Shown here one piece after another: positions 1 to 57,201 of a stretch of DNA of 57,201 nt. This DNA is from Lactiplantibacillus pingfangensis (GTDB lineage: Bacteria; Bacillota; Bacilli; Lactobacillales; Lactobacillaceae): contig NZ_BJDG01000023.1 in the NCBI RefSeq assembly GCF_005404945.1, forward strand, positions 1 to 57,201. Reading direction: 5' to 3'. The notes beneath the pieces are model-generated. The model was given only the letters and a program-made list of their open reading frames with translations. It did not search any database and was not told the DNA's origin. Within the stretch, counting starts at the first letter, position 1; each line of letters starts with the position of its first letter. Made by a program: the position numbers and the translations under genes.

Positions 1-105
1 ACCGAAATGAGGTCGCTTAGAGACAACAGTAAATTTATATTATTTCATCTGACAACTTGACAGGGCCTAGCGCAGGCTTTGGGGCTACACTTTTTTGTTG
101 TTTAA

Positions 106-433
106 CTAAAGATAAAAATCGTTAGCAACTACCGCCATTTCCAATGATTAGGGCTTGAAGATTAGTGACATGGGCGCTTCCAGTCGCCACTGATAACATG
201 CGGCCGTGGGACCGGTCCAAGCCTGAGAAACGTCCCGGTCCGTCCGTGGCGTAACGCCGACAAGAAACATACTGACCCAACGCCACGGTCACGACCGATG
301 GGATCAGCGGCGACGGACAGCTAATTTAACTGTTTTTAGATTAGGTCTGCCGGAGCGGGATCGCGACTAATTTGGAAGTGGCTGTTGACTATATGACAGT
401 GTTTACGAGCCCTTTTGTCCTTTCAACCTTTTG
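106..433. mobile_element. MITE-like structured repeat, copy 1 (degenerate)
   Basis: No gene lies in 1-540; most of it is this repeat. It aligns over most of its length with the copies at 34258-34789 and 42580-43004. The left end begins CTAAAG (106-111) but lacks about 11 nt of the terminal repeat; the right end is TTCAACCTTTTG (422-433). The flanking 8-mers TTGTTTAA and TCGGTTAA agree at 6 of 8 bases, as an old target duplication might. The core fold is visible: helix 183-194/303-314, helix 201-208/290-297 and helix 246-252/280-286. An internal arm of about 40 nt present in the other copies is missing. Bases 1-105 hold nothing I can name. Confidence 0.6.
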
Positions 434-500
434 TCGGTTAAACGGATTTGTGAAAACGGTCGAAAGTTCGATCGTAGTTGAAAAGTTTTTGGAGATGTCA

Positions 501-530
501 AAGGAGCTACAACCGCGGTCATAGCTCCTT
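501..530 (-). terminator. Possible terminator of the Ser-rich lipoprotein gene
   Basis: Perfect 9-bp stem AAGGAGCTA/TAGCTCCTT just beyond the stop of the minus-strand gene. The T tract after it on the minus strand is weak, so it may be only a 3' stabilising hairpin. Confidence 0.4.
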
Positions 531-540
531 AAGTTGGAAA

Positions 541-1089
541 TTATTTCATTGACCGTCGATAACCGGCTTCCTGAGCTTCTGCCTCGCTGCCAAATTGGAC
601 GCCGTTGCCGTGTGCATTGCGATAGCTATGTTGTCCGGGAACGTGATAAATCTTGCTCTTAGGGTTACCCCAAATGACGGCTGTTTTTTCAGCGCCAGAT
701 TTGGGCGTTGCGGGAGTTGGCGTTACTTTTGGTGTTACCGGTGTCGGTGTTGCCTCAGCTTCTGACTGTGACGTGTTGGTGGTTGTTGAGCTGGCTGTAC
801 TTGATGTCGCTGATGCGGTCTGACTACTAGCTGAAGAACTAGAACTGGATGGCTGCGTAATTTCGTCAGTGATACTAGCATCTAACGCTTCGATTGACTG
901 ACTGGCAGCGGAAGAGCTGGAACTGCTGACGGACGAAGCGCTCGTGCTACTTTTGCTTGATTTTGATACGGCTGTCGATGAGCTAGTGGTGGTCGCCTCG
1001 GTACTGGCTTCTGAACTGCAACCAGCTAATGCGAGACCGGTGGCAGCTAATAAAATAAGACCTAACGCTTGACGCTTAAATTGTTTCAT
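541..1089 (-). CDS. Ser/Thr-rich lipoprotein with C-terminal sunset-like domain
   Basis: A 182-aa protein read from the ATG at 1089, which has GGAGG 8-12 nt upstream; a longer frame to 1170 has no ribosome site and would bury the signal peptide. The N-terminus MKQFKRQALGLILLAATGLA followed by LAGC is a type II lipoprotein signal with lipidated Cys at about residue 23. Then comes roughly 100 residues of low-complexity Ser/Ala/Thr, a spacer with PTPVTPKVTPTPATPK, and a 45-residue C-terminal module (IWGNPKSKIYHVPG, then FGSEAEAQEAGYRRS). That module resembles the small 'sunset' domain (Ada-like metal-site fold) found at the C-terminus of many Firmicute surface proteins. Probably displayed on the outer membrane face with the Ser-rich part as a stalk. 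Function unknown. Confidence 0.8.
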   Translation of the reverse strand: MKQFKRQALGLILLAATGLALAGCSSEASTEATTTSSSTAVSKSSKSSTSASSVSSSSSSAASQSIEALDASITDEITQPSSSSSSASSQTASATSSTASSTTTNTSQSEAEATPTPVTPKVTPTPATPKSGAEKTAVIWGNPKSKIYHVPGQHSYRNAHGNGVQFGSEAEAQEAGYRRSMK

Positions 1090-1562
1090 GTTTGAAATCC
1101 TCCAAAGAATAAAATTTAGGCGTGACTTTGAGCCACTATTAATTAAATACGCATTGCTTTTGGGTTTCATTTTTAATTTTCAAAAATAATCCGACTGAAT
1201 TGGTCAAGCGCGGATTCGGCAAGTGTCGAAATTCTCCTAGTCGGAAAAGCTGGTCGACAAATAAGCTTCTTCATCCCTGCTTGAGTTATCGCGTATCAAA
1301 TAGAGATAAGCGGTCGGTTGTGGCAAAATTTAGGAAATCTCAAAGAAAATCCAAATGGCTAATAACTTTAGTACAGCATAAGTTGGCGTTTGTTCGGGAG
1401 TTAAATATCTCATTCGCCTAGCAATCACAGGCAGGTGTTCAAGTGCTATGAATGGTCTATTGGGTTGACTTACCCTTAAATTCTGATTAGTTCAGTGAGA
1501 AGGCAACTGATCAGGGCTTTGAGCTGAATGGCAATTAAAACAGTGTACATTTTTAGCCGTGA
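1090..1562. other. Gap without recognisable gene
   Basis: Contains the ribosome site of the lipoprotein gene (GGAGG on the minus strand near 1097-1101) and otherwise no ORF with a credible start. A 73-codon frame at 1200-1421 has no ribosome site and an unconvincing composition. The cloverleaf-like element and the tRNA promoter follow. Confidence 0.5.
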
Positions 1563-1701
1563 GGGGGCTTCGTTTGGGGCTCAGCCGTGGCATTTGACTT
1601 AGCGCGGATGGTTTTATCCGCGGTTAGTCAAAAACCAGCTTTTGAGACCGCCTTTTGGCTCAAAAATGGTTCATGGCGTTCCAGCCCCAAACGAAGCCCC
1701 C
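1563..1701. repeat. Cloverleaf-like palindromic element, 139 bp
   Basis: Outer arms 1563-1581 (GGGGGCTTCGTTTGGGGCT) and 1683-1701 are perfect 19-bp inverted repeats. Between them sit two further hairpins: 1594-1609/1616-1631 (14 of 16 paired, TTGACTTAGCGCGGAT side) and 1640-1646/1659-1665 (7 bp perfect). No clear target duplication flanks it and it codes for nothing. It may be a MITE, a REP-like palindrome or a structured RNA. Confidence 0.65.
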
Positions 1702-1782
1702 GGTAGGCGGAAATTAATCCACTTGATAATGAATTTAGAGAAAATCGAGTAAAACTTAATACAGACACGGCTTAAATAAGAA

Positions 1783-1811
1783 TTGACAGGGTTTATTTTG
1801 TTATCTATAAT
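1783..1811 (+). promoter_or_regulatory. Consensus sigma-70 promoter of tRNA-Arg
   Basis: Perfect TTGACA (1783-1788), 17-bp spacer, perfect TATAAT (1806-1811), 13 nt before the tRNA. This is the only exact consensus promoter I see in the window. Confidence 0.9.
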
Positions 1812-1824
1812 TAATCTTGTTGTT

Positions 1825-1898
1825 GTCGCGGTAGCTCAACTGGATAGAGCATCCGCCTTCTAAGCGGAGGGTTGTGAGTTCAAGTCTCACTCGCGACA
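1825..1898 (+). tRNA. tRNA-Arg (anticodon TCT)
   Basis: Full cloverleaf: acceptor GTCGCGG/TCGCGAC with one G-U pair and discriminator A; D arm GCTC/GAGC; anticodon stem TCCGC/GCGGA with loop CTTCTAA (anticodon TCT, reads AGA/AGG); T arm GTGAG/CTCAC with loop TTCAAGT. CCA is not encoded. Stands alone with its own promoter and terminator. Confidence 0.96.
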
Positions 1899-1921
1899 TA
1901 AATCGTTTATATCGACCTGAA

Positions 1922-1963
1922 TAGATCGCTGTTAAAGTTCCATTTAACAGTGATCTATTTTTT
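1922..1963 (+). terminator. Rho-independent terminator after tRNA-Arg
   Basis: Perfect 15-bp stem TAGATCGCTGTTAAA/TTTAACAGTGATCTA (with one G-T pair) followed by a T run. Confidence 0.93.
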
Positions 1964-2081
1964 TGCCAGAAAGACGTTCGTTTGCACAGTAAGTGAACAA
2001 GTCATGGTGAACCACTTGGATTACTTGAACCGTTAGAATGAAGCTTGGTTGTGAAAGTTAGTTTTAAAGGGGGAGTTTTTT

Positions 2082-3977
2082 ATGGCAACGAAGTTAACGT
2101 TACAAGCGCCAGTTACTGGAAAATTGAAACCGATTACTTCAGTGACTGATGCTGTTTTTGCTTCTGAAAAAATGGGGAAAGGCTATGCCATTGAGCCGGA
2201 TGATGGCAACCTAGTTGCGCCAGTCAGTGGTGTCATCAGTTTTGTGGCGCCAACCAAGCATGCAGTCGCTATTCTGACAAATACCGGGGTGGAAGTCCTG
2301 GTGCATCTTGGATTAGATACGGTGATGATGAAAGGGGCACCGTTTGAATTGGCCGCACAAGCTCAACAGCCAATTATGGCCGGTCAGCCGCTGGGTACAA
2401 TGGATTTAGCCGCCATTAAAGCAGCGGGACATGCCACAACGGTTGTCGTTGTGATTACGAATACGGCTGACATCGCGGCCGAGTTGACCGCAATCACGCC
2501 ACAAGCTGTGCAAGCTGGACAGGCGGTAACGACCTGCACTTTTGAAACCGGTCCGACGGCAAAGACGAGTGAGCAAGCAACCAGTCCGGCGGCGATTGCC
2601 ACGCAATTGATTGAGCTTGTTGGTGGCCAGAAGAATATTAACAGCCTGATTCACTGTATCACCCGTTTACGGTTTTACTTGGATGACGACAATTTAGCAG
2701 ATGATGCTGCCATTAAGGCCTTGCCAGGGGTAATTGATGTGGTCAAAGCTGGTGGTCAATATCAGGTTGTCGTTGGGGCGGCGGTTAATGATTTTTATGA
2801 TGCCGTGATGGCCAACTTGACGCCCAACACAACCGCAACTGTGAAAACACCACGTCCAACCGGCCTGTGGCCAAGTATCAAATGGGGATTTGGTGAACTG
2901 GTTGGGGTAATCACTGCGGCGATGATGCCGATCATTGGCCTGTTGGCAGGTGCCGGGATTGTCAAGGGTCTACTAGCTATGACACTGGGCTTTAAATGGT
3001 TGACGGCCACCGCACCACTGTATGTGCTGATCAGTGCAATTGCTGATGGCATTTTTCATTTCTTGCCGGTTATTTTAGGCGTGACGGCTGCCAAAAAGTT
3101 GGGCTCAAATCAGATTGTTTTGGCAACAGTCGGTGGCGTGTTGGTCTATCCATCGTTGGCGGCGATTGCTGGTAGTAAAACACCGTCGTTGTTGCTTTTT
3201 GGTATTCACTTTCCAATCATGAACTACGCGGCGTCGGTCTTTCCAATCTTAGTTGCTGCTTGGTTGGCGGTATACCTAGAGCGCTGGTTAAAACGAGTCA
3301 TTCCACAACTCGTTGCGGCCATTTTTATCCCGATTATTGAAGTCTTAATTTTAAGTTTACTAATCGTTTTGGTGCTGGGTCCGGCAATTACGCAAGTGAG
3401 TGATTGGTTGGCAGATGGGATTATGGCAGCCCTGAATTTCAACGCGATTATCGGTGGCGCCATCTATTGCGCGATCTTCCCCGTACTCGTAATTTTTGGC
3501 CTGCATTGGCCGTTGATTCCAATTATCGTGAATGATTTAGCCGTGCATGGTTACAGTATGTTAAATGCTTTTTCATCAGTTTTAATGATGGGGATTGCTG
3601 GTGGCGTATTTGCGGTGACGCTGAAGACCCATCAAAAGAAGTTGAAGCAGATCGGTTTTGGCGCCACGATTTCACAGTTGTGTGGCGTCGGTGAGCCAGC
3701 AATTTATGGGGTGCTCTTAAAATATAAACGCGTTTTCTATATGGTCACTTTGGCTAATATTTTTGGCGGGGCCCTTGCCGGTGCCTTATACTTATTGAAT
3801 TATGGCTTTTCCGGTGGCTTGGTGGGCTTTGCCTCATTTATTAATCCTAAAGTCGGGATTGATCAAAATTTTTATAATTATCTGATTTCACATGGCTTAA
3901 CTTTTCTCGTCGCGTTCATCTTGACTTGGTTGGTCGGCTTTAATGATAAAATGAAACCATCAGATCAAACAGTTTAA
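2082..3977 (+). CDS. PTS permease EIIABC, beta-glucoside (bgl) type, domain order A-B-C
   Basis: Predicted 631-aa sugar-importing, phosphorylating membrane enzyme of the phosphotransferase system. EIIA (Crr-like) occupies residues about 1-150 with the phospho-His in VLVHLGLDT (H75). EIIB is about 170-260 with the phospho-Cys in NSLIHCITRLRF (C192). The membrane EIIC domain follows from about 270 to the end (GLLAGAGIVKGLL, GVGEPAIYGVLLKYKR). Family members usually run B-C-A, so the EIIA-first order is less common. AAAGGGGGAG precedes the ATG. No BglG/LicT antiterminator, its RAT site, or phospho-glucosidase is nearby; the next gene, 17 bp on, is an SGNH hydrolase. Substrate not predictable; a beta-glucoside, trehalose or sucrose type sugar is possible. 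Confidence 0.9.
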   Translation: MATKLTLQAPVTGKLKPITSVTDAVFASEKMGKGYAIEPDDGNLVAPVSGVISFVAPTKHAVAILTNTGVEVLVHLGLDTVMMKGAPFELAAQAQQPIMAGQPLGTMDLAAIKAAGHATTVVVVITNTADIAAELTAITPQAVQAGQAVTTCTFETGPTAKTSEQATSPAAIATQLIELVGGQKNINSLIHCITRLRFYLDDDNLADDAAIKALPGVIDVVKAGGQYQVVVGAAVNDFYDAVMANLTPNTTATVKTPRPTGLWPSIKWGFGELVGVITAAMMPIIGLLAGAGIVKGLLAMTLGFKWLTATAPLYVLISAIADGIFHFLPVILGVTAAKKLGSNQIVLATVGGVLVYPSLAAIAGSKTPSLLLFGIHFPIMNYAASVFPILVAAWLAVYLERWLKRVIPQLVAAIFIPIIEVLILSLLIVLVLGPAITQVSDWLADGIMAALNFNAIIGGAIYCAIFPVLVIFGLHWPLIPIIVNDLAVHGYSMLNAFSSVLMMGIAGGVFAVTLKTHQKKLKQIGFGATISQLCGVGEPAIYGVLLKYKRVFYMVTLANIFGGALAGALYLLNYGFSGGLVGFASFINPKVGIDQNFYNYLISHGLTFLVAFILTWLVGFNDKMKPSDQTV

Positions 3978-3994
3978 ATGAAGAAGGGGTTTAA

Positions 3995-5062
3995 ATGGTT
4001 ACTGCAATTGCCTGGCGTCAAATGGTTGCTCATTTTCCTAATCTTAAGGGGATTAATGGGCAGCATCAGCAGACGATTCAAATTAAGCAATCGTTATCGG
4101 CACCACGCTTGCGTTTTTGGTTAGCGAACGATTATGGCAATCAGCCATTGCCGATTCAGGACATGACGGTCACCAACGCGGATTCGGAGACGATGTCGGT
4201 GACAGTTAACCGTCAGTCAAGCTTTCAAGTGCCAGCGTGGGGGCGTCTGTGGAGCGATTGGCTGCCACTGCCGATTCAAGCGGGAACGTGGTTAACCATC
4301 ACGCTAGTTTCACCGGAAGTTAATCCGCAAACGTTGGCCCAATCGTTTGATCAAACCCTGATTCGGGTGATTGGGAGGAATCAGCCATACTTTTATGGTC
4401 CGGTTGCAATCGAAATTGAACGTGCCGAGCCGGTTAAGTCTTTGTTGTTTTTTGGTGACTCGTTAACGAATCAAGGTTACTATTCCGCCGCTTTTTCACA
4501 AAAATTAATGACTGCTGCACCAGATCAATGGGGATTGACCAACGGGGGCATTTCGGGTAACCGTTTGTTGCGCGCCGGGAATTCAACCTCTGTCTGGTCG
4601 CCAAGCTTTGGTCTGGCCGGATTAAACCGCTTGCCAGCCTTATTGTCCGAGCAGTCGGTCGATTGGTTAATTTTTATGGAAGGACTTAATGATTTATTGC
4701 ATCCGGGCAACGGCTCTCCACAGACAGAATTACCCACTGCAGCGGCGCTCATTGCCGGAATTAAGCAAGTTCAGACATTAGCGGCAACGCGGTCGCTGCG
4801 GTTAACGTTAGCGACGATTACGCCCTTTAAAACGGGAGTCATCGGTGAAAAGCCTGCTTGGACGCCCGCCAAGGAACAGATTCGCCAGACGGTCAATACC
4901 TATTTGCGTTCCTCGCCAAATACTGTCGATTTTGATCAACTCGTTGCGACGGCTGATCAGCGGCTAGCGGCTACCTTTGATTGCGGTGACCATATTCATT
5001 TCTCAGCAGCGGGTGGCGAATTAGTGGCCCAATTTTTAGCGGCCCAATTGGCGATTGATTAA
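3995..5062 (+). CDS. SGNH/GDSL-family hydrolase
   Basis: 355 aa, no signal peptide, so probably cytoplasmic. The esterase blocks are all present: block I FFGDSLTNQ (nucleophile S156), block II GGISGNR (G185, N189), block III EGLNDLL (N232), and block V GDHIHFS (D332, H335). Residues 1-145 form an N-terminal beta-rich accessory domain, as in 'SGNH/GDSL hydrolase family' esterases of lactobacilli. Seventeen bases after the PTS gene with its own AAGAAGGGG site and a shared strong terminator, so probably cotranscribed; it may deacylate the imported sugar phosphate (inference). Exact substrate unknown. Confidence 0.87.
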   Translation: MVTAIAWRQMVAHFPNLKGINGQHQQTIQIKQSLSAPRLRFWLANDYGNQPLPIQDMTVTNADSETMSVTVNRQSSFQVPAWGRLWSDWLPLPIQAGTWLTITLVSPEVNPQTLAQSFDQTLIRVIGRNQPYFYGPVAIEIERAEPVKSLLFFGDSLTNQGYYSAAFSQKLMTAAPDQWGLTNGGISGNRLLRAGNSTSVWSPSFGLAGLNRLPALLSEQSVDWLIFMEGLNDLLHPGNGSPQTELPTAAALIAGIKQVQTLAATRSLRLTLATITPFKTGVIGEKPAWTPAKEQIRQTVNTYLRSSPNTVDFDQLVATADQRLAATFDCGDHIHFSAAGGELVAQFLAAQLAID

Positions 5063-5080
5063 GTTATCTGTCATCAGCAA

Positions 5081-5125
5081 AAAAAGAACTGCCAGCAGTC
5101 GATAAAGCTGCTGACAGTTCTTTTT
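5081..5125. terminator. Bidirectional terminator between convergent genes
   Basis: Stem AAAAAGAACTG-CAGCAG / CTGCTGACAGTTCTTTTT with A and T tails on both sides; serves the hydrolase gene on the plus strand and the membrane protein gene on the minus strand. Confidence 0.92.
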
Positions 5126-5141
5126 GATTGGTCACAATGAG

Positions 5142-5723
5142 CTAGGCCTGAATGTACTGGGCACTCAATCGTTTTAGATCACGCTTTAGTTTAGTTTCAT
5201 CACAAGTACTCCAATAGGCGTACTGATAAAGCGGAATGGTTAGTGTCTGATCCGTCTGACTGATTGCGCGATCGAGTTTTTTGACGGCTGGCTGCCAATT
5301 TGTTTGGGGATTCACAAGTGTGATGTGCAAGGTATCCTCATAACTGGCTAACTTTTGCACATTTTGCCATGGAATCCGGTTAAAATTACGGGTGAACATC
5401 GGCAGCGCAATTCCATTGGCGTCAATGTTTAGGACTTGGCGACGCCCCATGATAAAACGCGTGGTACTCTGCCAAATCAGTGCTAGGCCGCCAAATCCGA
5501 ATAAACCGATGGCGAGCCAAGCACAAAGGTCAACCTCGAGCACTGACAGTGAAACATAGCCAGAGTCTTTGTCCCAGACGTGATCATAAGCGGTTGAGAA
5601 CCAAGGGTCACCCCAAAACTCGATTAAATTGGTCACCGCGAAATAGGTAAACCCAATGCTGACTAAAATAAGTAACAGATTGCCATACGGTTTAGCCCGA
5701 TAGATTACAGGTTGTTGAGCCAT
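5142..5723 (-). CDS. Two-TM membrane protein, STM3941-like (PH-like C-terminal domain)
   Basis: 193 aa from the ATG at 5723, which has GGAGG upstream; a frame open to 5777 has no ribosome site. Two hydrophobic segments (about residues 14-34 and 66-86) are followed by a soluble C-terminal region starting RRQVLNIDANGIALPMF and containing RIPWQNVQKLASYED, the pattern of the STM3941/YdbT-like bacterial PH-type family. Function unknown. Monocistronic, with a clear promoter and a shared bidirectional terminator. Confidence 0.75.
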   Translation of the reverse strand: MAQQPVIYRAKPYGNLLLILVSIGFTYFAVTNLIEFWGDPWFSTAYDHVWDKDSGYVSLSVLEVDLCAWLAIGLFGFGGLALIWQSTTRFIMGRRQVLNIDANGIALPMFTRNFNRIPWQNVQKLASYEDTLHITLVNPQTNWQPAVKKLDRAISQTDQTLTIPLYQYAYWSTCDETKLKRDLKRLSAQYIQA

Positions 5724-5749
5724 GAGTACGCCTCCAGTTGATAGGTTAA

Positions 5750-5778
5750 ATTTTACACGTTGAAGCCAAATTTTCAAA
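5750..5778 (-). promoter_or_regulatory. Promoter of the STM3941-like gene
   Basis: On the minus strand TTGAAA (5778-5773), 17-bp spacer, TAAAAT (5755-5750), about 26 nt before the start codon. Confidence 0.65.
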
Positions 5779-5857
5779 TTTAAATTGATTAAATGGGTTG
5801 AATACTTTAAGAAAAGTTAAAGGTCAGGTCAATATTGATTAAATTCAATCATTTCAC

Positions 5858-5886
5858 TTGAAATATTCCTGTAACATAACGATAAT
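5858..5886 (+). promoter_or_regulatory. Promoter of the 41-aa membrane protein gene
   Basis: TTGAAA (5858-5863), 17-bp spacer, GATAAT (5881-5886). Confidence 0.6.
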
Positions 5887-5922
5887 ATAATTGTAATCAG
5901 AGAAAGGGAAGGTGTGACGCTT

Positions 5923-6048
5923 ATGGGTTCAGTATTTGCGATTATTGGCATGCTTGCCATTGCTGGCGGCGTTCAATATTATTCAAATTTTGTCAAGAAG
6001 GAAAATGAAGCAAGCAAACATTTCACTGCTTCCCGCGAGAATCATTAG
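5923..6048 (+). CDS. Small single-pass membrane protein, 41 aa
   Basis: ATG at 5923 with AAGGGAAGG about 8 nt upstream, its own promoter and its own terminator, which together make a real gene likely. The peptide starts MGSVFAIIGMLAIAGG, a hydrophobic helix of about 17 residues, then a charged tail (VKKENEASKHFTASRENH). Below the usual ORF length cut-off, so easily missed. No family recognised. Confidence 0.65.
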   Translation: MGSVFAIIGMLAIAGGVQYYSNFVKKENEASKHFTASRENH

Positions 6049-6082
6049 CGGTTTTGACAGGTCAAACAATGGTATTAATTAA

Positions 6083-6123
6083 ACCAAAAAAGAACTGACC
6101 AACTAGTGGTCAGTTCTTTTTTT
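6083..6123. terminator. Bidirectional terminator
   Basis: Stem AAAAAAGAACTGACC/GGTCAGTTCTTTTTT with loop AACTAGT, between convergent small genes. Confidence 0.92.
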
Positions 6124-6126
6124 AGA

Positions 6127-6282
6127 TTACTTGATTTTTGGTGTTGATTCAATGGTTTCAGTCTTGCCAGCAGCGAAACGTTGGATGGCAGCAGTTTGCT
6201 TTTCGCGACGAATGCGCTTTTGCTTATCAGCAACTGGACGACGTGATGCCCATGTATTGTATGGTTTACGTACTTCGGTCAT
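6127..6282 (-). CDS. Small basic conserved-type protein, 51 aa
   Basis: Read from the ATG at 6282, which has AAAGGAGG 10 nt upstream; the frame open to 6444 is not supported. Sequence begins MTEVRKPYNTWASRRP and continues with RRVADKQ-type basic residues, ending in PKIK. Rich in Lys/Arg, no membrane segment. A TATACT -10 (minus strand, plus 6331-6336) precedes it. No function known to me. Confidence 0.7.
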   Translation of the reverse strand: MTEVRKPYNTWASRRPVADKQKRIRREKQTAAIQRFAAGKTETIESTPKIK

Positions 6283-6436
6283 GAGAGAAATTCCTCCTTT
6301 ATTTAGTCCAATAACAATTATTGTAAAGCTAGTATAACGTAAATTGCAACAAAAATTAATCAAAAAGCAGTTTTTTTTGAAAAATTCCTTAAAATTATAA
6401 ACATTTAGCCACAATCTGTCTCGGTTATCTGAACTG

Positions 6437-6466
6437 TTAGACACTTTCTTAAAATGATGTTATATT
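6437..6466 (+). promoter_or_regulatory. Promoter of the TetR gene at 6496
   Basis: TTAGAC (6437-6442), 18-bp spacer, TATATT (6461-6466), ending 29 nt before the start. Confidence 0.5.
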
Positions 6467-6495
6467 TAATTTAATTGAGAAAGTAGGGAAGTTAA

Positions 6496-7125
6496 ATGAG
6501 TCACGACATGGATCCACGCGTCGATAAGACCCGCCGACATTTGCGGCAAGCATTAATAACGTTATTACAAAATGAACAAGTTGAGAATATCTCAGTCCAA
6601 GAATTGACGGCCACTGCCTCAGTGACTCGGGGGACCTTTTATCTTCATTATAAAGATAAACCCGCTTTTGTTGATCAAGCCTTGGACGATTTGGTGACTG
6701 ATTTATTTGATCAGGCCATCGTGACAGTGCCAGTGGGCGATATTATTACGAATCCGATCGATCCATTGCGACGGGTTCAAGTCCTATCGTTGTCCAAGGC
6801 GTTAGGCTATGTTGATCAGCATGCTGAAGCGTTTAAAACGTTATTGCTGGACCAAAGTCAGTTAGCGGTCAATCGTCGAATCAATGAACAACTGACGCAA
6901 TGGATGCAACGGTTTTATCATGATTTTGAAGATCAATTTGCAGATTTGGAAGTGCCAGTGAGTGTTCAAATCGCGTATTATGTCTCAGCCACGACCGGAA
7001 TTATCACGGATTGGCTAGCCCACGACATGATTTATACGCCGCGCTATCTGACCAAGTGTATCAAAAAGCTACATCATTTAATGACCGCGCGTAATATTAC
7101 CTTCACTGATTTCTTCGTTCAATAA
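6496..7125 (+). CDS. TetR/AcrR-family transcriptional regulator
   Basis: 209 aa. The N-terminal helix-turn-helix region (about 10-58) shows VENISVQELTATASVTRGTFYLHYKDKP split across the typical recognition-helix pattern, with RGTFYLHYKDK as the signature. The remainder is an all-alpha ligand and dimer domain (TetR_C type with a STT-like YYVSATTGIITDWL stretch). AAGTAGGGAAG lies before the ATG. It is not next to an obvious target: the small basic protein is divergent upstream and rplU has its own promoter downstream. Its operator is not obvious. Confidence 0.88.
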   Translation: MSHDMDPRVDKTRRHLRQALITLLQNEQVENISVQELTATASVTRGTFYLHYKDKPAFVDQALDDLVTDLFDQAIVTVPVGDIITNPIDPLRRVQVLSLSKALGYVDQHAEAFKTLLLDQSQLAVNRRINEQLTQWMQRFYHDFEDQFADLEVPVSVQIAYYVSATTGIITDWLAHDMIYTPRYLTKCIKKLHHLMTARNITFTDFFVQ

Positions 7126-7134
7126 AAATATCAC

Positions 7135-7163
7135 TTGACTAGTCCCCGGTATTTTGATAGTAT
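7135..7163 (+). promoter_or_regulatory. Promoter of the rplU-prp-rpmA operon
   Basis: TTGACT (7135-7140), 17-bp spacer, TAGTAT (7158-7163). Confidence 0.75.
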
Positions 7164-7169
7164 TCTCTT

Positions 7170-7274
7170 GTTGTATTTGTGGACTTCTACAGCTACAACC
7201 GCACGAATTGAGTATTAAGTTCAGTCATGACGCTTAATTTGGCGAGTCTAAGTGATTCATAATTTAAGGAGGTG
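7170..7274 (+). ncRNA. Candidate L21 ribosomal-protein leader (5' UTR)
   Basis: About 110 nt of untranslated leader between the promoter and the rplU ribosome site. Short helices can be drawn (TGTGG/CCGCA near 7179-7205 and ATTAAG/CTTAAT near 7213-7231). An autoregulatory L21 leader is known at this place in Firmicutes; I recognise it by position rather than by sequence consensus. Confidence 0.45.
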
Positions 7275-7281
7275 CACAAAC

Positions 7282-7590
7282 GTGTACGCAATTATTGTAA
7301 CTGGTGGTAAACAATATAAAGTTGAAGCAGGCCAAGCAATCTATGTTGAAAAGCTTGATGCTGCTGCAGGCGACAAGGTTACTTTTGATCAAGTAGTCTT
7401 TGTCGGTGGCGACTCAACCAAGATTGGTACGCCTACTGTTGATGGTGCGACGGTCGAAGGTACTGTTGAAAAACAAGGCCGCGAACGTAAAGTGATTACT
7501 TACAAGTATAAGGCCAAAAAAGGTACTCATACGAAGAAGGGTCATCGCCAACCATACACTAAGGTAACGATCGACACAATTAATGCATAA
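7282..7590 (+). CDS. rplU: 50S ribosomal protein L21
   Basis: 102 aa from the GTG at 7282, preceded by AAGGAGG with good spacing; the frame open to 7252 is leader. Sequence [16 protein letters not shown] opens the protein and [20 protein letters not shown] carries the 23S rRNA-binding signature near the C-terminus. Usual bacterial length. First gene of the classic rplU-prp-rpmA operon. Confidence 0.97.
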
Positions 7591-7611
7591 ATAAGAAAGT
7601 AGGCATTCTTT

Positions 7612-7947
7612 ATGATTCAAGCAATGATTACTCGTAATCCTGACCGGTTAATTACTGGTTTTCGATTAACAGGTCATGCTGATTCAGGTGCTTATGGACA
7701 AGACATCGTTTGTGCGGCAGTTTCAGTATTGGCAATCAGTACAATCAATGGGATTGAACAAGTTGCTCATCTAAAACCCGATGTCCAAAGTGATGAAGCC
7801 AACGGTGGGTTGCTCATTGCGAATTTTACTAAGCTTGACTTGAAAAATTCACAATTACAGACACTGCTTGAAAGTTTCAGCCTTGGATTAAACGATGTTG
7901 CCGCGAACTATCAGGATTACATCCGAGTTCGTGAGCAAACACGATAA
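7612..7947 (+). CDS. prp: Ribosomal-processing cysteine protease Prp
   Basis: 111 aa. Catalytic His in LTGHADSG (H22) and catalytic Cys in DIVCAAVS (C34) are both present. Prp removes the N-terminal extension of ribosomal protein L27 in Firmicutes. It lies between rplU and rpmA, 21 bp after one and 23 bp before the other, and the encoded L27 has the matching cleavage sequence. Confidence 0.95.
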
Positions 7948-7970
7948 CCACATTCGGAGGTGGACTTACT

Positions 7971-8249
7971 ATGAAAATGAACTTGCAATTCTTCTCTCAC
8001 CATAAAGGTGGCGGTTCAACTGCCAACGGTCGTGATTCAGCTGGTCGGCGTTTAGGTGCCAAGCGGGCTGATGGCCAAACTGTTAAGGGTGGTAACATCC
8101 TTTATCGTCAACGTGGAACCCATATTTACCCTGGTGTTAACGTTGGCCGTGGTGGCGACGATACATTATTTGCAAAGGTTGACGGTGTTGTTCGTTTCGA
8201 ACGCAAAGGTCGCGACAAGCGCCAAGTTTCTGTTTACCCAGCAAAATAA
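7971..8249 (+). CDS. rpmA: 50S ribosomal protein L27 with cleavable N-terminus
   Basis: 92 aa. Starts [21 protein letters not shown] is the Prp recognition sequence and cleavage after the Phe pair would give the mature N-terminus that reaches the peptidyl-transferase centre. GGAGGTGG precedes the ATG. C-terminal [20 protein letters not shown] is typical of L27. Last gene of the operon. Confidence 0.97.
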
Positions 8250-8255
8250 TCTTTT

Positions 8256-8285
8256 GAAAGAGCCTCTGCTTGAGGCTCTTTTTTT
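8256..8285 (+). terminator. Terminator of rplU-prp-rpmA
   Basis: Stem AAGAGCCTC/GAGGCTCTT with loop TGCTT and a T run. Confidence 0.93.
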
Positions 8286-8335
8286 AACGCTTTAGTCGTG
8301 AATTTACCTTCCAGGACGTTGTCGTGACCCAAGTT

Positions 8336-8344
8336 TGGTATAAT
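8336..8344 (+). promoter_or_regulatory. Extended -10 promoter of pepP
   Basis: TGGTATAAT within TTTGGTATAAT; no good -35. Its position implies transcription begins near 8350-8353, so a start codon at 8350 is not usable. Confidence 0.65.
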
Positions 8345-8373
8345 AAAGCATGAGTTATGATGGGAGTGACTGG

Positions 8374-9438
8374 ATGTCAGGTCGAATTGAACGGTTACAA
8401 GCAAGGTTTGATCAGTTAAAAATTGATGCGTTTCTCGTTTCAAGTGAGGGTAATCTCCACTATTTGACGGGGATGGCGGACATGGCCGGCGACGGGTATT
8501 TACTTGTGCTTGCCAAGTCAGTCTATCTAATTACGGATGCCCGTTATCAAACCGCCTTCGCGGCGCAATTTGATAAAGACCATCTGATAATTACGCGCGA
8601 CTACCTTGGGGCAGTGTGTGACGTGATTGCCGATCAACAAACCGGTGTCTTAGGTTTCGAAGATGGCTTGCCTTACACTGCGTACAGCTTTTTGGATGAA
8701 AACTTAGTCAGTGACTTAGTGGCCATACCAAATGTCGTCGAACAGATCCGGATGGTGAAGTCGGCTGATGAAATTGATCAGCTACGAGCTACCGCTAAAT
8801 TGGCCGATGCTGGTTTTGAGTACATCACGAGTATTGTACGACCCGGGATGCGAGAAATTGACGTCAGCAACTTGCTGGACGCTTTTATGCGGACACACGG
8901 TGCTAGTGGACCGTCGTTTACGACGATCGTCCTTGGTGGTGCTCGGGCCGCCTTGCCCCATGGGACCGCATCACAGGCGTTATTAACGGCCGGTCAGCTC
9001 GTGACTTTAGATTTTGGTTACTTTTTGAACGGCTATACGTCAGATATGACGCGGACGTTTGCCTTAGGACAACCTAATCAGAAGTTGGCCGCAGCGTATG
9101 AGACTGTAAAAATGGCGCAGCAAGCAGTGATTGACCAGATTAAGCCTGGTGCGTTGAGTGCCGATCTGGATGGCGTTGGGCGACGGCTTATCACAGACGC
9201 TGGTTATGGCGATGCCTTTAATCATGGCATGGGTCATGGCATTGGCCTAGAGATTCATGAAGGTCCCTTAATTTCGACTCGCGGTGATGAAACCCTTGTC
9301 AGTAACAGTGTTGTGACGGTTGAACCCGGCGTTTATTTTCCTGGCTTAGGTGGCATGCGCATCGAAGACGATGTGTTGGTCACTGAAACGGGCCATGAAC
9401 GATTGACAACCGCGACCCGCGATTTATTGATTTTGTAA
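8374..9438 (+). CDS. pepP: M24-family Xaa-Pro aminopeptidase/dipeptidase
   Basis: 354 aa from the ATG at 8374, which has GGGAG at 8362-8366; an earlier ATG at 8350 lies at the transcription start. N-terminal creatinase domain (1-130) and C-terminal pita-bread metallopeptidase domain. All five metal ligands are present: D213 (TLDFG), D224 (YTSDMT), H288 (GMGHGIG), E317 (VEPGV) and E331 (GMRIEDD). Cytoplasmic peptidase releasing residues next to proline. Encoded immediately before efp, as in many Firmicutes. Could be called PepP or PepQ-like; the neighbour favours the YqhT/PepP group. Confidence 0.92.
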   Translation: MSGRIERLQARFDQLKIDAFLVSSEGNLHYLTGMADMAGDGYLLVLAKSVYLITDARYQTAFAAQFDKDHLIITRDYLGAVCDVIADQQTGVLGFEDGLPYTAYSFLDENLVSDLVAIPNVVEQIRMVKSADEIDQLRATAKLADAGFEYITSIVRPGMREIDVSNLLDAFMRTHGASGPSFTTIVLGGARAALPHGTASQALLTAGQLVTLDFGYFLNGYTSDMTRTFALGQPNQKLAAAYETVKMAQQAVIDQIKPGALSADLDGVGRRLITDAGYGDAFNHGMGHGIGLEIHEGPLISTRGDETLVSNSVVTVEPGVYFPGLGGMRIEDDVLVTETGHERLTTATRDLLIL

Positions 9439-9449
9439 TGGTAAGACAG

Positions 9450-9478
9450 TTGCCATGGCGGCTCTGTCTTGTTATAGT
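9450..9478 (+). promoter_or_regulatory. Promoter of efp, overlapping a small hairpin
   Basis: TTGCCA (9450-9455), 17-bp spacer, TATAGT (9473-9478). The inverted repeat AAGACAG/CTGTCTT brackets the -35 and may also act as a weak 3' hairpin for pepP. Confidence 0.6.
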
Positions 9479-9510
9479 AATAAAGATATCTTCATAGGAG
9501 GAACTTTTAT

Positions 9511-10068
9511 ATGATTTCTACAGCAGATTTTAAAAACGGTTTAACAATTGAAGTAGACCATGCCATTTGGCGTATCGTGGAATTCCAGCACGTTAAGCCT
9601 GGTAAGGGTGGTGCTTTTGTACGTTCAAAGCTTAAGAATTTACGGACAGGTGCCGTTCAAGATAAGACTTTCCGTGCCGGTGCTAAGATGGAACAAGCCC
9701 CAATCGAAAAGAGCACGATGCAATACCTTTATGCCGATGGTGACAACTATGTCTTCATGAATACGGACACCTACGAACAACTTGAAATTCCTGGCGATCA
9801 TATCCAGACAGAATTGAAATTCTTGAAGGAAAACATGGAAGTTCAAGTCACTTTATATGGTGGCGAAGTTTTGGGAATTGAATTGCCAAACACCGTTACT
9901 TTGGAAGTTACTGATACCGAACCAGGTATTAAGGGTGACACCGCTTCTGGTGGTTCAAAGCCAGCTACTTTGGAAACTGGCGCGATTATTCAAGTGCCAT
10001 TCTTCGTTAAGGCTGGCGACAAGTTGATCGTCAACACGGTCGACAGTACCTACGTTTCTCGGGCTTAA
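9511..10068 (+). CDS. efp: Translation elongation factor P
   Basis: 185 aa, full length, three beta-barrel domains. The loop that enters the peptidyl-transferase centre reads VKPGKGGAF with Lys32 at its tip, the residue modified in other bacteria. Relieves ribosome stalling at polyproline. AGGAGGA precedes the ATG by 8 nt. C-terminal domain ends in [15 protein letters not shown]. Own promoter, then a 45-bp gap to the Asp23 gene. Confidence 0.97.
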
Positions 10069-10113
10069 TTATTAAGCTAGCGCCGACAAACATGGAATTG
10101 GAGGAATGTCAAA

Positions 10114-10572
10114 ATGGCTGAAAGTAGCAACATTACGTTACAAAGTAAAGAACCCAGCTTAGGACAAATTCAAATTGCACCAGAAGTGCTTGAGATAATC
10201 GTTGGTATCGCGGTAAGCCAGATTGAAGGGGTTAACCGCATGCGTGGCTCGATTTCTTCCAGTGTAAATGAGTTGTTCGGTCGTAAAAAGTCGCTCAGTA
10301 AAGGTGTCAAGTTGACGATCGTAGATGACCAAATCAGTGTTGATGTCTATGCCTATTTGGATTACGGCGTGTCCGTACCCAAAGTTGCCTTAGCCATTCA
10401 AGACAAAGTCAAACAACAAATTTTGTTTATGACTGATTTAGCCCTGAGCGAAGTTAATGTACACATTACCGGAATCGTCACCGAAAAGACGGAAAGCGGG
10501 ATTGACCCGAATAACCTGTTTGGTGACGCAGACCCTGAAACCCCAGAAAATGAAGACGGTGAAGAATCTTGA
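10114..10572 (+). CDS. Asp23/Gls24 family envelope stress protein (YqhY-like)
   Basis: 152 aa. The Asp23 domain spans about residues 15-125 (IQIAPEVLEIIVGIAVSQIE start, then LTIVDDQISVDVYAYLDYG). The C-terminus is acidic. Family function is poorly defined; YqhY in Bacillus influences acetyl-CoA carboxylase and lies next to nusB as here. Ends four bases inside nusB (TTGA overlap), so the two are translationally coupled. A second Asp23 paralogue is at 36104. Confidence 0.9.
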   Translation: MAESSNITLQSKEPSLGQIQIAPEVLEIIVGIAVSQIEGVNRMRGSISSSVNELFGRKKSLSKGVKLTIVDDQISVDVYAYLDYGVSVPKVALAIQDKVKQQILFMTDLALSEVNVHITGIVTEKTESGIDPNNLFGDADPETPENEDGEES

Positions 10573-10988
10573 GTTTAACGCGTCATGAAATTCGTGAAAA
10601 AGCGTTTCAGGCCTTGTTTGCTTTGAACGCTAATCCGGATGCTGATGAAAATCAGTTATACCAACAGTTACTTAATCCTGATGAAACGGCGGAATTAGAA
10701 ATTCCAAGTTATCTCAGTACGTTGGTGACCGGTGTCACGGAACATCAAGCGGAATTGGACGCCAAAATTCAACCGTATTTGAGTCAAACTTGGTCATTGG
10801 ATCGGTTGCCAAAAACCGATTTGATTGTCTTGCGACTCGCATTTTATGAGTTGGAATATGTGGATGATGTGCCCGGGAAAGTGGCAGTCAATGAAGCAAT
10901 CGAATTAACGAAAGCTTTCAGTGACGACCAATCACGGAAATTTGTGAGTGGCGTCTTAGGTAAGGCTGTCATGAACGATCACATTTAG
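10569..10988 (+). CDS. nusB: Transcription antitermination factor NusB
   Basis: 139 aa from a TTG start overlapping the previous stop. All-alpha RNA-binding fold with LTRHEIREKAFQALFAL at the N-terminus and the boxA/NusE-binding region LPKTDLIVLRLAFYELEY. Acts in antitermination of rRNA operons with NusE. Closing gene of the efp-Asp23-nusB group, followed by a terminator. Confidence 0.96.
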   Translation: MSLTRHEIREKAFQALFALNANPDADENQLYQQLLNPDETAELEIPSYLSTLVTGVTEHQAELDAKIQPYLSQTWSLDRLPKTDLIVLRLAFYELEYVDDVPGKVAVNEAIELTKAFSDDQSRKFVSGVLGKAVMNDHI

Positions 10989-11020
10989 TCTAAAACCGAA
11001 CAATAACTTGTTCAACTTGG

Positions 11021-11049
11021 AAAGCCTGGCAAATTGCCGGGCTTTTTTT
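11021..11049 (+). terminator. Terminator after nusB
   Basis: Stem AAAGCCTGGC/GCCGGGCTTT with a T run. Confidence 0.9.
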
Positions 11050-11091
11050 AGGAACTCTTAGTGCAGCGGCTATATAATCAGGGTTGGAATA

Positions 11092-11100
11092 TGCTAAAAT
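11092..11100 (+). promoter_or_regulatory. Extended -10 promoter of the folD operon
   Basis: TGCTAAAAT; no convincing -35. Drives folD-xseA-xseB-ispA and probably tlyA. Confidence 0.55.
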
Positions 11101-11132
11101 AAAAAAAGACAAATCAAAGGAGCGTGGCATGT

Positions 11133-11993
11133 GTGACAACACTTATTGATGGTAAAGCTGTAGCGAAAAAGGTTAATCAAGCAACGCAAGTTGAAGTTGC
11201 CAAATTAGTTGAACAAGGCATTCAACCTGGAATTGTGGTCATTATTGTGGGAGCAGATCCAGCCAGTCAAATTTACGTGCGTAATAAGAATCGCAAAGCT
11301 GAAAAATTAGGGATGCATTCGATTGTCCGGGAATTACCAGACACAACGACACAAGCCGAATTACTATCAATCATTGCTGAATATAATGTCGATCCAAGTA
11401 TTCATGGCATTTTAGTGCAGTCACCATTGCCAAAACAAATTAACGAACCTTTAGTGACGATGGCTATTGATCCGAAAAAGGATGTTGATGGGTTTCATCC
11501 AACCAATATTGGTAAGCTGTTGACCAACTATCCAGGCAATTATCCAGTCGCTAATACGCCGCGGGGCATTATGACGATGCTAGCAGCCTACGATATTGAC
11601 CCGGCCGGCAAAACTGCGGTCGTGATTGGTCGGAGTACCATTGTTGGTAAACCAATGGCGGCGTTATTGACGAATGCCAATGCGACCGTCACAATCGCGC
11701 ATAGTCGCACGAAAGAGTTAAAAGCAGTGGCACGGACGGCTGATATTTTAGTCGTCGCGACCGGAATCGCGCATTTAATTACGGGTGACGATATCAAGCC
11801 CGGTGCGACTGTGATTGATGTGGGGATGGATCGTGACGCTGCCGGTAAACTTGTCGGTGATGTTGATTTTGATGCTGCTCAAGGAATTGCCGGTGCGATA
11901 ACACCAGTTCCAGGTGGGGTTGGCCCGATGACCATCGCTACCTTGATGCAAACAACTGTAGAATTAGCAAAATGGAGTGATTTAGGTGAGTGA
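11133..11993 (+). CDS. folD: Bifunctional methylenetetrahydrofolate dehydrogenase/cyclohydrolase
   Basis: 286 aa from GTG 11133, 10 nt after AAAGGAG; a GTG at 11124 is too close to that site. Interconverts 5,10-methylene- and 10-formyl-tetrahydrofolate with NADP. Catalytic Y48 and K52 occur in QIYVRNKNRK; HGILVQSPLP and PVPGGVGPMT are the two PROSITE-type signatures. Rossmann part around VVIGRSTIVGKPMA. Its formyl-folate is the donor for Fmt, encoded downstream in this window. Overlaps xseA by 8 nt. Confidence 0.97.
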   Translation: MTTLIDGKAVAKKVNQATQVEVAKLVEQGIQPGIVVIIVGADPASQIYVRNKNRKAEKLGMHSIVRELPDTTTQAELLSIIAEYNVDPSIHGILVQSPLPKQINEPLVTMAIDPKKDVDGFHPTNIGKLLTNYPGNYPVANTPRGIMTMLAAYDIDPAGKTAVVIGRSTIVGKPMAALLTNANATVTIAHSRTKELKAVARTADILVVATGIAHLITGDDIKPGATVIDVGMDRDAAGKLVGDVDFDAAQGIAGAITPVPGGVGPMTIATLMQTTVELAKWSDLGE

Positions 11994-13338
11994 CAGTCAG
12001 CAATATTTGACAGTTTCCGCACTGACGCAATATATCAAACGTAAATTCGATGTTGATCCGTATTTAGGCAAGGTCTATTTGACCGGTGAAATTTCCAACT
12101 ACCGGCCACGGCCACATACGCATCAGTATTTTAGCTTGAAAGACGACCACGCCAAAATTGCGGCAATCATGTTTCGTTCAGCCTTTGAAAAGGTGAAATT
12201 TCAACCCGAAGTTGGGATGAAAGTCTTGGTCGTGGGTCGAATTGGGCTCTATGAATCGAGCGGAAATTATCAGATTTATATTGAACGCATGGAACCAGAT
12301 GGTGTCGGTGCGCTCTATCAGGCTTACGAACAATTAAAGCAGAAGCTGGCAACTGAAGGGTTGTTTAGTGCGCCTAAACAACCGTTACCACGGTTTCCAA
12401 AACGGCTTGCGGTGGTGACCAGTCAATCTGGTGCGGTAATTCGTGATATTATCACGACGGTCCGGCGTCGTTACCCGATTGCGCAGATTGTGCTTTTTCC
12501 GGCGCAAGTACAAGGTGATGCAGCGGCTCCAGAAATTGCGCGTCAGATTGAACGGGCCAATGCTAGTGGCGACTTTGACACGCTAATCATTGGTCGTGGT
12601 GGTGGGTCAATTGAAGATCTATGGCCATTTAATGAAGAAGTTGTGGCACGGGCGATTGCGGCCAGTAAATTGCCGGTTATTTCCTCCGTTGGGCATGAAA
12701 CGGATACCACGATTGCCGACTTGGTTGCGGATGTGCGGGCTGCCACGCCAACTGCGGCCGCTGAATTAGCAGTGCCAGTGTATCGTGATGTGTTGTTACA
12801 ACTTAATCAGGATCAAACGCGGATTTTCAATGGGTTTCAAAATATTTTGCGCCGCGATCGACAACAATTGACGAAATTAACGACGTCATACGTGTTCATG
12901 CAGCCCAACCGGTTGTATGAAGGCTATGTCCAAAAGTTAGATTTCTTAACCGAGCGACTGCAACAGGCGGGGAGTCAACGGTTGGTCCAGTCCCAGCAGC
13001 AGTATCAGCGGTTGGCGCAGCGTCTCGGCCAGCAAACCCCAATTCATCGTGTTCGTCAGGCCCAAACGCAGTTAACAAATCTACAACAGCGCCTTCAGCG
13101 TGGAACCCAATTGGTCTTAACGACCAAGGCACAACAACTTAATCGGACCATCCAATCACTGGATTTATTGAGTCCGTTGAAGATTATGGGCCGTGGCTAT
13201 GCGTTTGTGACGCACGATGATCAAATTGTCCGGTCGATTAAACAAGTCGCTGAAAAACAAACCGTCGCGGTGCATTTTGCAGACGGCGAAGCACAGGCCC
13301 AAATTACGAAAATTGATGGAGGTAAGATAAATGGCTGA
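11986..13338 (+). CDS. xseA: Exodeoxyribonuclease VII large subunit
   Basis: 450 aa from GTG 11986, overlapping folD. N-terminal OB-fold (about 5-105, [20 protein letters not shown]), nuclease domain with [13 protein letters not shown] and [14 protein letters not shown], long coiled coil rich in Gln/Arg (about 265-395), and the C-terminal tail [15 protein letters not shown] that assembles with XseB. Degrades single-stranded DNA and helps mismatch and crosslink repair. Confidence 0.97.
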
Positions 13339-13570
13339 TCAACCAACTTTTGAAGCAAATTTAACGCAATTAGAAACGATTGTGAACCAATTAGAACAAG
13401 GCGATGTGCCTTTAGAACAAGCCTTGGATCAATTTCAAAAAGGCGTGACTTTGAGCAAACAATTACAAACCACGTTAGAAGGGGCCGAAAAGACCTTAAC
13501 CAAGATGATGGACGAAAGTGGCACAGAAGTCCCATTCGAACAGCCAAAAGCGCCTGATTCTAATGACTGA
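13331..13570 (+). CDS. xseB: Exodeoxyribonuclease VII small subunit
   Basis: 79 aa, helical hairpin ([20 protein letters not shown], then [12 protein letters not shown]). Several copies bind the coiled coil of each XseA. Overlaps xseA by 8 nt and ispA by 8 nt, giving tight translational coupling. Confidence 0.95.
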
Positions 13571-14453
13571 GCTAAGTTTAGCCGCCTTTGAAGCACAGTG
13601 GCGACCACGACTCAATACTTATTTGGCCGAAAATTTACGGGCAGTAAGTGACCGTGACAGTTTAACCGCGGCGATTCGCTATTCGGTGTTAGCCGGTGGC
13701 AAACGGTTGCGACCACTACTGAGTTTGGCAGTGTTAACCGCGTTTGATCGGCCAATCACATCGGCGAATTTGCGGGCGAGTGTTGCATTGGAATTAATGC
13801 ATACTTATTCGTTGATTCATGATGACTTACCAGCCATGGATAACGATGGGTTACGGCGCGGAAAACCGACGAGTCATGTCAAGTTTGGCGAAGACATTGC
13901 AATTCTAGCGGGCGATGCCTTACAACCATTAGCCTTTCAATGGCTCGCCGATAGTGGCTTACCTGCCGAACAAGTCGCTAAATTGACCTTAGCACTGGCA
14001 CAAGCGGCGGGGCCACAAGGAATGGTGGCTGGTCAAGTGGCTGATGTTCAAGGTGCCGGGATGCACTTAACCTTGCCAAAATTACAACAATTGCATCGTG
14101 AAAAAACGGGGGCACTGATTCACTATGCGGTCTTAGCTGGCGCAATTCAGGCGGATGTGACTGCTGACGTTCAAACGGCGTTGTTAGCTTTTGGGGATGC
14201 CTTTGGACTTGCCTTCCAGATTTACGACGATATTTTGGACGTGACGAGTACGCCGGCACAATTAGGTAAGCAGACGCACAAAGATGCGGGCGAACATAAG
14301 AATACTTATCCCGGGCTGTTAGGCTTAGAGGGTGCTGAAGTGGCGCTAAATCAAGCGCTAGCAACTGCCAAAACCGCCATTGATCGTGCTGAACGGCTGA
14401 GTCAGCGGGACTTGAGCCTATTGACATCGTTTTTAACGTATTTTACGAATTAG
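13563..14453 (+). CDS. ispA: Geranyl/farnesyl diphosphate synthase
   Basis: 296 aa from ATG 13563, overlapping the xseB stop; a longer frame from 13518 lies inside xseB. Trans-prenyltransferase making short-chain allylic diphosphates for isoprenoids such as undecaprenyl-P and menaquinone precursors. First Asp-rich motif [10 protein letters not shown] (D87, D88, D93), second Asp-rich motif YDDILD (D222, D223, D226), plus GGKRLRP for IPP binding. The common xseB-ispA-tlyA order is kept. Confidence 0.95.
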
Positions 14454-14467
14454 AGGACTTAAATTAG

Positions 14468-15283
14468 ATGGAAAAAGAACGCATTGATGTTTTATTAGTA
14501 CAACAAGGCCTATTCGATACCCGGGAAAAGGCCAAGCGCGCCGTCATGGCCGGTGAAATCTTAGGTGTGAATGAGGAACGCTTGGATAAACCGGGTGTAA
14601 AAATTCCGGTGACAACCGAATTGCATTTAAAGGGCAAGCCCATGCCATACGTGTCGCGTGGTGGGCTAAAACTTGAAAAAGCCCTCAAAAGTTTTCAGAT
14701 CGATGTTTCGGATCGCATTGTGTTAGATATTGGTTCTTCAACGGGCGGCTTCACCGATGTCATGTTACAAAATGGTGCTCAAATGAGTTATGCCTTGGAT
14801 GTTGGGAGCAATCAATTAGTTTGGAAGCTCCGACAAGACCCGCGCGTGGAAGTAATGGAGCATACTAATTTCCGCTATAGCAAGTTAGCTGATTTTAAAC
14901 GTGGCCAACCAAGTTTTGCGTCGATTGATGTCTCCTTCATTTCGCTACACCTGATCTTGCCACCACTGCATGCCATTATTGAAAACGGTGGCGAAGTAGT
15001 TGCACTCATTAAGCCACAATTTGAAGCTGGTCGGGAAAATGTTGGTAAACATGGGATTGTTCGTGATCATGCGGTGCATACGGCGGTGTTAACCGATATT
15101 GTTAATTTTGCGCAATCGGCAGGCTACAATGTGCTTGGCCTTGATTATTCACCAATTAAGGGTGGCGAAGGCAATATTGAATTTTTAGTCCATTTGCAAG
15201 CAACTGATGATACTGCTGAAGTCAAGCCCGTGGTCTCAATCGAAAAGACGCAACAGGCGGCTTACGACCAACTGAATAAGTAA
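14468..15283 (+). CDS. tlyA: TlyA-family rRNA 2'-O-methyltransferase/hemolysin-like protein
   Basis: 271 aa. N-terminal S4 RNA-binding domain (1-62, ERIDVLLVQQGLFDTREKAK) and C-terminal FtsJ-like Rossmann methyltransferase with SAM motif LDIGSSTGGFTD. Catalytic-type residues K-D-K-E are plausible (KLRQD, DVSFIS, ALIKPQFE). In Bacillus the equivalent YqxC lies in the same place. Probable target is ribosomal RNA; the hemolysin label is historical. Starts 14 bp after ispA. Confidence 0.92.
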   Translation: MEKERIDVLLVQQGLFDTREKAKRAVMAGEILGVNEERLDKPGVKIPVTTELHLKGKPMPYVSRGGLKLEKALKSFQIDVSDRIVLDIGSSTGGFTDVMLQNGAQMSYALDVGSNQLVWKLRQDPRVEVMEHTNFRYSKLADFKRGQPSFASIDVSFISLHLILPPLHAIIENGGEVVALIKPQFEAGRENVGKHGIVRDHAVHTAVLTDIVNFAQSAGYNVLGLDYSPIKGGEGNIEFLVHLQATDDTAEVKPVVSIEKTQQAAYDQLNK

Positions 15284-15301
15284 TTATTTTGTAATCCAGT
15301 C

Positions 15302-15330
15302 TTTCATATTTATGCAAAATAGCTTATGAT
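15302..15330 (+). promoter_or_regulatory. Promoter of argR
   Basis: TTTCAT (15302-15307), 17-bp spacer, TATGAT (15325-15330). Confidence 0.55.
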
Positions 15331-15368
15331 GTGGGTAGTGAACTGACTAAAACGCTGGGGGTGATCGG

Positions 15369-15827
15369 TTGAAAAAGCAAGAGCGCCAACGCTACATTAA
15401 ACGATTATTAAGTTCAAGAGAAATTGAACGACAAGAAGACTTTGTCAGCTTATTACGTGCCGAAAATATTGACGTTACGCAAGCCACGATTTCAAGAGAT
15501 ATCAAAGACATGCAACTGGTAAAAGTTCCCTCGGCGACGGGTGGCTATCATTACAGTATGCCGGTCCAAAAAAAGATGGACACGGAGAAAAAGCTCAAAC
15601 GAACTTTGAAAGATGCGTACGTGTCATATGCCACTCAGGACAAGTTTGTGCTGATTAAGGTTTTACCTGGTAATGGCCCAGCGCTGGCTTCATTAATTGA
15701 AGACATGCACTATGAGCACGTCTTTGGGACGGTGGGCGATGATTCGACTGTTCTGATCATCTGTAAATCACTCGATGCGACCTTAGAATTACAACAAACA
15801 CTTCAACGACTATTAAGCGACAACTAA
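15369..15827 (+). CDS. argR: Arginine repressor
   Basis: 152 aa from TTG 15369, after GGGGGTGA. N-terminal winged helix-turn-helix (about 1-70: SSREIERQEDFVSLL, then TQATISRDIKDMQLVK) and C-terminal hexamerisation and arginine-binding domain (about 80-150) with GTVGDDSTVLIIC carrying the Gly-Asp-Asp that contacts arginine. Controls arginine biosynthesis and catabolism. It sits before recN in many Firmicutes. L. plantarum carries more than one ArgR paralogue, so this copy's exact regulon is uncertain. Confidence 0.95.
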   Translation: MKKQERQRYIKRLLSSREIERQEDFVSLLRAENIDVTQATISRDIKDMQLVKVPSATGGYHYSMPVQKKMDTEKKLKRTLKDAYVSYATQDKFVLIKVLPGNGPALASLIEDMHYEHVFGTVGDDSTVLIICKSLDATLELQQTLQRLLSDN

Positions 15828-15910
15828 AGGTGATCATGAAAGTGTCTGACAACAGGCGCTTTTAGATTTCTTTTGTGACTCGTTTTGACTAAAAAGTTCG
15901 AAGATAATCA

Positions 15911-15947
15911 GGCGGCTGAGACTTTTGTCACAGCCGCCATTTTTTTA
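15911..15947 (+). terminator. Terminator or attenuator between argR and recN
   Basis: Perfect 8-bp stem GGCGGCTG/CAGCCGCC plus T run, ending right before the AGGAGGG ribosome site of recN. recN must either have a promoter overlapping this hairpin or depend on readthrough. Confidence 0.85.
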
Positions 15948-15960
15948 GGAGGGATTTGCG

Positions 15961-17655
15961 GTGCTGCAAGAATTATCCATTACGAATTTTGCGATTATTG
16001 AGCAATTGGACATCGCTTTTGAAAATGGCATGACGGTTTTAACCGGTGAAACTGGCGCTGGTAAATCAATCATTATTGATGCAGTTGGGTTGCTTGCGGG
16101 CGGTCGTGGTTCACAAGAATTCATTCGAACGGGGGCGGACAAAGCGGTGCTACAAGGCATGTTCATTTTGCCAGCCGATGGTGTGACCGCCCACATGCTG
16201 GATGAGGCTGGCATTGATCATGCGGATAATACCGTCATTCTACAACGTGAGATTGCGAAAAGTGGCCGGAATACGTGTCGGATCAACGGGATGTTAGTGA
16301 ACACGACGACGTTAAAACGGATTGGCGAGACAATCGTCGATATTCATGGTCAAAATGAGCATCAAGAGTTGATGCAGCCTGAAAAGCATCTCGGCTTGTT
16401 AGATGAATTCGCTGCCCATAAAATTCAAAAATTAAAAACAACTTATACACAACAATATGAAGCCTACCAACAGCTAAGCCAAGAATTACGTCAAAAAAAC
16501 GCGAATGAGAAAGAATGGGCGCAGCGACTTGATATGTTAAATTTTCAAGTTGAGGAAATTAGTACCGCCCAAGTTAAGGTTGGCGAAGAGGCCGATTTAA
16601 CTGCTGAACGGGACCGTTTGGATAATTACCAGATGATCAACCAGGCGCTGCAACAAAGCTACAATCTATTAACGGCCGAGGAAGAAACGCCAGGCGCTGT
16701 TGATGTTGTCGGTGAGGCGATGAACGCTTTGGAACCGATCGCCAATTTGGATTCAGCGTTTAACGATATTACTGTGAATGTCAAAAATGCGTTCTATGCG
16801 CTACAAGATGCTTCCGGTCAAATCTCAAATCAACTGGATTTACAAGAATTCGATGAAGGTCGCTTGGATGAGATTGAACAACGCTTAGATGTCTTGAGTC
16901 AGTTGAAACGGAAATATGGCGATTCTGAACAACAGATTTTGGATTATTATCAAAAAATTGCGGCCGAACTCGCTAAGATGACGGATTCGGAAGAAAATAG
17001 TGAAGGCTTGTCGCAAAGCGTTGCCGAGCAAAAAGCGGCATTGTTGACGACTGGACAAGCACTTTCTGATAAACGGCGGACTTGTGCTAAAAGCTTGCAA
17101 CGCCAAATCCATCAAGAACTTAAAGATCTCTACATGGACAAAGCTATTTTTGAGGTGCGTTTCAAACCAACCAAGGGCCAAATCTATCGGAGTGGACTGG
17201 ATAGCGTGGAATTTTATATTCAGACTAACCCGGGTGAACGGATGCGACCGTTGGCAAAAATTGCCTCTGGTGGGGAACTGTCACGGATGATGCTGGCCTT
17301 GAAGACGATTTTTTCTGAGTCGCAAGGCATTACCAGTATTATTTTTGATGAAGTTGATACTGGGGTCAGTGGTCGAGTGGCACAAGCCATTGCGGAAAAG
17401 ATTAGTGGAATTGCCAAATTTTCGCAAGTGCTTTGTATTACCCATTTACCGCAAGTTGCGGCCATGGCTGACCATCATTACTTTATTGCGAAGAAGATTA
17501 CCGGACAGCGAACGAAAACGAGTGTCTCCAAACTGGCCCAGTCTGATCGGGTACAAGAACTGGCGCGGATGCTCGCAGGAACCAAAGTCACTCAGCTATC
17601 GTTGGAACACGCCGAAGAGTTATTACGGTTGGCTGGTGAAGAAAAAAAAGCATAG
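15961..17655 (+). CDS. recN: DNA repair protein RecN
   Basis: 564 aa from GTG 15961 (AGGAGGG 8 nt upstream). SMC-like ATPase in double-strand break repair. Walker A GETGAGKS at 29-36, long central coiled coil (about 150-350), ABC signature ASGGELSRMMLALK and Walker B IIFDEVDTGVSG. Full length. Only a terminator hairpin and about 130 bp separate it from argR; I see no exact LexA box before it. Confidence 0.97.
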   Translation: MLQELSITNFAIIEQLDIAFENGMTVLTGETGAGKSIIIDAVGLLAGGRGSQEFIRTGADKAVLQGMFILPADGVTAHMLDEAGIDHADNTVILQREIAKSGRNTCRINGMLVNTTTLKRIGETIVDIHGQNEHQELMQPEKHLGLLDEFAAHKIQKLKTTYTQQYEAYQQLSQELRQKNANEKEWAQRLDMLNFQVEEISTAQVKVGEEADLTAERDRLDNYQMINQALQQSYNLLTAEEETPGAVDVVGEAMNALEPIANLDSAFNDITVNVKNAFYALQDASGQISNQLDLQEFDEGRLDEIEQRLDVLSQLKRKYGDSEQQILDYYQKIAAELAKMTDSEENSEGLSQSVAEQKAALLTTGQALSDKRRTCAKSLQRQIHQELKDLYMDKAIFEVRFKPTKGQIYRSGLDSVEFYIQTNPGERMRPLAKIASGGELSRMMLALKTIFSESQGITSIIFDEVDTGVSGRVAQAIAEKISGIAKFSQVLCITHLPQVAAMADHHYFIAKKITGQRTKTSVSKLAQSDRVQELARMLAGTKVTQLSLEHAEELLRLAGEEKKA

Positions 17656-17668
17656 GGCAGTTAGACAA

Positions 17669-17699
17669 AAAGTTTGGTCATTTCAGGCCAAGCTTTTTT
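17669..17699 (+). terminator. Terminator after recN
   Basis: 11-bp stem AAAGTTTGGTC/GGCCAAGCTTT with two G-T pairs, then T run. Confidence 0.88.
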
Positions 17700-17886
17700 G
17701 TCTCATATGCAGGACAGGCGTGTTGGGTGGTGACTTAGTTTTTCGTAAAAAAAACATGGCTGTCGCCGTCGGAAAGTCACCCGTTGGCTTCAACTTGTTT
17801 GCAATTGGGGCGGCTAGTAAGTTATGATTTATTGTGTACTGCTTTAGAAAATTAATTATAAAAATAAAAAGATAGGAGTGATGAGG

Positions 17887-19107
17887 TTGTTTCTGACAAT
17901 GGAACATTTGAATAAAACTTATCCCGGTGGCAAAGTTGCGGTCGAAGATTTTAACCTAGAAATTGAAAAAGGTGAATTTATTTGTTTTATCGGAACGTCT
18001 GGTTCTGGTAAGACGACGACCATGCGGATGATTAATCGGATGTTGAGTCAGACTTCGGGGACAATTAAGATGAATGGTGAAGATATTGGCAAGATGGATC
18101 CCGTCAAATTGCGCCGCAAGATCGGTTATGTGATCCAAAACATTGGTCTGATGCCGCATATGACGATTCGTGACAATATTACCCTAGTCCCGAAATTATT
18201 AAAATGGCCCCAAGAAAAGATGGACGAACGGGCCAAAGAGATGATCAAGCTGGTTGAACTGCCCGAAGAGTTTTTAGATCGTTATCCGTCGGAACTATCT
18301 GGCGGACAACAACAACGAATTGGGGTTGTTCGGGCCTTGGCCGCCAACCAAGATTTGGTCTTGATGGACGAACCATTTGGCGCACTGGACCCCATTACCC
18401 GTGAGGCGTTGCAAGATTTGGTGAAGGACTTGCAGGAACGTTTGGGTAAGACCTTTGTTTTCGTGACCCATGACATGGATGAAGCCTTGAAGTTGTCGAC
18501 GCGTATCGTCGTCATGGACGGCGGAAAAATTATGCAAGTTGATACGCCTGATGGCATTTTGCGTCACCCGGCCAATGAATTCGTCGAGAATTTGATTGGG
18601 AAAGATCGCTTGATTCAGGCACGACCAAGTATTACGACAGTTGGTCAAGTGATGTTGAAGCACCCGATTTCCACGACACCGGGCAAGTCCTTAACCGATG
18701 CTTTACGTTTGATGCATGAAAAACGTGTCGATTCACTGTTAGTGACTGATGAGGCCAACATTCTCAAAGGGATGATTGGCATTGAAGATGTTGACTATAA
18801 CTTCAACTCTGCGACGAGTGTTGATGATATTATGAATCGCGATATTTTCTACGTGCAATCAAACTCACTAATTCGTGATACGGTTGAACGGATTCTGAAA
18901 CGTGGTTTTAAGAATATTCCAGTGGTCGATGATGACCATCATCTGGTCGGCATTGTGACGCGAGCGACTTTAGTTGATATTGTGTATGATGCGCTCTGGG
19001 GTGACGAGGCCGAAGATGAAGAATCTGATAATATTCATCATGGTGTCAACAAAACGCCAGTAAGTGGGTCTCAGAAAACTGACGTTGAAGGCGGTGATCA
19101 GCAATGA
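17887..19107 (+). CDS. opuCA: Glycine betaine/carnitine/choline ABC transporter, ATP-binding subunit
   Basis: 406 aa from TTG 17887, 8 nt after TAGGAG; GTG 17878 and ATG 17881 overlap that site and ATG 17899 is too far. ATPase domain with Walker A GTSGSGKT (36-43), signature [12 protein letters not shown] and Walker [13 protein letters not shown]. Two C-terminal CBS domains (about 250-370) usually sense ionic strength or c-di-AMP in this family. First gene of the four-gene opuC operon. Substrate range within quaternary amines cannot be read from sequence. Confidence 0.94.
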
Positions 19108-19733
19108 TCACGTTCTTACAAACGTACGGTTCGCAATTACTACTGAAAACTTGGCAACATTTGTATATTTCAGCGATTGCGTTGGCGTTGGGGATTATTG
19201 TGGCGGTGCCATTAGGCGTGCTACTGACCCGAACAAAAGCAATTTCTGGTGTCGTCATGGCGATTGCTAGTATGTTACAAACGATTCCGGCAATGGCATT
19301 GTTAGCTTTAATGATTCCATTTTTCGGGATTGGTGCTATTCCGGCAATCATCGCGCTATTTATCTATTCGCTTTTACCAATTTTGCGAAATACCTATTTA
19401 GGTATGGTAGATGTCAATCCCGCCTTGATCGACGCGGCCAAAGGGATGGGCCTCACTTCCTGGCAGTCGATTATTAAGGTCGAGCTACCGATGGCTGCAC
19501 CAGTCATCATGGCAGGGATTCGGTTGTCGGCCACATATGTGATTGCCTGGGCCGCCTTGGCATCTTATATTGGTGCTGGTGGTCTTGGGGACTTCATCTT
19601 CAATGGGTTGAATTTATATCGAACCGATTTAATTCTTGGTGGGTCGATTCCAGTCATTATCTTGGCGTTGATTGTCGATTGGTTACTTGGCAAGCTGGAA
19701 GCAGCTGTGACCCCACGAACAACACAAGCGTAA
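19104..19733 (+). CDS. opuCB: OpuC-type ABC transporter permease
   Basis: 209 aa membrane protein with about five to six TM helices and the cytoplasmic coupling loop [18 protein letters not shown] that docks on OpuCA. Overlaps opuCA by 4 nt. Forms a permease pair with the product of 20682-21341. Confidence 0.94.
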
Positions 19734-19746
19734 GGAGGGAAACGAC

Positions 19747-20682
19747 ATGCGAAAATTCAAGAAATGGTTACTCAGTTTGATTGCCGCAGCTGCCAGTGCC
19801 TTACTATTAGCTGGTTGTGGGTTTCCCGGCTTGTCTGGGACATCAAGTGATACGGTTCGCATTGCGTCACAAAATACGACTGAGCAACAAATCATGGCTT
19901 ATATGATCCAAGACATGATTCAACATTATTCTAAGTTGAATACGACGATTATTAATAATTTAGGTTCTGGGACTGTGAGTTTTAATGCGTTAAAGAACGA
20001 CCAAGCAGATATCTCGTCAATCCGATTTACCGGGACTGATTTGACAACTGTTCTCGGTGAAAAGGTCCAACGTGGTCAGACGAAGAAAACCGATGCTTTG
20101 GTAAAACGCCAATTTGATACTAAGTATGGTATGCACTATTTTCCAAGTTACGGCTTTGCGGATACTTACGCGTTCATGGTTACCAAAAAGACTGCTAAGA
20201 AGTACAATTTGAAGACTGTGAGTGACATGCAACGCGTTGCATCCAAGTTGACTGTGGGCTTAGACCAGACTTGGCTAGAACGTAAGGGTGATGGGTACGA
20301 TGCCTTTCAGAAACTGTATGGTTATTCTTTTGGTAAAACTTATCCAATGCAAATTGGGTTGGTCTATGATGCTTTGGAGTCAGGCAAGATGGATGCTATT
20401 CTCGGTTACTCAACAGACGGTCGAATCAGAAGCTATGATTTGACGATTCTGAAGGATGATCGGCACTTTTTCCCACCTTATAATGCTAGTGCCGTCGCGA
20501 CGAATAAAATTTTGGCGACCTATCCGCAACTCAAGCCAATCTTGTCACGTTTAAACGGTAAGATTAGTTTGAAGACCATGCAAAGCTTGAACTATAAAGT
20601 CGATAATAACTTGGTTGAACCAGAAGTCGTCGCAAAACAATTCCTTGAAAAAAATAATTACTTTGAAGGGAGTGGCAAATAA
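19747..20682 (+). CDS. opuCC: OpuC-type osmoprotectant-binding lipoprotein
   Basis: 311 aa with lipoprotein signal (MRKFKKWLLSLIAAAASALL then LAGC, Cys24), so anchored on the outer membrane face. Substrate-binding fold of the OpuAC/ProX class (VRIASQNTTEQQIMAYM; FFPPYNASAVATN; YPQLKPILSRLNGKI). Delivers quaternary ammonium compounds to OpuCB/OpuCD. AAGGAGGG precedes the ATG. Its last base overlaps the first of opuCD. Confidence 0.94.
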   Translation: MRKFKKWLLSLIAAAASALLLAGCGFPGLSGTSSDTVRIASQNTTEQQIMAYMIQDMIQHYSKLNTTIINNLGSGTVSFNALKNDQADISSIRFTGTDLTTVLGEKVQRGQTKKTDALVKRQFDTKYGMHYFPSYGFADTYAFMVTKKTAKKYNLKTVSDMQRVASKLTVGLDQTWLERKGDGYDAFQKLYGYSFGKTYPMQIGLVYDALESGKMDAILGYSTDGRIRSYDLTILKDDRHFFPPYNASAVATNKILATYPQLKPILSRLNGKISLKTMQSLNYKVDNNLVEPEVVAKQFLEKNNYFEGSGK

Positions 20683-21341
20683 TGGCTAATATGAATATGA
20701 TGCAACAGTTGATTTATTATTATCAGCAAAATGGCGCGTATGTCTTGAGCCAATTCTCACGTCACTTCTTGATTTCGATTTATGGGGTCTTGTTTGCGGC
20801 CGTGATTGGGATTCCGATTGGCATTTTGATCGCACACCATAGTAAGTTAAGTACAACCGTGATCGCCATTGCGAACGTGATTCAAACTGTGCCGTCGTTG
20901 GCGATGTTGTCAATTATCATGATTGGGCTTGGGCTGGGTGTTAATACCGTGATTGTGACCGTCTTCTTGTATGCGTTATTACCAATCATCAAAAATACGT
21001 ATACCGGAATGCTAAATGTTGATCCCAGTGTTTTGGACTCCGGCAAGGGGATGGGAATGACTCGCTGGCAAGTGCTGCGAATCGTTGAGTTACCACTATC
21101 CTTATCTGTCATTATGGCGGGGCTGCGAAATGCTTTGGTTTTGGCGATTGGGATTACTGCCATTGGGACCTTCGTTGGTGCTGGTGGGTTAGGTGATATC
21201 ATTATCCGTGGGACGAATGCCACGGATGGTGGTGCCATTATCTTGGCCGGGGCATTACCGACTGCTCTGATGGCGATTATTTCCGATTTGGTTTTAGGTT
21301 GGATTGAAAAGAAAGCTGATCCGACTCAGAAAAAAGCGTAA
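20682..21341 (+). CDS. opuCD: OpuC-type ABC transporter permease
   Basis: 219 aa, five to six TM helices, coupling loop GKGMGMTRWQVLRIVELP. Paralogous to opuCB. Final gene of the operon before a long-stem terminator. Confidence 0.94.
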   Translation: MANMNMMQQLIYYYQQNGAYVLSQFSRHFLISIYGVLFAAVIGIPIGILIAHHSKLSTTVIAIANVIQTVPSLAMLSIIMIGLGLGVNTVIVTVFLYALLPIIKNTYTGMLNVDPSVLDSGKGMGMTRWQVLRIVELPLSLSVIMAGLRNALVLAIGITAIGTFVGAGGLGDIIIRGTNATDGGAIILAGALPTALMAIISDLVLGWIEKKADPTQKKA

Positions 21342-21344
21342 ACT

Positions 21345-21417
21345 AAAAGATTGATTTACAGGCGTCAGCATTGCTCATTCAGGGAAGCAGGTTGAACTGT
21401 AACATCAATCTTTTTTT
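21345..21417. terminator. Long-stem terminator after opuC
   Basis: AAAAGATTGATTTACAG pairs with CTGTAACATCAATCTTTT (one bulge) and is followed by a T run on the plus strand; the minus strand also ends in T-rich sequence, so it can serve the convergent gene. Confidence 0.88.
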
Positions 21418-21420
21418 AAG

Positions 21421-21485
21421 TTGCATCAAAAACACCGAGGCAATCTGCAAGGTTTGATAAACCTCGATTTCATCTTTTGATGCAA
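21421..21485. repeat. Nested palindrome, 65 bp
   Basis: Perfect 11-bp outer arms TTGCATCAAAA (21421-21431) and TTTTGATGCAA (21475-21485). Inside, CGAGG/CCTCG and AGGTTT/AAACCT give a second hairpin. No T run on either side in the right place, so not a simple terminator. Confidence 0.6.
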
Positions 21486-21495
21486 GTCAGGTTAA

Positions 21496-21834
21496 TTATT
21501 CGGCGCGTTTTAAATAACGAATTTGATCGGTTTCAATTAAGTGGGTCAGATGTTGGCGACGATTAACGAGGACCAACTGCCCAGAGGCTAAAGTTTTTAG
21601 AATACCATGAATGTTATAAGGGCGAGTTTCAGTTAAACTAGGTTGCATTTGCAACATAACTGAATAATGATTAGTCTGTGCTTTTTCCAAGAATAGAGCT
21701 AGTTGGAAGGTCGGCATCTGCGGTAACAACGGCGCAACGACTTCAGCCGGACTGGTAAAATCAGCCATAAATTGCCGGTATGAACTTTGTAAGCTTTTGG
21801 AAACAATTTTTAAACTAGTTTGTTTGTTTTGCAT
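21496..21834 (-). CDS. Small protein under LexA-like boxes, possibly YolD-like
   Basis: 112 aa from the ATG at 21834 (GAGGTGG upstream). No TM or signal. The C-terminal half (QLALFLEKAQTNHYSVMLQ, then IHGILKTLASGQLVLVNR and ETDQIRYLKRA) has the alternating strand pattern of YolD-like small beta proteins. YolD proteins in Bacillus are SOS-controlled and accompany Y-family polymerases. I make the link from pattern plus promoter context, not from strong identity. No polymerase gene is adjacent. Convergent with the opuC operon. Confidence 0.6.
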   Translation of the reverse strand: MQNKQTSLKIVSKSLQSSYRQFMADFTSPAEVVAPLLPQMPTFQLALFLEKAQTNHYSVMLQMQPSLTETRPYNIHGILKTLASGQLVLVNRRQHLTHLIETDQIRYLKRAE

Positions 21835-21845
21835 GATAGCCACCT

Positions 21846-21895
21846 CGAACATTTGTTTGTGTTTTTATTATACGAACAAGCGTTCTAAAATGCAA
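21846..21895 (-). promoter_or_regulatory. Promoter with two LexA (SOS) box-like sites
   Basis: Minus-strand -10 TATAAT (plus 21867-21872) and -35 TTGCAT (plus 21890-21895), 17-bp spacer. A site CGAACAAGCGTTCT (21873-21886) fills the spacer and CGAACATTTGTTTG (21846-21859) lies just downstream of the start point. Each differs from the Gram-positive consensus CGAAC-N4-GTTCG by one base. Confidence 0.65.
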
Positions 21896-22034
21896 GCAAT
21901 ATTTTCGCAATTTGTCAGATTGGTCATGGCAGGGCAATGAAAATCCCGACCTGTCATACGATAAAACTTGCAATCAAGCCGTAAAAAGTGCAAAATAATC
22001 TTTAAAACATATTTAATAAGGGGAATTTGTGATC

Positions 22035-22655
22035 ATGGCGAAACAAGGCATGTTAATCGTCTTATCAGGTCCTTCGGGCGTCGGCAAGGGTACCGTCCGT
22101 AAGGAAATCTTTGACTCAGATGATAACGATTTTCAATATTCAGTCTCGATGACTACTCGGAAAATGCGTCCGGGTGAAGTTGATGGAAAGGACTACTATT
22201 TTGTCTCCAAAGATGAATTCGAGGATGAAATCAAGAGCGGCGGTATGCTTGAATATGCCAAGTATGTTGACAATTACTATGGAACGCCCTTAAAATATAT
22301 TAAGCAGTCATTGGCAGCCGGAAAAGATGTCTTTTTAGAGATTGAAGTTAACGGTGCCATGCAAGTCCGTGAAAAGATGCCCGATGGGGTTTTCATCTTT
22401 TTGACACCACCAGATTTAATGGAATTGAAGCATCGGATTATTGGCCGTGGTACTGATGATATGACGGTCATTAATAAGCGAATGGCGAAGGCTGTTGGCG
22501 AAATTAAGATGATGCGAAATTATGACTATGCGGTTGTCAACGACGAGGTGCCGTTGGCTGCTGAACGAATCAAGGCGATTATTCGCAGTGAACGTTACAG
22601 TGTGAAGCGGGTCATGCCAGAATACGAAGAAATGTTAGGAGATGCTGAATCTTGA
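22035..22655 (+). CDS. gmk: Guanylate kinase
   Basis: 206 aa from ATG 22035 (AAGGGGA 10 nt upstream; GTG 22029 is too close). Phosphorylates GMP to GDP. P-loop [10 protein letters not shown] (11-20), GMP-binding region [20 protein letters not shown] and lid [15 protein letters not shown]. Start of a long run to thiN; overlaps rpoZ by 4 nt, a widespread pairing. A possible promoter TTGCAA-17-CAAAAT is at 21968-21996. Confidence 0.96.
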
Positions 22656-22864
22656 TCTTATATCCATCAGTTGATGATTTATTGAAGCAAGTTAATTCAC
22701 GTTACTCATTGATTATGTTAGCTAGCAAACGGGCACATGAGCTAGATGCTGGTGCTACCCCAATGTTGAGTGAGTACAAATCAGTTAAAACGATTGGTCG
22801 CGCGTTGGAAGAAATTGCTGCCGGCGATTTAATGATTGATCCCGACGAAACTGACAAAGATTAA
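22652..22864 (+). CDS. rpoZ: RNA polymerase omega subunit
   Basis: 70 aa from TTG 22652, overlapping the gmk stop. [19 protein letters not shown] is the conserved omega core and [13 protein letters not shown] the second conserved helix. Helps assemble beta' into RNA polymerase. A terminator follows. Confidence 0.94.
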
Positions 22865-22872
22865 ATTGAACG

Positions 22873-22912
22873 AATAGTGTTGGGCCGTTTGGGCTTGGCG
22901 CTATTTTTTTAG
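22873..22912 (+). terminator. Terminator after rpoZ
   Basis: Stem AATAGTGTTGGGCC with GGGCTTGGCGCTATT through several G-T pairs that are wobbles only in plus-strand RNA, then a T run. Confidence 0.8.
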
Positions 22913-23052
22913 CTCAAAGACTAATTACCGGGCGCTTCAAAGATGCGAAGCAGACCCAGATCGCACAACGGTCCTGACAAACTTTGTGATGCTGACAACT
23001 TTTAGTTAATGAAGATTACGCGGTCTTCAAGCTTCACCTAACCTCGGATTCT

Positions 23053-23061
23053 TGATACAAT
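23053..23061 (+). promoter_or_regulatory. Extended -10 promoter before coaBC
   Basis: TGATACAAT; gives a leader of about 90 nt before the start codon. Weak -35. Confidence 0.4.
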
Positions 23062-23160
23062 TAACCTATTCATCACTTATCATGGGGTGACTCACGAAAA
23101 AAGTTCACTTTAGGATAAGTCGGCAGAGTCAATTAGATTAAAAATAAGGGCGTGAAAGTA

Positions 23161-24387
23161 ATGAGTATTTGGACAGATCGACATGTCACAGTTGTGGTCA
23201 GTGGCGGAATTGCAAGTTATAAGGCATTGACGGTGATTCGGCTTCTGATGCATGAGGGTGCGCAAGTTCGAGTCGCACTAACGGCGCATGCGACTGAATT
23301 CATTACACCATTGACCTTTCAAACCTTGACCCAACAACCGGTCGTAACGGATGAGTTCACAATGACTGATCCGGAGCACGTGGTACATGTCGCCTTGGCC
23401 GACTGGACCGATGTCATGCTGATTGTGCCAGCGACGGCAAATCTGATTGCTAAAATGGCAACTGGACTAGCGGATGACGCTGCCACGACAACTATTTTGG
23501 CCACAACGGCGCCGAAGTACGTGGTTCCCGCCATGAATTCGCATATGTTTGCGAATCCGGCGACAACCCGTAATTTAGGGCAGTTAGTGAGCGATGGCAT
23601 GACTGTTTTAGACCCTGCCACGGGGATGCTCGCGGAAGGTTATGTGGGGCATGGCCGTTTACCTGAACCCCCGGAAATTGTGGCGTGGTTGACGTCACAA
23701 CTGTTAGCACATGAAACGGGCTTGCCACTACATGGTCAACGAGTGCTGGTCACGGCCGGTGGCACGCGAGAGATGCTTGATCCGGTCCGTTATATTTCCA
23801 ACCGATCGTCTGGCAAAATGGGATATGCGATTGCAAGAGTTGCGCGTGAAATGGGTGCAAAAGTGACCTTGATCAGCGCACAAACTGCGTTACCTCGACC
23901 TGAAGGCATCACTTATATTCAAGTGACGACCGCTGCCGAGATGCTAAGTGAAGTCGAGCAAGCCTTTCCAACAACTGATATGTTAATCATGGCGGCGGCA
24001 GTTTCAGATTATCGCCCCGCCGAGATGGCGGCACAGAAAATTAAAAAACAACCTAACGATCACGGCTTGACACTCCAGTTAACGGAAACAACTGATATTT
24101 TGAAAAAGTTAGCCGGTCAGAAACAAGCACAATTTGTGATTGGTTTTGCGGCGGAAACCCAACAGTTACTTAGTAATGCGACCCATAAATTAACTGCTAA
24201 AAACTTAGATCTATTGGTCGCAAATGATGTTTCAGCCCCCGGCGTTGGGTTCAATGGTGACACGAATCAAGTCACGCTATTAAGTCAACATCATGCTGCA
24301 GTGACGACCGAACTCCTATCAAAAGAAGCCATTGCACAGATCGTGTTGGAGACGGCAATTGCACAAGGCGCGGTGGGTAAAGCGTAA
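23161..24387 (+). CDS. coaBC: Bifunctional phosphopantothenoylcysteine decarboxylase/synthetase
   Basis: 408 aa from ATG 23161 (TAAGGG upstream; GTG 23152 is too close). Two steps of CoA synthesis. CoaC half (1-185): flavoprotein fold with VVVSGGIASYKAL and the substrate clamp VPAMNSHMF. CoaB half (190-400): VLVTAGGTREMLDPVRYISN, SSGKMG at the dimer interface, AAAVSDYRP and KIKK nucleotide-binding motif. Cytoplasmic. Linked to priA by a 15-bp gap. Confidence 0.96.
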   Translation: MSIWTDRHVTVVVSGGIASYKALTVIRLLMHEGAQVRVALTAHATEFITPLTFQTLTQQPVVTDEFTMTDPEHVVHVALADWTDVMLIVPATANLIAKMATGLADDAATTTILATTAPKYVVPAMNSHMFANPATTRNLGQLVSDGMTVLDPATGMLAEGYVGHGRLPEPPEIVAWLTSQLLAHETGLPLHGQRVLVTAGGTREMLDPVRYISNRSSGKMGYAIARVAREMGAKVTLISAQTALPRPEGITYIQVTTAAEMLSEVEQAFPTTDMLIMAAAVSDYRPAEMAAQKIKKQPNDHGLTLQLTETTDILKKLAGQKQAQFVIGFAAETQQLLSNATHKLTAKNLDLLVANDVSAPGVGFNGDTNQVTLLSQHHAAVTTELLSKEAIAQIVLETAIAQGAVGKA

Positions 24388-24402
24388 GAAAGGAAGTTAA
24401 AC

Positions 24403-26820
24403 TTGGCTCAAATTGCACAAGTATTGGTCGATGTGCCAACGATGCAAACGAATCGACCTTATAGTTATCAAATTCCCAGTGCTTGGCAATCTCAAGTTCA
24501 GCCGGGGATGCGTGTCGTGGTGCCCTTTGGCCGTGGAAAACGACGGGTACAAGGCTTTGTTTTGAAATGTGATGAGGTCACGACGTATGATGGTGATCTC
24601 AAGGCAATTGATGCGGTGGTTGATCTGGCGCCGGTTTTGAATCAAGAAGCGCTTAAATTAACGGCTTGGTTAGCGGCCAGTACGTTTTCTTTTCAAATCA
24701 CTTGTGCACAAACAATGTTACCGGCCGTGATGCGGGCGAAGTATGAAAAATTATTGCGGCCTACGGAACAGACTTCCGCAACGATTGCCACGGAACTTTT
24801 TAAGGGACAGTCGAGTGTTGATTTCGATAGCGTTGCGACGAGCCCAGCCATCGTCAGTCAACTGTTAAGATTGCAAGCAGCAGGTGAAGTTGAAGTTTAT
24901 TATCAGGTGAAGAATCAGGCCCACCATAAAACATTAACCGGAATTAAAGCGGCATTAAGTCAGACTGACTTACAATCAGCAGCCTCGACGGTCCGTGCCG
25001 GGGCAGCGAAGCAGCTTGCCTTGTTGCAAGGGTTACAGACGTTAAATGGTGAAACAATCATGCAGCGCGACTTCAGCCAACGGTTTGACGTCAGTGATGC
25101 CGTAATTAGAACTGGGGAACAAAAGGGCTGGCTGAAAAAGACCGCGATCGAAGTTTATCGTGATCCTTATGCGACGGCCAATATTAAACCGACCCAGCCA
25201 TTAAAGCTTAATCCCGAGCAACAGGTCGCCGTTGATCAAATTGTTGCCGCCGTGGATGAACCGGCCACAACCACCTTTTTATTGGAAGGGGTCACCGGGA
25301 GTGGCAAAACAGAAGTATACTTGCAATCAATCGCCGCAGCTTTGGCACAGGGTAAAACGGCGCTGATGCTCGTGCCCGAAATTTCGCTAACGCCACAAAT
25401 GGTCCAGCGGGTGAAAGGGCGTTTCGGCAAAGCGGTGGCCGTCTTACACAGTGGCTTGTCTAGCGGTGAAAAGTATGATGAATGGCGGCGAATTCGTCGG
25501 CATGAGGCTCAGGTAGTCGTTGGTGCTCGCTCAGCGGTGTTTGCCCCATTAGACAATCTTGGCTTGATTATCATGGATGAGGAGCACGAAAGTAGTTATA
25601 AGCAAGACGACGCCCCACGCTATCATGCCCGTCAAGTCACCTTATGGCGAAGTCAATATCACCATTGTCCGGTTGTCTTAGGCTCAGCCACACCATCATT
25701 GGAAACGCGCGCTCGTGCTGAAAAGGGTGTCTATCAACGGTTGGTGTTGGCCGACCGGGTGAATCATCGGCCGTTGCCGGCGGTATCAATTATTGATATG
25801 AAACAAGAAATGCAACAGCATGCTGAGAGCAACTTTTCGCGTGCACTCTTAGTGGCCATACAGGATCGCTTAGATCGTCATGAGCAAAGTGTGTTAATGT
25901 TGAACCGGCGGGGCTACTCGTCCTTTGTCCTTTGTCGAGATTGTGGCTTTGTCCTGAAGTGTCCAAATTGCGACATTTCATTGACGCTACATATGGACAC
26001 GCATACGATGAAGTGCCATTATTGTGGTCATGAAGAAGCGATTCCACGGGTGTGTCCAAATTGTCACAGCCGTCAGATTCGTTATTATGGGACTGGAACC
26101 GAAAAAGTTGAGGAAGAATTGCAAGATTTGATGCCTGATGCCCGAATTATTCGTATGGATAATGATACAACGCGTAAAAAGGGTGCCCACGCCAAATTGT
26201 TGACTAAATTCGGCAGTGGCGAAGCTGACATCTTAATTGGTACGCAGATGATTGCTAAAGGCCTTGATTTTCCTAATGTTACTTTGGTCGGGGTTTTAAA
26301 TGCAGATACGGCGTTAGGCTTACCTGATTTTCGTGCCAGTGAGCGGACGTTTCAATTGCTGACCCAAGTCAGTGGTCGGGCGGGTCGGGCTGAAAAAACC
26401 GGTCATGTGTATATTCAAACCTTTAATCCAGATCATTATGCGATTCGCTTTGCTAAACATCATGATTATGAAGGCTTTTTCAAATATGAGATGCAGATGC
26501 GGCACCAAGGTGGTTATCCACCATATTATTTCACGGTTCAGATTACGGCCAGTGATTTAGATGAAGCGGTGGCTGCCAAACGGATGTATCAACTGTTACA
26601 ATGGTTAAAGCCCCGGCTGACACCGAGCACGATCATTTTGGGACCGACCCCCAAACCGATTGCGCGTGTGAATCGGCGGTATTATTATCAAATCGTCCTT
26701 AAATATAAACAAGAACCAAATCTGGAAGAGACGTTAACGACGCTATTACAAGAAACACAAGCCCAACAACGCCAAGGATTACAGCTTGGCATTGACGTAG
26801 AGCCGTTACATTTTATGTAA
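24403..26820 (+). CDS. priA: Primosomal replication restart helicase PriA
   Basis: 805 aa from TTG 24403 (AAAGGAAG upstream). N-terminal DNA-binding domain (1-110), superfamily 2 helicase with Walker A GVTGSGKTEVYL and DEEH motif IIMDEEHESSYKQD, and zinc cysteines CRDCGFVLKCPNC, CHYCGH and CPNCHS. Motif VI VSGRAGRAEKTG present. Reloads replisomes at stalled forks. Confidence 0.97.
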   Translation: MAQIAQVLVDVPTMQTNRPYSYQIPSAWQSQVQPGMRVVVPFGRGKRRVQGFVLKCDEVTTYDGDLKAIDAVVDLAPVLNQEALKLTAWLAASTFSFQITCAQTMLPAVMRAKYEKLLRPTEQTSATIATELFKGQSSVDFDSVATSPAIVSQLLRLQAAGEVEVYYQVKNQAHHKTLTGIKAALSQTDLQSAASTVRAGAAKQLALLQGLQTLNGETIMQRDFSQRFDVSDAVIRTGEQKGWLKKTAIEVYRDPYATANIKPTQPLKLNPEQQVAVDQIVAAVDEPATTTFLLEGVTGSGKTEVYLQSIAAALAQGKTALMLVPEISLTPQMVQRVKGRFGKAVAVLHSGLSSGEKYDEWRRIRRHEAQVVVGARSAVFAPLDNLGLIIMDEEHESSYKQDDAPRYHARQVTLWRSQYHHCPVVLGSATPSLETRARAEKGVYQRLVLADRVNHRPLPAVSIIDMKQEMQQHAESNFSRALLVAIQDRLDRHEQSVLMLNRRGYSSFVLCRDCGFVLKCPNCDISLTLHMDTHTMKCHYCGHEEAIPRVCPNCHSRQIRYYGTGTEKVEEELQDLMPDARIIRMDNDTTRKKGAHAKLLTKFGSGEADILIGTQMIAKGLDFPNVTLVGVLNADTALGLPDFRASERTFQLLTQVSGRAGRAEKTGHVYIQTFNPDHYAIRFAKHHDYEGFFKYEMQMRHQGGYPPYYFTVQITASDLDEAVAAKRMYQLLQWLKPRLTPSTIILGPTPKPIARVNRRYYYQIVLKYKQEPNLEETLTTLLQETQAQQRQGLQLGIDVEPLHFM

Positions 26821-26840
26821 CTTATTGGAGGAATTTCGAA

Positions 26841-27788
26841 ATGACATCAATCGTTTTTATGGGGACGCCACAGTTTTCGGCGCCCATTTTAACCAGTTTA
26901 ATTGAACAAAATTATGATGTGCTGGCAGTGGTGACGCAACCAGACCGTAAAGTCGGTCGCAAACATGTCTTGACAGCTTCACCAGTGAAACAGGTTGCGG
27001 TGGCGCATGATATTTTAGTGCTGCAACCTGAAAAAATCGGTGGGAGTCCTGAAATGCAAAAAGTCATCGACTTACAACCTGATTTGATTGTCACGGCGGC
27101 GTTTGGTCAATTTTTACCGACGAAATTATTAAAAGCCGCCAAAATTGGGGCAATCAATGTACATGGCTCGCTCTTACCAAAGTATCGTGGTGGCGCTCCG
27201 GTCCAATATTCGATTATTAATGGTGAAAAAGAGACTGGCATCACGATTATTTATATGGTCAAAAAAATGGATGCTGGTGACATGTTGGCACAACAAGCGA
27301 TTCCAATCACTGCCAAGGATGATACCGGGACGATGTTTGAAAAACTCAGCGTGGTCGGTCGGGATTTATTGTTAGCGACTTTGCCAAAACTAATTGCTGG
27401 GGAGTTGACAGCAACACCACAAGATGACGCCCAAGTGACGTTCTCACCAACGATTAAGCCGGAAGAAGAACAGCTTGATTTTGATCAAACGGCGACGCAA
27501 CTTGATGATAAAGTGCGTGGTCTCCGTCCTGCCCCAATTGCTTATGCCATTTTGGATGGTAAGCGCACCAAATTCTGGGACGTGACGCCTTTAGACGAAG
27601 TTGTGACCCAAGCGCCTGGGCAAGTCGTTCGTAAAACCAAGCATGAGTTAGTGCTAGCAGCCGGACAGCAGACTGCGATTGCCGTCAATACGATTCAACC
27701 AGCTGGCAAGCCCAAGATGACCATTACTGATTTTCTCAATGGTGCCGCTGATAAATTCAAAACTGGAGAGCAGGTTATTACAAAATGA
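26841..27788 (+). CDS. fmt: Methionyl-tRNA formyltransferase
   Basis: 315 aa; TTGGAGGA precedes the ATG. Formylates initiator Met-tRNA from 10-formyl-THF. Catalytic signature NVHGSLLPKYRGGAPVQ (Asn-His of the formyltransferase family) and the C-terminal OB-like tRNA-binding domain (about 205-310). Overlaps rsmB by 4 nt. Peptide deformylase is not in the window. Confidence 0.97.
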   Translation: MTSIVFMGTPQFSAPILTSLIEQNYDVLAVVTQPDRKVGRKHVLTASPVKQVAVAHDILVLQPEKIGGSPEMQKVIDLQPDLIVTAAFGQFLPTKLLKAAKIGAINVHGSLLPKYRGGAPVQYSIINGEKETGITIIYMVKKMDAGDMLAQQAIPITAKDDTGTMFEKLSVVGRDLLLATLPKLIAGELTATPQDDAQVTFSPTIKPEEEQLDFDQTATQLDDKVRGLRPAPIAYAILDGKRTKFWDVTPLDEVVTQAPGQVVRKTKHELVLAAGQQTAIAVNTIQPAGKPKMTITDFLNGAADKFKTGEQVITK

Positions 27789-29128
27789 GTGAAGTTGGCA
27801 ATAGTCCCCGTTGGTTAGCCGTTTCAGCCTTAGCAAAAATAAAAAATGGCGCCTATTCTAATTTACAATTAAATCAATTAATTAATCAACACAGCATGGA
27901 TCGTCGTGACATCAACTTGTTAACGAATATCGTCTATGGTGTGATTCAGCATCGTTTGACTCTTGAATATTGGCTTAAACCATTTGTCCGGCATCCGCAT
28001 CAATTGGACCCTTGGGTGAATGAACTCTTATTAACCGCTTTATATCAATGGCAATATTTGGACAAAATTCCCAAGCGTGCCGTCTTCAACGAAACGATTG
28101 AGATTGCTAAAGTGAAGGGACATCCTGGTATTCGCCGGTTTGTCACCGGGGTGTTACATGAAATGGATCGCAGTGGCTTACCTGATTTTGGCGCCATTAA
28201 AGATCCAGATGAACGGTTGAGTATCACTTACAGCATGCCAATCTGGTTAATCAATGAATTGCGTGATCAGCTCGGTGCCGACAAGATGCAAAAAATCATT
28301 GCGTCATTAAACCAACCTGCTAAGCAGTCGTTACGGGTTAATACGGCCGTTTCAGATGTTGAAGATGTCACGGCTGCCCTCACGAATGAAGATCTGACCG
28401 TTGACTTTAGTGAAATTTCGCCGCTGGGCCTAATTATTACCGATGGTCAAGCAATCACGACGGCTGCCATGAAGTATGGGATGTTTACCATCCAAGATGA
28501 AAGTGCCCAACTAGTGGTGCCGGCGTTGGATCCACAACCTGGTGACCGCGTCTTAGATGCATGTGCGGCACCTGGTGGTAAAACGACGCAAATCGCGGCT
28601 GCCTTAGATCCAGATGCGGGTGGCGAAGTCATTGCCTTAGATATTCACGCCAACAAGGTGAAGTTAATTGGTGAAAATGCCGCCCGGATGCATGTGGCGG
28701 ATCGAGTTGCGGCAACCGAATTGGATGCCCGCAAAGTTGGCACGGAATTTCAAGCAGGGCATTTCGATCGTATTTTAGTGGATGCCCCTTGTTCTGGTCT
28801 CGGCTTAATCCGACGAAAACCTGAAATTCGTTATGAGAAGCAGCTTTCAGATAGTTTAAACTTGCAACGAATCCAATTAGAGATTTTAGACGCCGTGGCG
28901 CCAACCTTAAAAAAAGGTGGTATCATGACGTATAGCACTTGTACGATTCTAAAACAAGAAAATCAGGATGTGATTGCAAAATTCTTAGCTGACCACCCTG
29001 ATTTTGACTTGATTAAGACCCCAACTGAGCTAGGCTTAAAAGCAGACCGGAAAAGTGACACTTTGTCAATTTATCCGGATGATTATCTCTCAGATGGCTT
29101 TTTCATTGCTTGTTTACGAAAAAAATAA
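27785..29128 (+). CDS. rsmB: 16S rRNA (cytosine-967-C5)-methyltransferase
   Basis: 447 aa. N-terminal NusB-like RNA-binding domain (about 1-145) and C-terminal Sun/NOL1 methyltransferase. SAM site LDACAAPGGKTTQIA, catalytic cysteines in DAPCSGLG and YSTCTI. Modifies m5C967 in the small subunit. Coupled to fmt, as is common. Confidence 0.96.
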   Translation: MSEVGNSPRWLAVSALAKIKNGAYSNLQLNQLINQHSMDRRDINLLTNIVYGVIQHRLTLEYWLKPFVRHPHQLDPWVNELLLTALYQWQYLDKIPKRAVFNETIEIAKVKGHPGIRRFVTGVLHEMDRSGLPDFGAIKDPDERLSITYSMPIWLINELRDQLGADKMQKIIASLNQPAKQSLRVNTAVSDVEDVTAALTNEDLTVDFSEISPLGLIITDGQAITTAAMKYGMFTIQDESAQLVVPALDPQPGDRVLDACAAPGGKTTQIAAALDPDAGGEVIALDIHANKVKLIGENAARMHVADRVAATELDARKVGTEFQAGHFDRILVDAPCSGLGLIRRKPEIRYEKQLSDSLNLQRIQLEILDAVAPTLKKGGIMTYSTCTILKQENQDVIAKFLADHPDFDLIKTPTELGLKADRKSDTLSIYPDDYLSDGFFIACLRKK

Positions 29129-29145
29129 CAGTGGAGTGGTGAACC

Positions 29146-29895
29146 GTGAATTTTGCATATCGGTCTGATATCGGCCAACAACGCGAAGAAAATGAAGATT
29201 ATGTCGGGGTTTTTAAAAATAAAGCAGGTGTTCAGTTTGCCATCGTCGCGGATGGTATCGGTGGTCATCAAGGCGGCGATGTCGCTTCCGAAATGGCCGT
29301 GTCTCACATGGGTTACCGATTCGAAAATACGACCTTCGATCAACCAACTGCGGCAGTAAAATGGCTTGCGGCTGAGGTTCAAGACGAAAATCAACATATT
29401 ATCGAAAAAGCGCGCGAATTTTCTGATTTGAATGGGATGGGAACCACCATGGTGGCGGCCCTCATTTTTAATGATGAATTTTTAATGGCAAATATCGGCG
29501 ATAGTCGTGGCTACTTGTTCCGTGATGGGAAGTTACAGCAATTGACGGAAGACCATTCGTTAGTGAATGAGTTGGTCAAACGTGGTGAAATTTCTGCGGA
29601 ACAGGCGCGCCAACATCCACAAAAAAATATTATCACACGGACGTTGGGAATCTCACCAGATGCAGATATTGATACTAACTTGTATCACATGCAACCAGAC
29701 GACCAACTTTTGTTGTGTTCGGATGGTCTGACCAATATGGTAACAGATGACCAATTGACGACGGTTTTACAAAGTAGTGACCAAACTGCCACTGAAAAAT
29801 GTGAAACGCTAATTAAATTAGCAAATACGGCTGGTGGGGCAGATAATATCACTGCCTTGATCGTGGTCGTTGATGGTGAGGTGGCCAGTAAATGA
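29146..29895 (+). CDS. stp: PP2C-type protein phosphatase
   Basis: 249 aa from GTG 29146 (GTGGAGTGG upstream). Metal-binding motifs RQEEN-like QQREENEDY, VADGIGGHQGGD, GDSRGYLF, CSDGLTNMV and GGADNITALIV are all present, so catalytically competent. Reverses phosphorylation by the kinase encoded next, whose ATG overlaps by 4 nt. Also named prpC/pppL. Confidence 0.96.
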   Translation: MNFAYRSDIGQQREENEDYVGVFKNKAGVQFAIVADGIGGHQGGDVASEMAVSHMGYRFENTTFDQPTAAVKWLAAEVQDENQHIIEKAREFSDLNGMGTTMVAALIFNDEFLMANIGDSRGYLFRDGKLQQLTEDHSLVNELVKRGEISAEQARQHPQKNIITRTLGISPDADIDTNLYHMQPDDQLLLCSDGLTNMVTDDQLTTVLQSSDQTATEKCETLIKLANTAGGADNITALIVVVDGEVASK

Positions 29896-31910
29896 CACCT
29901 AACTACACACTTAGCGGACGGTATCGAATTATCCGGTCCTTAGGTGAAGGTGGGATGGCGAATGTTTACTTGGCGCATGACTTAATATTGGATCGTGATG
30001 TGGCGGTCAAACTGTTACGCTTGGATTTGCGTGATGATCCGAAGACCATCAAGCGTTTTCAACGTGAGGCGTTGGCAACCACGGAATTGGTCCACCCGCA
30101 CATCGTGAGTTTATATGATGTCGGCGAAGAAAATGGGATGCAGTACTTGGTGATGGAGTACGTCAAAGGGATGGACCTTAAGAATTATATTAAGGAACAT
30201 TTCCCACTGCCGCTCCAGCAAGTCATTGACATCATGGAACAGATATTAAGTGCGGTTGCGACCGCGCATGCGCATAACATTATTCATCGGGATCTCAAAC
30301 CACAAAATATTTTAATTGATGAACATGGCAATGCCAAAATTACGGACTTTGGCATTGCGGTCGCGTTGTCGGAACATACGATGACGCAGACCAACACCAT
30401 TTTAGGCTCGGTGCATTACTTGTCACCTGAACAGGCCCGCGGCAGTATGGCGACGAAACAATCTGATATTTATTCTTTAGGGATTATTTTGTATGAAATG
30501 CTGACGGGGTCAGTGCCGTTTAAAGGTGAAACGGCGGTTTCCATCGCTTTAAAACACTTTCAAAATGAGATTCCCTCAGTTCGTGATTTTGATGCTGAGA
30601 TTCCACAAGCCTTAGAAAATGTCGTGTTACGGGCGACCGCTAAAGATCCGCGCGACCGGTACGCCACGGTCGCAGATATGGCAAGTGACCTGTTAACGAC
30701 TTTGTCTGAAACGCGAGTTGGTGAAAAAAGATTTGAACCAGAAGATCTTGGTAATGATGAAACGAAGATCATGCCAAGTGCCGATATTGCGGCTGCGATT
30801 GCCGCCAATCGTCGGGCTGATGCGGCTAAAAAAAGTCAGGAAGCACCGGTCACGACTGATCCAAGCATGCAGGCAAGTGAGCAAACGCCAGCAGACGCGC
30901 CATTACCAAAACGGTCTTGGTCGAAACGGCATCCGATACGACGGCGGCTGATTTTATTTGGCTCGATTGCCGTTCTGCTAGTGGCCGCAATTATTGTGGG
31001 CCTTGAATTGAGCCGACCACAGATGACGACCGTGCCAAAATTGGCTGGGATGACGCAGGCGAGTGCCACGAAGGTGTTGGCGAAACGTCAGTTATCTGTA
31101 GGGACGATTAAGCGCGAGAAAAGTAACGCTGTTGCCAAAAATCAAATTATCAAGAGCACCCCGGGTAGCAAAAAGTCTGTTCAACAACGTTCTCGAATTA
31201 ATTTGACAATTAGTAGTGGCGCCAAACAAACGGCTTTTGGTAATTATGTCAATGAAAACTATGCAGACGTTAAGTCAACCTTGACGGCGGTCGGGTTTAA
31301 AGTGACCCAACGTTTTAGTACGTCCGATGTCGCTGCTGGTCAGATTATTAGTCAAGACGTCGTCGCGGGCAGTTCGGTGTTGCCCACCAATACGACGGTG
31401 ACTTTTACTGTCAGTGCGGGCAGTCGCTACGTGTCTTTGCGGGATTTGACGGGAGAGAGTCAGACGGATATTTCGAATTATGCGACGGCAAATCGACTTA
31501 ATCTGATCTTTAAGCAAGGTTATTCCGATGACCAGAAATCTGGCTATTCCTACGATCAAGATCCAGAAGGCGGGACGGATGTGCGCGCCGGGTCGACGGT
31601 AACCGTCAATATGTCTAAAGGGTCGCAACCGGCGAATGCTGATTTGGCTGAAAGCTTTAAGGTTAAAGTGAAGGTTCCTTATCAAGCCTTGAATACCGCC
31701 ACGGCGACCGCGAATGATGTGAAAATTTATTTGGAAGATGATAGCCACCTAATTGATAGTTTATATCGTGAAATCACGATTACATCGACGACGCGCGTCA
31801 CGTTACCGTTTCAATTAACCGGCTCTCAAACGGGTAAATATCGGATTGTTCGCAATGGCGTGACCGTTGCTGAAAAAACAAAAGTCACGAATAAAGATGC
31901 GACAAATTAA
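29892..31910 (+). CDS. pknB: PASTA-domain Ser/Thr protein kinase
   Basis: 672 aa membrane kinase (PrkC/Stk1 type). Kinase domain 1-270: LGEGGMANVYLAHD, ATP-binding K40, HRDLKPQNIL and TDFGIA, activation loop with Thr-rich EHTMTQTNTILGS. One TM helix around 352-372 (ILFGSIAVLLVAAIIVGLEL). Outside are three PASTA repeats (about 376-440, 442-510, 512-580), which in this family sense peptidoglycan fragments, then a C-terminal beta domain. With the phosphatase it controls cell-wall growth and division. Confidence 0.96.
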   Translation: MTPNYTLSGRYRIIRSLGEGGMANVYLAHDLILDRDVAVKLLRLDLRDDPKTIKRFQREALATTELVHPHIVSLYDVGEENGMQYLVMEYVKGMDLKNYIKEHFPLPLQQVIDIMEQILSAVATAHAHNIIHRDLKPQNILIDEHGNAKITDFGIAVALSEHTMTQTNTILGSVHYLSPEQARGSMATKQSDIYSLGIILYEMLTGSVPFKGETAVSIALKHFQNEIPSVRDFDAEIPQALENVVLRATAKDPRDRYATVADMASDLLTTLSETRVGEKRFEPEDLGNDETKIMPSADIAAAIAANRRADAAKKSQEAPVTTDPSMQASEQTPADAPLPKRSWSKRHPIRRRLILFGSIAVLLVAAIIVGLELSRPQMTTVPKLAGMTQASATKVLAKRQLSVGTIKREKSNAVAKNQIIKSTPGSKKSVQQRSRINLTISSGAKQTAFGNYVNENYADVKSTLTAVGFKVTQRFSTSDVAAGQIISQDVVAGSSVLPTNTTVTFTVSAGSRYVSLRDLTGESQTDISNYATANRLNLIFKQGYSDDQKSGYSYDQDPEGGTDVRAGSTVTVNMSKGSQPANADLAESFKVKVKVPYQALNTATATANDVKIYLEDDSHLIDSLYREITITSTTRVTLPFQLTGSQTGKYRIVRNGVTVAEKTKVTNKDATN

Positions 31911-31912
31911 AA

Positions 31913-31948
31913 ATAAAGAGTTTAGGCCAAAACCTGAACTCTTTTTTT
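31913..31948 (+). terminator. Terminator after pknB
   Basis: AAAGAGTTTAGG / CCTGAACTCTTT stem with T run; the T run merges with the next promoter. Confidence 0.9.
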
Positions 31949-31956
31949 GGTACAAT
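31948..31956 (+). promoter_or_regulatory. Extended -10 promoter of rsgA
   Basis: TGGTACAAT directly on the terminator's T run; drives rsgA-rpe-thiN. Confidence 0.6.
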
Positions 31957-32011
31957 AGAGCCAGTAAGTTTTAAAGTGGACCGACCCAAAATATAAAAAG
32001 GTGGTGCAAGT

Positions 32012-32908
32012 TTGAAAACGGGACAAATTCGACAATCATTAAGTGGATTCTACGATGTTTATGCCGATGGCAAGCTTTATCGAACCCGTGCGCGGGGAAA
32101 TTTTCGAAAACGAGGGCTGACCCCCTTAGTTGGTGATCAGGTTGAATTCGACGCCCCCACACAACAGGAAGGCTACATTCTGAAACTCTTGGCTCGGCAG
32201 ACAGAACTCGTGCGACCACCAGTTGCGAATGTTGATTTGGCGATTGTTGTTACCGCAACGACGACGCAAGAATTTTCAACGAATTTATTGGATCGACAAT
32301 TAGTTGCCTTGGAAGTTGCGGGGATTCACTCAGTGATCTACATGGCGAAGACCGATTTGTTATCTGATACTGAGTATGCGGCCCGACAAGCCTTAGCCAC
32401 GGCCTATGAAGCAATTGGCTATCAGGTCATCATGGCACGGACAGCCTTTGACGCCACCGCGTTGACAGCGGTTAAACAAGCCTTGGCCGGTCATGTGGCA
32501 GTTGTCATGGGTCAAACTGGGGCGGGAAAGTCAACACTACTGAACCACTTACAACCGGGTTTGGATTTAGCGACCGGTGAGATTTCACAGGCCTTGAATC
32601 GTGGGAAACATACGACTAGAAAGGTCAGTTTGATTGAAATTGCTGATGGCTTAGTCGCCGATACACCGGGATTCTCGTCCTATGAAGTTTTTGACATTCC
32701 AGCCACCGAGTTAACCCATTTTTTTCCAGAATTTGTGCGGTTAAGTGCTGACTGTAAGTATCGTGGCTGTGTGCATATTAACGAACCCAAGTGTGCGGTG
32801 AAAGCAGCTTTGGCGAATGGCTCAATTTTGCAAAGTCGCTACGACAATTATTTACAATTCTATGAAACAATTAAAAACAAAAAAGTTATCTATAATAAGA
32901 AAAAGTGA
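32012..32908 (+). CDS. rsgA: Ribosome small-subunit-dependent GTPase A
   Basis: 298 aa from TTG 32012 (AAAGGTGG upstream). Circularly permuted GTPase acting late in 30S assembly: OB domain 1-70, then G4 MAKTDLL, G1 [13 protein letters not shown]3 DTPGFSS. C-terminal zinc knuckle C-x4-C-x-H-x6-C ([14 protein letters not shown]). In the usual order pknB-rsgA-rpe-thiN. Confidence 0.96.
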
Positions 32909-32917
32909 GTGAAGCTG

Positions 32918-33571
32918 ATGATTAAAGTTGCCCCTTCAATTTTAAGTGCGAATTTTGCTAATTTACAGCCAGACGTTGAACTAGTGGAAAAAGCTGGTGC
33001 CGACGCTTTGCATATTGATGTCATGGATGGCCAATTTGTGCCGAACTTGTCCTTTGGGATGAGTACCGTGGCGGCAATCCGGCCAATTACTTCCTTGACG
33101 CTGGACTGTCATTTAATGATTGTTGAACCAGAACGTTTTGTGGCACAGTTTGCCCAAGCTGGGGCAGACTTAATCGGGGTACACGTTGAGAGTACCCGCC
33201 ATATTTATCATGTCTTGCAATTGATCAAGCAGGCTGGTGCGAAAGCCGAGGTCGTCGTTAATCCAGGCACACCGTTAAGCATGATCGAAGGCCTATTACC
33301 TTTAGTTGACCAAGTGCTGATTATGACGGTCAATCCTGGTTTTGGTGGCCAACATTTCTTAACGCCGATGGTTGATAAAATTAAAGCCTTGGCGCAATTA
33401 AAACAACAACACGGCTACGCCTTTGAGATTGAGGTCGATGGTGGCATCAATGATCAGACGGTTAAAGCGGTGTATGACGCTGGTGCAACGGTTGCGGTGG
33501 CCGGGTCTTACGTGTATGGCGCTGATGATCCAGCCCAACGGATTCAAGATTTGAAAGTGGCGACGAACTAA
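32918..33571 (+). CDS. rpe: Ribulose-phosphate 3-epimerase
   Basis: 217 aa from ATG 32918; GTG 32909 has no ribosome site. TIM barrel of the pentose phosphate pathway. Metal and substrate motifs APSILSANFANL, LHIDVMDGQFVPN, DCHLMI, MTVNPGFGGQ and EVDGGIND. Last base shared with thiN start (TAATG). Confidence 0.96.
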   Translation: MIKVAPSILSANFANLQPDVELVEKAGADALHIDVMDGQFVPNLSFGMSTVAAIRPITSLTLDCHLMIVEPERFVAQFAQAGADLIGVHVESTRHIYHVLQLIKQAGAKAEVVVNPGTPLSMIEGLLPLVDQVLIMTVNPGFGGQHFLTPMVDKIKALAQLKQQHGYAFEIEVDGGINDQTVKAVYDAGATVAVAGSYVYGADDPAQRIQDLKVATN

Positions 33572-34218
33572 TGACGACGGTGAATTTGTTAGTCGGGGGA
33601 CCGACGGCGAATTGGCCGACTGACCTGGCACAACTTTCTGGGCCGTGGGTCGGCGCCGATCGTGGGGCGCTGCGCTTGGTCAAGTTAGGCATTCAGCCAG
33701 TGATGGTTGTTGGTGATTTTGATTCAATCAGTCCGGCAGAATTACAGACGGTTAAGCAAGCAATTGCCGGTGCGGTGATTGTTAAGCCAGACCAAGATCA
33801 CACTGATACGCAACTGGCCGTCAAATCCATTTTTGAACAGTTGCATCCTGATGAGCTGCATATTTATGGGGCAACGGGTGGTCGACTCGATCATTTATTG
33901 GCTAATCTTTGGCTAGTGCTTGACCCGTTCTTCCGTGATTGGGCGCCTAAGATTACCTTGATTGATCGCCAGAACACGATTCGATATTTTTTGCCGGGGA
34001 GTTACACGATCACTAAGGAAGCCACGAAAAAGTATTTGGCGTTTGTGCCACTAATGCCGATGAAGTTAACGTTAGCGGATGAAAAATATCCGTTGACGGC
34101 AGCTCAAAATGACTACCCAATTTCGTGGGCTAGCAATGAATTTGTTGGTGAGCAGGGCCACTTTAGTTTTGATACTGGGGTATTGGCAGTTATTCAGAGT
34201 TGTGATGCAACTGTTTAA
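33571..34218 (+). CDS. thiN: Thiamine pyrophosphokinase
   Basis: 215 aa. Transfers pyrophosphate from ATP to thiamine. Motifs VGADRGALRLVKLG, VVGDFDSIS, PDQDHTDTQLA and YGATGGRLDHLLAN cover the nucleotide and Mg sites; C-terminal thiamine-binding beta sandwich with ISWASNEFVG. End of the operon; no ordinary terminator follows, only the repeat element 39 bp on. Confidence 0.94.
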   Translation: MTTVNLLVGGPTANWPTDLAQLSGPWVGADRGALRLVKLGIQPVMVVGDFDSISPAELQTVKQAIAGAVIVKPDQDHTDTQLAVKSIFEQLHPDELHIYGATGGRLDHLLANLWLVLDPFFRDWAPKITLIDRQNTIRYFLPGSYTITKEATKKYLAFVPLMPMKLTLADEKYPLTAAQNDYPISWASNEFVGEQGHFSFDTGVLAVIQSCDATV

Positions 34219-34257
34219 GTCGCGTCATTGGCTTGAAGATGCGTTATTTTTATGAAG

Positions 34258-34789
34258 CTAAAGGTTGAAGGATCAAAATCCCTAATCATTGCCGCCATGT
34301 CAATGATTAGTTGCCATGACCGTTTCCAGTCGCCGCTGATCACATGCGGCCGTGGGACCGGGTCAAGCCTGAGAAACGTCTTGGCCCTCGCCCGGAACCC
34401 TTGCGCAAATCGCAAGTGTCCCGGACCGTCCGTGGCGTAACGTCGGCAAAAAACATGCCGGCCCAACGCCATTGTCACGGCCGATAGGATCAGCGGCGAC
34501 TTCCGGCTAATTTAGCTGTTTTTAGGTTAGGTTTAGCGGAAGCAGGCAGAAATCGTTGTGCTGTGTCGGTAAGATTGGCCGGCGGGTCTTGGCCGCCTAA
34601 TCTTACAGGGCGATTTAAAGACGTGGGTTATCGGCTTTAAATCGAAGTTGCAGACCGTACTATGGCTGCGACTGTCCCACCACAGCACAGCGATTTCTGC
34701 CTGCTGAAGCGGAATCAACACTAATTTGGAAGTGTCTGTTGCCTGTATGACAGTGTTTACAAGCCCTTTTTTGCTCTTTCAACCTTTAG
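34258..34789. mobile_element. MITE-like structured repeat, copy 2, with target duplication
   Basis: Terminal inverted repeats: CTAAAGGTTGAA (34258-34269) against TTCAACCTTTAG (34778-34789), 12 bp perfect and about 19/21 when extended inward. The 8-mer TTATGAAG flanks both ends exactly (34250-34257 and 34790-34797), a target-site duplication. No ORF. Core fold: 14-bp perfect helix 34328-34341/34488-34501; helix 34347-34354/34476-34483; helix 34360-34367/34380-34387; hairpin 34400-34405/34411-34416; helix 34433-34438/34466-34471 enclosing 34444-34447/34457-34460. A hairpin CTAATCATTG/CAATGATTAG precedes the core. A second element is inserted at 34541-34705. Confidence 0.85.
34541..34705. mobile_element. 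Nested cloverleaf palindromic element inside repeat copy 2
   Basis: Outer arms 34541-34565 and 34681-34705 pair over 25 bp with one T-G. Three inner hairpins: 34569-34576/34599-34606 (GTAAGATT arm), 34611-34620/34635-34644 (CGATTTAAAG, perfect) and 34647-34653/34666-34672 (one T-G). The corresponding place in copy 1 has no insert, and AGCGGAA occurs at both borders (34535-34541, 34708-34714), compatible with insertion. Both mismatches are G-U pairs in plus-strand RNA. Confidence 0.75.
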
Positions 34790-34807
34790 TTATGAAGTTA
34801 AAACAGT

Positions 34808-34849
34808 AAGAGCGTCTACCTGAAGTTGACGATTCAGGTAGACGCTCTT
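34808..34849. terminator. Long perfect-stem terminator
   Basis: Perfect 17-bp stem AAGAGCGTCTACCTGAA / TTCAGGTAGACGCTCTT; lies beyond the stop of the minus-strand lipoprotein gene. Confidence 0.85.
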
Positions 34850-34867
34850 TTGTGACGGTTATGAAGC

Positions 34868-35485
34868 TTATACGCCTTGCGGATGAACTAAGTGGTTATT
34901 CTCAAAGTAATAACTTTCGGCGTGATTCCGACTATGACCAGCATCATAATAGTAAGCATCGTGTTTGACGAGTGACGCAGTCGCCTTGACCCACTTTTCA
35001 GAATCTGGTTGGCCCAGTCGCTTGATCACCGCTTCGGCAGATTCACCGACTTCAGTGTGGTCAAACGCTGGATCATCGCGATGTGCGCGGTTGGCAGCCG
35101 GTGCGATGAAATAAGACTTTTTCCAAAGGACGCCGTCAATGAATGACACACTTAACTGACGTTTCTGACCTTGTTCCTGCCAATCGTAGGTGGCGCGCTG
35201 ATGTTGATCGTGAGATGAGTTGTCACTTTTCTGGGGCTGACCAAAGCGTTTGACTAGCGTTGCTTGCGTGTCGGTGCCAAGTTGGATTGCTTTGGCTTTG
35301 TCCCGAGTAATGTTCAAGCTCACCGTTTTGGTGTGGGCGGTCGATGTGACTGAATTAGTCTTCTTAGTGACCTGATTAGTCTTGCTGACCTGACTTGGTT
35401 TTTCGCGAGAACTGGTTGCGGCTTGGCAGCCGGTCAGTAAGAGACCAGTTGCCATGAGTGTGAGGCTGGTTAATAATTTTGACAT
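34868..35485 (-). CDS. Lipoprotein with two SmpA/OmlA-like repeats (DUF4947-like)
   Basis: 205 aa; AGGAATG region upstream on the minus strand. Lipobox LLTGC with Cys20, then a Ser/Thr/Lys linker to about residue 55. Two tandem modules follow, each with the G-x-T-x-x-x-V-x-x-x-x-G-x-P pattern: LGTDTQATLVKRFGQP and VGESAEAVIKRLGQP, followed by strand-rich sequence. That pattern matches the small alpha-beta SmpA/OmlA/BLIP-like fold. Anchored to the outer membrane face; function unknown. Confidence 0.8.
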   Translation of the reverse strand: MSKLLTSLTLMATGLLLTGCQAATSSREKPSQVSKTNQVTKKTNSVTSTAHTKTVSLNITRDKAKAIQLGTDTQATLVKRFGQPQKSDNSSHDQHQRATYDWQEQGQKRQLSVSFIDGVLWKKSYFIAPAANRAHRDDPAFDHTEVGESAEAVIKRLGQPDSEKWVKATASLVKHDAYYYDAGHSRNHAESYYFENNHLVHPQGV

Positions 35486-35631
35486 AACAGCATTCCTCCA
35501 AAATAATAAAGTTGTTTCAGAGGTTAGTTACGTCAAAAATGTCTAAACCATTTTTGATAATCACTTTTTTTGAAATAAACAGTCAAAATTCTAAACTTTA
35601 TAATTTATACGGATTAAAATCGAAAAAAAGG

Positions 35632-35671
35632 GCAACAAAAAACGCCACTCGCAAAAAAAATGCGGTGACGG
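35632..35671 (-). terminator. Terminator of rpmB
   Basis: Minus strand: stem around CGTCACCGCA/TGCG-A-GTGGCG then TTTTTT. One mismatch on the plus strand becomes a G-U pair on the minus strand. Confidence 0.75.
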
Positions 35672-35680
35672 TTTGCTGCG

Positions 35681-35866
35681 CTAAACGCGCGTTACTTTAC
35701 CTGATTTCAAAGTCCGAGCTGAAACCCAAACCTTCTTTGGTTTACCATCAACTAAAATGCGAACTTTTTGCAAGTTAGCTTTCCAGCTGCGGCGGCTGTG
35801 GTTCAAAGCGTGAGAACGCGAGTTACCAAAGTGCGTCCGCTTGCCTGTAACGAAGTCTTTTGCCAT
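35681..35866 (-). CDS. rpmB: 50S ribosomal protein L28
   Basis: 61 aa from the ATG at 35866 (GGAGG upstream). [20 protein letters not shown] and the basic [14 protein letters not shown] stretch are typical. No CxxC zinc ribbon, so this is the zinc-independent form. Divergent from the Asp23-fakA operon, the order found in Bacillus. Confidence 0.96.
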
Positions 35867-36051
35867 GTTGATCTGCCTCCTTCGGTAATCATTGATAAAA
35901 GGTCGATGCTTTATCATTCACTAGAATAATTTATCATAGATTAATAAAGGTTGCAATACATTTCTATCAAGTAATTTTACTTTACTGCTAAATTCCGTTA
36001 ATTCGGGCTTCCTGAAAGACAGTCGTGTAATTTTTCTTTCATGAACCGTTG

Positions 36052-36060
36052 TGCTATGAT
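36052..36060 (+). promoter_or_regulatory. Extended -10 promoter of the Asp23-fakA operon
   Basis: TGCTATGAT, about 40 nt before the start codon of the Asp23 gene. Confidence 0.5.
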
Positions 36061-36103
36061 AAACTATCGTAAATGAGCGCGTTAAAACAAGGAGGCTATT
36101 TTC

Positions 36104-36466
36104 ATGGCTGTCAAAATCAAAACGCAATTTGGAACAATCGACATCGATAACGATGTGATTGCGACAGTAGTTGGCGGGGCCGCTACGGATAACTACGGGG
36201 TTGTCGGCATGGCTAGTCGGAATCAAATTCGTGATAATTTAAATGAAATTTTACGCCGCGAAAACTATGCGCGTGGCGTGGTGGTACGCCAAGAAGATAA
36301 TGGCGTCTCAATTGAGGTAAATATCATCGTGAGTTATGGGACGAAGATCTCAGAAGTCTCACGGAATGTCCAAGCCAAGGTCAAATATAACTTACAAAAT
36401 ATGCTTGGCGTTGCGGCCAATTCGGTCAACGTCATTGTCCAAGGTGTTCGGGTAATGAACGACTAA
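36104..36466 (+). CDS. Asp23/Gls24 family protein (YloU-like)
   Basis: 120 aa, AAGGAGG before the ATG. Asp23 domain over nearly the whole length (TIDIDNDVIATVVGGAATDN, then VSIEVNIIVSYGTKISEVS). Paired with fakA as yloU-yloV in Bacillus; the role is unsettled but linked to envelope or fatty-acid metabolism by context. Paralogue of 10114-10572. Confidence 0.92.
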   Translation: MAVKIKTQFGTIDIDNDVIATVVGGAATDNYGVVGMASRNQIRDNLNEILRRENYARGVVVRQEDNGVSIEVNIIVSYGTKISEVSRNVQAKVKYNLQNMLGVAANSVNVIVQGVRVMND

Positions 36467-36501
36467 TCGATATTGGTGTGAGCCAAGGAGGAATTTTGAA
36501 A

Positions 36502-38205
36502 TTGAAAATCACCAAGATAACTAATCTTGAGTTTGGCAAAATGGTTCAGGCTGCGTCACAAAAGCTGAATCAGCGCGCTGAATTCATTAATTCTTTGAAT
36601 GTCTTTCCAGTACCCGATGGGGATACTGGAACTAATATGAGTTTGTCCATGGCCAGTGGGGCGAAATATGAACGGGATGAAACAAGTACCCAGGTTGGCG
36701 ACTTAGCGTCAGCTTTAGCCAAAGGGCTATTAATGGGTGCTCGTGGCAATTCTGGCGTTATTTTGTCACAAATTTTTCGGGGCTTTTCGAAAAATGTGGC
36801 GGGTAAGGACGTTTTAACCGCTGATGATTTAGCTGAAGCCTTTGCTGCTGGGGCACAAACTGCCTATAAAGCAGTAATGAAGCCTACCGAAGGGACCATT
36901 CTAACCGTAATTCGCAAAGCTGCGGGTGCCGGTAAAGAAGCCGTAAAAACAACGGATGATATTTGTGAAGTTATGGTCGCAATCGTTGAGGCTGCGGAAG
37001 CCGCTTTAAAGTCAACGCCGGACTTATTACCCGTTTTAAAACAAGTCGGTGTCGTAGACTCTGGTGGACAAGGCTTGACCTTTGTCTTAGAAGCTTTTAG
37101 TGACTCACTCAGTGGTAAAATTGACGAATCACAAGACTATGTCCCTGACGATGCGGAAATGGATTCAATGATTGACGCGGCGCACCATCAAAGTGTGCAA
37201 GGTCAACTAGATCCAAATGACATCAAATATGGCTACTGTACCGAAATCATGGTTCGGATTGGTGATGGCAAGTTAGTGGATCATGACTTTGATTACGACA
37301 CGTTCTACGACTATCTGGCTAAACTAGGCGACTCATTGTTAGTCATTAATGATGATGAAATCGTCAAAGTGCATGTTCATACGGAGCATCCAGGCGATGT
37401 CATGACTTGGGGCCAGCGTTTTGGGGCGTTAATTAAAGTTAAAGTCGATAACATGCGCCTCCAACAAGAAACCATCATGGAACATGATCACGATGCTGAG
37501 GCTGAGGCCAAAACTGCGGAAGCCGTTAGTCAACCAAAACCAGATATGCACGGTTATGCGATTATTTCAGTGGCTTCTGGTGACGGTATTGGTAAATTGT
37601 TCAAGGGCTTAGGCGTAACCGACATCATTGCTGGTGGTCAAACGATGAATCCAAGTACTGCGGATATCGTGAAGGCCGTCAATGCCAGTGGTGCTGATAA
37701 GGCTTTGGTGTTACCAAACAATAAGAATATCTTCTTAGCCGCGGAACAAGCTGCCGATGTTGCGGATATTCCGGTTGAAATCGTGCACAGTAAGACGGTT
37801 TCTCAAGGGATGACCGCGATGTTAGCCTTTAATCCTGAAGCTGAACTCACTGATAATCAAGCCGAAATGGAAGACACGTTGGACACGGTTGTGAGTGGTC
37901 AAGTGACGCACGCGGTGCGGGATACGACCATTGATGGCATGGCGATTCGTAAAGATGACTACATGGGACTCGTTGATGGCAACATCGTTGTGACGAATCC
38001 TGACCGGGAAACTGCCACAATCGACATGGTCAAACACATGTTGGATGAAGATAGTGAATTAGTGACGATTATTTATGGTGCCGACGCAACCAAAGCGGCG
38101 GCCGACAAGTTATCCACCGCCATTCAAGCCCTCGATGATGAACTTGAAATTGAAATTCATGAAGGCGACCAACCGGTTTATCCGTTCTTAGTGTCAGTTG
38201 AATAA
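36502..38205 (+). CDS. fakA: Fatty acid kinase subunit FakA (DAK phosphatase/DhaL family)
   Basis: About 567 aa; AAGGAGGA at 36485-36492 favours TTG 36502, with TTG 36496 as the alternative. DhaL ATP-binding domain 1-200 with FPVPDGDTGTNMSLS and GARGNSGVILSQIFRG; middle domain; C-terminal domain with IVHSKTVSQGMTAML. Phosphorylates fatty acids bound by FakB (not in the window) for phospholipid synthesis. plsX and acpP downstream fit the same pathway. Confidence 0.93.
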   Translation: MKITKITNLEFGKMVQAASQKLNQRAEFINSLNVFPVPDGDTGTNMSLSMASGAKYERDETSTQVGDLASALAKGLLMGARGNSGVILSQIFRGFSKNVAGKDVLTADDLAEAFAAGAQTAYKAVMKPTEGTILTVIRKAAGAGKEAVKTTDDICEVMVAIVEAAEAALKSTPDLLPVLKQVGVVDSGGQGLTFVLEAFSDSLSGKIDESQDYVPDDAEMDSMIDAAHHQSVQGQLDPNDIKYGYCTEIMVRIGDGKLVDHDFDYDTFYDYLAKLGDSLLVINDDEIVKVHVHTEHPGDVMTWGQRFGALIKVKVDNMRLQQETIMEHDHDAEAEAKTAEAVSQPKPDMHGYAIISVASGDGIGKLFKGLGVTDIIAGGQTMNPSTADIVKAVNASGADKALVLPNNKNIFLAAEQAADVADIPVEIVHSKTVSQGMTAMLAFNPEAELTDNQAEMEDTLDTVVSGQVTHAVRDTTIDGMAIRKDDYMGLVDGNIVVTNPDRETATIDMVKHMLDEDSELVTIIYGADATKAAADKLSTAIQALDDELEIEIHEGDQPVYPFLVSVE

Positions 38206-38218
38206 TAATTAAATCTGT

Positions 38219-38257
38219 TTAAACGGGTCCAGACGTCAAAGTCTACGGCCCGTTTTT
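38219..38257 (+). terminator. Terminator after fakA
   Basis: Stem AAACGGGTC/GGCCCGTTT with T run. Confidence 0.85.
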
Positions 38258-38277
38258 AGATTTTTAGGCGAAGAGTT

Positions 38278-38286
38278 TGGTATAAT
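38278..38286 (+). promoter_or_regulatory. Extended -10 promoter of recG
   Basis: TGGTATAAT in TTTGGTATAAT, the same string as before pepP. Confidence 0.65.
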
Positions 38287-38320
38287 TAAAGGAAATTCAA
38301 GTGAAAGGGGATTATTTAGG

Positions 38321-40360
38321 ATGACTAAAGCATTAACAGATCCAGTCGGTGAGTTGGCTGGTGTTGGCCCAGCGCGCCAAAAAGCCTTGGCTGAACTCGG
38401 TATTAATACAGTAGCGGATCTGTTAACCTATTACCCCTTTCGTTATGACGATTTACAAGTGAAGGATATTAATGAAATTGCGGATCAGGAAAAGGTGACT
38501 TTAAAAGGAACTGTTGCGTCCGAACCCGTATTAGCCCGATTTGGTCGCAAGAAGAATCGACTTAATTTCCGGTTGTTGATTGACCATGATGTCTACATGG
38601 TGACTTTTTTTAATCAGCCTTATTTGATGAAACAGATTGAGACGGGACAACCGCTAGCGGTTTATGGCAAGTGGGATGCGAAACGTAGTAGCATTACCGG
38701 CATGAAGATCATCAATCCTAACAACGCTGAGGAGGCCTTTGGGTCGATTTATCCAGCTAGTAAAGCAATTAGACAGGGGACGATTCAAAAACTGGTTAAG
38801 CAGGCTTTTGAGGCGTATCAGGACGTGATCGAAGATGTTGTGCCGGAAACGCTGATTGCCAAGTATCGGTTATTGCCCCGACAACAGATGATTCACGATA
38901 TGCATTTTCCAGCGAGCCAGGAAGCTTCAGCGACGGCACGGCGTTCTGCAACTTACGAAGAGTTCTTAATGTTTCAGATGCAGATGCAAGTGTTAAAGCG
39001 CTCAGATCATGAAACGGATGGGATTGCGATTCATTACGATAACGCGCTCCTGAAGGCGTTTATCAAGACGTTACCGTTTGAATTAACGCGGGCCCAAAAA
39101 CGGGTGGTCAATGAGATTTGTCTCGATTTGAAGTCCCCTAAGCATATGAATCGCTTACTACAGGGGGACGTCGGTTCCGGGAAGACGATTGTGGCAGCGA
39201 TTGTGATGTACGCGGCAATTACGGCGGGGTATCAAGCAGCCTTAATGGCACCGACAGAAATTTTAGCGGAGCAACATGCCAATAATTTAGCGCGCGTCTT
39301 TGCGGATACCCCAGTTAATGTGGCTTTGTTGACTGGTTCGACTAAGCCGGCTGCCAGAAAAACCTTACTGGCGGCCTTGGCTGCCGGTGAAATTAACTTG
39401 TTAATTGGGACCCACGCGTTGATTCAAGACGGAGTCGACTACGCGAATCTGGGGTTAGTGATTACGGATGAGCAACATCGTTTTGGCGTCAATCAACGGG
39501 CAGCTTTTCGGCAAAAAGGCGGACAACCAGACGCGTTGGCGATGACTGCCACCCCAATCCCCAGAACGCTGGCAATTACCGCCTATGGTGAAATGGATGT
39601 GTCTGAAATTGATGAATTGCCGGCTGGACGGCAGCCGATTCAGACGACTTGGGTGCGGAGTAATCAAGCTAACAACGCGTTGACTTTCGTCCGCAAGCAA
39701 CTGGCGGCTGGGTCACAAGTCTACGTGGTGACGCCGCTGATTGAAGAGTCCGAAACGCTGGATGTTAAAAATGCCGAAGCACTGTCGGCTAATTTGCAAG
39801 ATTATTTTGCACCGGATTACACGGTGGGATTATTACATGGGCGGATGAAGCCGGATGAAAAAGAGGCCGTCATGGCGGATTTTAAAGCCGGCAAAACGCA
39901 ACTCTTAGTGTCGACCACCGTGATTGAAGTTGGGGTGGACGTCAAAAATGCGACGGTCATGATGATTTATGACGCTGACCGCTTTGGCTTGGCCCAATTG
40001 CATCAGTTACGTGGGCGTGTCGGCCGTGGCGAGAAGGCCTCGTATTGTATCTTGGTGGCCGATCCTAAAAATCAGCAAGGAATTGAGCGCATGCAGATTA
40101 TGACCGAAACGACCAATGGGTTCATTTTAGCGCAGAAGGACTTGGAATTACGTGGTTCTGGAGAAGTGCTGGGCGTCAAGCAGTCTGGGATGCCATCATT
40201 CAAAGTCGGCGATCCCATCGCGGACTTAACTGTGTTGCAAGTCGCCCAACAAGATGCACATGCGATTGTGGCGACCCCTGATTGGGAGAAACAACCAGAG
40301 AATCAAGCATTAGTACACTATTTAAAAGGAAAATTAGCAGCAGTCGGGACTTTAGATTAG
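38321..40360 (+). CDS. recG: ATP-dependent DNA helicase RecG
   Basis: 679 aa; AAAGGGGA before the ATG. Wedge domain (about 1-190) with LKGTVASEPVLARFGRKK; helicase Walker A GDVGSGKTIVAAI, DEQH box VITDEQHRFGVNQR, MTATPIPRTLA, and C-terminal RGRVGRGEKASYC motif VI. Regresses stalled forks and resolves branched DNA. Starts a run of genes to acpP. Confidence 0.97.
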   Translation: MTKALTDPVGELAGVGPARQKALAELGINTVADLLTYYPFRYDDLQVKDINEIADQEKVTLKGTVASEPVLARFGRKKNRLNFRLLIDHDVYMVTFFNQPYLMKQIETGQPLAVYGKWDAKRSSITGMKIINPNNAEEAFGSIYPASKAIRQGTIQKLVKQAFEAYQDVIEDVVPETLIAKYRLLPRQQMIHDMHFPASQEASATARRSATYEEFLMFQMQMQVLKRSDHETDGIAIHYDNALLKAFIKTLPFELTRAQKRVVNEICLDLKSPKHMNRLLQGDVGSGKTIVAAIVMYAAITAGYQAALMAPTEILAEQHANNLARVFADTPVNVALLTGSTKPAARKTLLAALAAGEINLLIGTHALIQDGVDYANLGLVITDEQHRFGVNQRAAFRQKGGQPDALAMTATPIPRTLAITAYGEMDVSEIDELPAGRQPIQTTWVRSNQANNALTFVRKQLAAGSQVYVVTPLIEESETLDVKNAEALSANLQDYFAPDYTVGLLHGRMKPDEKEAVMADFKAGKTQLLVSTTVIEVGVDVKNATVMMIYDADRFGLAQLHQLRGRVGRGEKASYCILVADPKNQQGIERMQIMTETTNGFILAQKDLELRGSGEVLGVKQSGMPSFKVGDPIADLTVLQVAQQDAHAIVATPDWEKQPENQALVHYLKGKLAAVGTLD

Positions 40361-40388
40361 CTGACTATGAGAGGGAATGGTGATAAAC

Positions 40389-41435
40389 ATGGTAAAAATT
40401 GCGATTGATGCAATGGGCGGTGACTATGCCCCGGAAGCAGTCATTGAAGGGGTTGAACAGGCACGTGACTTATTTGAGGATACGGTCTTTTTACTTTACG
40501 GTAAGCGCGACGTCATTAATCAATATCTTAAAAATCGTGACCGTATTCAAGTGATTAACGCCGATGAAGTGATCACAATGGAAGATGAACCGGTCCGTGC
40601 CGTTCGTCGCAAGAAAAATTCATCAATCGTCATGGCCGCGACCGCTGTCAAAGAAGGCCAAGCGGATGCCTTTTTCTCTGCCGGTAATTCCGGTGCGGTT
40701 TTAGCCGCGGGGTTATTTATTGTTGGTCGGATTAAAGGCATTGACCGTCCGGGCTTAGTTACGGCGCTCCCGGTTGTCCGCAATCCCAAGCAATCTAATT
40801 TTGTCATGATGGATATTGGGGCAAATGCGGATAGTAAACCGGTTAATTTGCAGCAATATGCCATTTTGGGGACTTACTATGCCGAGCGTATGATGCAAAC
40901 GCAATCTCCTCGGGTCGCCCTATTGAACAATGGGACCGAAGATGATAAGGGGAATAAAGTACACAAGGCGGCCTTCGAGTTGTTACAACAAACTGCTGAT
41001 ATTAATTTTGTGGGTAACGTGGAATCACGGGACTTGTTGAATGGTGTCGCGGATGTGGTCGTGACGGATGGCTTTACCGGAAATGCGGTCTTAAAGAGTA
41101 TTGAAGGGACCGCTCGCTCAATGTTGGGCTTGGTCAAAGATGCCGTTTATAATACTGGCGTTAGCGGCAAACTGGGTGGCTTATTGCTTAAAAATGGCTT
41201 CAATCAAATTCGGTCACAAATGGATTATTCACAGTATGGCGGGGCAGTCTTACTTGGCTTGAAGGCACCAGTCGTTAAGGCACATGGCTCAAGTAAAGCG
41301 ACCACGATTGTCAATACGATTCGTCAGATTCGCCAGATGGTTGCCACGGATATTGTTCCGGGTGTTGCGGCTTACTATGCGAATCAGCAAGCAAATCAAC
41401 AGGCAAGTGTAGACAAGTCCGTCGAAAACGATTAA
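40389..41435 (+). CDS. plsX: Phosphate acyltransferase PlsX
   Basis: About 348 aa from ATG 40389; GTG 40380 and ATG 40377 lie in or next to the GAGAGGGA site. Converts acyl-ACP to acyl-phosphate at the membrane surface for phosphatidic acid synthesis. KIAIDAMGGDYAPEAVIEG N-terminus, FFSAGNSGAVLAAG and LLNNGTEDDKGNKVH motifs. Next to acpP, its substrate carrier. No fabD/fabG follows. Confidence 0.95.
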   Translation: MVKIAIDAMGGDYAPEAVIEGVEQARDLFEDTVFLLYGKRDVINQYLKNRDRIQVINADEVITMEDEPVRAVRRKKNSSIVMAATAVKEGQADAFFSAGNSGAVLAAGLFIVGRIKGIDRPGLVTALPVVRNPKQSNFVMMDIGANADSKPVNLQQYAILGTYYAERMMQTQSPRVALLNNGTEDDKGNKVHKAAFELLQQTADINFVGNVESRDLLNGVADVVVTDGFTGNAVLKSIEGTARSMLGLVKDAVYNTGVSGKLGGLLLKNGFNQIRSQMDYSQYGGAVLLGLKAPVVKAHGSSKATTIVNTIRQIRQMVATDIVPGVAAYYANQQANQQASVDKSVEND

Positions 41436-41473
41436 AATACTTTAGTGAATTCAAGTTAGTGAGGGATATTTGC

Positions 41474-41719
41474 ATGACAAAAGAAGAAATCTTCAATAAG
41501 ATCGCGGCCATCATTGCTGACCGTTTTGAAGTTGATCAAAGTACCGTAACCAATGAAATGAATTTGGAACAAGATTTGGATGCTGATTCAATTGATTTCG
41601 TAGAATTTGTCTTAGAACTTGAAGACACGTTTGGTAGCGAAATTTCTGATGAAGATGCTGAAAAGCTAAATACAGTTGGCGAAGTTGTCGACTACGTGGC
41701 AGCAAACCAAACAAAATAG
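41474..41719 (+). CDS. acpP: Acyl carrier protein
   Basis: 81 aa from ATG 41474 (GAGGGA upstream). Phosphopantetheine attachment Ser39 in LDADSIDFVEFVLELE. Acidic four-helix protein. Placed directly after plsX; L. plantarum has another ACP in its fab cluster, so this one may serve phospholipid synthesis mainly (inference). Confidence 0.95.
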   Translation: MTKEEIFNKIAAIIADRFEVDQSTVTNEMNLEQDLDADSIDFVEFVLELEDTFGSEISDEDAEKLNTVGEVVDYVAANQTK

Positions 41720-41762
41720 GGTGTGACCAAGGGCAATTCATGATCCTTGGTGCGCACGGCTT

Positions 41763-41791
41763 AAAAAGCAGGCAAAATGCCTGCTTTTTAA
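41763..41791 (+). terminator. Terminator after acpP
   Basis: Perfect stem AAAAAGCAGGC/GCCTGCTTTTT. Confidence 0.93.
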
Positions 41792-41811
41792 TTACCCTCA
41801 TTAACAAAAAA

Positions 41812-41841
41812 TTGTTATTAATTAGTCAATCATAGTATAAT
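41812..41841 (+). promoter_or_regulatory. Promoter of rnc
   Basis: TTGTTA (41812-41817), 18-bp spacer, TATAAT (41836-41841). Confidence 0.7.
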
Positions 41842-41884
41842 AGTTTCACGTATCGGGTTTTAACGAATAGAAAGGATGCTAACC

Positions 41885-42583
41885 ATGATAACTGAATTAG
41901 CTGCAATGTTGCAGGAACGTTTTGGGATTACCTTCAAGAATCCAGATTTACTGGCCGAAGCGTTTACCCAAGCATCATATGTTAACGAACACCAAGATCA
42001 AAAGTTGAAGTATTACGAACGAGTCGAATTTTTGGGGGATGCCGTCTTAGAATTAGCGGTTTCTGAGTATTTATACAAGCGTTATAAAGACATGCCCCAA
42101 GGCAAGTTGACTCGCCTGCGAGCGGCAATGGTTTGTGAAGATAGTTTTGCCAGCTTCGCGCGTGAGTGTGACTTTCCGAAATATATCCGTTTAGGTAAAG
42201 GCGAACAGAAGGCTAAAGCTTGGGAACGTGATTCGTTACTCTGTGACATCTTCGAATCATTTGTTGGTGCTTTGTACTTAGATCAAGGTCGCGAACCGGT
42301 CTTGGCATTCGTGCATCAAGTTATTTTTCCTAAATTGGACGAAGGTCGCTTTGATGGTGTTTTTGACTACAAAACGACGTTACAAGAATATTTGCAGCAA
42401 GCTGGCGATGTTGAAATCGACTATCAATTAGTTGAACAAGACGGTCCTGCCAATGAACGGTCTTATGAAATCGCTGTTTCTGCGAATGGCCGTCAAATTG
42501 GTGAAGGTCGTGGCCACTCTAAAAAAGAGGCTGAACAAAGCGCGGCCCGCCAAGCTTATACGAAATTACAGGAAAGTAAGTAA
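41885..42583 (+). CDS. rnc: Ribonuclease III
   Basis: 232 aa from ATG 41885 (GAAAGGA 8 nt upstream). Nuclease signature RVEFLGDAVLELAVS (about 46-60) with acidic metal ligands, second acidic site CDIFESFVGALYLD, and C-terminal dsRNA-binding domain (about 158-230, GRGHSKKEAEQSAARQAY). Cleaves structured rRNA precursors and mRNA duplexes. The stop codon coincides with the left end of repeat copy 3; no separate terminator is seen. Confidence 0.96.
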   Translation: MITELAAMLQERFGITFKNPDLLAEAFTQASYVNEHQDQKLKYYERVEFLGDAVLELAVSEYLYKRYKDMPQGKLTRLRAAMVCEDSFASFARECDFPKYIRLGKGEQKAKAWERDSLLCDIFESFVGALYLDQGREPVLAFVHQVIFPKLDEGRFDGVFDYKTTLQEYLQQAGDVEIDYQLVEQDGPANERSYEIAVSANGRQIGEGRGHSKKEAEQSAARQAYTKLQESK

Positions 42584-43004
42584 AGGGTGAAAGACGAAAT
42601 TTGCTAATAAAAGCAGTCGTATCCGCGGTACATTGGTGGTGAAAAGTGTCGCTTCCGGCCGTCACTGATGGCATGCGGACGAGGGACCAGACCAAGCCTG
42701 AGGGGCGGTCTTGGTCTTCGCCCGGAATGGTTGCAAAAACCGCAACTATCCCGGACCGTCCATCCCGTAAAACCGGCAAAAGCCGCCGCTCTAACGGGAC
42801 ATTCACGCCCGATGCCATCAGCGACGCCCTCCAGCTAAGGATAAAGGTATTAAAAATCATTTATCCAGTGAGCAATACTTTGAACTTTCTCGGATGGTTT
42901 GATTGACCGTATGTGATTAACAGTTGATTTATCAGCCCTTTAAAATTTTTAACATCAGTGACAGCCGGAAGCGGGAGTTCTCGCTAGCACTTCTCAACCT
43001 TTAG
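42580..43004. mobile_element. MITE-like structured repeat, copy 3 (diverged)
   Basis: Fills the 522-bp gap between rnc and smc, with no gene. Left end GTAAAGGGTGAA (42580-42591) resembles the family terminal repeat, right end is TCAACCTTTAG (42994-43004). No target duplication remains. Core helices recur with compensating changes: 42660-42674/42812-42826, 42689-42696/42710-42717 (8 bp perfect), hairpin 42730-42734/42742-42746, helix TCCCGT/ACGGGA 42763-42768/42794-42799 enclosing CGGC/GCCG 42774-42777/42782-42785. Shared unpaired blocks include CAAGCCTGAG and CCCGGACCGTCC. The 101 bases from 43005 to smc hold only its ribosome site. Confidence 0.75.
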
Positions 43005-43105
43005 TTTAGGATGATCAGTAGGCGAGAATTCAAGGTATTTTGTGAGAATTGCCGCTTAATTTTTTTGAAAAGTAACGATTAATAATTACAGGAAGTTTGT
43101 GTCGA

Positions 43106-46100
43106 ATGCAACTTAAATCATTAGAAATCAGCGGCTTTAAGTCTTTTGCCGATAAAACAAAAATTGATTTTCAAGCTGGAATGACTGGCATTGTCGGCCC
43201 AAATGGGAGCGGTAAGAGTAATATTATTGAAGCGATTCGCTGGGTCTTGGGTGAACAAGCCGTGAAGAGCTTACGTGGGACGAAAATGACCGATGTGATT
43301 TTTGCCGGTTCGGCCCATCGTAAACGGCTGAACATGGCAAAAGTGACGATCACGTTTGATAATAGTGACCACTTTTTACCGTTAGACTACGCGGAAGTCA
43401 GCATTACCCGGAAATTATTCCGCAATGGTGATAGCGAGTATTTGATTAATAATCAAGCTTGCCGCTTGAAGGATATTACGACTTTAATGATTGATACGGG
43501 TCTGGGTAAGGACTCGTTTTCAGTGATTTCTCAAGGCCGAGTCGAAGCCGTTTTCAACGCGAAACCAGAAGAACGACGGAGCATCATTGAAGATGTCGCC
43601 GGCGTTTTGAAGTACAAAAAAGATAAGCAGACGACTGAAAGCCGTTTGGCGGATACCACCGATAATTTAAATCGAATTACCGATATTATTGCCGAGCTAG
43701 ATCAACAACGCGGGCCGCTGGAAGAACAAGCCAGTCTGGCTCATGATTATCAAGATCAGAAACAGAAATACGACTATTTTGACCGGTCACGTTTGGTTAA
43801 AAAAGTGACGATTGCCCACGATCAATTGGTCAAAGTTAATCAACAATTAAGCCAAGCTAAAGGGTTAGTTCAAAAATACCAGGTGCAGGCAGATGCTGGT
43901 GCCACGGAAGTTGACCAACTCAAACGAGAACAAGCAACGCAACTACAAGCTAAAGATGAGTTGGCAGCTAAAAATCTTGAGCTGACTAAGACCATTGAAA
44001 ATACGCAGGGACGTCAAGGAATTGATGCGGAACGACGCCAGAATCAACAAGCAACGCAGGAGCGTTTAACTGCGGATTTGACCGCGGCCAAGACTGCAGT
44101 GAGTGACTTAACGGCCCAAAAGGCTCAATTGACACAGCAGTTAACGACGCAACAAAAACAAGTGACTCAATTAAAAACGGCTGTGGCTGAGCTGACAACG
44201 GCAACTAGTGAGGCCGGTCGCCAACAACTGGCGGAAAAATTGGAAGACCTTCGTGCCGCCTATGTCGCCGAAAAACAGACTGAGGCATCATTGAATAATG
44301 AAGCTAAAAATCTGATCAAGCAACATCAACAGGCAGGGTCGCGAACGGACGCCACGACGCGAAACCTCACCACCGCCCAGGCACAACTTGCCGCAGCTAA
44401 GACCACTGTTGATGAACAAAATCATCAATTGCGAACGATTGAGAATCAAGTCAGTGCACAGACGCAACAATTAGCAGAACAGCGTGCCGCTTATCGGAAG
44501 AGCGCTGAACAATATGAAAGCCAACAACAAAATTATTATGCTGCTTTAGGCTTGCGCGAAAAAGCCAAGTCGCAGTTAGAAACACTGCAATCTGCACAAG
44601 AACGCTATACGAGTTTTTATGCGGGTGTTAGGGCGGCCTTGGAACATCGTCAACAGTTTACTGGGATCGCTGGGGCAGTTTCTGAACTATTAACGATTCC
44701 GGCCAATTACACGAAGGCGGTTGAAGTGGCGCTGGGTGGTCAAGTTCAAAATATTGTCTGTGACACGCAGCAAACGGCTAAAGCGGTGGTCGCCTTTTTG
44801 ACGACGCATCACGCTGGTCGCGCGACCTTCTTACCCGTGGAACGGATTGACCCACGGCAACTGCCGGTGACAACTGAGCAAGCCATTCTACAGCAGGCTG
44901 GTGTCTTAGGAATTGCGAGTGAGTTAGTGACCTGTGCCCAACCTTATGTGGCGATTAAGCGCTATTTGCTTGGGACGACGGTGATCGTCGACACGCTTGA
45001 ACATGCCTTGGCGATTTCGCGGACGCGGCGTTTCCATTGCAAATTGGTGACCGTCGATGGTGAAACGATTGCGGCCAGTGGCGCGATTACCGGTGGTGCA
45101 ACCATGCATGGTGATCGTGGTGTACTGCAACAGCGCCAACGGACTGATCAATTAGCCGCGGATTTGGAAAAAATGACGCATGCCCTGACAGCTAGTGAGG
45201 AACAGCTTCAAGCAACCAAATTGGCGAACACGACCTTGACGACGGCCGGTGAAGCCAGTCAACAAAAGTTGAGCGAGTTAAAGGATCAAGCCAATCAGAA
45301 CCAAGCTAATTTGCAAGCCGCACAGCGGGAACTTAGTCAATTGACGCGGCAAGTCAAAGCGCTCGACTATGAACGCTCACAACGCGCCGATGAAGACAGC
45401 AGTTATGAGGAACAGGTTGCACACAATCAACAAGCCACGGCCGATAATCAACAAAAATTAGCAGATTATTTGCAACAAATTGACACAATTAAGCAACAAC
45501 AACAAGACTATACGACCTATCAGCAAGCACAAGCGGGACAGCTTCAAAACCAACGCGAAACGTTGGTGACGTTGCAAGAACGTTGCAAACAAGTTAAACA
45601 ACAACTTGAGCAGTGTGATCAGCAGTTAGCGGCGCAACAAACTGCGCAACAGCAAGCCGCTGAACAACTGAAAACGGTCCAAGCCGCTTTGGCAGATGAT
45701 CAGTTGTCAGGTCAGGAACGAACGGCCATCTTGGTGAAGGCTCAGGCGGACCAGACTGAAGTGGTTGCTGCCCAAACTGAGGTGCAGTCGAAGTTGACGG
45801 CTGCTAATGATGCCCTCGTGGCGTTGAATACGACCCAGACGCGGACACAGCAACTCTTGGCCGCGGCAACGGATGACTTTCGGCGACTGGAGCTCAGCCA
45901 AACGAAATTGGCTGGTGAAGTCGACCATGCGACTGCTGATTTAGGCGAAAAATACAGCTTAACTTTGGCGGCCGCTCAAACTGATTTGAGTGAGTTGGAC
46001 TTGCCTGAAATCAATGAGCAACTTAAGTTATTAAAACGCGGTCTCGATGAAATTGGCACCGTCAATTTGGGTGCGATTGCGGCATTTGATGAGTTATCTA

Positions 46101-46675
46101 AGCGTTATGACTTTTTAACTGATCAAGTGGCGGATTTGACCCAGTCGAAGGCCGACTTACTGCAAACGATGGCTGATTTAGATGAAACCGTTGTGACTCG
46201 CTTCAAAACGGCATTTGACCAAGTGGCGACTGAATTTAGCGCGATTTTTAGTCAAATGTTTGGTGGTGGGAAGGCTGAACTGATCTTAACTGATCCAGAG
46301 CACCTTTTGACCAGTGGGGTCGATATCATGGCCCAGCCACCTGGCAAAAAGTTTCAACGGTTAAGCTTGTTATCCGGTGGTGAACGCGCGCTAACAGCGA
46401 TAACGTTGCTGTTTGCAATCTTAGCCGTTCGGCCAGTACCATTTAGTATTTTGGATGAAGCGGAAGCGGCGCTGGATGACGCCAATGTGGACCGTTTTAG
46501 TCAATATTTGCAAGACTTTCAGACGGGAACGCAATTCGTCATCATCACCCACCGAAAAGGGACCATGATGCACGCAAATGTGTTGTACGGCGTCACGATG
46601 GAAGAATCTGGCGTTTCAAAGATGGTTTCAGTGTCATTAGATGAGTTGAAAGCAAACACCAATACTGAAAATTAA
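43106..46675 (+). CDS. smc: Chromosome segregation protein SMC
   Basis: 1189 aa from ATG 43106 (AGGAAG upstream; an in-frame TTG at 43097 overlaps it). Walker A GPNGSGKSNIIEAIRW (31-46), first coiled coil, hinge about 500-655 (TGIAGAVSELLTIPANY; AASGAITGGATMHGDRG), second Gln-rich coiled coil, signature LLSGGERALTAITLLF and Walker B FSILDEAEAALDDANV. Works with ScpA/ScpB in condensing and segregating the chromosome. Followed by ftsY 20 bp on, as usual. Confidence 0.97.
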   Translation: MQLKSLEISGFKSFADKTKIDFQAGMTGIVGPNGSGKSNIIEAIRWVLGEQAVKSLRGTKMTDVIFAGSAHRKRLNMAKVTITFDNSDHFLPLDYAEVSITRKLFRNGDSEYLINNQACRLKDITTLMIDTGLGKDSFSVISQGRVEAVFNAKPEERRSIIEDVAGVLKYKKDKQTTESRLADTTDNLNRITDIIAELDQQRGPLEEQASLAHDYQDQKQKYDYFDRSRLVKKVTIAHDQLVKVNQQLSQAKGLVQKYQVQADAGATEVDQLKREQATQLQAKDELAAKNLELTKTIENTQGRQGIDAERRQNQQATQERLTADLTAAKTAVSDLTAQKAQLTQQLTTQQKQVTQLKTAVAELTTATSEAGRQQLAEKLEDLRAAYVAEKQTEASLNNEAKNLIKQHQQAGSRTDATTRNLTTAQAQLAAAKTTVDEQNHQLRTIENQVSAQTQQLAEQRAAYRKSAEQYESQQQNYYAALGLREKAKSQLETLQSAQERYTSFYAGVRAALEHRQQFTGIAGAVSELLTIPANYTKAVEVALGGQVQNIVCDTQQTAKAVVAFLTTHHAGRATFLPVERIDPRQLPVTTEQAILQQAGVLGIASELVTCAQPYVAIKRYLLGTTVIVDTLEHALAISRTRRFHCKLVTVDGETIAASGAITGGATMHGDRGVLQQRQRTDQLAADLEKMTHALTASEEQLQATKLANTTLTTAGEASQQKLSELKDQANQNQANLQAAQRELSQLTRQVKALDYERSQRADEDSSYEEQVAHNQQATADNQQKLADYLQQIDTIKQQQQDYTTYQQAQAGQLQNQRETLVTLQERCKQVKQQLEQCDQQLAAQQTAQQQAAEQLKTVQAALADDQLSGQERTAILVKAQADQTEVVAAQTEVQSKLTAANDALVALNTTQTRTQQLLAAATDDFRRLELSQTKLAGEVDHATADLGEKYSLTLAAAQTDLSELDLPEINEQLKLLKRGLDEIGTVNLGAIAAFDELSKRYDFLTDQVADLTQSKADLLQTMADLDETVVTRFKTAFDQVATEFSAIFSQMFGGGKAELILTDPEHLLTSGVDIMAQPPGKKFQRLSLLSGGERALTAITLLFAILAVRPVPFSILDEAEAALDDANVDRFSQYLQDFQTGTQFVIITHRKGTMMHANVLYGVTMEESGVSKMVSVSLDELKANTNTEN

Positions 46676-46695
46676 GCCAAAGGAGCAATGATAAG

Positions 46696-48069
46696 ATGGG
46701 ATTATTTAGTCGCCTTAAACAAGCATTTAGTTTACCAGAATCCGAAGCCTCTCAAGCCGCATCTGCGACTAGTGAAGCCACTGAATCTGCGGCCAGCCAG
46801 GCGGAAGCCGGGACCAGTGCCGCAGTGAGTGCGGTTGCATCCAGTACGAGTGAAGTTAGCAGCGAGCCAACTGAATCAGCCGCAACTTCCGCTGCGACTG
46901 AAGACACGACCAGCACGGTTGCCACCAGCCATGCCGCTGAATTAGTCGGCACCGACTCACTCGCTCACTCGGCCGAATCTGAAGCCGAGTCAGTTGCGCC
47001 CGCAGCGGTTTCTGAGGCGGTCAGCAGTGCCCCCACTTCGACAGTGGCTGCTGCGCCTGACTCAATTGCGACTGGGTCCGATGACGCATCCGTGGCTGAT
47101 GACGAGCCTGAGGGAACTCAGTCGGCAGAGCCAAGCGAAGCTGAACGTTATGATGAAGGGTTGAAAAAATCGCGGAAAACATTCGGTGATCGCATTAATG
47201 CCTTTCTAGCGAACTTCCGGCATGTCGATGAAAGCTTTTTCGATGAATTGGAAGATACCTTGATTGAGTCTGATGTCGGCTATGAAACTGCGATGCGCAT
47301 CAGTGATGAGTTACGCGATGAAGTTAAGCTCAAGAACGCTAAGAGTAAAAAAGAACTTTCGAGCGTGATCGTTGAAAAACTCGTTGATATGTACGGCGAA
47401 GCCGGCCGTGGTGAGGATAACAGCATTCATTTAGCCAAGTCTGGGCCCACGGTGATTCTATTCGTCGGCGTCAACGGCGCTGGTAAAACGACGACCATTG
47501 GTAAAATGGCAAACATGTATAAACAACAAGGCAAGAAAGTTTTGTTAGCCGCTTGTGATACTTTCCGAGCGGGCGCCATTCAACAACTTCAAGTTTGGGG
47601 CGAACGTGACGGTGTCGATGTTGTCGCCGGCCCTGAAAAGAGTGACCCGGCTTCGGTTTGTTTTGACGCCGTTAAGAAAGCCAAAGCGGAAGATTACGAT
47701 ATTTTATTCGTTGATACTGCTGGTCGCTTACAAAATAAGGTGAACTTGATGAACGAGCTGGAAAAAATTAAACGGGTCATTACCCGTGAGATTCCAGCTG
47801 CGCCACAAGAAGTCTTGTTAGTCTTAGATGCTACGACCGGTCAAAATGCGCTGAACCAAGCGAAGCTGTTTAAACAATCGACTGCCGTGACGGGAATCGT
47901 CTTGACAAAACTCGATGGTACCGCGCGTGGTGGGATTGTGTTGGCCATTCGTAACGAGCTGCATTTAGCGGTCAAGTACGTTGGTCTTGGTGAAAAAGTG
48001 ACTGATTTGCGGCCATTTAATGCCAATGATTTTGTTTACGGGCTATTTAAAGATGTGATTGCAGGCTAA
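46696..48069 (+). CDS. ftsY: Signal recognition particle receptor FtsY
   Basis: 457 aa. Residues about 14-150 are a low-complexity Ser/Ala/Glu/Thr extension, longer than the Bacillus protein (about 330 aa total) and probably the membrane-association region. The NG GTPase domain follows: GVNGAGKTTTIGKMA (G1), DTFRAGAIQQL, DTAGRLQNK (G3), LTKLDGTARGG (G4). Receives SRP-ribosome complexes at the membrane; partner Ffh is encoded 515 bp downstream. Confidence 0.96.
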   Translation: MGLFSRLKQAFSLPESEASQAASATSEATESAASQAEAGTSAAVSAVASSTSEVSSEPTESAATSAATEDTTSTVATSHAAELVGTDSLAHSAESEAESVAPAAVSEAVSSAPTSTVAAAPDSIATGSDDASVADDEPEGTQSAEPSEAERYDEGLKKSRKTFGDRINAFLANFRHVDESFFDELEDTLIESDVGYETAMRISDELRDEVKLKNAKSKKELSSVIVEKLVDMYGEAGRGEDNSIHLAKSGPTVILFVGVNGAGKTTTIGKMANMYKQQGKKVLLAACDTFRAGAIQQLQVWGERDGVDVVAGPEKSDPASVCFDAVKKAKAEDYDILFVDTAGRLQNKVNLMNELEKIKRVITREIPAAPQEVLLVLDATTGQNALNQAKLFKQSTAVTGIVLTKLDGTARGGIVLAIRNELHLAVKYVGLGEKVTDLRPFNANDFVYGLFKDVIAG

Positions 48070-48079
48070 TAACTTTGAG

Positions 48080-48118
48080 AACGGTTTTTCGGATAACGGA
48101 AGATCGTTTTTATTTTTT
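48080..48118 (+). terminator. Terminator after ftsY
   Basis: 12-bp stem AACGGTTTTTCG/CGGAAGATCGTT with three wobbles valid on the plus strand, then a T-rich tail. Confidence 0.7.
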
Positions 48119-48158
48119 CCTAGAAATGGCGGCTGAGAGTTGACGTTTCTAGGAAAAA
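48114..48158. repeat. Perfect 13-bp inverted repeat upstream of ylxM
   Basis: TTTTTCCTAGAAA (48114-48126) and TTTCTAGGAAAAA (48146-48158). It overlaps the ftsY terminator tail but has no T run of its own in either direction. Could be an operator or a 5' UTR hairpin for ylxM-ffh. Confidence 0.6.
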
Positions 48159-48211
48159 TCGGTAATCTAAGTGAGTGTGCAATTAGTCATGTTTGTCTAA
48201 AGGAGCGTCCC

Positions 48212-48559
48212 ATGGAAATTGAAAAAAATTACCGCATCAATTCTTTATTTGAATTCTATGAACCACTACTGACCAATAAGCAAAAGTCTTATATTCAGTT
48301 GTATTACGGTGATGATTATTCTTTAGGGGAAATTGCCGAAGAATTTTCGGTCTCGCGACAAGCGGTGTACGATAATATTAAACGCACGGAAAAGATTCTC
48401 GAAGGTTACGAAACCAAATTGCATTTATATCAAGCATTTGTTGAACGTAATCACGAGGTTGACGCGATTTCAGCGTATATTAAGCAGCACTATCATGGTG
48501 ATGCGACATTAATTAAAATGATTCAACAACTAGTCAACTTAGAAGCTGACTCAGAATAA
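48212..48559 (+). CDS. ylxM: YlxM-like helix-turn-helix protein, SRP-associated
   Basis: 115 aa from ATG 48212 (AAAGGAG upstream); the frame open to 48140 is not supported. Sigma-70 region 4-like [23 protein letters not shown] then [19 protein letters not shown]. In Streptococcus YlxM binds SRP RNA and modulates the SRP GTPases; located before ffh here as there. 24 bp before ffh. Confidence 0.93.
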
Positions 48560-48583
48560 AAAATGAAGGTTAGGTGAACACTG

Positions 48584-50038
48584 ATGGCATTTGAAGGCCT
48601 AACAGAACGTTTACAAAAAGCAATGACCAATCTCCGACGGAAAGGCAAAGTTTCCGAGAGTGATTTGAGAGACACTATGCGGGAAATCCGTTTGGCGTTA
48701 CTTGAAGCCGATGTTAACTTTACCGTCGTGAAAGATTTTGTCAAAACGGTGCGAGATCGTGCCTTAGGGGCGAAAGTCCTCGAAGGTTTAAATCCAGCAC
48801 AACAGATCGTTAAAATCGTTAACGAAGAATTAACTAAGACCATGGGTGAGACGGCTGTGCCGTTGAACAAATCGGCTAAGATTCCAACGGTGATCATGAT
48901 GGCCGGGCTTCAAGGGGCCGGGAAAACGACCACGGTTGGGAAACTTGCCCTCAAGCTCAAAAATGAAGAAAATGCCCGCCCATTAATGATTGCGGCCGAC
49001 GTTTATCGACCAGCTGCGATTCAACAATTGAAACAGGTTGGACAACAGATCGACGTCCCAGTTTTCGAAATGGGGACAGAGGTTGATCCAGTTGAAATTG
49101 TCCGTCAAGGGATGGCTGAAGCCGAAGCTAATCATAATGATTATGTCTTCATTGATACTGCCGGTCGTTTGCAAATTGACGAACAGTTGATGACAGAATT
49201 GGCTAACATCAAGGATTTAGTCCATCCAGACGAAATCCTTTTAGTCATCGATGCCATGACTGGTCAAAATGCGGTGAATACCGCGGAAGGCTTTGATCAG
49301 AAGCTTGACGTCACTGGGGTCGTTTTAACGAAGTTAGATGGGGATACCCGTGGTGGGGCCGCGTTATCAATTCGCGCCGTGACCGGTAAGCCAATCAAGT
49401 TCGTTGGTCAAGGTGAAAAGATGACCGACCTGGATGTCTTCCATCCAGACCGAATGGCGGATCGTATCTTAGGCATGGGCGACATGTTGACGCTGATTGA
49501 AAAGGCGCAACAGCAGTACGATGAAAAAGAAGCCGAACAAATGAACCGCAAGATTCAGGAGAATTCTTTTGACTTCAATGACTTCATCGATCAACTTGAT
49601 CAAGTTGACAAAATGGGTAACATGGAAGATATCATGAAGATGATTCCTGGGATGGCAAATAACCCCGCGATGAAGAACTTCAATATGGATCCGAAAGATA
49701 TTGCTCATATTCGTGCGATTGTTTATTCCATGACCGCGCAAGAAAAGCAAGATCCAGATGTTTTAAATCCATCTCGTCGTCGTCGAATTGCAGCTGGTTC
49801 TGGCCGACCGATTCATGAGGTTAACCGGATGATCAAACAATTTAATCAGACTAAAAAGATGATGAACCAGATGTCCAAAGGTAACTTCTCTGGGATGGAA
49901 GGGTTAATGGGCGGCGCCGGTGGTGGTGGCGGCCTCGGTGGCAAGATGCAACAGATGGCGATGAAGCGGATGGTCCGCACCACCCAAAAGAATAAAAAGA
50001 AGCGTTTAGCCAAGGCAATGCGGCGTCGTAAACGTTAA
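48584..50038 (+). CDS. ffh: Signal recognition particle protein Ffh (SRP54)
   Basis: 484 aa. NG GTPase domain (1-295) with GLQGAGKTTTVGKLALK, DVYRPAAIQQLKQ, DTAGRLQIDEQ and LTKLDGDTRGG; Met-rich M domain (about 320-484) with SGRPIHEVNRMIKQFNQTKK that binds 4.5S RNA and signal peptides. Basic C-terminal tail. The SRP RNA gene is not in the window. Confidence 0.97.
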   Translation: MAFEGLTERLQKAMTNLRRKGKVSESDLRDTMREIRLALLEADVNFTVVKDFVKTVRDRALGAKVLEGLNPAQQIVKIVNEELTKTMGETAVPLNKSAKIPTVIMMAGLQGAGKTTTVGKLALKLKNEENARPLMIAADVYRPAAIQQLKQVGQQIDVPVFEMGTEVDPVEIVRQGMAEAEANHNDYVFIDTAGRLQIDEQLMTELANIKDLVHPDEILLVIDAMTGQNAVNTAEGFDQKLDVTGVVLTKLDGDTRGGAALSIRAVTGKPIKFVGQGEKMTDLDVFHPDRMADRILGMGDMLTLIEKAQQQYDEKEAEQMNRKIQENSFDFNDFIDQLDQVDKMGNMEDIMKMIPGMANNPAMKNFNMDPKDIAHIRAIVYSMTAQEKQDPDVLNPSRRRRIAAGSGRPIHEVNRMIKQFNQTKKMMNQMSKGNFSGMEGLMGGAGGGGGLGGKMQQMAMKRMVRTTQKNKKKRLAKAMRRRKR

Positions 50039-50073
50039 TTTAAAACTATTTTTAGCCTGTCAAGAAAAAAACC

Positions 50074-50102
50074 TTTACAAGCTATTGATTTACTGGTATA
50101 TT
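50074..50102 (+). promoter_or_regulatory. Promoter of the rpsP operon
   Basis: TTTACA (50074-50079), 17-bp spacer, TATATT (50097-50102) with TG upstream of the -10. Confidence 0.75.
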
Positions 50103-50134
50103 ATTACCTGTTAAAGAATTCGGGAGGTGTTTAA

Positions 50135-50407
50135 ATGTCAGTCAAGATTCGTCTAAAGCGGATGGGTTCAAAGAAAAATCCATTTTACCGGATTGTTGTC
50201 GCTGATTCACGTTCACCACGTGATGGTCGTTTTATCGCCCAAGTCGGCACATACAACCCACTTACAGAACCAGCCCAAGTTAAACTTGAAGAGGAAGATA
50301 TCCTCGGTTGGTTGAACAATGGTGCACAACCTTCAGATACGGTTAAGAATATCTTATCTAAAGCCGGAATCATGAAGAAGTATCATGAAGCTAAGTTCAC
50401 TAAATAA
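50135..50407 (+). CDS. rpsP: 30S ribosomal protein S16
   Basis: 90 aa, GGGAGGTG before the [23 protein letters not shown] and the [19 protein letters not shown] signature. First gene of rpsP-khpA-rimM-trmD-rplS. Confidence 0.97.
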
Positions 50408-50424
50408 TAAAGCGGTAATAGATC

Positions 50425-50682
50425 ATGGCAGATATTAAAGCTTTAATCAAAACGGTCGTCACGCCGTTGGTTCAATATCCAGCCGATATTACGATTGATT
50501 TCAAGGAAACCAATCGTTACTTGGAATATAACTTAACAGTTAATCCCGAGGATATTGGGCGGGTTATTGGTCGCCAGGGACGCGTTGCTTCGGCAATTCG
50601 GACGATTGTGTATAGTGTCCGAGTTTCAGGACCTAAACGAGTTCGTCTTACGATCGAAGATGGACAGAAAAAAAACTCTTGA
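50425..50682 (+). CDS. khpA: KH-domain RNA-binding protein KhpA
   Basis: 85 aa. Single KH domain with the GxxG-type loop in DIGRVIGRQGRVASAIRTIV. In other Firmicutes KhpA pairs with KhpB/EloR to control cell elongation and RNA levels. Between rpsP and rimM as usual; its 3' end runs into a terminator-like hairpin. Confidence 0.94.
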   Translation: MADIKALIKTVVTPLVQYPADITIDFKETNRYLEYNLTVNPEDIGRVIGRQGRVASAIRTIVYSVRVSGPKRVRLTIEDGQKKNS

Positions 50683-50717
50683 GCGAAGCAGTAATGTTTT
50701 GTTCGAGAGCTTTTTTA
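50670..50717 (+). terminator. Terminator or attenuator overlapping the khpA stop
   Basis: AACTCTTGAGC (50674-50684) pairs with GTTCGAGAGCTT (50701-50712), then TTTTTT. It would divide expression of ribosomal protein S16 and KhpA from rimM-trmD. Confidence 0.75.
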
Positions 50718-50752
50718 TTACAAAAAATAACACGCAATTTTAAGGAGGGCAT

Positions 50753-51277
50753 ATGGCTTATTTTCGAGTAGGTACTTTAGTTAATACCCACGGCATTCGT
50801 GGTGAAGTCAAGGTAGTCGTGATTACCGATTTTCCTGAGAAACGTTTCGCTAAGGGCGAAAAGCTAATCTTATTTAAAGATGTGGCGGACACGACCGGTG
50901 GGATTCCAGTGACGATTGCCACGGCACGTGAACAAAAAGGACTCTTTTTTCTGACATTTAAAGGGCTCGACAACATTAATGATGTTGAAAAATACAAAGG
51001 TTGGACCTTAAAGGTTGCGGCTGAAGCCTTGCAGGACTTGCCAGCGGGCGAATATTATTATCATCAAATTATTGGCTTAAAAGTGGTGACGGTTGCTGGT
51101 GAAACCATTGGCAAGGTCAGCGAAATTTTATCACCGGGTGCTAATGATGTCTGGGTCGTTCAACGTGGGCATGGCCTCGCAGACGTCCTGCTACCAAAGA
51201 TTCCACAAGTTATCAAAAAAGTTGATCTGGCGGCCGGAACGGTCACGGTTGAATTGATGGAAGGGTTGATCGACTAA
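50753..51277 (+). CDS. rimM: Ribosome maturation factor RimM
   Basis: 174 aa, AAGGAGGG before the ATG. N-terminal RimM beta barrel ([19 protein letters not shown]) and C-terminal PRC barrel ([28 protein letters not shown]). Assists 30S head assembly. Last base overlaps trmD start. Confidence 0.96.
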
Positions 51278-52017
51278 TGCGGATCGATATTTTAAGCTTA
51301 TTTCCGCACATGTTTGACGGGCCACTACATGAGTCCATGATTGGTAATGCGGTTGAAAATAACTTGATTGATGTGGGTGTCACTGATTTTCGAGACTATA
51401 CGACCGATAAGCACAACCATGTCGACGATTACCCGTATGGCGGTGGCGCCGGGATGTTGCTGCAGCCACAACCAATTTTTGATGCGTTGGCAGACGTGCA
51501 GACGAAGCATCCAGAAAAAGGGCGCGTTGTTTTGCTTGATCCTGCGGGCTATCAGTTCAATCAAACGGTTGCGGAGGACTTTGCTAAGGAAGACCACTTA
51601 ACATTCATCTGTGGCCATTATGAAGGTTATGATGAGCGAATCCGCTCACTGGTGACGGATGAGGTCTCATTAGGTGATTATGTGCTCACTGGTGGCGAAT
51701 TAGGGGCAATGGTCATGATTGATGCGACGGTTCGGCTGATTCCAGGCGTTTTAGGTAATTCAGAGTCGGCGCCGGGAGATTCATTTTCCAGTGGCCTATT
51801 GGAATACCCACAATATACGCGTCCAGCCGATTTTCGAGGCATGAGCGTCCCGGACATCTTGTTGAGTGGTGATCACGGTAAAATTGATGACTGGCGCTTA
51901 GAACAGGCTTTAAAGCGAACCTACGAGCGTCGACCTGATATGTTAGCCCAGCTGACCCTTAACGGCAAGGCCCGACAAATGCTGGCTGATATTAAAGCAG
52001 ACGCCGGCGATTTATAA
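51277..52017 (+). CDS. trmD: tRNA (guanine-37-N1)-methyltransferase
   Basis: 246 aa. SPOUT-class trefoil-knot enzyme making m1G37. Conserved [44 protein letters not shown] and [17 protein letters not shown]. Dimeric. Upstream of rplS in the usual operon. Confidence 0.97.
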
Positions 52018-52120
52018 TCAACCCTTGCACCGGCGAGGGGATTATGTTAATCTATTTATTGGCTATCATGCCCATTAACGACATTCCGCTGACCAAAGTT
52101 GTCACGAATATCGGCGAAAG
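52018..52120 (+). ncRNA. Candidate L19 leader (5' UTR of rplS)
   Basis: The 117-bp trmD-rplS gap opens with a hairpin CCCTTGC/GCGAGGG (one T-G) and contains further short inverted repeats. Firmicutes carry an autoregulatory L19 leader here; I assign it by position, not by a recognised consensus. Confidence 0.35.
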
Positions 52121-52134
52121 GAAGAAACAAAACT

Positions 52135-52491
52135 ATGCGTCAAAACCAATTGATCGAAAAGATCACCAATGACCAACTCCGTACGGATATCCCTGATTTC
52201 CGCCCTGGAGATACTGTTCGTATTCACGCCCGTGTTGTTGAAGGCACGCGTGAACGGATCCAATTATTTGAAGGTGTCGTTATCAAACGTCACGGTTCAG
52301 GTATCAGCGAAACCTATACTGTTCGTAAGATCAGTAACGGTGTCGGTGTTGAACGGACTTTCCCATTACACACACCTCGTGTAGCGGCTATTGATGTTGT
52401 TCGTCAAGGTCGGGTACGTCGTGCTAAGTTATACTACTTACGCGACTTACATGGTAAGGCTGCTCGGATTCCAGAACGCCGTCGTAGCTAA
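52135..52491 (+). CDS. rplS: 50S ribosomal protein L19
   Basis: 118 aa from ATG 52135 (GAAAGGAAG upstream); a longer frame from 52099 lies in the leader. [20 protein letters not shown] and [16 protein letters not shown] are typical. At the 30S-50S interface. End of the long housekeeping block. Confidence 0.97.
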
Positions 52492-52511
52492 ATCCAAGCA
52501 AACAAGCTTGA

Positions 52512-52577
52512 TTGACTGGTTTAGGCCAGTCATTGAGCCTCAAAACGATCGGCTGATTCGTCAGTTGGTCGTTTTTT
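52512..52577 (+). terminator. Double hairpin and terminator after rplS
   Basis: First hairpin TGACTGG/CCAGTCA (52513-52532 region), then AAACGATCGGCTGA/TCAGTTGGTCGTTT with loop TTCG and a T run (52543-52577). Confidence 0.9.
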
Positions 52578-52590
52578 TGCGCAATTATTT

Positions 52591-52618
52591 TTGTTTAATA
52601 AAAATATTATGATAAAAT
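52591..52618 (+). promoter_or_regulatory. Promoter of the 40-aa peptide gene
   Basis: TTGTTT (52591-52596), 16-bp spacer, TAAAAT (52613-52618) with TG at 52610-52611 (extended -10). Confidence 0.6.
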
Positions 52619-52624
52619 TAGGGT

Positions 52625-52711
52625 TGATATTTCATGAGATGGGGATCCAATCGCGTCCGGATGATGCAAGTTAAATTTGCCTAGAAATATCACAGTTGGT
52701 GATATCGGAGG
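52625..52711 (+). promoter_or_regulatory. Switch-like 5' leader of the 40-aa peptide gene
   Basis: Two mutually exclusive pairings share bases 52687-52691. Long range: GATATTTC (52626-52633) with GAAATATC (52684-52691), 8 bp. Local: ATATCAC (52687-52693) with GTGATAT (52699-52705), 7 bp, ending one base before the GGAGG site at 52707-52711. Does not match a riboswitch class I know. Confidence 0.45.
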
Positions 52712-52721
52712 TCAGCAAGTC

Positions 52722-52844
52722 GTGAAAACAGTATTAAGTGTCAATCCGATTTTAGAAGAGTCGATCGTGATGTGGCTCGTGATTAGCATTAGTTTGACGG
52801 CGATTATTTATTTGGTGATTTGGGTGATTAGGCGACGAAAGTAA
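52722..52844 (+). CDS. Small single-pass membrane peptide, 40 aa
   Basis: GTG 52722 with GGAGG 10 nt upstream. Short polar N-terminus (KTVLSVNPILEES), a hydrophobic helix of about 20 residues and a basic end (VIRRRK), giving N-out/C-in by the positive-inside rule. Has promoter, leader and terminator of its own. No family recognised. Confidence 0.65.
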   Translation: MKTVLSVNPILEESIVMWLVISISLTAIIYLVIWVIRRRK

Positions 52845-52851
52845 GGCCAGC

Positions 52852-52892
52852 GGTTCAATCAGGCAGGGGACTGATTGGATCTTTTTTTGTCG
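52852..52892 (+). terminator. Terminator after the 40-aa peptide gene
   Basis: TTCAATCAG/CTGATTGGA stem followed by TCTTTTTTT. Confidence 0.88.
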
Positions 52893-52948
52893 TTGTAAGG
52901 AAAACCTTGATCAGGCTAGTCATAAATTTATTTGTTTCAGATTATCAC

Positions 52949-52978
52949 TTGTTTCCCAACCGGTGGTTATTTTATACT
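52949..52978 (+). promoter_or_regulatory. Promoter of the YxeA-like gene
   Basis: TTGTTT (52949-52954), 18-bp spacer, TATACT (52973-52978). Confidence 0.5.
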
Positions 52979-53015
52979 CAATGTAATCAAACATAGAGAG
53001 TTGGCGTGGTGAAAA

Positions 53016-53402
53016 ATGACTAAGCAACGACGAGAATGGCTGATTGAGGCAACTGAACTTACTTTGTTGATTGTAGTCGTCGGGTTGAATATTTGGTGGA
53101 TGGTTTATCGCTATGGTGGGGAAACTTATTATGTACAAGCCGGTAAAACATTGAATTCTTACGATGTTAGCTTACCAACTGGGGTGAAGAGCACGGGGCA
53201 TACATACTTAGGCCTGGGGATTAACCGGCATGGGGCTAAGCGACAGATTAAATTTAAGACGGACGCGGTTGCACCTGCACCATTCAGCAAGAGTAAGCTG
53301 GTCAAAGTGACCGTCAATACGCATTTTGGTGTGACCAATTATGAACCCGTCAAAAATACGAAACACTTACCAGTTTCCGTCCGAAATCAATTGGTGAGTT
53401 AG
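53016..53402 (+). CDS. YxeA-like (DUF1093) small secreted or anchored protein
   Basis: 128 aa. One hydrophobic segment near the N-terminus (about 12-31, ELTLLIVVVGLNIWWMV) that may be an anchor, then an extracellular beta-rich domain with GGETYYVQAG, HTYLGLGINRHGAKRQIKFK and LVKVTVNTHFGV. That matches the general YxeA pattern. Function unknown; in other Firmicutes yxeA-like genes sit beside export systems, and here a YhgE/Pip-type gene follows. Confidence 0.7.
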   Translation: MTKQRREWLIEATELTLLIVVVGLNIWWMVYRYGGETYYVQAGKTLNSYDVSLPTGVKSTGHTYLGLGINRHGAKRQIKFKTDAVAPAPFSKSKLVKVTVNTHFGVTNYEPVKNTKHLPVSVRNQLVS

Positions 53403-53407
53403 CGCGG

Positions 53408-53451
53408 AGCAAAGTCGTTGTCTGGAAGTTTAATTCTAGTCGGCGATTTTT
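53408..53451 (+). terminator. Terminator after the YxeA-like gene
   Basis: AAGTCGTTG/CGGCGATTT stem (G-T pairs valid on the plus strand) with TTTTTT. Confidence 0.65.
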
Positions 53452-53660
53452 TGTTCAGTGCGTAAACAAGCCGTAACCAATTGTTACTTGGCGATTTTTG
53501 TGGGAATATTTGTTAAATAAGCCCGATTGATAGTTTTCTGCTTGATCAAGCAAACAACACCCGTGCTCACTAGTAACCAGTGTGACTGATACAGACGAAC
53601 TTGAACAGTTTGGCTGATTTTGTACCTTGTTCGACCGGAAGCCACGCCTTAAGATGTTTT

Positions 53661-53677
53661 TTGAACAACGTGTTCAA
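53661..53677. promoter_or_regulatory. Palindromic operator-like site before the exporter/TetR operon
   Basis: TTGAACA-ACG-TGTTCAA, a perfect 7-bp dyad with 3-nt centre, 24 bp before the exporter start. Half-site variants CTTGTTCGA and CTTGAACAG lie about 25-55 bp upstream. Likely binding site for the TetR protein encoded at 55219. Confidence 0.55.
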
Positions 53678-53701
53678 CTTTCATTTTGAGGGGTGAGGTT
53701 T

Positions 53702-55222
53702 ATGTTCAAAGCAGAATGGGGTCACTTGCGACATGACCACGGGATGATTTTAGTATTAGTCATGATCGCGTTAATTCCGGCAATTTATTGCTGGTTGTAT
53801 TTGTCATCAATGTGGAATACTTATGGCAAACCCGCCGATATTCCGGTTGCAGTGGTCAATCAAGATATTTCACAACGCTATCATGGTAAAACGATTCAGA
53901 TTGGCTCAACATTAGTTAAGTCGTTGCAACACTCGGATTCACTGGACTATCATGCGGTTTCAGCAACCCGCGCAGCGCAGGGATTGAAAACGGGCAAGTA
54001 TTACATGACTGTCACGATTCCACGCGACTTTTCTAAAAATGCGACGACCTTATTAAGTGATCAGCCGCAACAGTTACGGTTACATTATCGGATCAGTTCT
54101 GGTCGTAACTTTATTGTGGCTAAAATGACGACGGGCGCTGCGACGGCAATCAATACAAAAGTTGCCACACAGGTTACTAAAATGTACGCCAGTATTTTAT
54201 TAGGAACGGTTAAGTCGGTGACTAATGGGATGCAAACAGCTGGCAACGGCAGTCAGGCCTTGGCCGCTGGTGAAACTCAGTTGCAAGCCGGTAATCAGAA
54301 GTTGAGCCGTGGCAGCAATCAGTTGGCATCGGGGTTAACCGGATTGCAGCAGGCGCTTCCAATGAGTCCGGCCACCGCCACGATGAAAGCCGGGTTAGCT
54401 AAATTGCAGGCTGGCAGTCAAGCGCTCTCAACTGGGGCGACGGCGACGACGCTAGGATTGAGCCGCTTACAGGCCGGCAATCAATTGGAGGCCCAACAGT
54501 TACGTGCGAGTGCCCAACGACTACGTCAGATTCACACGAAAGTTGCTAATGCGACGGTTTTAGCTAGTCCGGTAGTGGCCGTCATGACTGATGAGACGAA
54601 GGTGCCAAATAACGGCACCGGGATGGCACCGTTTGCGATTGCCATTGGCTTATTTGTTGGTGGTATCGCGGTCGGCACCATGTTTGATGCCTATACCCCG
54701 GCCGAGCGACCCCGACATTGGCTAAGCTGGTGGGCGGCGAAGTTTTCCATTGTTGGCTTAGTTGGTGGGCTGCAAGCAATTGGCTTGTTCATCGTTTTGC
54801 ACAATTTTATTGGCTTACAAGTTCAATCCAATTTACAGTTGGTCGTGCTGTTATTACTCGGTTCATTAACGTTTCTGTCGATTATTTTTGCCTTGCGAAT
54901 TTTGTTAGGTGGGTTTGGGACTTGGCTAATTACGATTGTTTTAGTTTTACAACTGTCGGCCTCCGCGGGATTATACCCAACCCAATTGACCAGTTCCTTT
55001 GCGAGTCGGTTGACGCCCTATTTGCCAATGACTTACTTGATTGATGGCCTTCGACAGGCGATTTCGTTAGGTGGCTCGATTCAAAATGATAGTTGGCTGA
55101 TGTTCGCGATTTTAGTGCTGGCAAATGGGCTGATTGGCTTAAAATTTGCGATTAACATTAAAACGGCTAAATTTGGTTTTTGGGACGGTGAAGATTTAGA
55201 GCTAGCGGAGGTGAAAAAATGA
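53702..55222 (+). CDS. YhgE/Pip-type membrane protein (ABC-2-like exporter)
   Basis: 506 aa from ATG 53702 (GAGGGG 8 nt upstream). One TM helix near residues 17-38, then a large extracellular domain whose second half has the repeated Ala/Gly/Gln pattern of YhgE/Pip proteins (NGSQALAAGETQLQAGNQK, LAKLQAGSQALSTGA). Five or so TM helices fill the C-terminal 190 residues. Family members include the phage infection protein Pip and ESX-associated proteins; others export small molecules. Cotranscribed with its TetR-like regulator (overlap 4 nt). Confidence 0.85.
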   Translation: MFKAEWGHLRHDHGMILVLVMIALIPAIYCWLYLSSMWNTYGKPADIPVAVVNQDISQRYHGKTIQIGSTLVKSLQHSDSLDYHAVSATRAAQGLKTGKYYMTVTIPRDFSKNATTLLSDQPQQLRLHYRISSGRNFIVAKMTTGAATAINTKVATQVTKMYASILLGTVKSVTNGMQTAGNGSQALAAGETQLQAGNQKLSRGSNQLASGLTGLQQALPMSPATATMKAGLAKLQAGSQALSTGATATTLGLSRLQAGNQLEAQQLRASAQRLRQIHTKVANATVLASPVVAVMTDETKVPNNGTGMAPFAIAIGLFVGGIAVGTMFDAYTPAERPRHWLSWWAAKFSIVGLVGGLQAIGLFIVLHNFIGLQVQSNLQLVVLLLLGSLTFLSIIFALRILLGGFGTWLITIVLVLQLSASAGLYPTQLTSSFASRLTPYLPMTYLIDGLRQAISLGGSIQNDSWLMFAILVLANGLIGLKFAINIKTAKFGFWDGEDLELAEVKK

Positions 55223-55842
55223 TTAATGCGCATAGCATTGCCACGCGAAAGTGTATTGAAGCAGCACTAGTGACGGTTATCCAGGGAAAGGGGTTTAAAG
55301 CCTTAACCGTGGCGGATCTCTTAAGACAAGCCAAAGTGTCGCGGGGGACTTTTTATCGTTACTATTTGGATAAATATGACTTGCTGGATCAATGTGAAGA
55401 TCAATTAATGACGGACATGCAGGCAATTTTTGACCAGTATCCGAAACCGAATTTGATGAGAATTGAGGAAACGCCGCCGGCCAATGCGTTTTATGTCATG
55501 ATGAAAGTGATCTATCAGCATCGCCGAGCGATTAGCACGTTAGTCAATTGCCCAGAGACGACCTTATTAGCCAAGATTAAGCAGTTGATTGGTGATAAAT
55601 TGATTGTGGAGCCGTCATCAGAACTGATGGGGACTAAACCGACGAGTCTTGTGTCAGCAGAGTTAGCTAAGGCTTTAATCGTGGAAAATATTGTGACAAT
55701 TTTAACGTACTGGCTAGGCCAGACGCCAATGGTCGCGCCAACTAGCGCTTACGAGATTTTTCTGCGCAGTCGGCTTCTAAGCCCCGTTGATCTTGCTGAA
55801 ATTATGGTGGCTTCCGCTAGCATCGAGCAGACAAAAGCGTGA
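55219..55842 (+). CDS. TetR-family regulator of the YhgE/Pip-type gene
   Basis: 207 aa; GCGGAGG before the ATG, which overlaps the exporter stop. N-terminal HTH (about 8-55) with FKALTVADLLRQAKVSRGTF and YRYYLDKYDLL. C-terminal helices resemble the DhaS/TetR_C type. Probably represses its own operon through the palindrome at 53661 and releases it on binding a ligand (inference). Confidence 0.88.
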   Translation: MINAHSIATRKCIEAALVTVIQGKGFKALTVADLLRQAKVSRGTFYRYYLDKYDLLDQCEDQLMTDMQAIFDQYPKPNLMRIEETPPANAFYVMMKVIYQHRRAISTLVNCPETTLLAKIKQLIGDKLIVEPSSELMGTKPTSLVSAELAKALIVENIVTILTYWLGQTPMVAPTSAYEIFLRSRLLSPVDLAEIMVASASIEQTKA

Positions 55843-55899
55843 TAAAAATTGATTATTTTGGTTGTTGAATGAGTGGGTTAATTTTTCAGTGAAAGCTGG

Positions 55900-55940
55900 C
55901 ATCTTTAGCGTGAGTTTTCGAAAAACGCTGAAGATGTTTT
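55900..55940 (+). terminator. Terminator-like hairpin after the TetR gene
   Basis: 12-bp stem CATCTTTAGCGT/ACGCTGAAGATG (one T-G valid on the plus strand) with an inner TTTTCGAAAA and a short T run. The rest of 55843-56120 shows no gene. Confidence 0.7.
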
Positions 55941-56120
55941 GTATTATCTCGTCGGTGTGACACTGGTTGCAAGCTACCTGGGGCAATTAGTAAGTTAAAC
56001 GCCAACTGATGAAGAAGTTATGAGTATCGATTGGTTTTGGTTGTCGCTATAATTTGAGCTGTGATTAGGTGTTTAACTCGCAGACAGGTATACTAACTTT
56101 AATAGAGGGGGAACGTAAAC

Positions 56121-56987
56121 ATGAAGGAAAAAGAAGTATTTCATATTAATGGTTATATCGGCTTAGTCTTGGCAATTCTATTTGTCATCGGTGGTGGCTG
56201 GTTGATTTGGACTGGGAGTACGAGTGATAATGTGCCAGTCGTGTTATTGGGCGGCCTGTTGATTATTGTGGCTGGCTTTGGCGCCAGTTCGCTGACAATC
56301 GTTGGACCTAATGAAGCACGGGTGCTGACATTCTTTGGTAAGTATATCGGGACGATTCGCGATTCGGGTCTATTTATGACCGTGCCGTTAACGAGTAAGT
56401 TTTCAATTTCATTGCGGGTTCGGAACTTTAATAGTGCGATTTTGAAGGTCAATGATTTACGTGGGAACCCGGTTGAAATTGCCGCAGTGATTGTATTTAA
56501 GGTCGTTGACACAAGTATGGCTTTGTTTGCGGTGGATGACTACGAACAATTCGTCGAAATCCAAAGTGAATCGGCAGTTCGCCATGTGGCTTCTGAATAT
56601 CCGTATGACACTTTTGATGATGAGAAAAAAGTCACGTTGCGTAGTAATCCAACCGAAGTGTCTGATCGGTTGACCGAAGAGTTACAGGAACGCTTAAATG
56701 TTGCCGGTGTTGAAATTGTTGAAACTCGCTTGACGCATTTAGCCTACGCGACAGAAATTGCTAGCGCCATGTTGCAACGGCAACAATCTTCTGCCATTTT
56801 GTCTGCCCGGAAAGTGATCGTTGAAGGGGCGGTTTCTATTACGGAAGATACCATTGAACGTTTGGAAAAGGATACCGGCATGCAGCTATCTGACGATAAA
56901 AAGTTGCAATTAATCAATAATATGATGGTAACCATTATATCGGAGCGCGGGACTCAGCCGGTGGTTAATACTTCTAAGGTGGAGTAG
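56121..56987 (+). CDS. SPFH/prohibitin-domain membrane protein
   Basis: 288 aa; AGAGGGGG before the ATG. Two hydrophobic segments near the N-terminus (about 10-30 and 37-58) and an SPFH domain (about 62-240): GPNEARVLTFFGKYIGTIRD, VNDLRGNPVEIAAVIVFKV, GVEIVETRLTHLAYA. C-terminal helical tail EDTIERLEKDTGMQLSDDKK. Flotillin/stomatin-like proteins scaffold membrane microdomains or regulate proteases; no NfeD gene is adjacent, so the partner is unknown. Confidence 0.9.
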   Translation: MKEKEVFHINGYIGLVLAILFVIGGGWLIWTGSTSDNVPVVLLGGLLIIVAGFGASSLTIVGPNEARVLTFFGKYIGTIRDSGLFMTVPLTSKFSISLRVRNFNSAILKVNDLRGNPVEIAAVIVFKVVDTSMALFAVDDYEQFVEIQSESAVRHVASEYPYDTFDDEKKVTLRSNPTEVSDRLTEELQERLNVAGVEIVETRLTHLAYATEIASAMLQRQQSSAILSARKVIVEGAVSITEDTIERLEKDTGMQLSDDKKLQLINNMMVTIISERGTQPVVNTSKVE

Positions 56988-57026
56988 AAACGCTGAATTA
57001 AAGGTATTTATAGTACTTGAAATTTA

Positions 57027-57062
57027 GAACCGACTCTCTGAAAAAGAGGCTGGTTCTTTTTT
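57027..57062 (+). terminator. Terminator after the SPFH gene
   Basis: GAACC..CTCT/AGAG..GGTTC stem with T run. Confidence 0.88.
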
Positions 57063-57114
57063 GCGGTGAAGTGTTGATCGGTTATTTGCCAAAATATCGG
57101 CTAGTTGTTTAAGC

Positions 57115-57201
57115 CGATTAGGTCCCCGAATTGTCAAATCAAGTGCAACACTAAGTAAAATAAACAAAGACATGGAGCTATACTCATTAATGCAATGTGA
57201 G
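57115..57201. mobile_element. Possible end of an IS30-like insertion sequence, cut by the window edge
   Basis: GAATTGTCAAATCAAGTGCAACA reads, on the other strand, as TGTTGCACTTGATTTGAC, which resembles inverted-repeat ends of IS30-family elements of lactobacilli as I remember them. No transposase reading frame is visible yet. Memory-based and unverified. Confidence 0.3.

Follow-up and report, generated by a model that had tools for sequence, protein, structure and literature searches.

The window analysed here, a stretch of 57,201 nucleotides from Lactiplantibacillus pingfangensis (contig NZ_BJDG01000023.1), contains an element downstream of thiN, at positions 34258-34789, that is delimited by exact terminal repeats, CTAAAGGTTGAA (34258-34269) and TTCAACCTTTAG (34778-34789), as seen by inspection of the sequence. 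The arms of these repeats extend to 21 nt with 90% complementarity, and directly beside both ends of the element lies an exact 8-bp duplication, TTATGAAG, with a score of 8/8. Among the listed open reading frames of at least 30 aa, no gene lies within the element; the longest overlapping frame, of 87 aa, exits it. The first-pass annotation of this DNA had described an ORF-free element with exact terminal repeats and exact 8-bp flanks, and both descriptions were borne out. The plus strand of the element folds with −259.5 kcal/mol (z = −13.4), a value equalled by none of 100 shuffles, and the other strand folds with z = −11.4. The inner part of the element consists of two modules of about 190 nt each, module A on the plus strand and module B on the minus strand (Table 1). 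Module B is edged by direct repeats of the heptamer AGCGGAA, which are possibly the scar of a gain or of a loss of this module; either event could use them. To the right of the element, at 34808-34849, a perfect 17-nt palindrome is followed by a short T run. This palindrome is probably the terminator of thiN, now parted from thiN by the element.

Table 1. Features of the element downstream of thiN and of its relatives within the window.
Feature	Position	Strand	Evidence
Left target duplication copy TTATGAAG	34250..34257	.	sequence; 8/8
Left terminal inverted repeat CTAAAGGTTGAAGGATCAAAA	34258..34278	+	inverted repeat I2, 21 nt, 90%; bases 1-12 agree with IS4 ends of sister species
Module A (closing stem and inner hairpins)	34318..34509	+	module model R1, 197.6 bits (this copy is one of the 30 sequences in the model), model positions 1-191; covariation
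Closing stem of module A, 5' arm (partner 34488-34501)	34328..34341	+	inverted repeat I4, 14 nt, 100%
Module B, opposite-strand homologue of module A	34534..34714	-	R1, 74.8 bits, E = 2e-20, full length
Direct repeat AGCGGAA edging module B (other copy 34708-34714)	34535..34541	+	sequence
Right terminal inverted repeat	34769..34789	-	inverted repeat I2
Right target duplication copy TTATGAAG	34790..34797	.	sequence
Relative with module A only (172-323, shortened)	106..433	+	R1, 99 bits
Diverged solo module near a tRNA gene (1825-1898)	1554..1712	-	R1, 50.1 bits, E = 3e-13
Relative carrying module A alone (42647-42837); both ends, no duplication	42581..43003	+	R1, 194.9 bits; terminal repeat pair with 1 and 2 mismatches; duplication 3/8

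Two relatives that had already been reported from the window, at 106-433 and 42580-43004, are both real, as the module model matches their modules end to end; the copy at 106-433 failed the end filter of the duplication test. The solo module at 1554-1712 is a fourth one, absent from the earlier list. In the complete assembly of 2.9 Mb in 59 contigs, BLAST returned 73 pieces of the element (40 of 152 candidates scored), and the module model matched all 123 candidates that were scored, which is a lower bound because the first look had raised 996 module candidates. Judged by BLAST coverage, some of the copies contain modules A and B, some A only and some B only. Among 41 end-bounded elements shorter than 700 bp in the loci examined, convergent module pairs occur in 17 and single modules in 20, and 4 are without a module. 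In the loci of this genome, 18 of the 48 terminal repeat pairs score 7/8 or higher for the duplication (shuffled mean 0.77, maximum 5), and 11 of the 48 reach 8/8 (shuffled mean 0.26, maximum 4), where the control permuted the right flanks among the pairs. The frame of the 8-bp duplication shifts by one base at either end. A good duplication is absent in 30 of the 48 pairs, and some of the pairs without duplication are old or chance pairings. In loci from other genomes, 7/8 is reached by 8 of 46 end pairs (shuffled mean 0.24, maximum 3); the window element itself is counted once in this set (L156). One MITE of 334 bp from genome G001 (L226:1896-2229) has perfect ends and an 8/8 duplication; by eye, its modules A and B look fused into a single chimeric module.

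The ends of the element lead to a partner. Insertion sequences of the IS4 family in sister species end in the same CTAAAGGTTGAAAG as the element, and two of them have 8-bp duplications. Three such sequences of approximately 1.56 kb (L079, L080 and L081) combine these ends with an open IS4-family transposase frame and represent autonomous elements with the same ends. The 440-aa protein of L079 matches NF049925 (NCBIfam, IS4 family) with 435.9 bits against a cut-off of 250, and L079 is flanked by GACTTTAT on both sides. L081 is flanked by GATAGGAG on both sides, and in L080 the ends are present with a poor duplication (5/8). The first-pass annotation had suggested searching for an insertion sequence with matching ends and 8-bp duplications, and the IS4 family in the genus fits this description (L079, L081). 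In the genome of the window itself, an end-motif search yielded a pair 1.46 kb apart around an IS4-family transposase. The coding sequence of this one detected IS4 copy (G000:C2:121196-122655) is split between two frames, and its duplication of 4/8 amounts to none; on these two grounds it was rejected as the active driver. An active transposase was thus not seen in this genome, where the sole detected IS4 copy looks broken. Transposase homologues are found in 7 of the 21 Lactiplantibacillus genomes, including the one studied here, and plasmids of several lactobacilli bear relatives of the IS4 transposase. Carriage of the element itself by plasmids or phages was rejected for lack of blastn matches: the window element gave 0 matches to plasmids and 0 to phages, and a module copy from L. 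brevis gave 0 to plasmids. With terminal repeats at copy boundaries (48 pairs), a fixed 8-bp duplication and no transposase gene, the MITE layer is of an ordinary kind with a good partner insertion sequence. Its terminal repeats and 8-bp duplication make the element a non-autonomous, MITE-like unit, which an IS4-family transposase with matching ends on its own insertion sequences most likely moves in trans.

Modules lie 3' of thiN (window 34218-34867) in 6 of the 21 genomes of the genus (G000, G002, G009, G010, G012 and G020), in different places and in different orientations. In 13 of the 21 genomes this region has no module at E ≤ 0.01, in G006 there is one weak match, and in G003, where the matched piece stops short of the region, it could not be judged. 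The differing positions suggest repeated insertion and speak against simple inheritance of one site. A base-exact empty site was not found among the 21 genomes, of which the nearest is only 82% identical over rpe-thiN, with intergenic DNA that is not alignable by eye. In the close species pair G012/G020, with syntenic blocks mostly 91-97% identical, several module copies of one species are absent or altered in the other. A clean insertion in this pair was rejected, as the best case looks like the loss of a module with an end remnant kept and the other cases are messy. Orthologous copies common to close species do exist in some places and would agree with an element that is ancestral, inherited and immobile as a whole, its duplication having arisen by chance. 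We consider this very improbable, because the frequency of duplications is far above that of shuffled pairings, which contradicts chance, and because the modules downstream of thiN differ in position and orientation. Furthermore, of 139 modules, 94 have their nearest neighbour within their own species, where 26 would be expected (maximum 43; 139 rows after removal of short rows and of loci without a species label), which indicates that amplification is lineage-specific.

The folded modules form the second part of the finding. Thirty A modules from 10 Lactiplantibacillus genomes align with 48 consensus pairs, 39 of which show two-sided, compensatory changes. The covariation score is 0.421 compared with 0.148 for shuffled data, none of 500 shuffles being as high, and it falls to at most 0.098 when the partners are slid. 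The covariance model built from A modules matches module B of the window over its full length on the minus strand, which makes A and B inverted homologues, a relation that the first-pass annotation had missed. Conservation of at least 90% is found in 27 of 76 unpaired core columns and in 44 of 96 paired columns, so that unpaired columns are no more conserved than paired ones; the conserved unpaired columns include TCG, CAC and AA stretches as well as single loop bases. G-U pairs are no commoner than A-C mismatches (82 versus 139 in 96 rows, and 35 versus 45 in a second count), a result that lends no support to a folded sense RNA. Rfam has no match inside the element, neither at the gathering score nor at E ≤ 5. 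A known RNA family was rejected, the weak Rfam matches falling in the neighbouring terminator palindrome, and the Lactobacillaceae module lacks an Rfam family. In loci L042, L043, L055 and L056 of genomes G016 and G013, which were unmatched in the model scan, a hairpin of the module B type (TTTAAGACGTGGGTTATCGGCTTAAA) is shared, and L042 gives a 34-bit match elsewhere (76 sources given). These hairpins possibly constitute a further branch of the module family.

Template-switch repair is known for quasi-palindromes. The modules could accordingly be passive, with a covariation that stems from repair between the hairpin arms, in which template switching keeps palindromes perfect, and not from selection on the fold. 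The lack of a G-U excess over A-C mismatches is what would be expected without selection on a sense RNA. However, more than a third of the unpaired core columns (the 27 of 76) stay at least 90% conserved while 39 of the 48 pairs change on both sides, and arm repair alone would not preserve loop and junction bases. This argument loses weight in that paired columns reach such conservation no less often; passive modules seem unlikely to us on balance.

The module is present in 16 of the 21 Lactiplantibacillus genomes, with more than 100 matches in 7 of them; G005 and G009, like the genome of the window, gave 123 matches from 123 scored candidates each, and five of the 21 have 0 modules at E ≤ 0.001. 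Under strict filters it was found in 65 of 301 genomes of the family and in 10 of 40 genera, the own genus included. In the scan of the order, 19 of 395 genomes matched, 17 of them in the family. All these counts are lower bounds, as 8 candidates per genome were scored in the family scan and 6 in the order scan. Outside the family, G571 and G363 have a single weak match each, with 39.5 and 26.9 bits; these matches are not high-copy and are unproven. In G245, 149 of 150 scored candidates matched. A pattern scan of named genomes returned at least 120 stretches, and the 80 listed come from Lactiplantibacillus, Levilactobacillus, Secundilactobacillus and uncultured Lactobacillus records; one of our locus samples comprises 74 of these 80 loci together with L383 and L384. 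Convergent A-B pairs occur in several of the 10 genera with modules (56 loci).

Three genomes of the genus g25 contain many copies in which the similarity is mostly bounded by the module edges. These copies span query positions 153-154 to approximately 624, or to approximately 345-350 for A alone, and a few extend up to 26 bases further. In 30 loci of g25, no IS4 ends and no visible duplication were found. With the same query, two other genomes gave one short match and no match, respectively. The first inner hairpin of three g25 copies (L132, L137 and L138) seems to have a small extra hairpin in place of its loop. Among the loci examined, a non-systematic sample where other genera are concerned, only those from the genus of the window showed the IS4 shell with duplications. 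Because the module occurs in 10 of 40 genera and the g25 copies have no IS4 ends, the fold would either have existed before the MITE, which then took it up, or have received the MITE ends. The first-pass annotation had proposed a MITE family of Lactiplantibacillus that is mobilised in trans and carries an elaborate fold of its own. Of this proposal, the MITE-like nature and the matching IS4 in the genus stand; the idea that the fold belongs to this MITE family, or to Lactiplantibacillus, in particular is not supported, given the same module in the other genera and its g25 copies. The paired folded module is the actual find here, with a well supported structure and a wide distribution in the family.

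Copies that are bounded by module edges without visible duplications, and a folded strand with conserved loop bases, would also fit modules that are themselves mobile by a single-strand mechanism, with an HUH transposase of the REP/RAYT or IS200/IS605 type. However, 0 matches to Y1 transposases were obtained in G001, G004, G007, G010, G012 and G020, genomes with 37 to 121 modules each, and Y1 matches do occur in module-poor or module-free genomes, e.g. G019 and G008. A HUH/Y1 transposase as driver was rejected due to this lack of association: Y1 is unmatched in 8 of the 21 genomes, of which only G011 and G015 are also module-free. The orientation relative to replication likewise speaks against such a mechanism. 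Among the matches listed (150 of 320, namely 18 of 38 in G001, 50 of 133 in G214 and 82 of 149 in G245), with GC skew sampled in G001 and G214 only, 13 of 18 modules in G001 oppose the leading strand and 26 of 50 in G214 follow it; a replication-strand bias was rejected as inconsistent between the two genomes. Self-mobility of this type is therefore improbable in our assessment.

The arrangement of the modules and their position relative to genes are regular. Of 105 two-module clusters in all samples pooled, 101 converge, 4 are in tandem and 0 diverge. Sites between convergent genes are over-represented among the elements, and sites between divergent genes under-represented: in sample A4, convergent-gene sites account for 29 of 86 elements against 32 of 198 in the background and divergent sites for 13 of 86 against 56 of 198, and in sample A2+A3 the corresponding values are 31 of 104 against 6 of 70 and 9 of 104 against 10 of 70. 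The median distances to gene 3' ends are 96 and 101 nt, those to 5' ends 267 and 226 nt. Solo modules between genes of the same direction lie in gene sense in a ratio of 39:15 in the pooled count (p = 0.0015, with clusters taken as independent). Per sample, the ratios are 20:5 (p = 0.004) and 20:10 (p = 0.099); after removal of shared modules the second becomes 19:10 (p = 0.14), and the bias there is weak. These counts exclude identical clusters (in the pooled count, clusters with an identical module in common) and any match that overlaps a better one, and the context counts cover clusters with called genes on both sides. Genes were taken as plain ORFs of at least 100 aa, and single cases may be wrong. 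The samples hold related species, so that counts are not fully independent and p-values are optimistic. The A4 alignment comprises 150 of 153 matches, 4 of 109 A4 clusters share modules with A2+A3, and some genomes are in both samples. In a crude scan without shuffle control, a terminator-like hairpin lies between the gene and the element in 127 cases out of 238, so that about half of the elements may be outside of the mRNA.

This context raises the question of whether the modules act as an RNA with a regulatory or 3'-end role, such as a stabiliser, a processing site or an attenuator, that spread through usefulness, the MITE being just the carrier. Their nearness to gene 3' ends, their rarity in divergent regions and the gene-sense orientation of most solo modules are in line with this, and REPs occupy a similar context according to the available part of PMC3733652. 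However, a G-U excess is missing, about half of the elements lie past a terminator-like hairpin in the crude scan, copies differ between close species, and five of the 21 genomes of the genus do without the module at the threshold given above. We therefore rate a regulatory or 3'-end RNA as rather unlikely.

We are fairly confident that two layers are combined at this locus: an IS4-type MITE shell around a convergent pair of homologous folded modules, which belong to a high-copy family element that is found elsewhere without these ends. In the outer layer, an IS4-family transposase would cut or copy the element in trans via the matching ends. The modules may be cargo captured by the MITE. By analogy, they may behave in the manner of REP/BIME repeats, on a much larger scale: structured sequences between genes that are tolerated or useful at gene 3' ends and that might be read either in the form of folded RNA or in that of folded single-stranded DNA. 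As the likeliest working guess, which we put forward tentatively, a protein could read the conserved loop and junction bases of the folded strand, and with the pair facing inward, transcription from the left and from the right would each meet a module in sense. It is conceivable, though we are far from certain, that the modules represent a new class of large folded mobile modules of the Lactobacillaceae, built of homologous units of about 190 nt that nearly always face each other, each with a closing stem, inner hairpins and conserved loop bases, and with tens to well over 100 copies per genome in several genera. Such a class would spread on its own without duplications, and its capture by an IS4-type MITE would have taken place in a single lineage.

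Strong covariation, up to 149 matches in a single genome, a distribution over ten genera and the lack of an Rfam family together make this non-coding unit of about 190 nt unusual. The inner sequence of MITEs is generally thought to be irrelevant to transposition. A fold that is kept during multiplication and divergence implies that a protein reads the folded strand, that the fold acts on neighbouring genes, or that the arms are repaired. The hosts of the module are easily grown, and all three readings of the maintenance of the fold are thus testable. An abundant unannotated repeat also has consequences for genome assembly, for the prediction of sRNAs and for the annotation of genes in these bacteria.

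In the literature on lactobacilli and on analogous elements, subscription papers lying outside the search, no description of the element was found. In its main text, as far as it was available, a survey on families of stem-loops names only Lactobacillus johnsonii in the genus Lactobacillus (PMC2267715), and the available text of a review on MITEs contains no word starting with "lactobacill" and no IS4 (PMC10969869). Compared with known systems, the modules share with REP/BIME sequences that neighbouring units are inverted and that the units are intergenic, lie mostly between convergent or same-direction genes and are found downstream of genes, as far as the available part of PMC3733652 describes them. 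Inverted pairs avoid divergent regions here as well, with 101 of 105 clusters convergent and only 13 of 86 and 9 of 104 elements at divergent sites. However, REPs have 20-40 bp according to the same partial source (PMC3733652), whereas the modules have about 190 nt with inner hairpins instead of a palindrome of 20-40 bp, and in the 21 genomes of the genus they are without association to a Y1 (RAYT) transposase. The small REP palindrome bears a GTAG or CGTC tag. BOX elements of Streptococcus pneumoniae are similar in being modular composites with terminal repeats, duplications, a strong fold and an optional module, and differ in that boxB forms tandem arrays between boxA and boxC while modules A and B are inverted homologues, as judged from part of the source (PMC3049150). 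In addition, the modules of about 190 nt span many genera; they are set apart from BOX by description, not by sequence. The bcr1 repeats of the Bacillus cereus group are likewise high-copy, structured, intergenic repeats in a Gram-positive group, and they differ from the Lactobacillaceae modules in size and host group, a contrast that is drawn by description only. The closest correspondence of the outer layer is with IS4-mobilised MITEs, which have terminal inverted repeats matching those of an insertion sequence, 8-bp duplications, no genes and many copies. Unlike these, the element described here bears two large conserved folded modules that are also found without MITE ends in g25.
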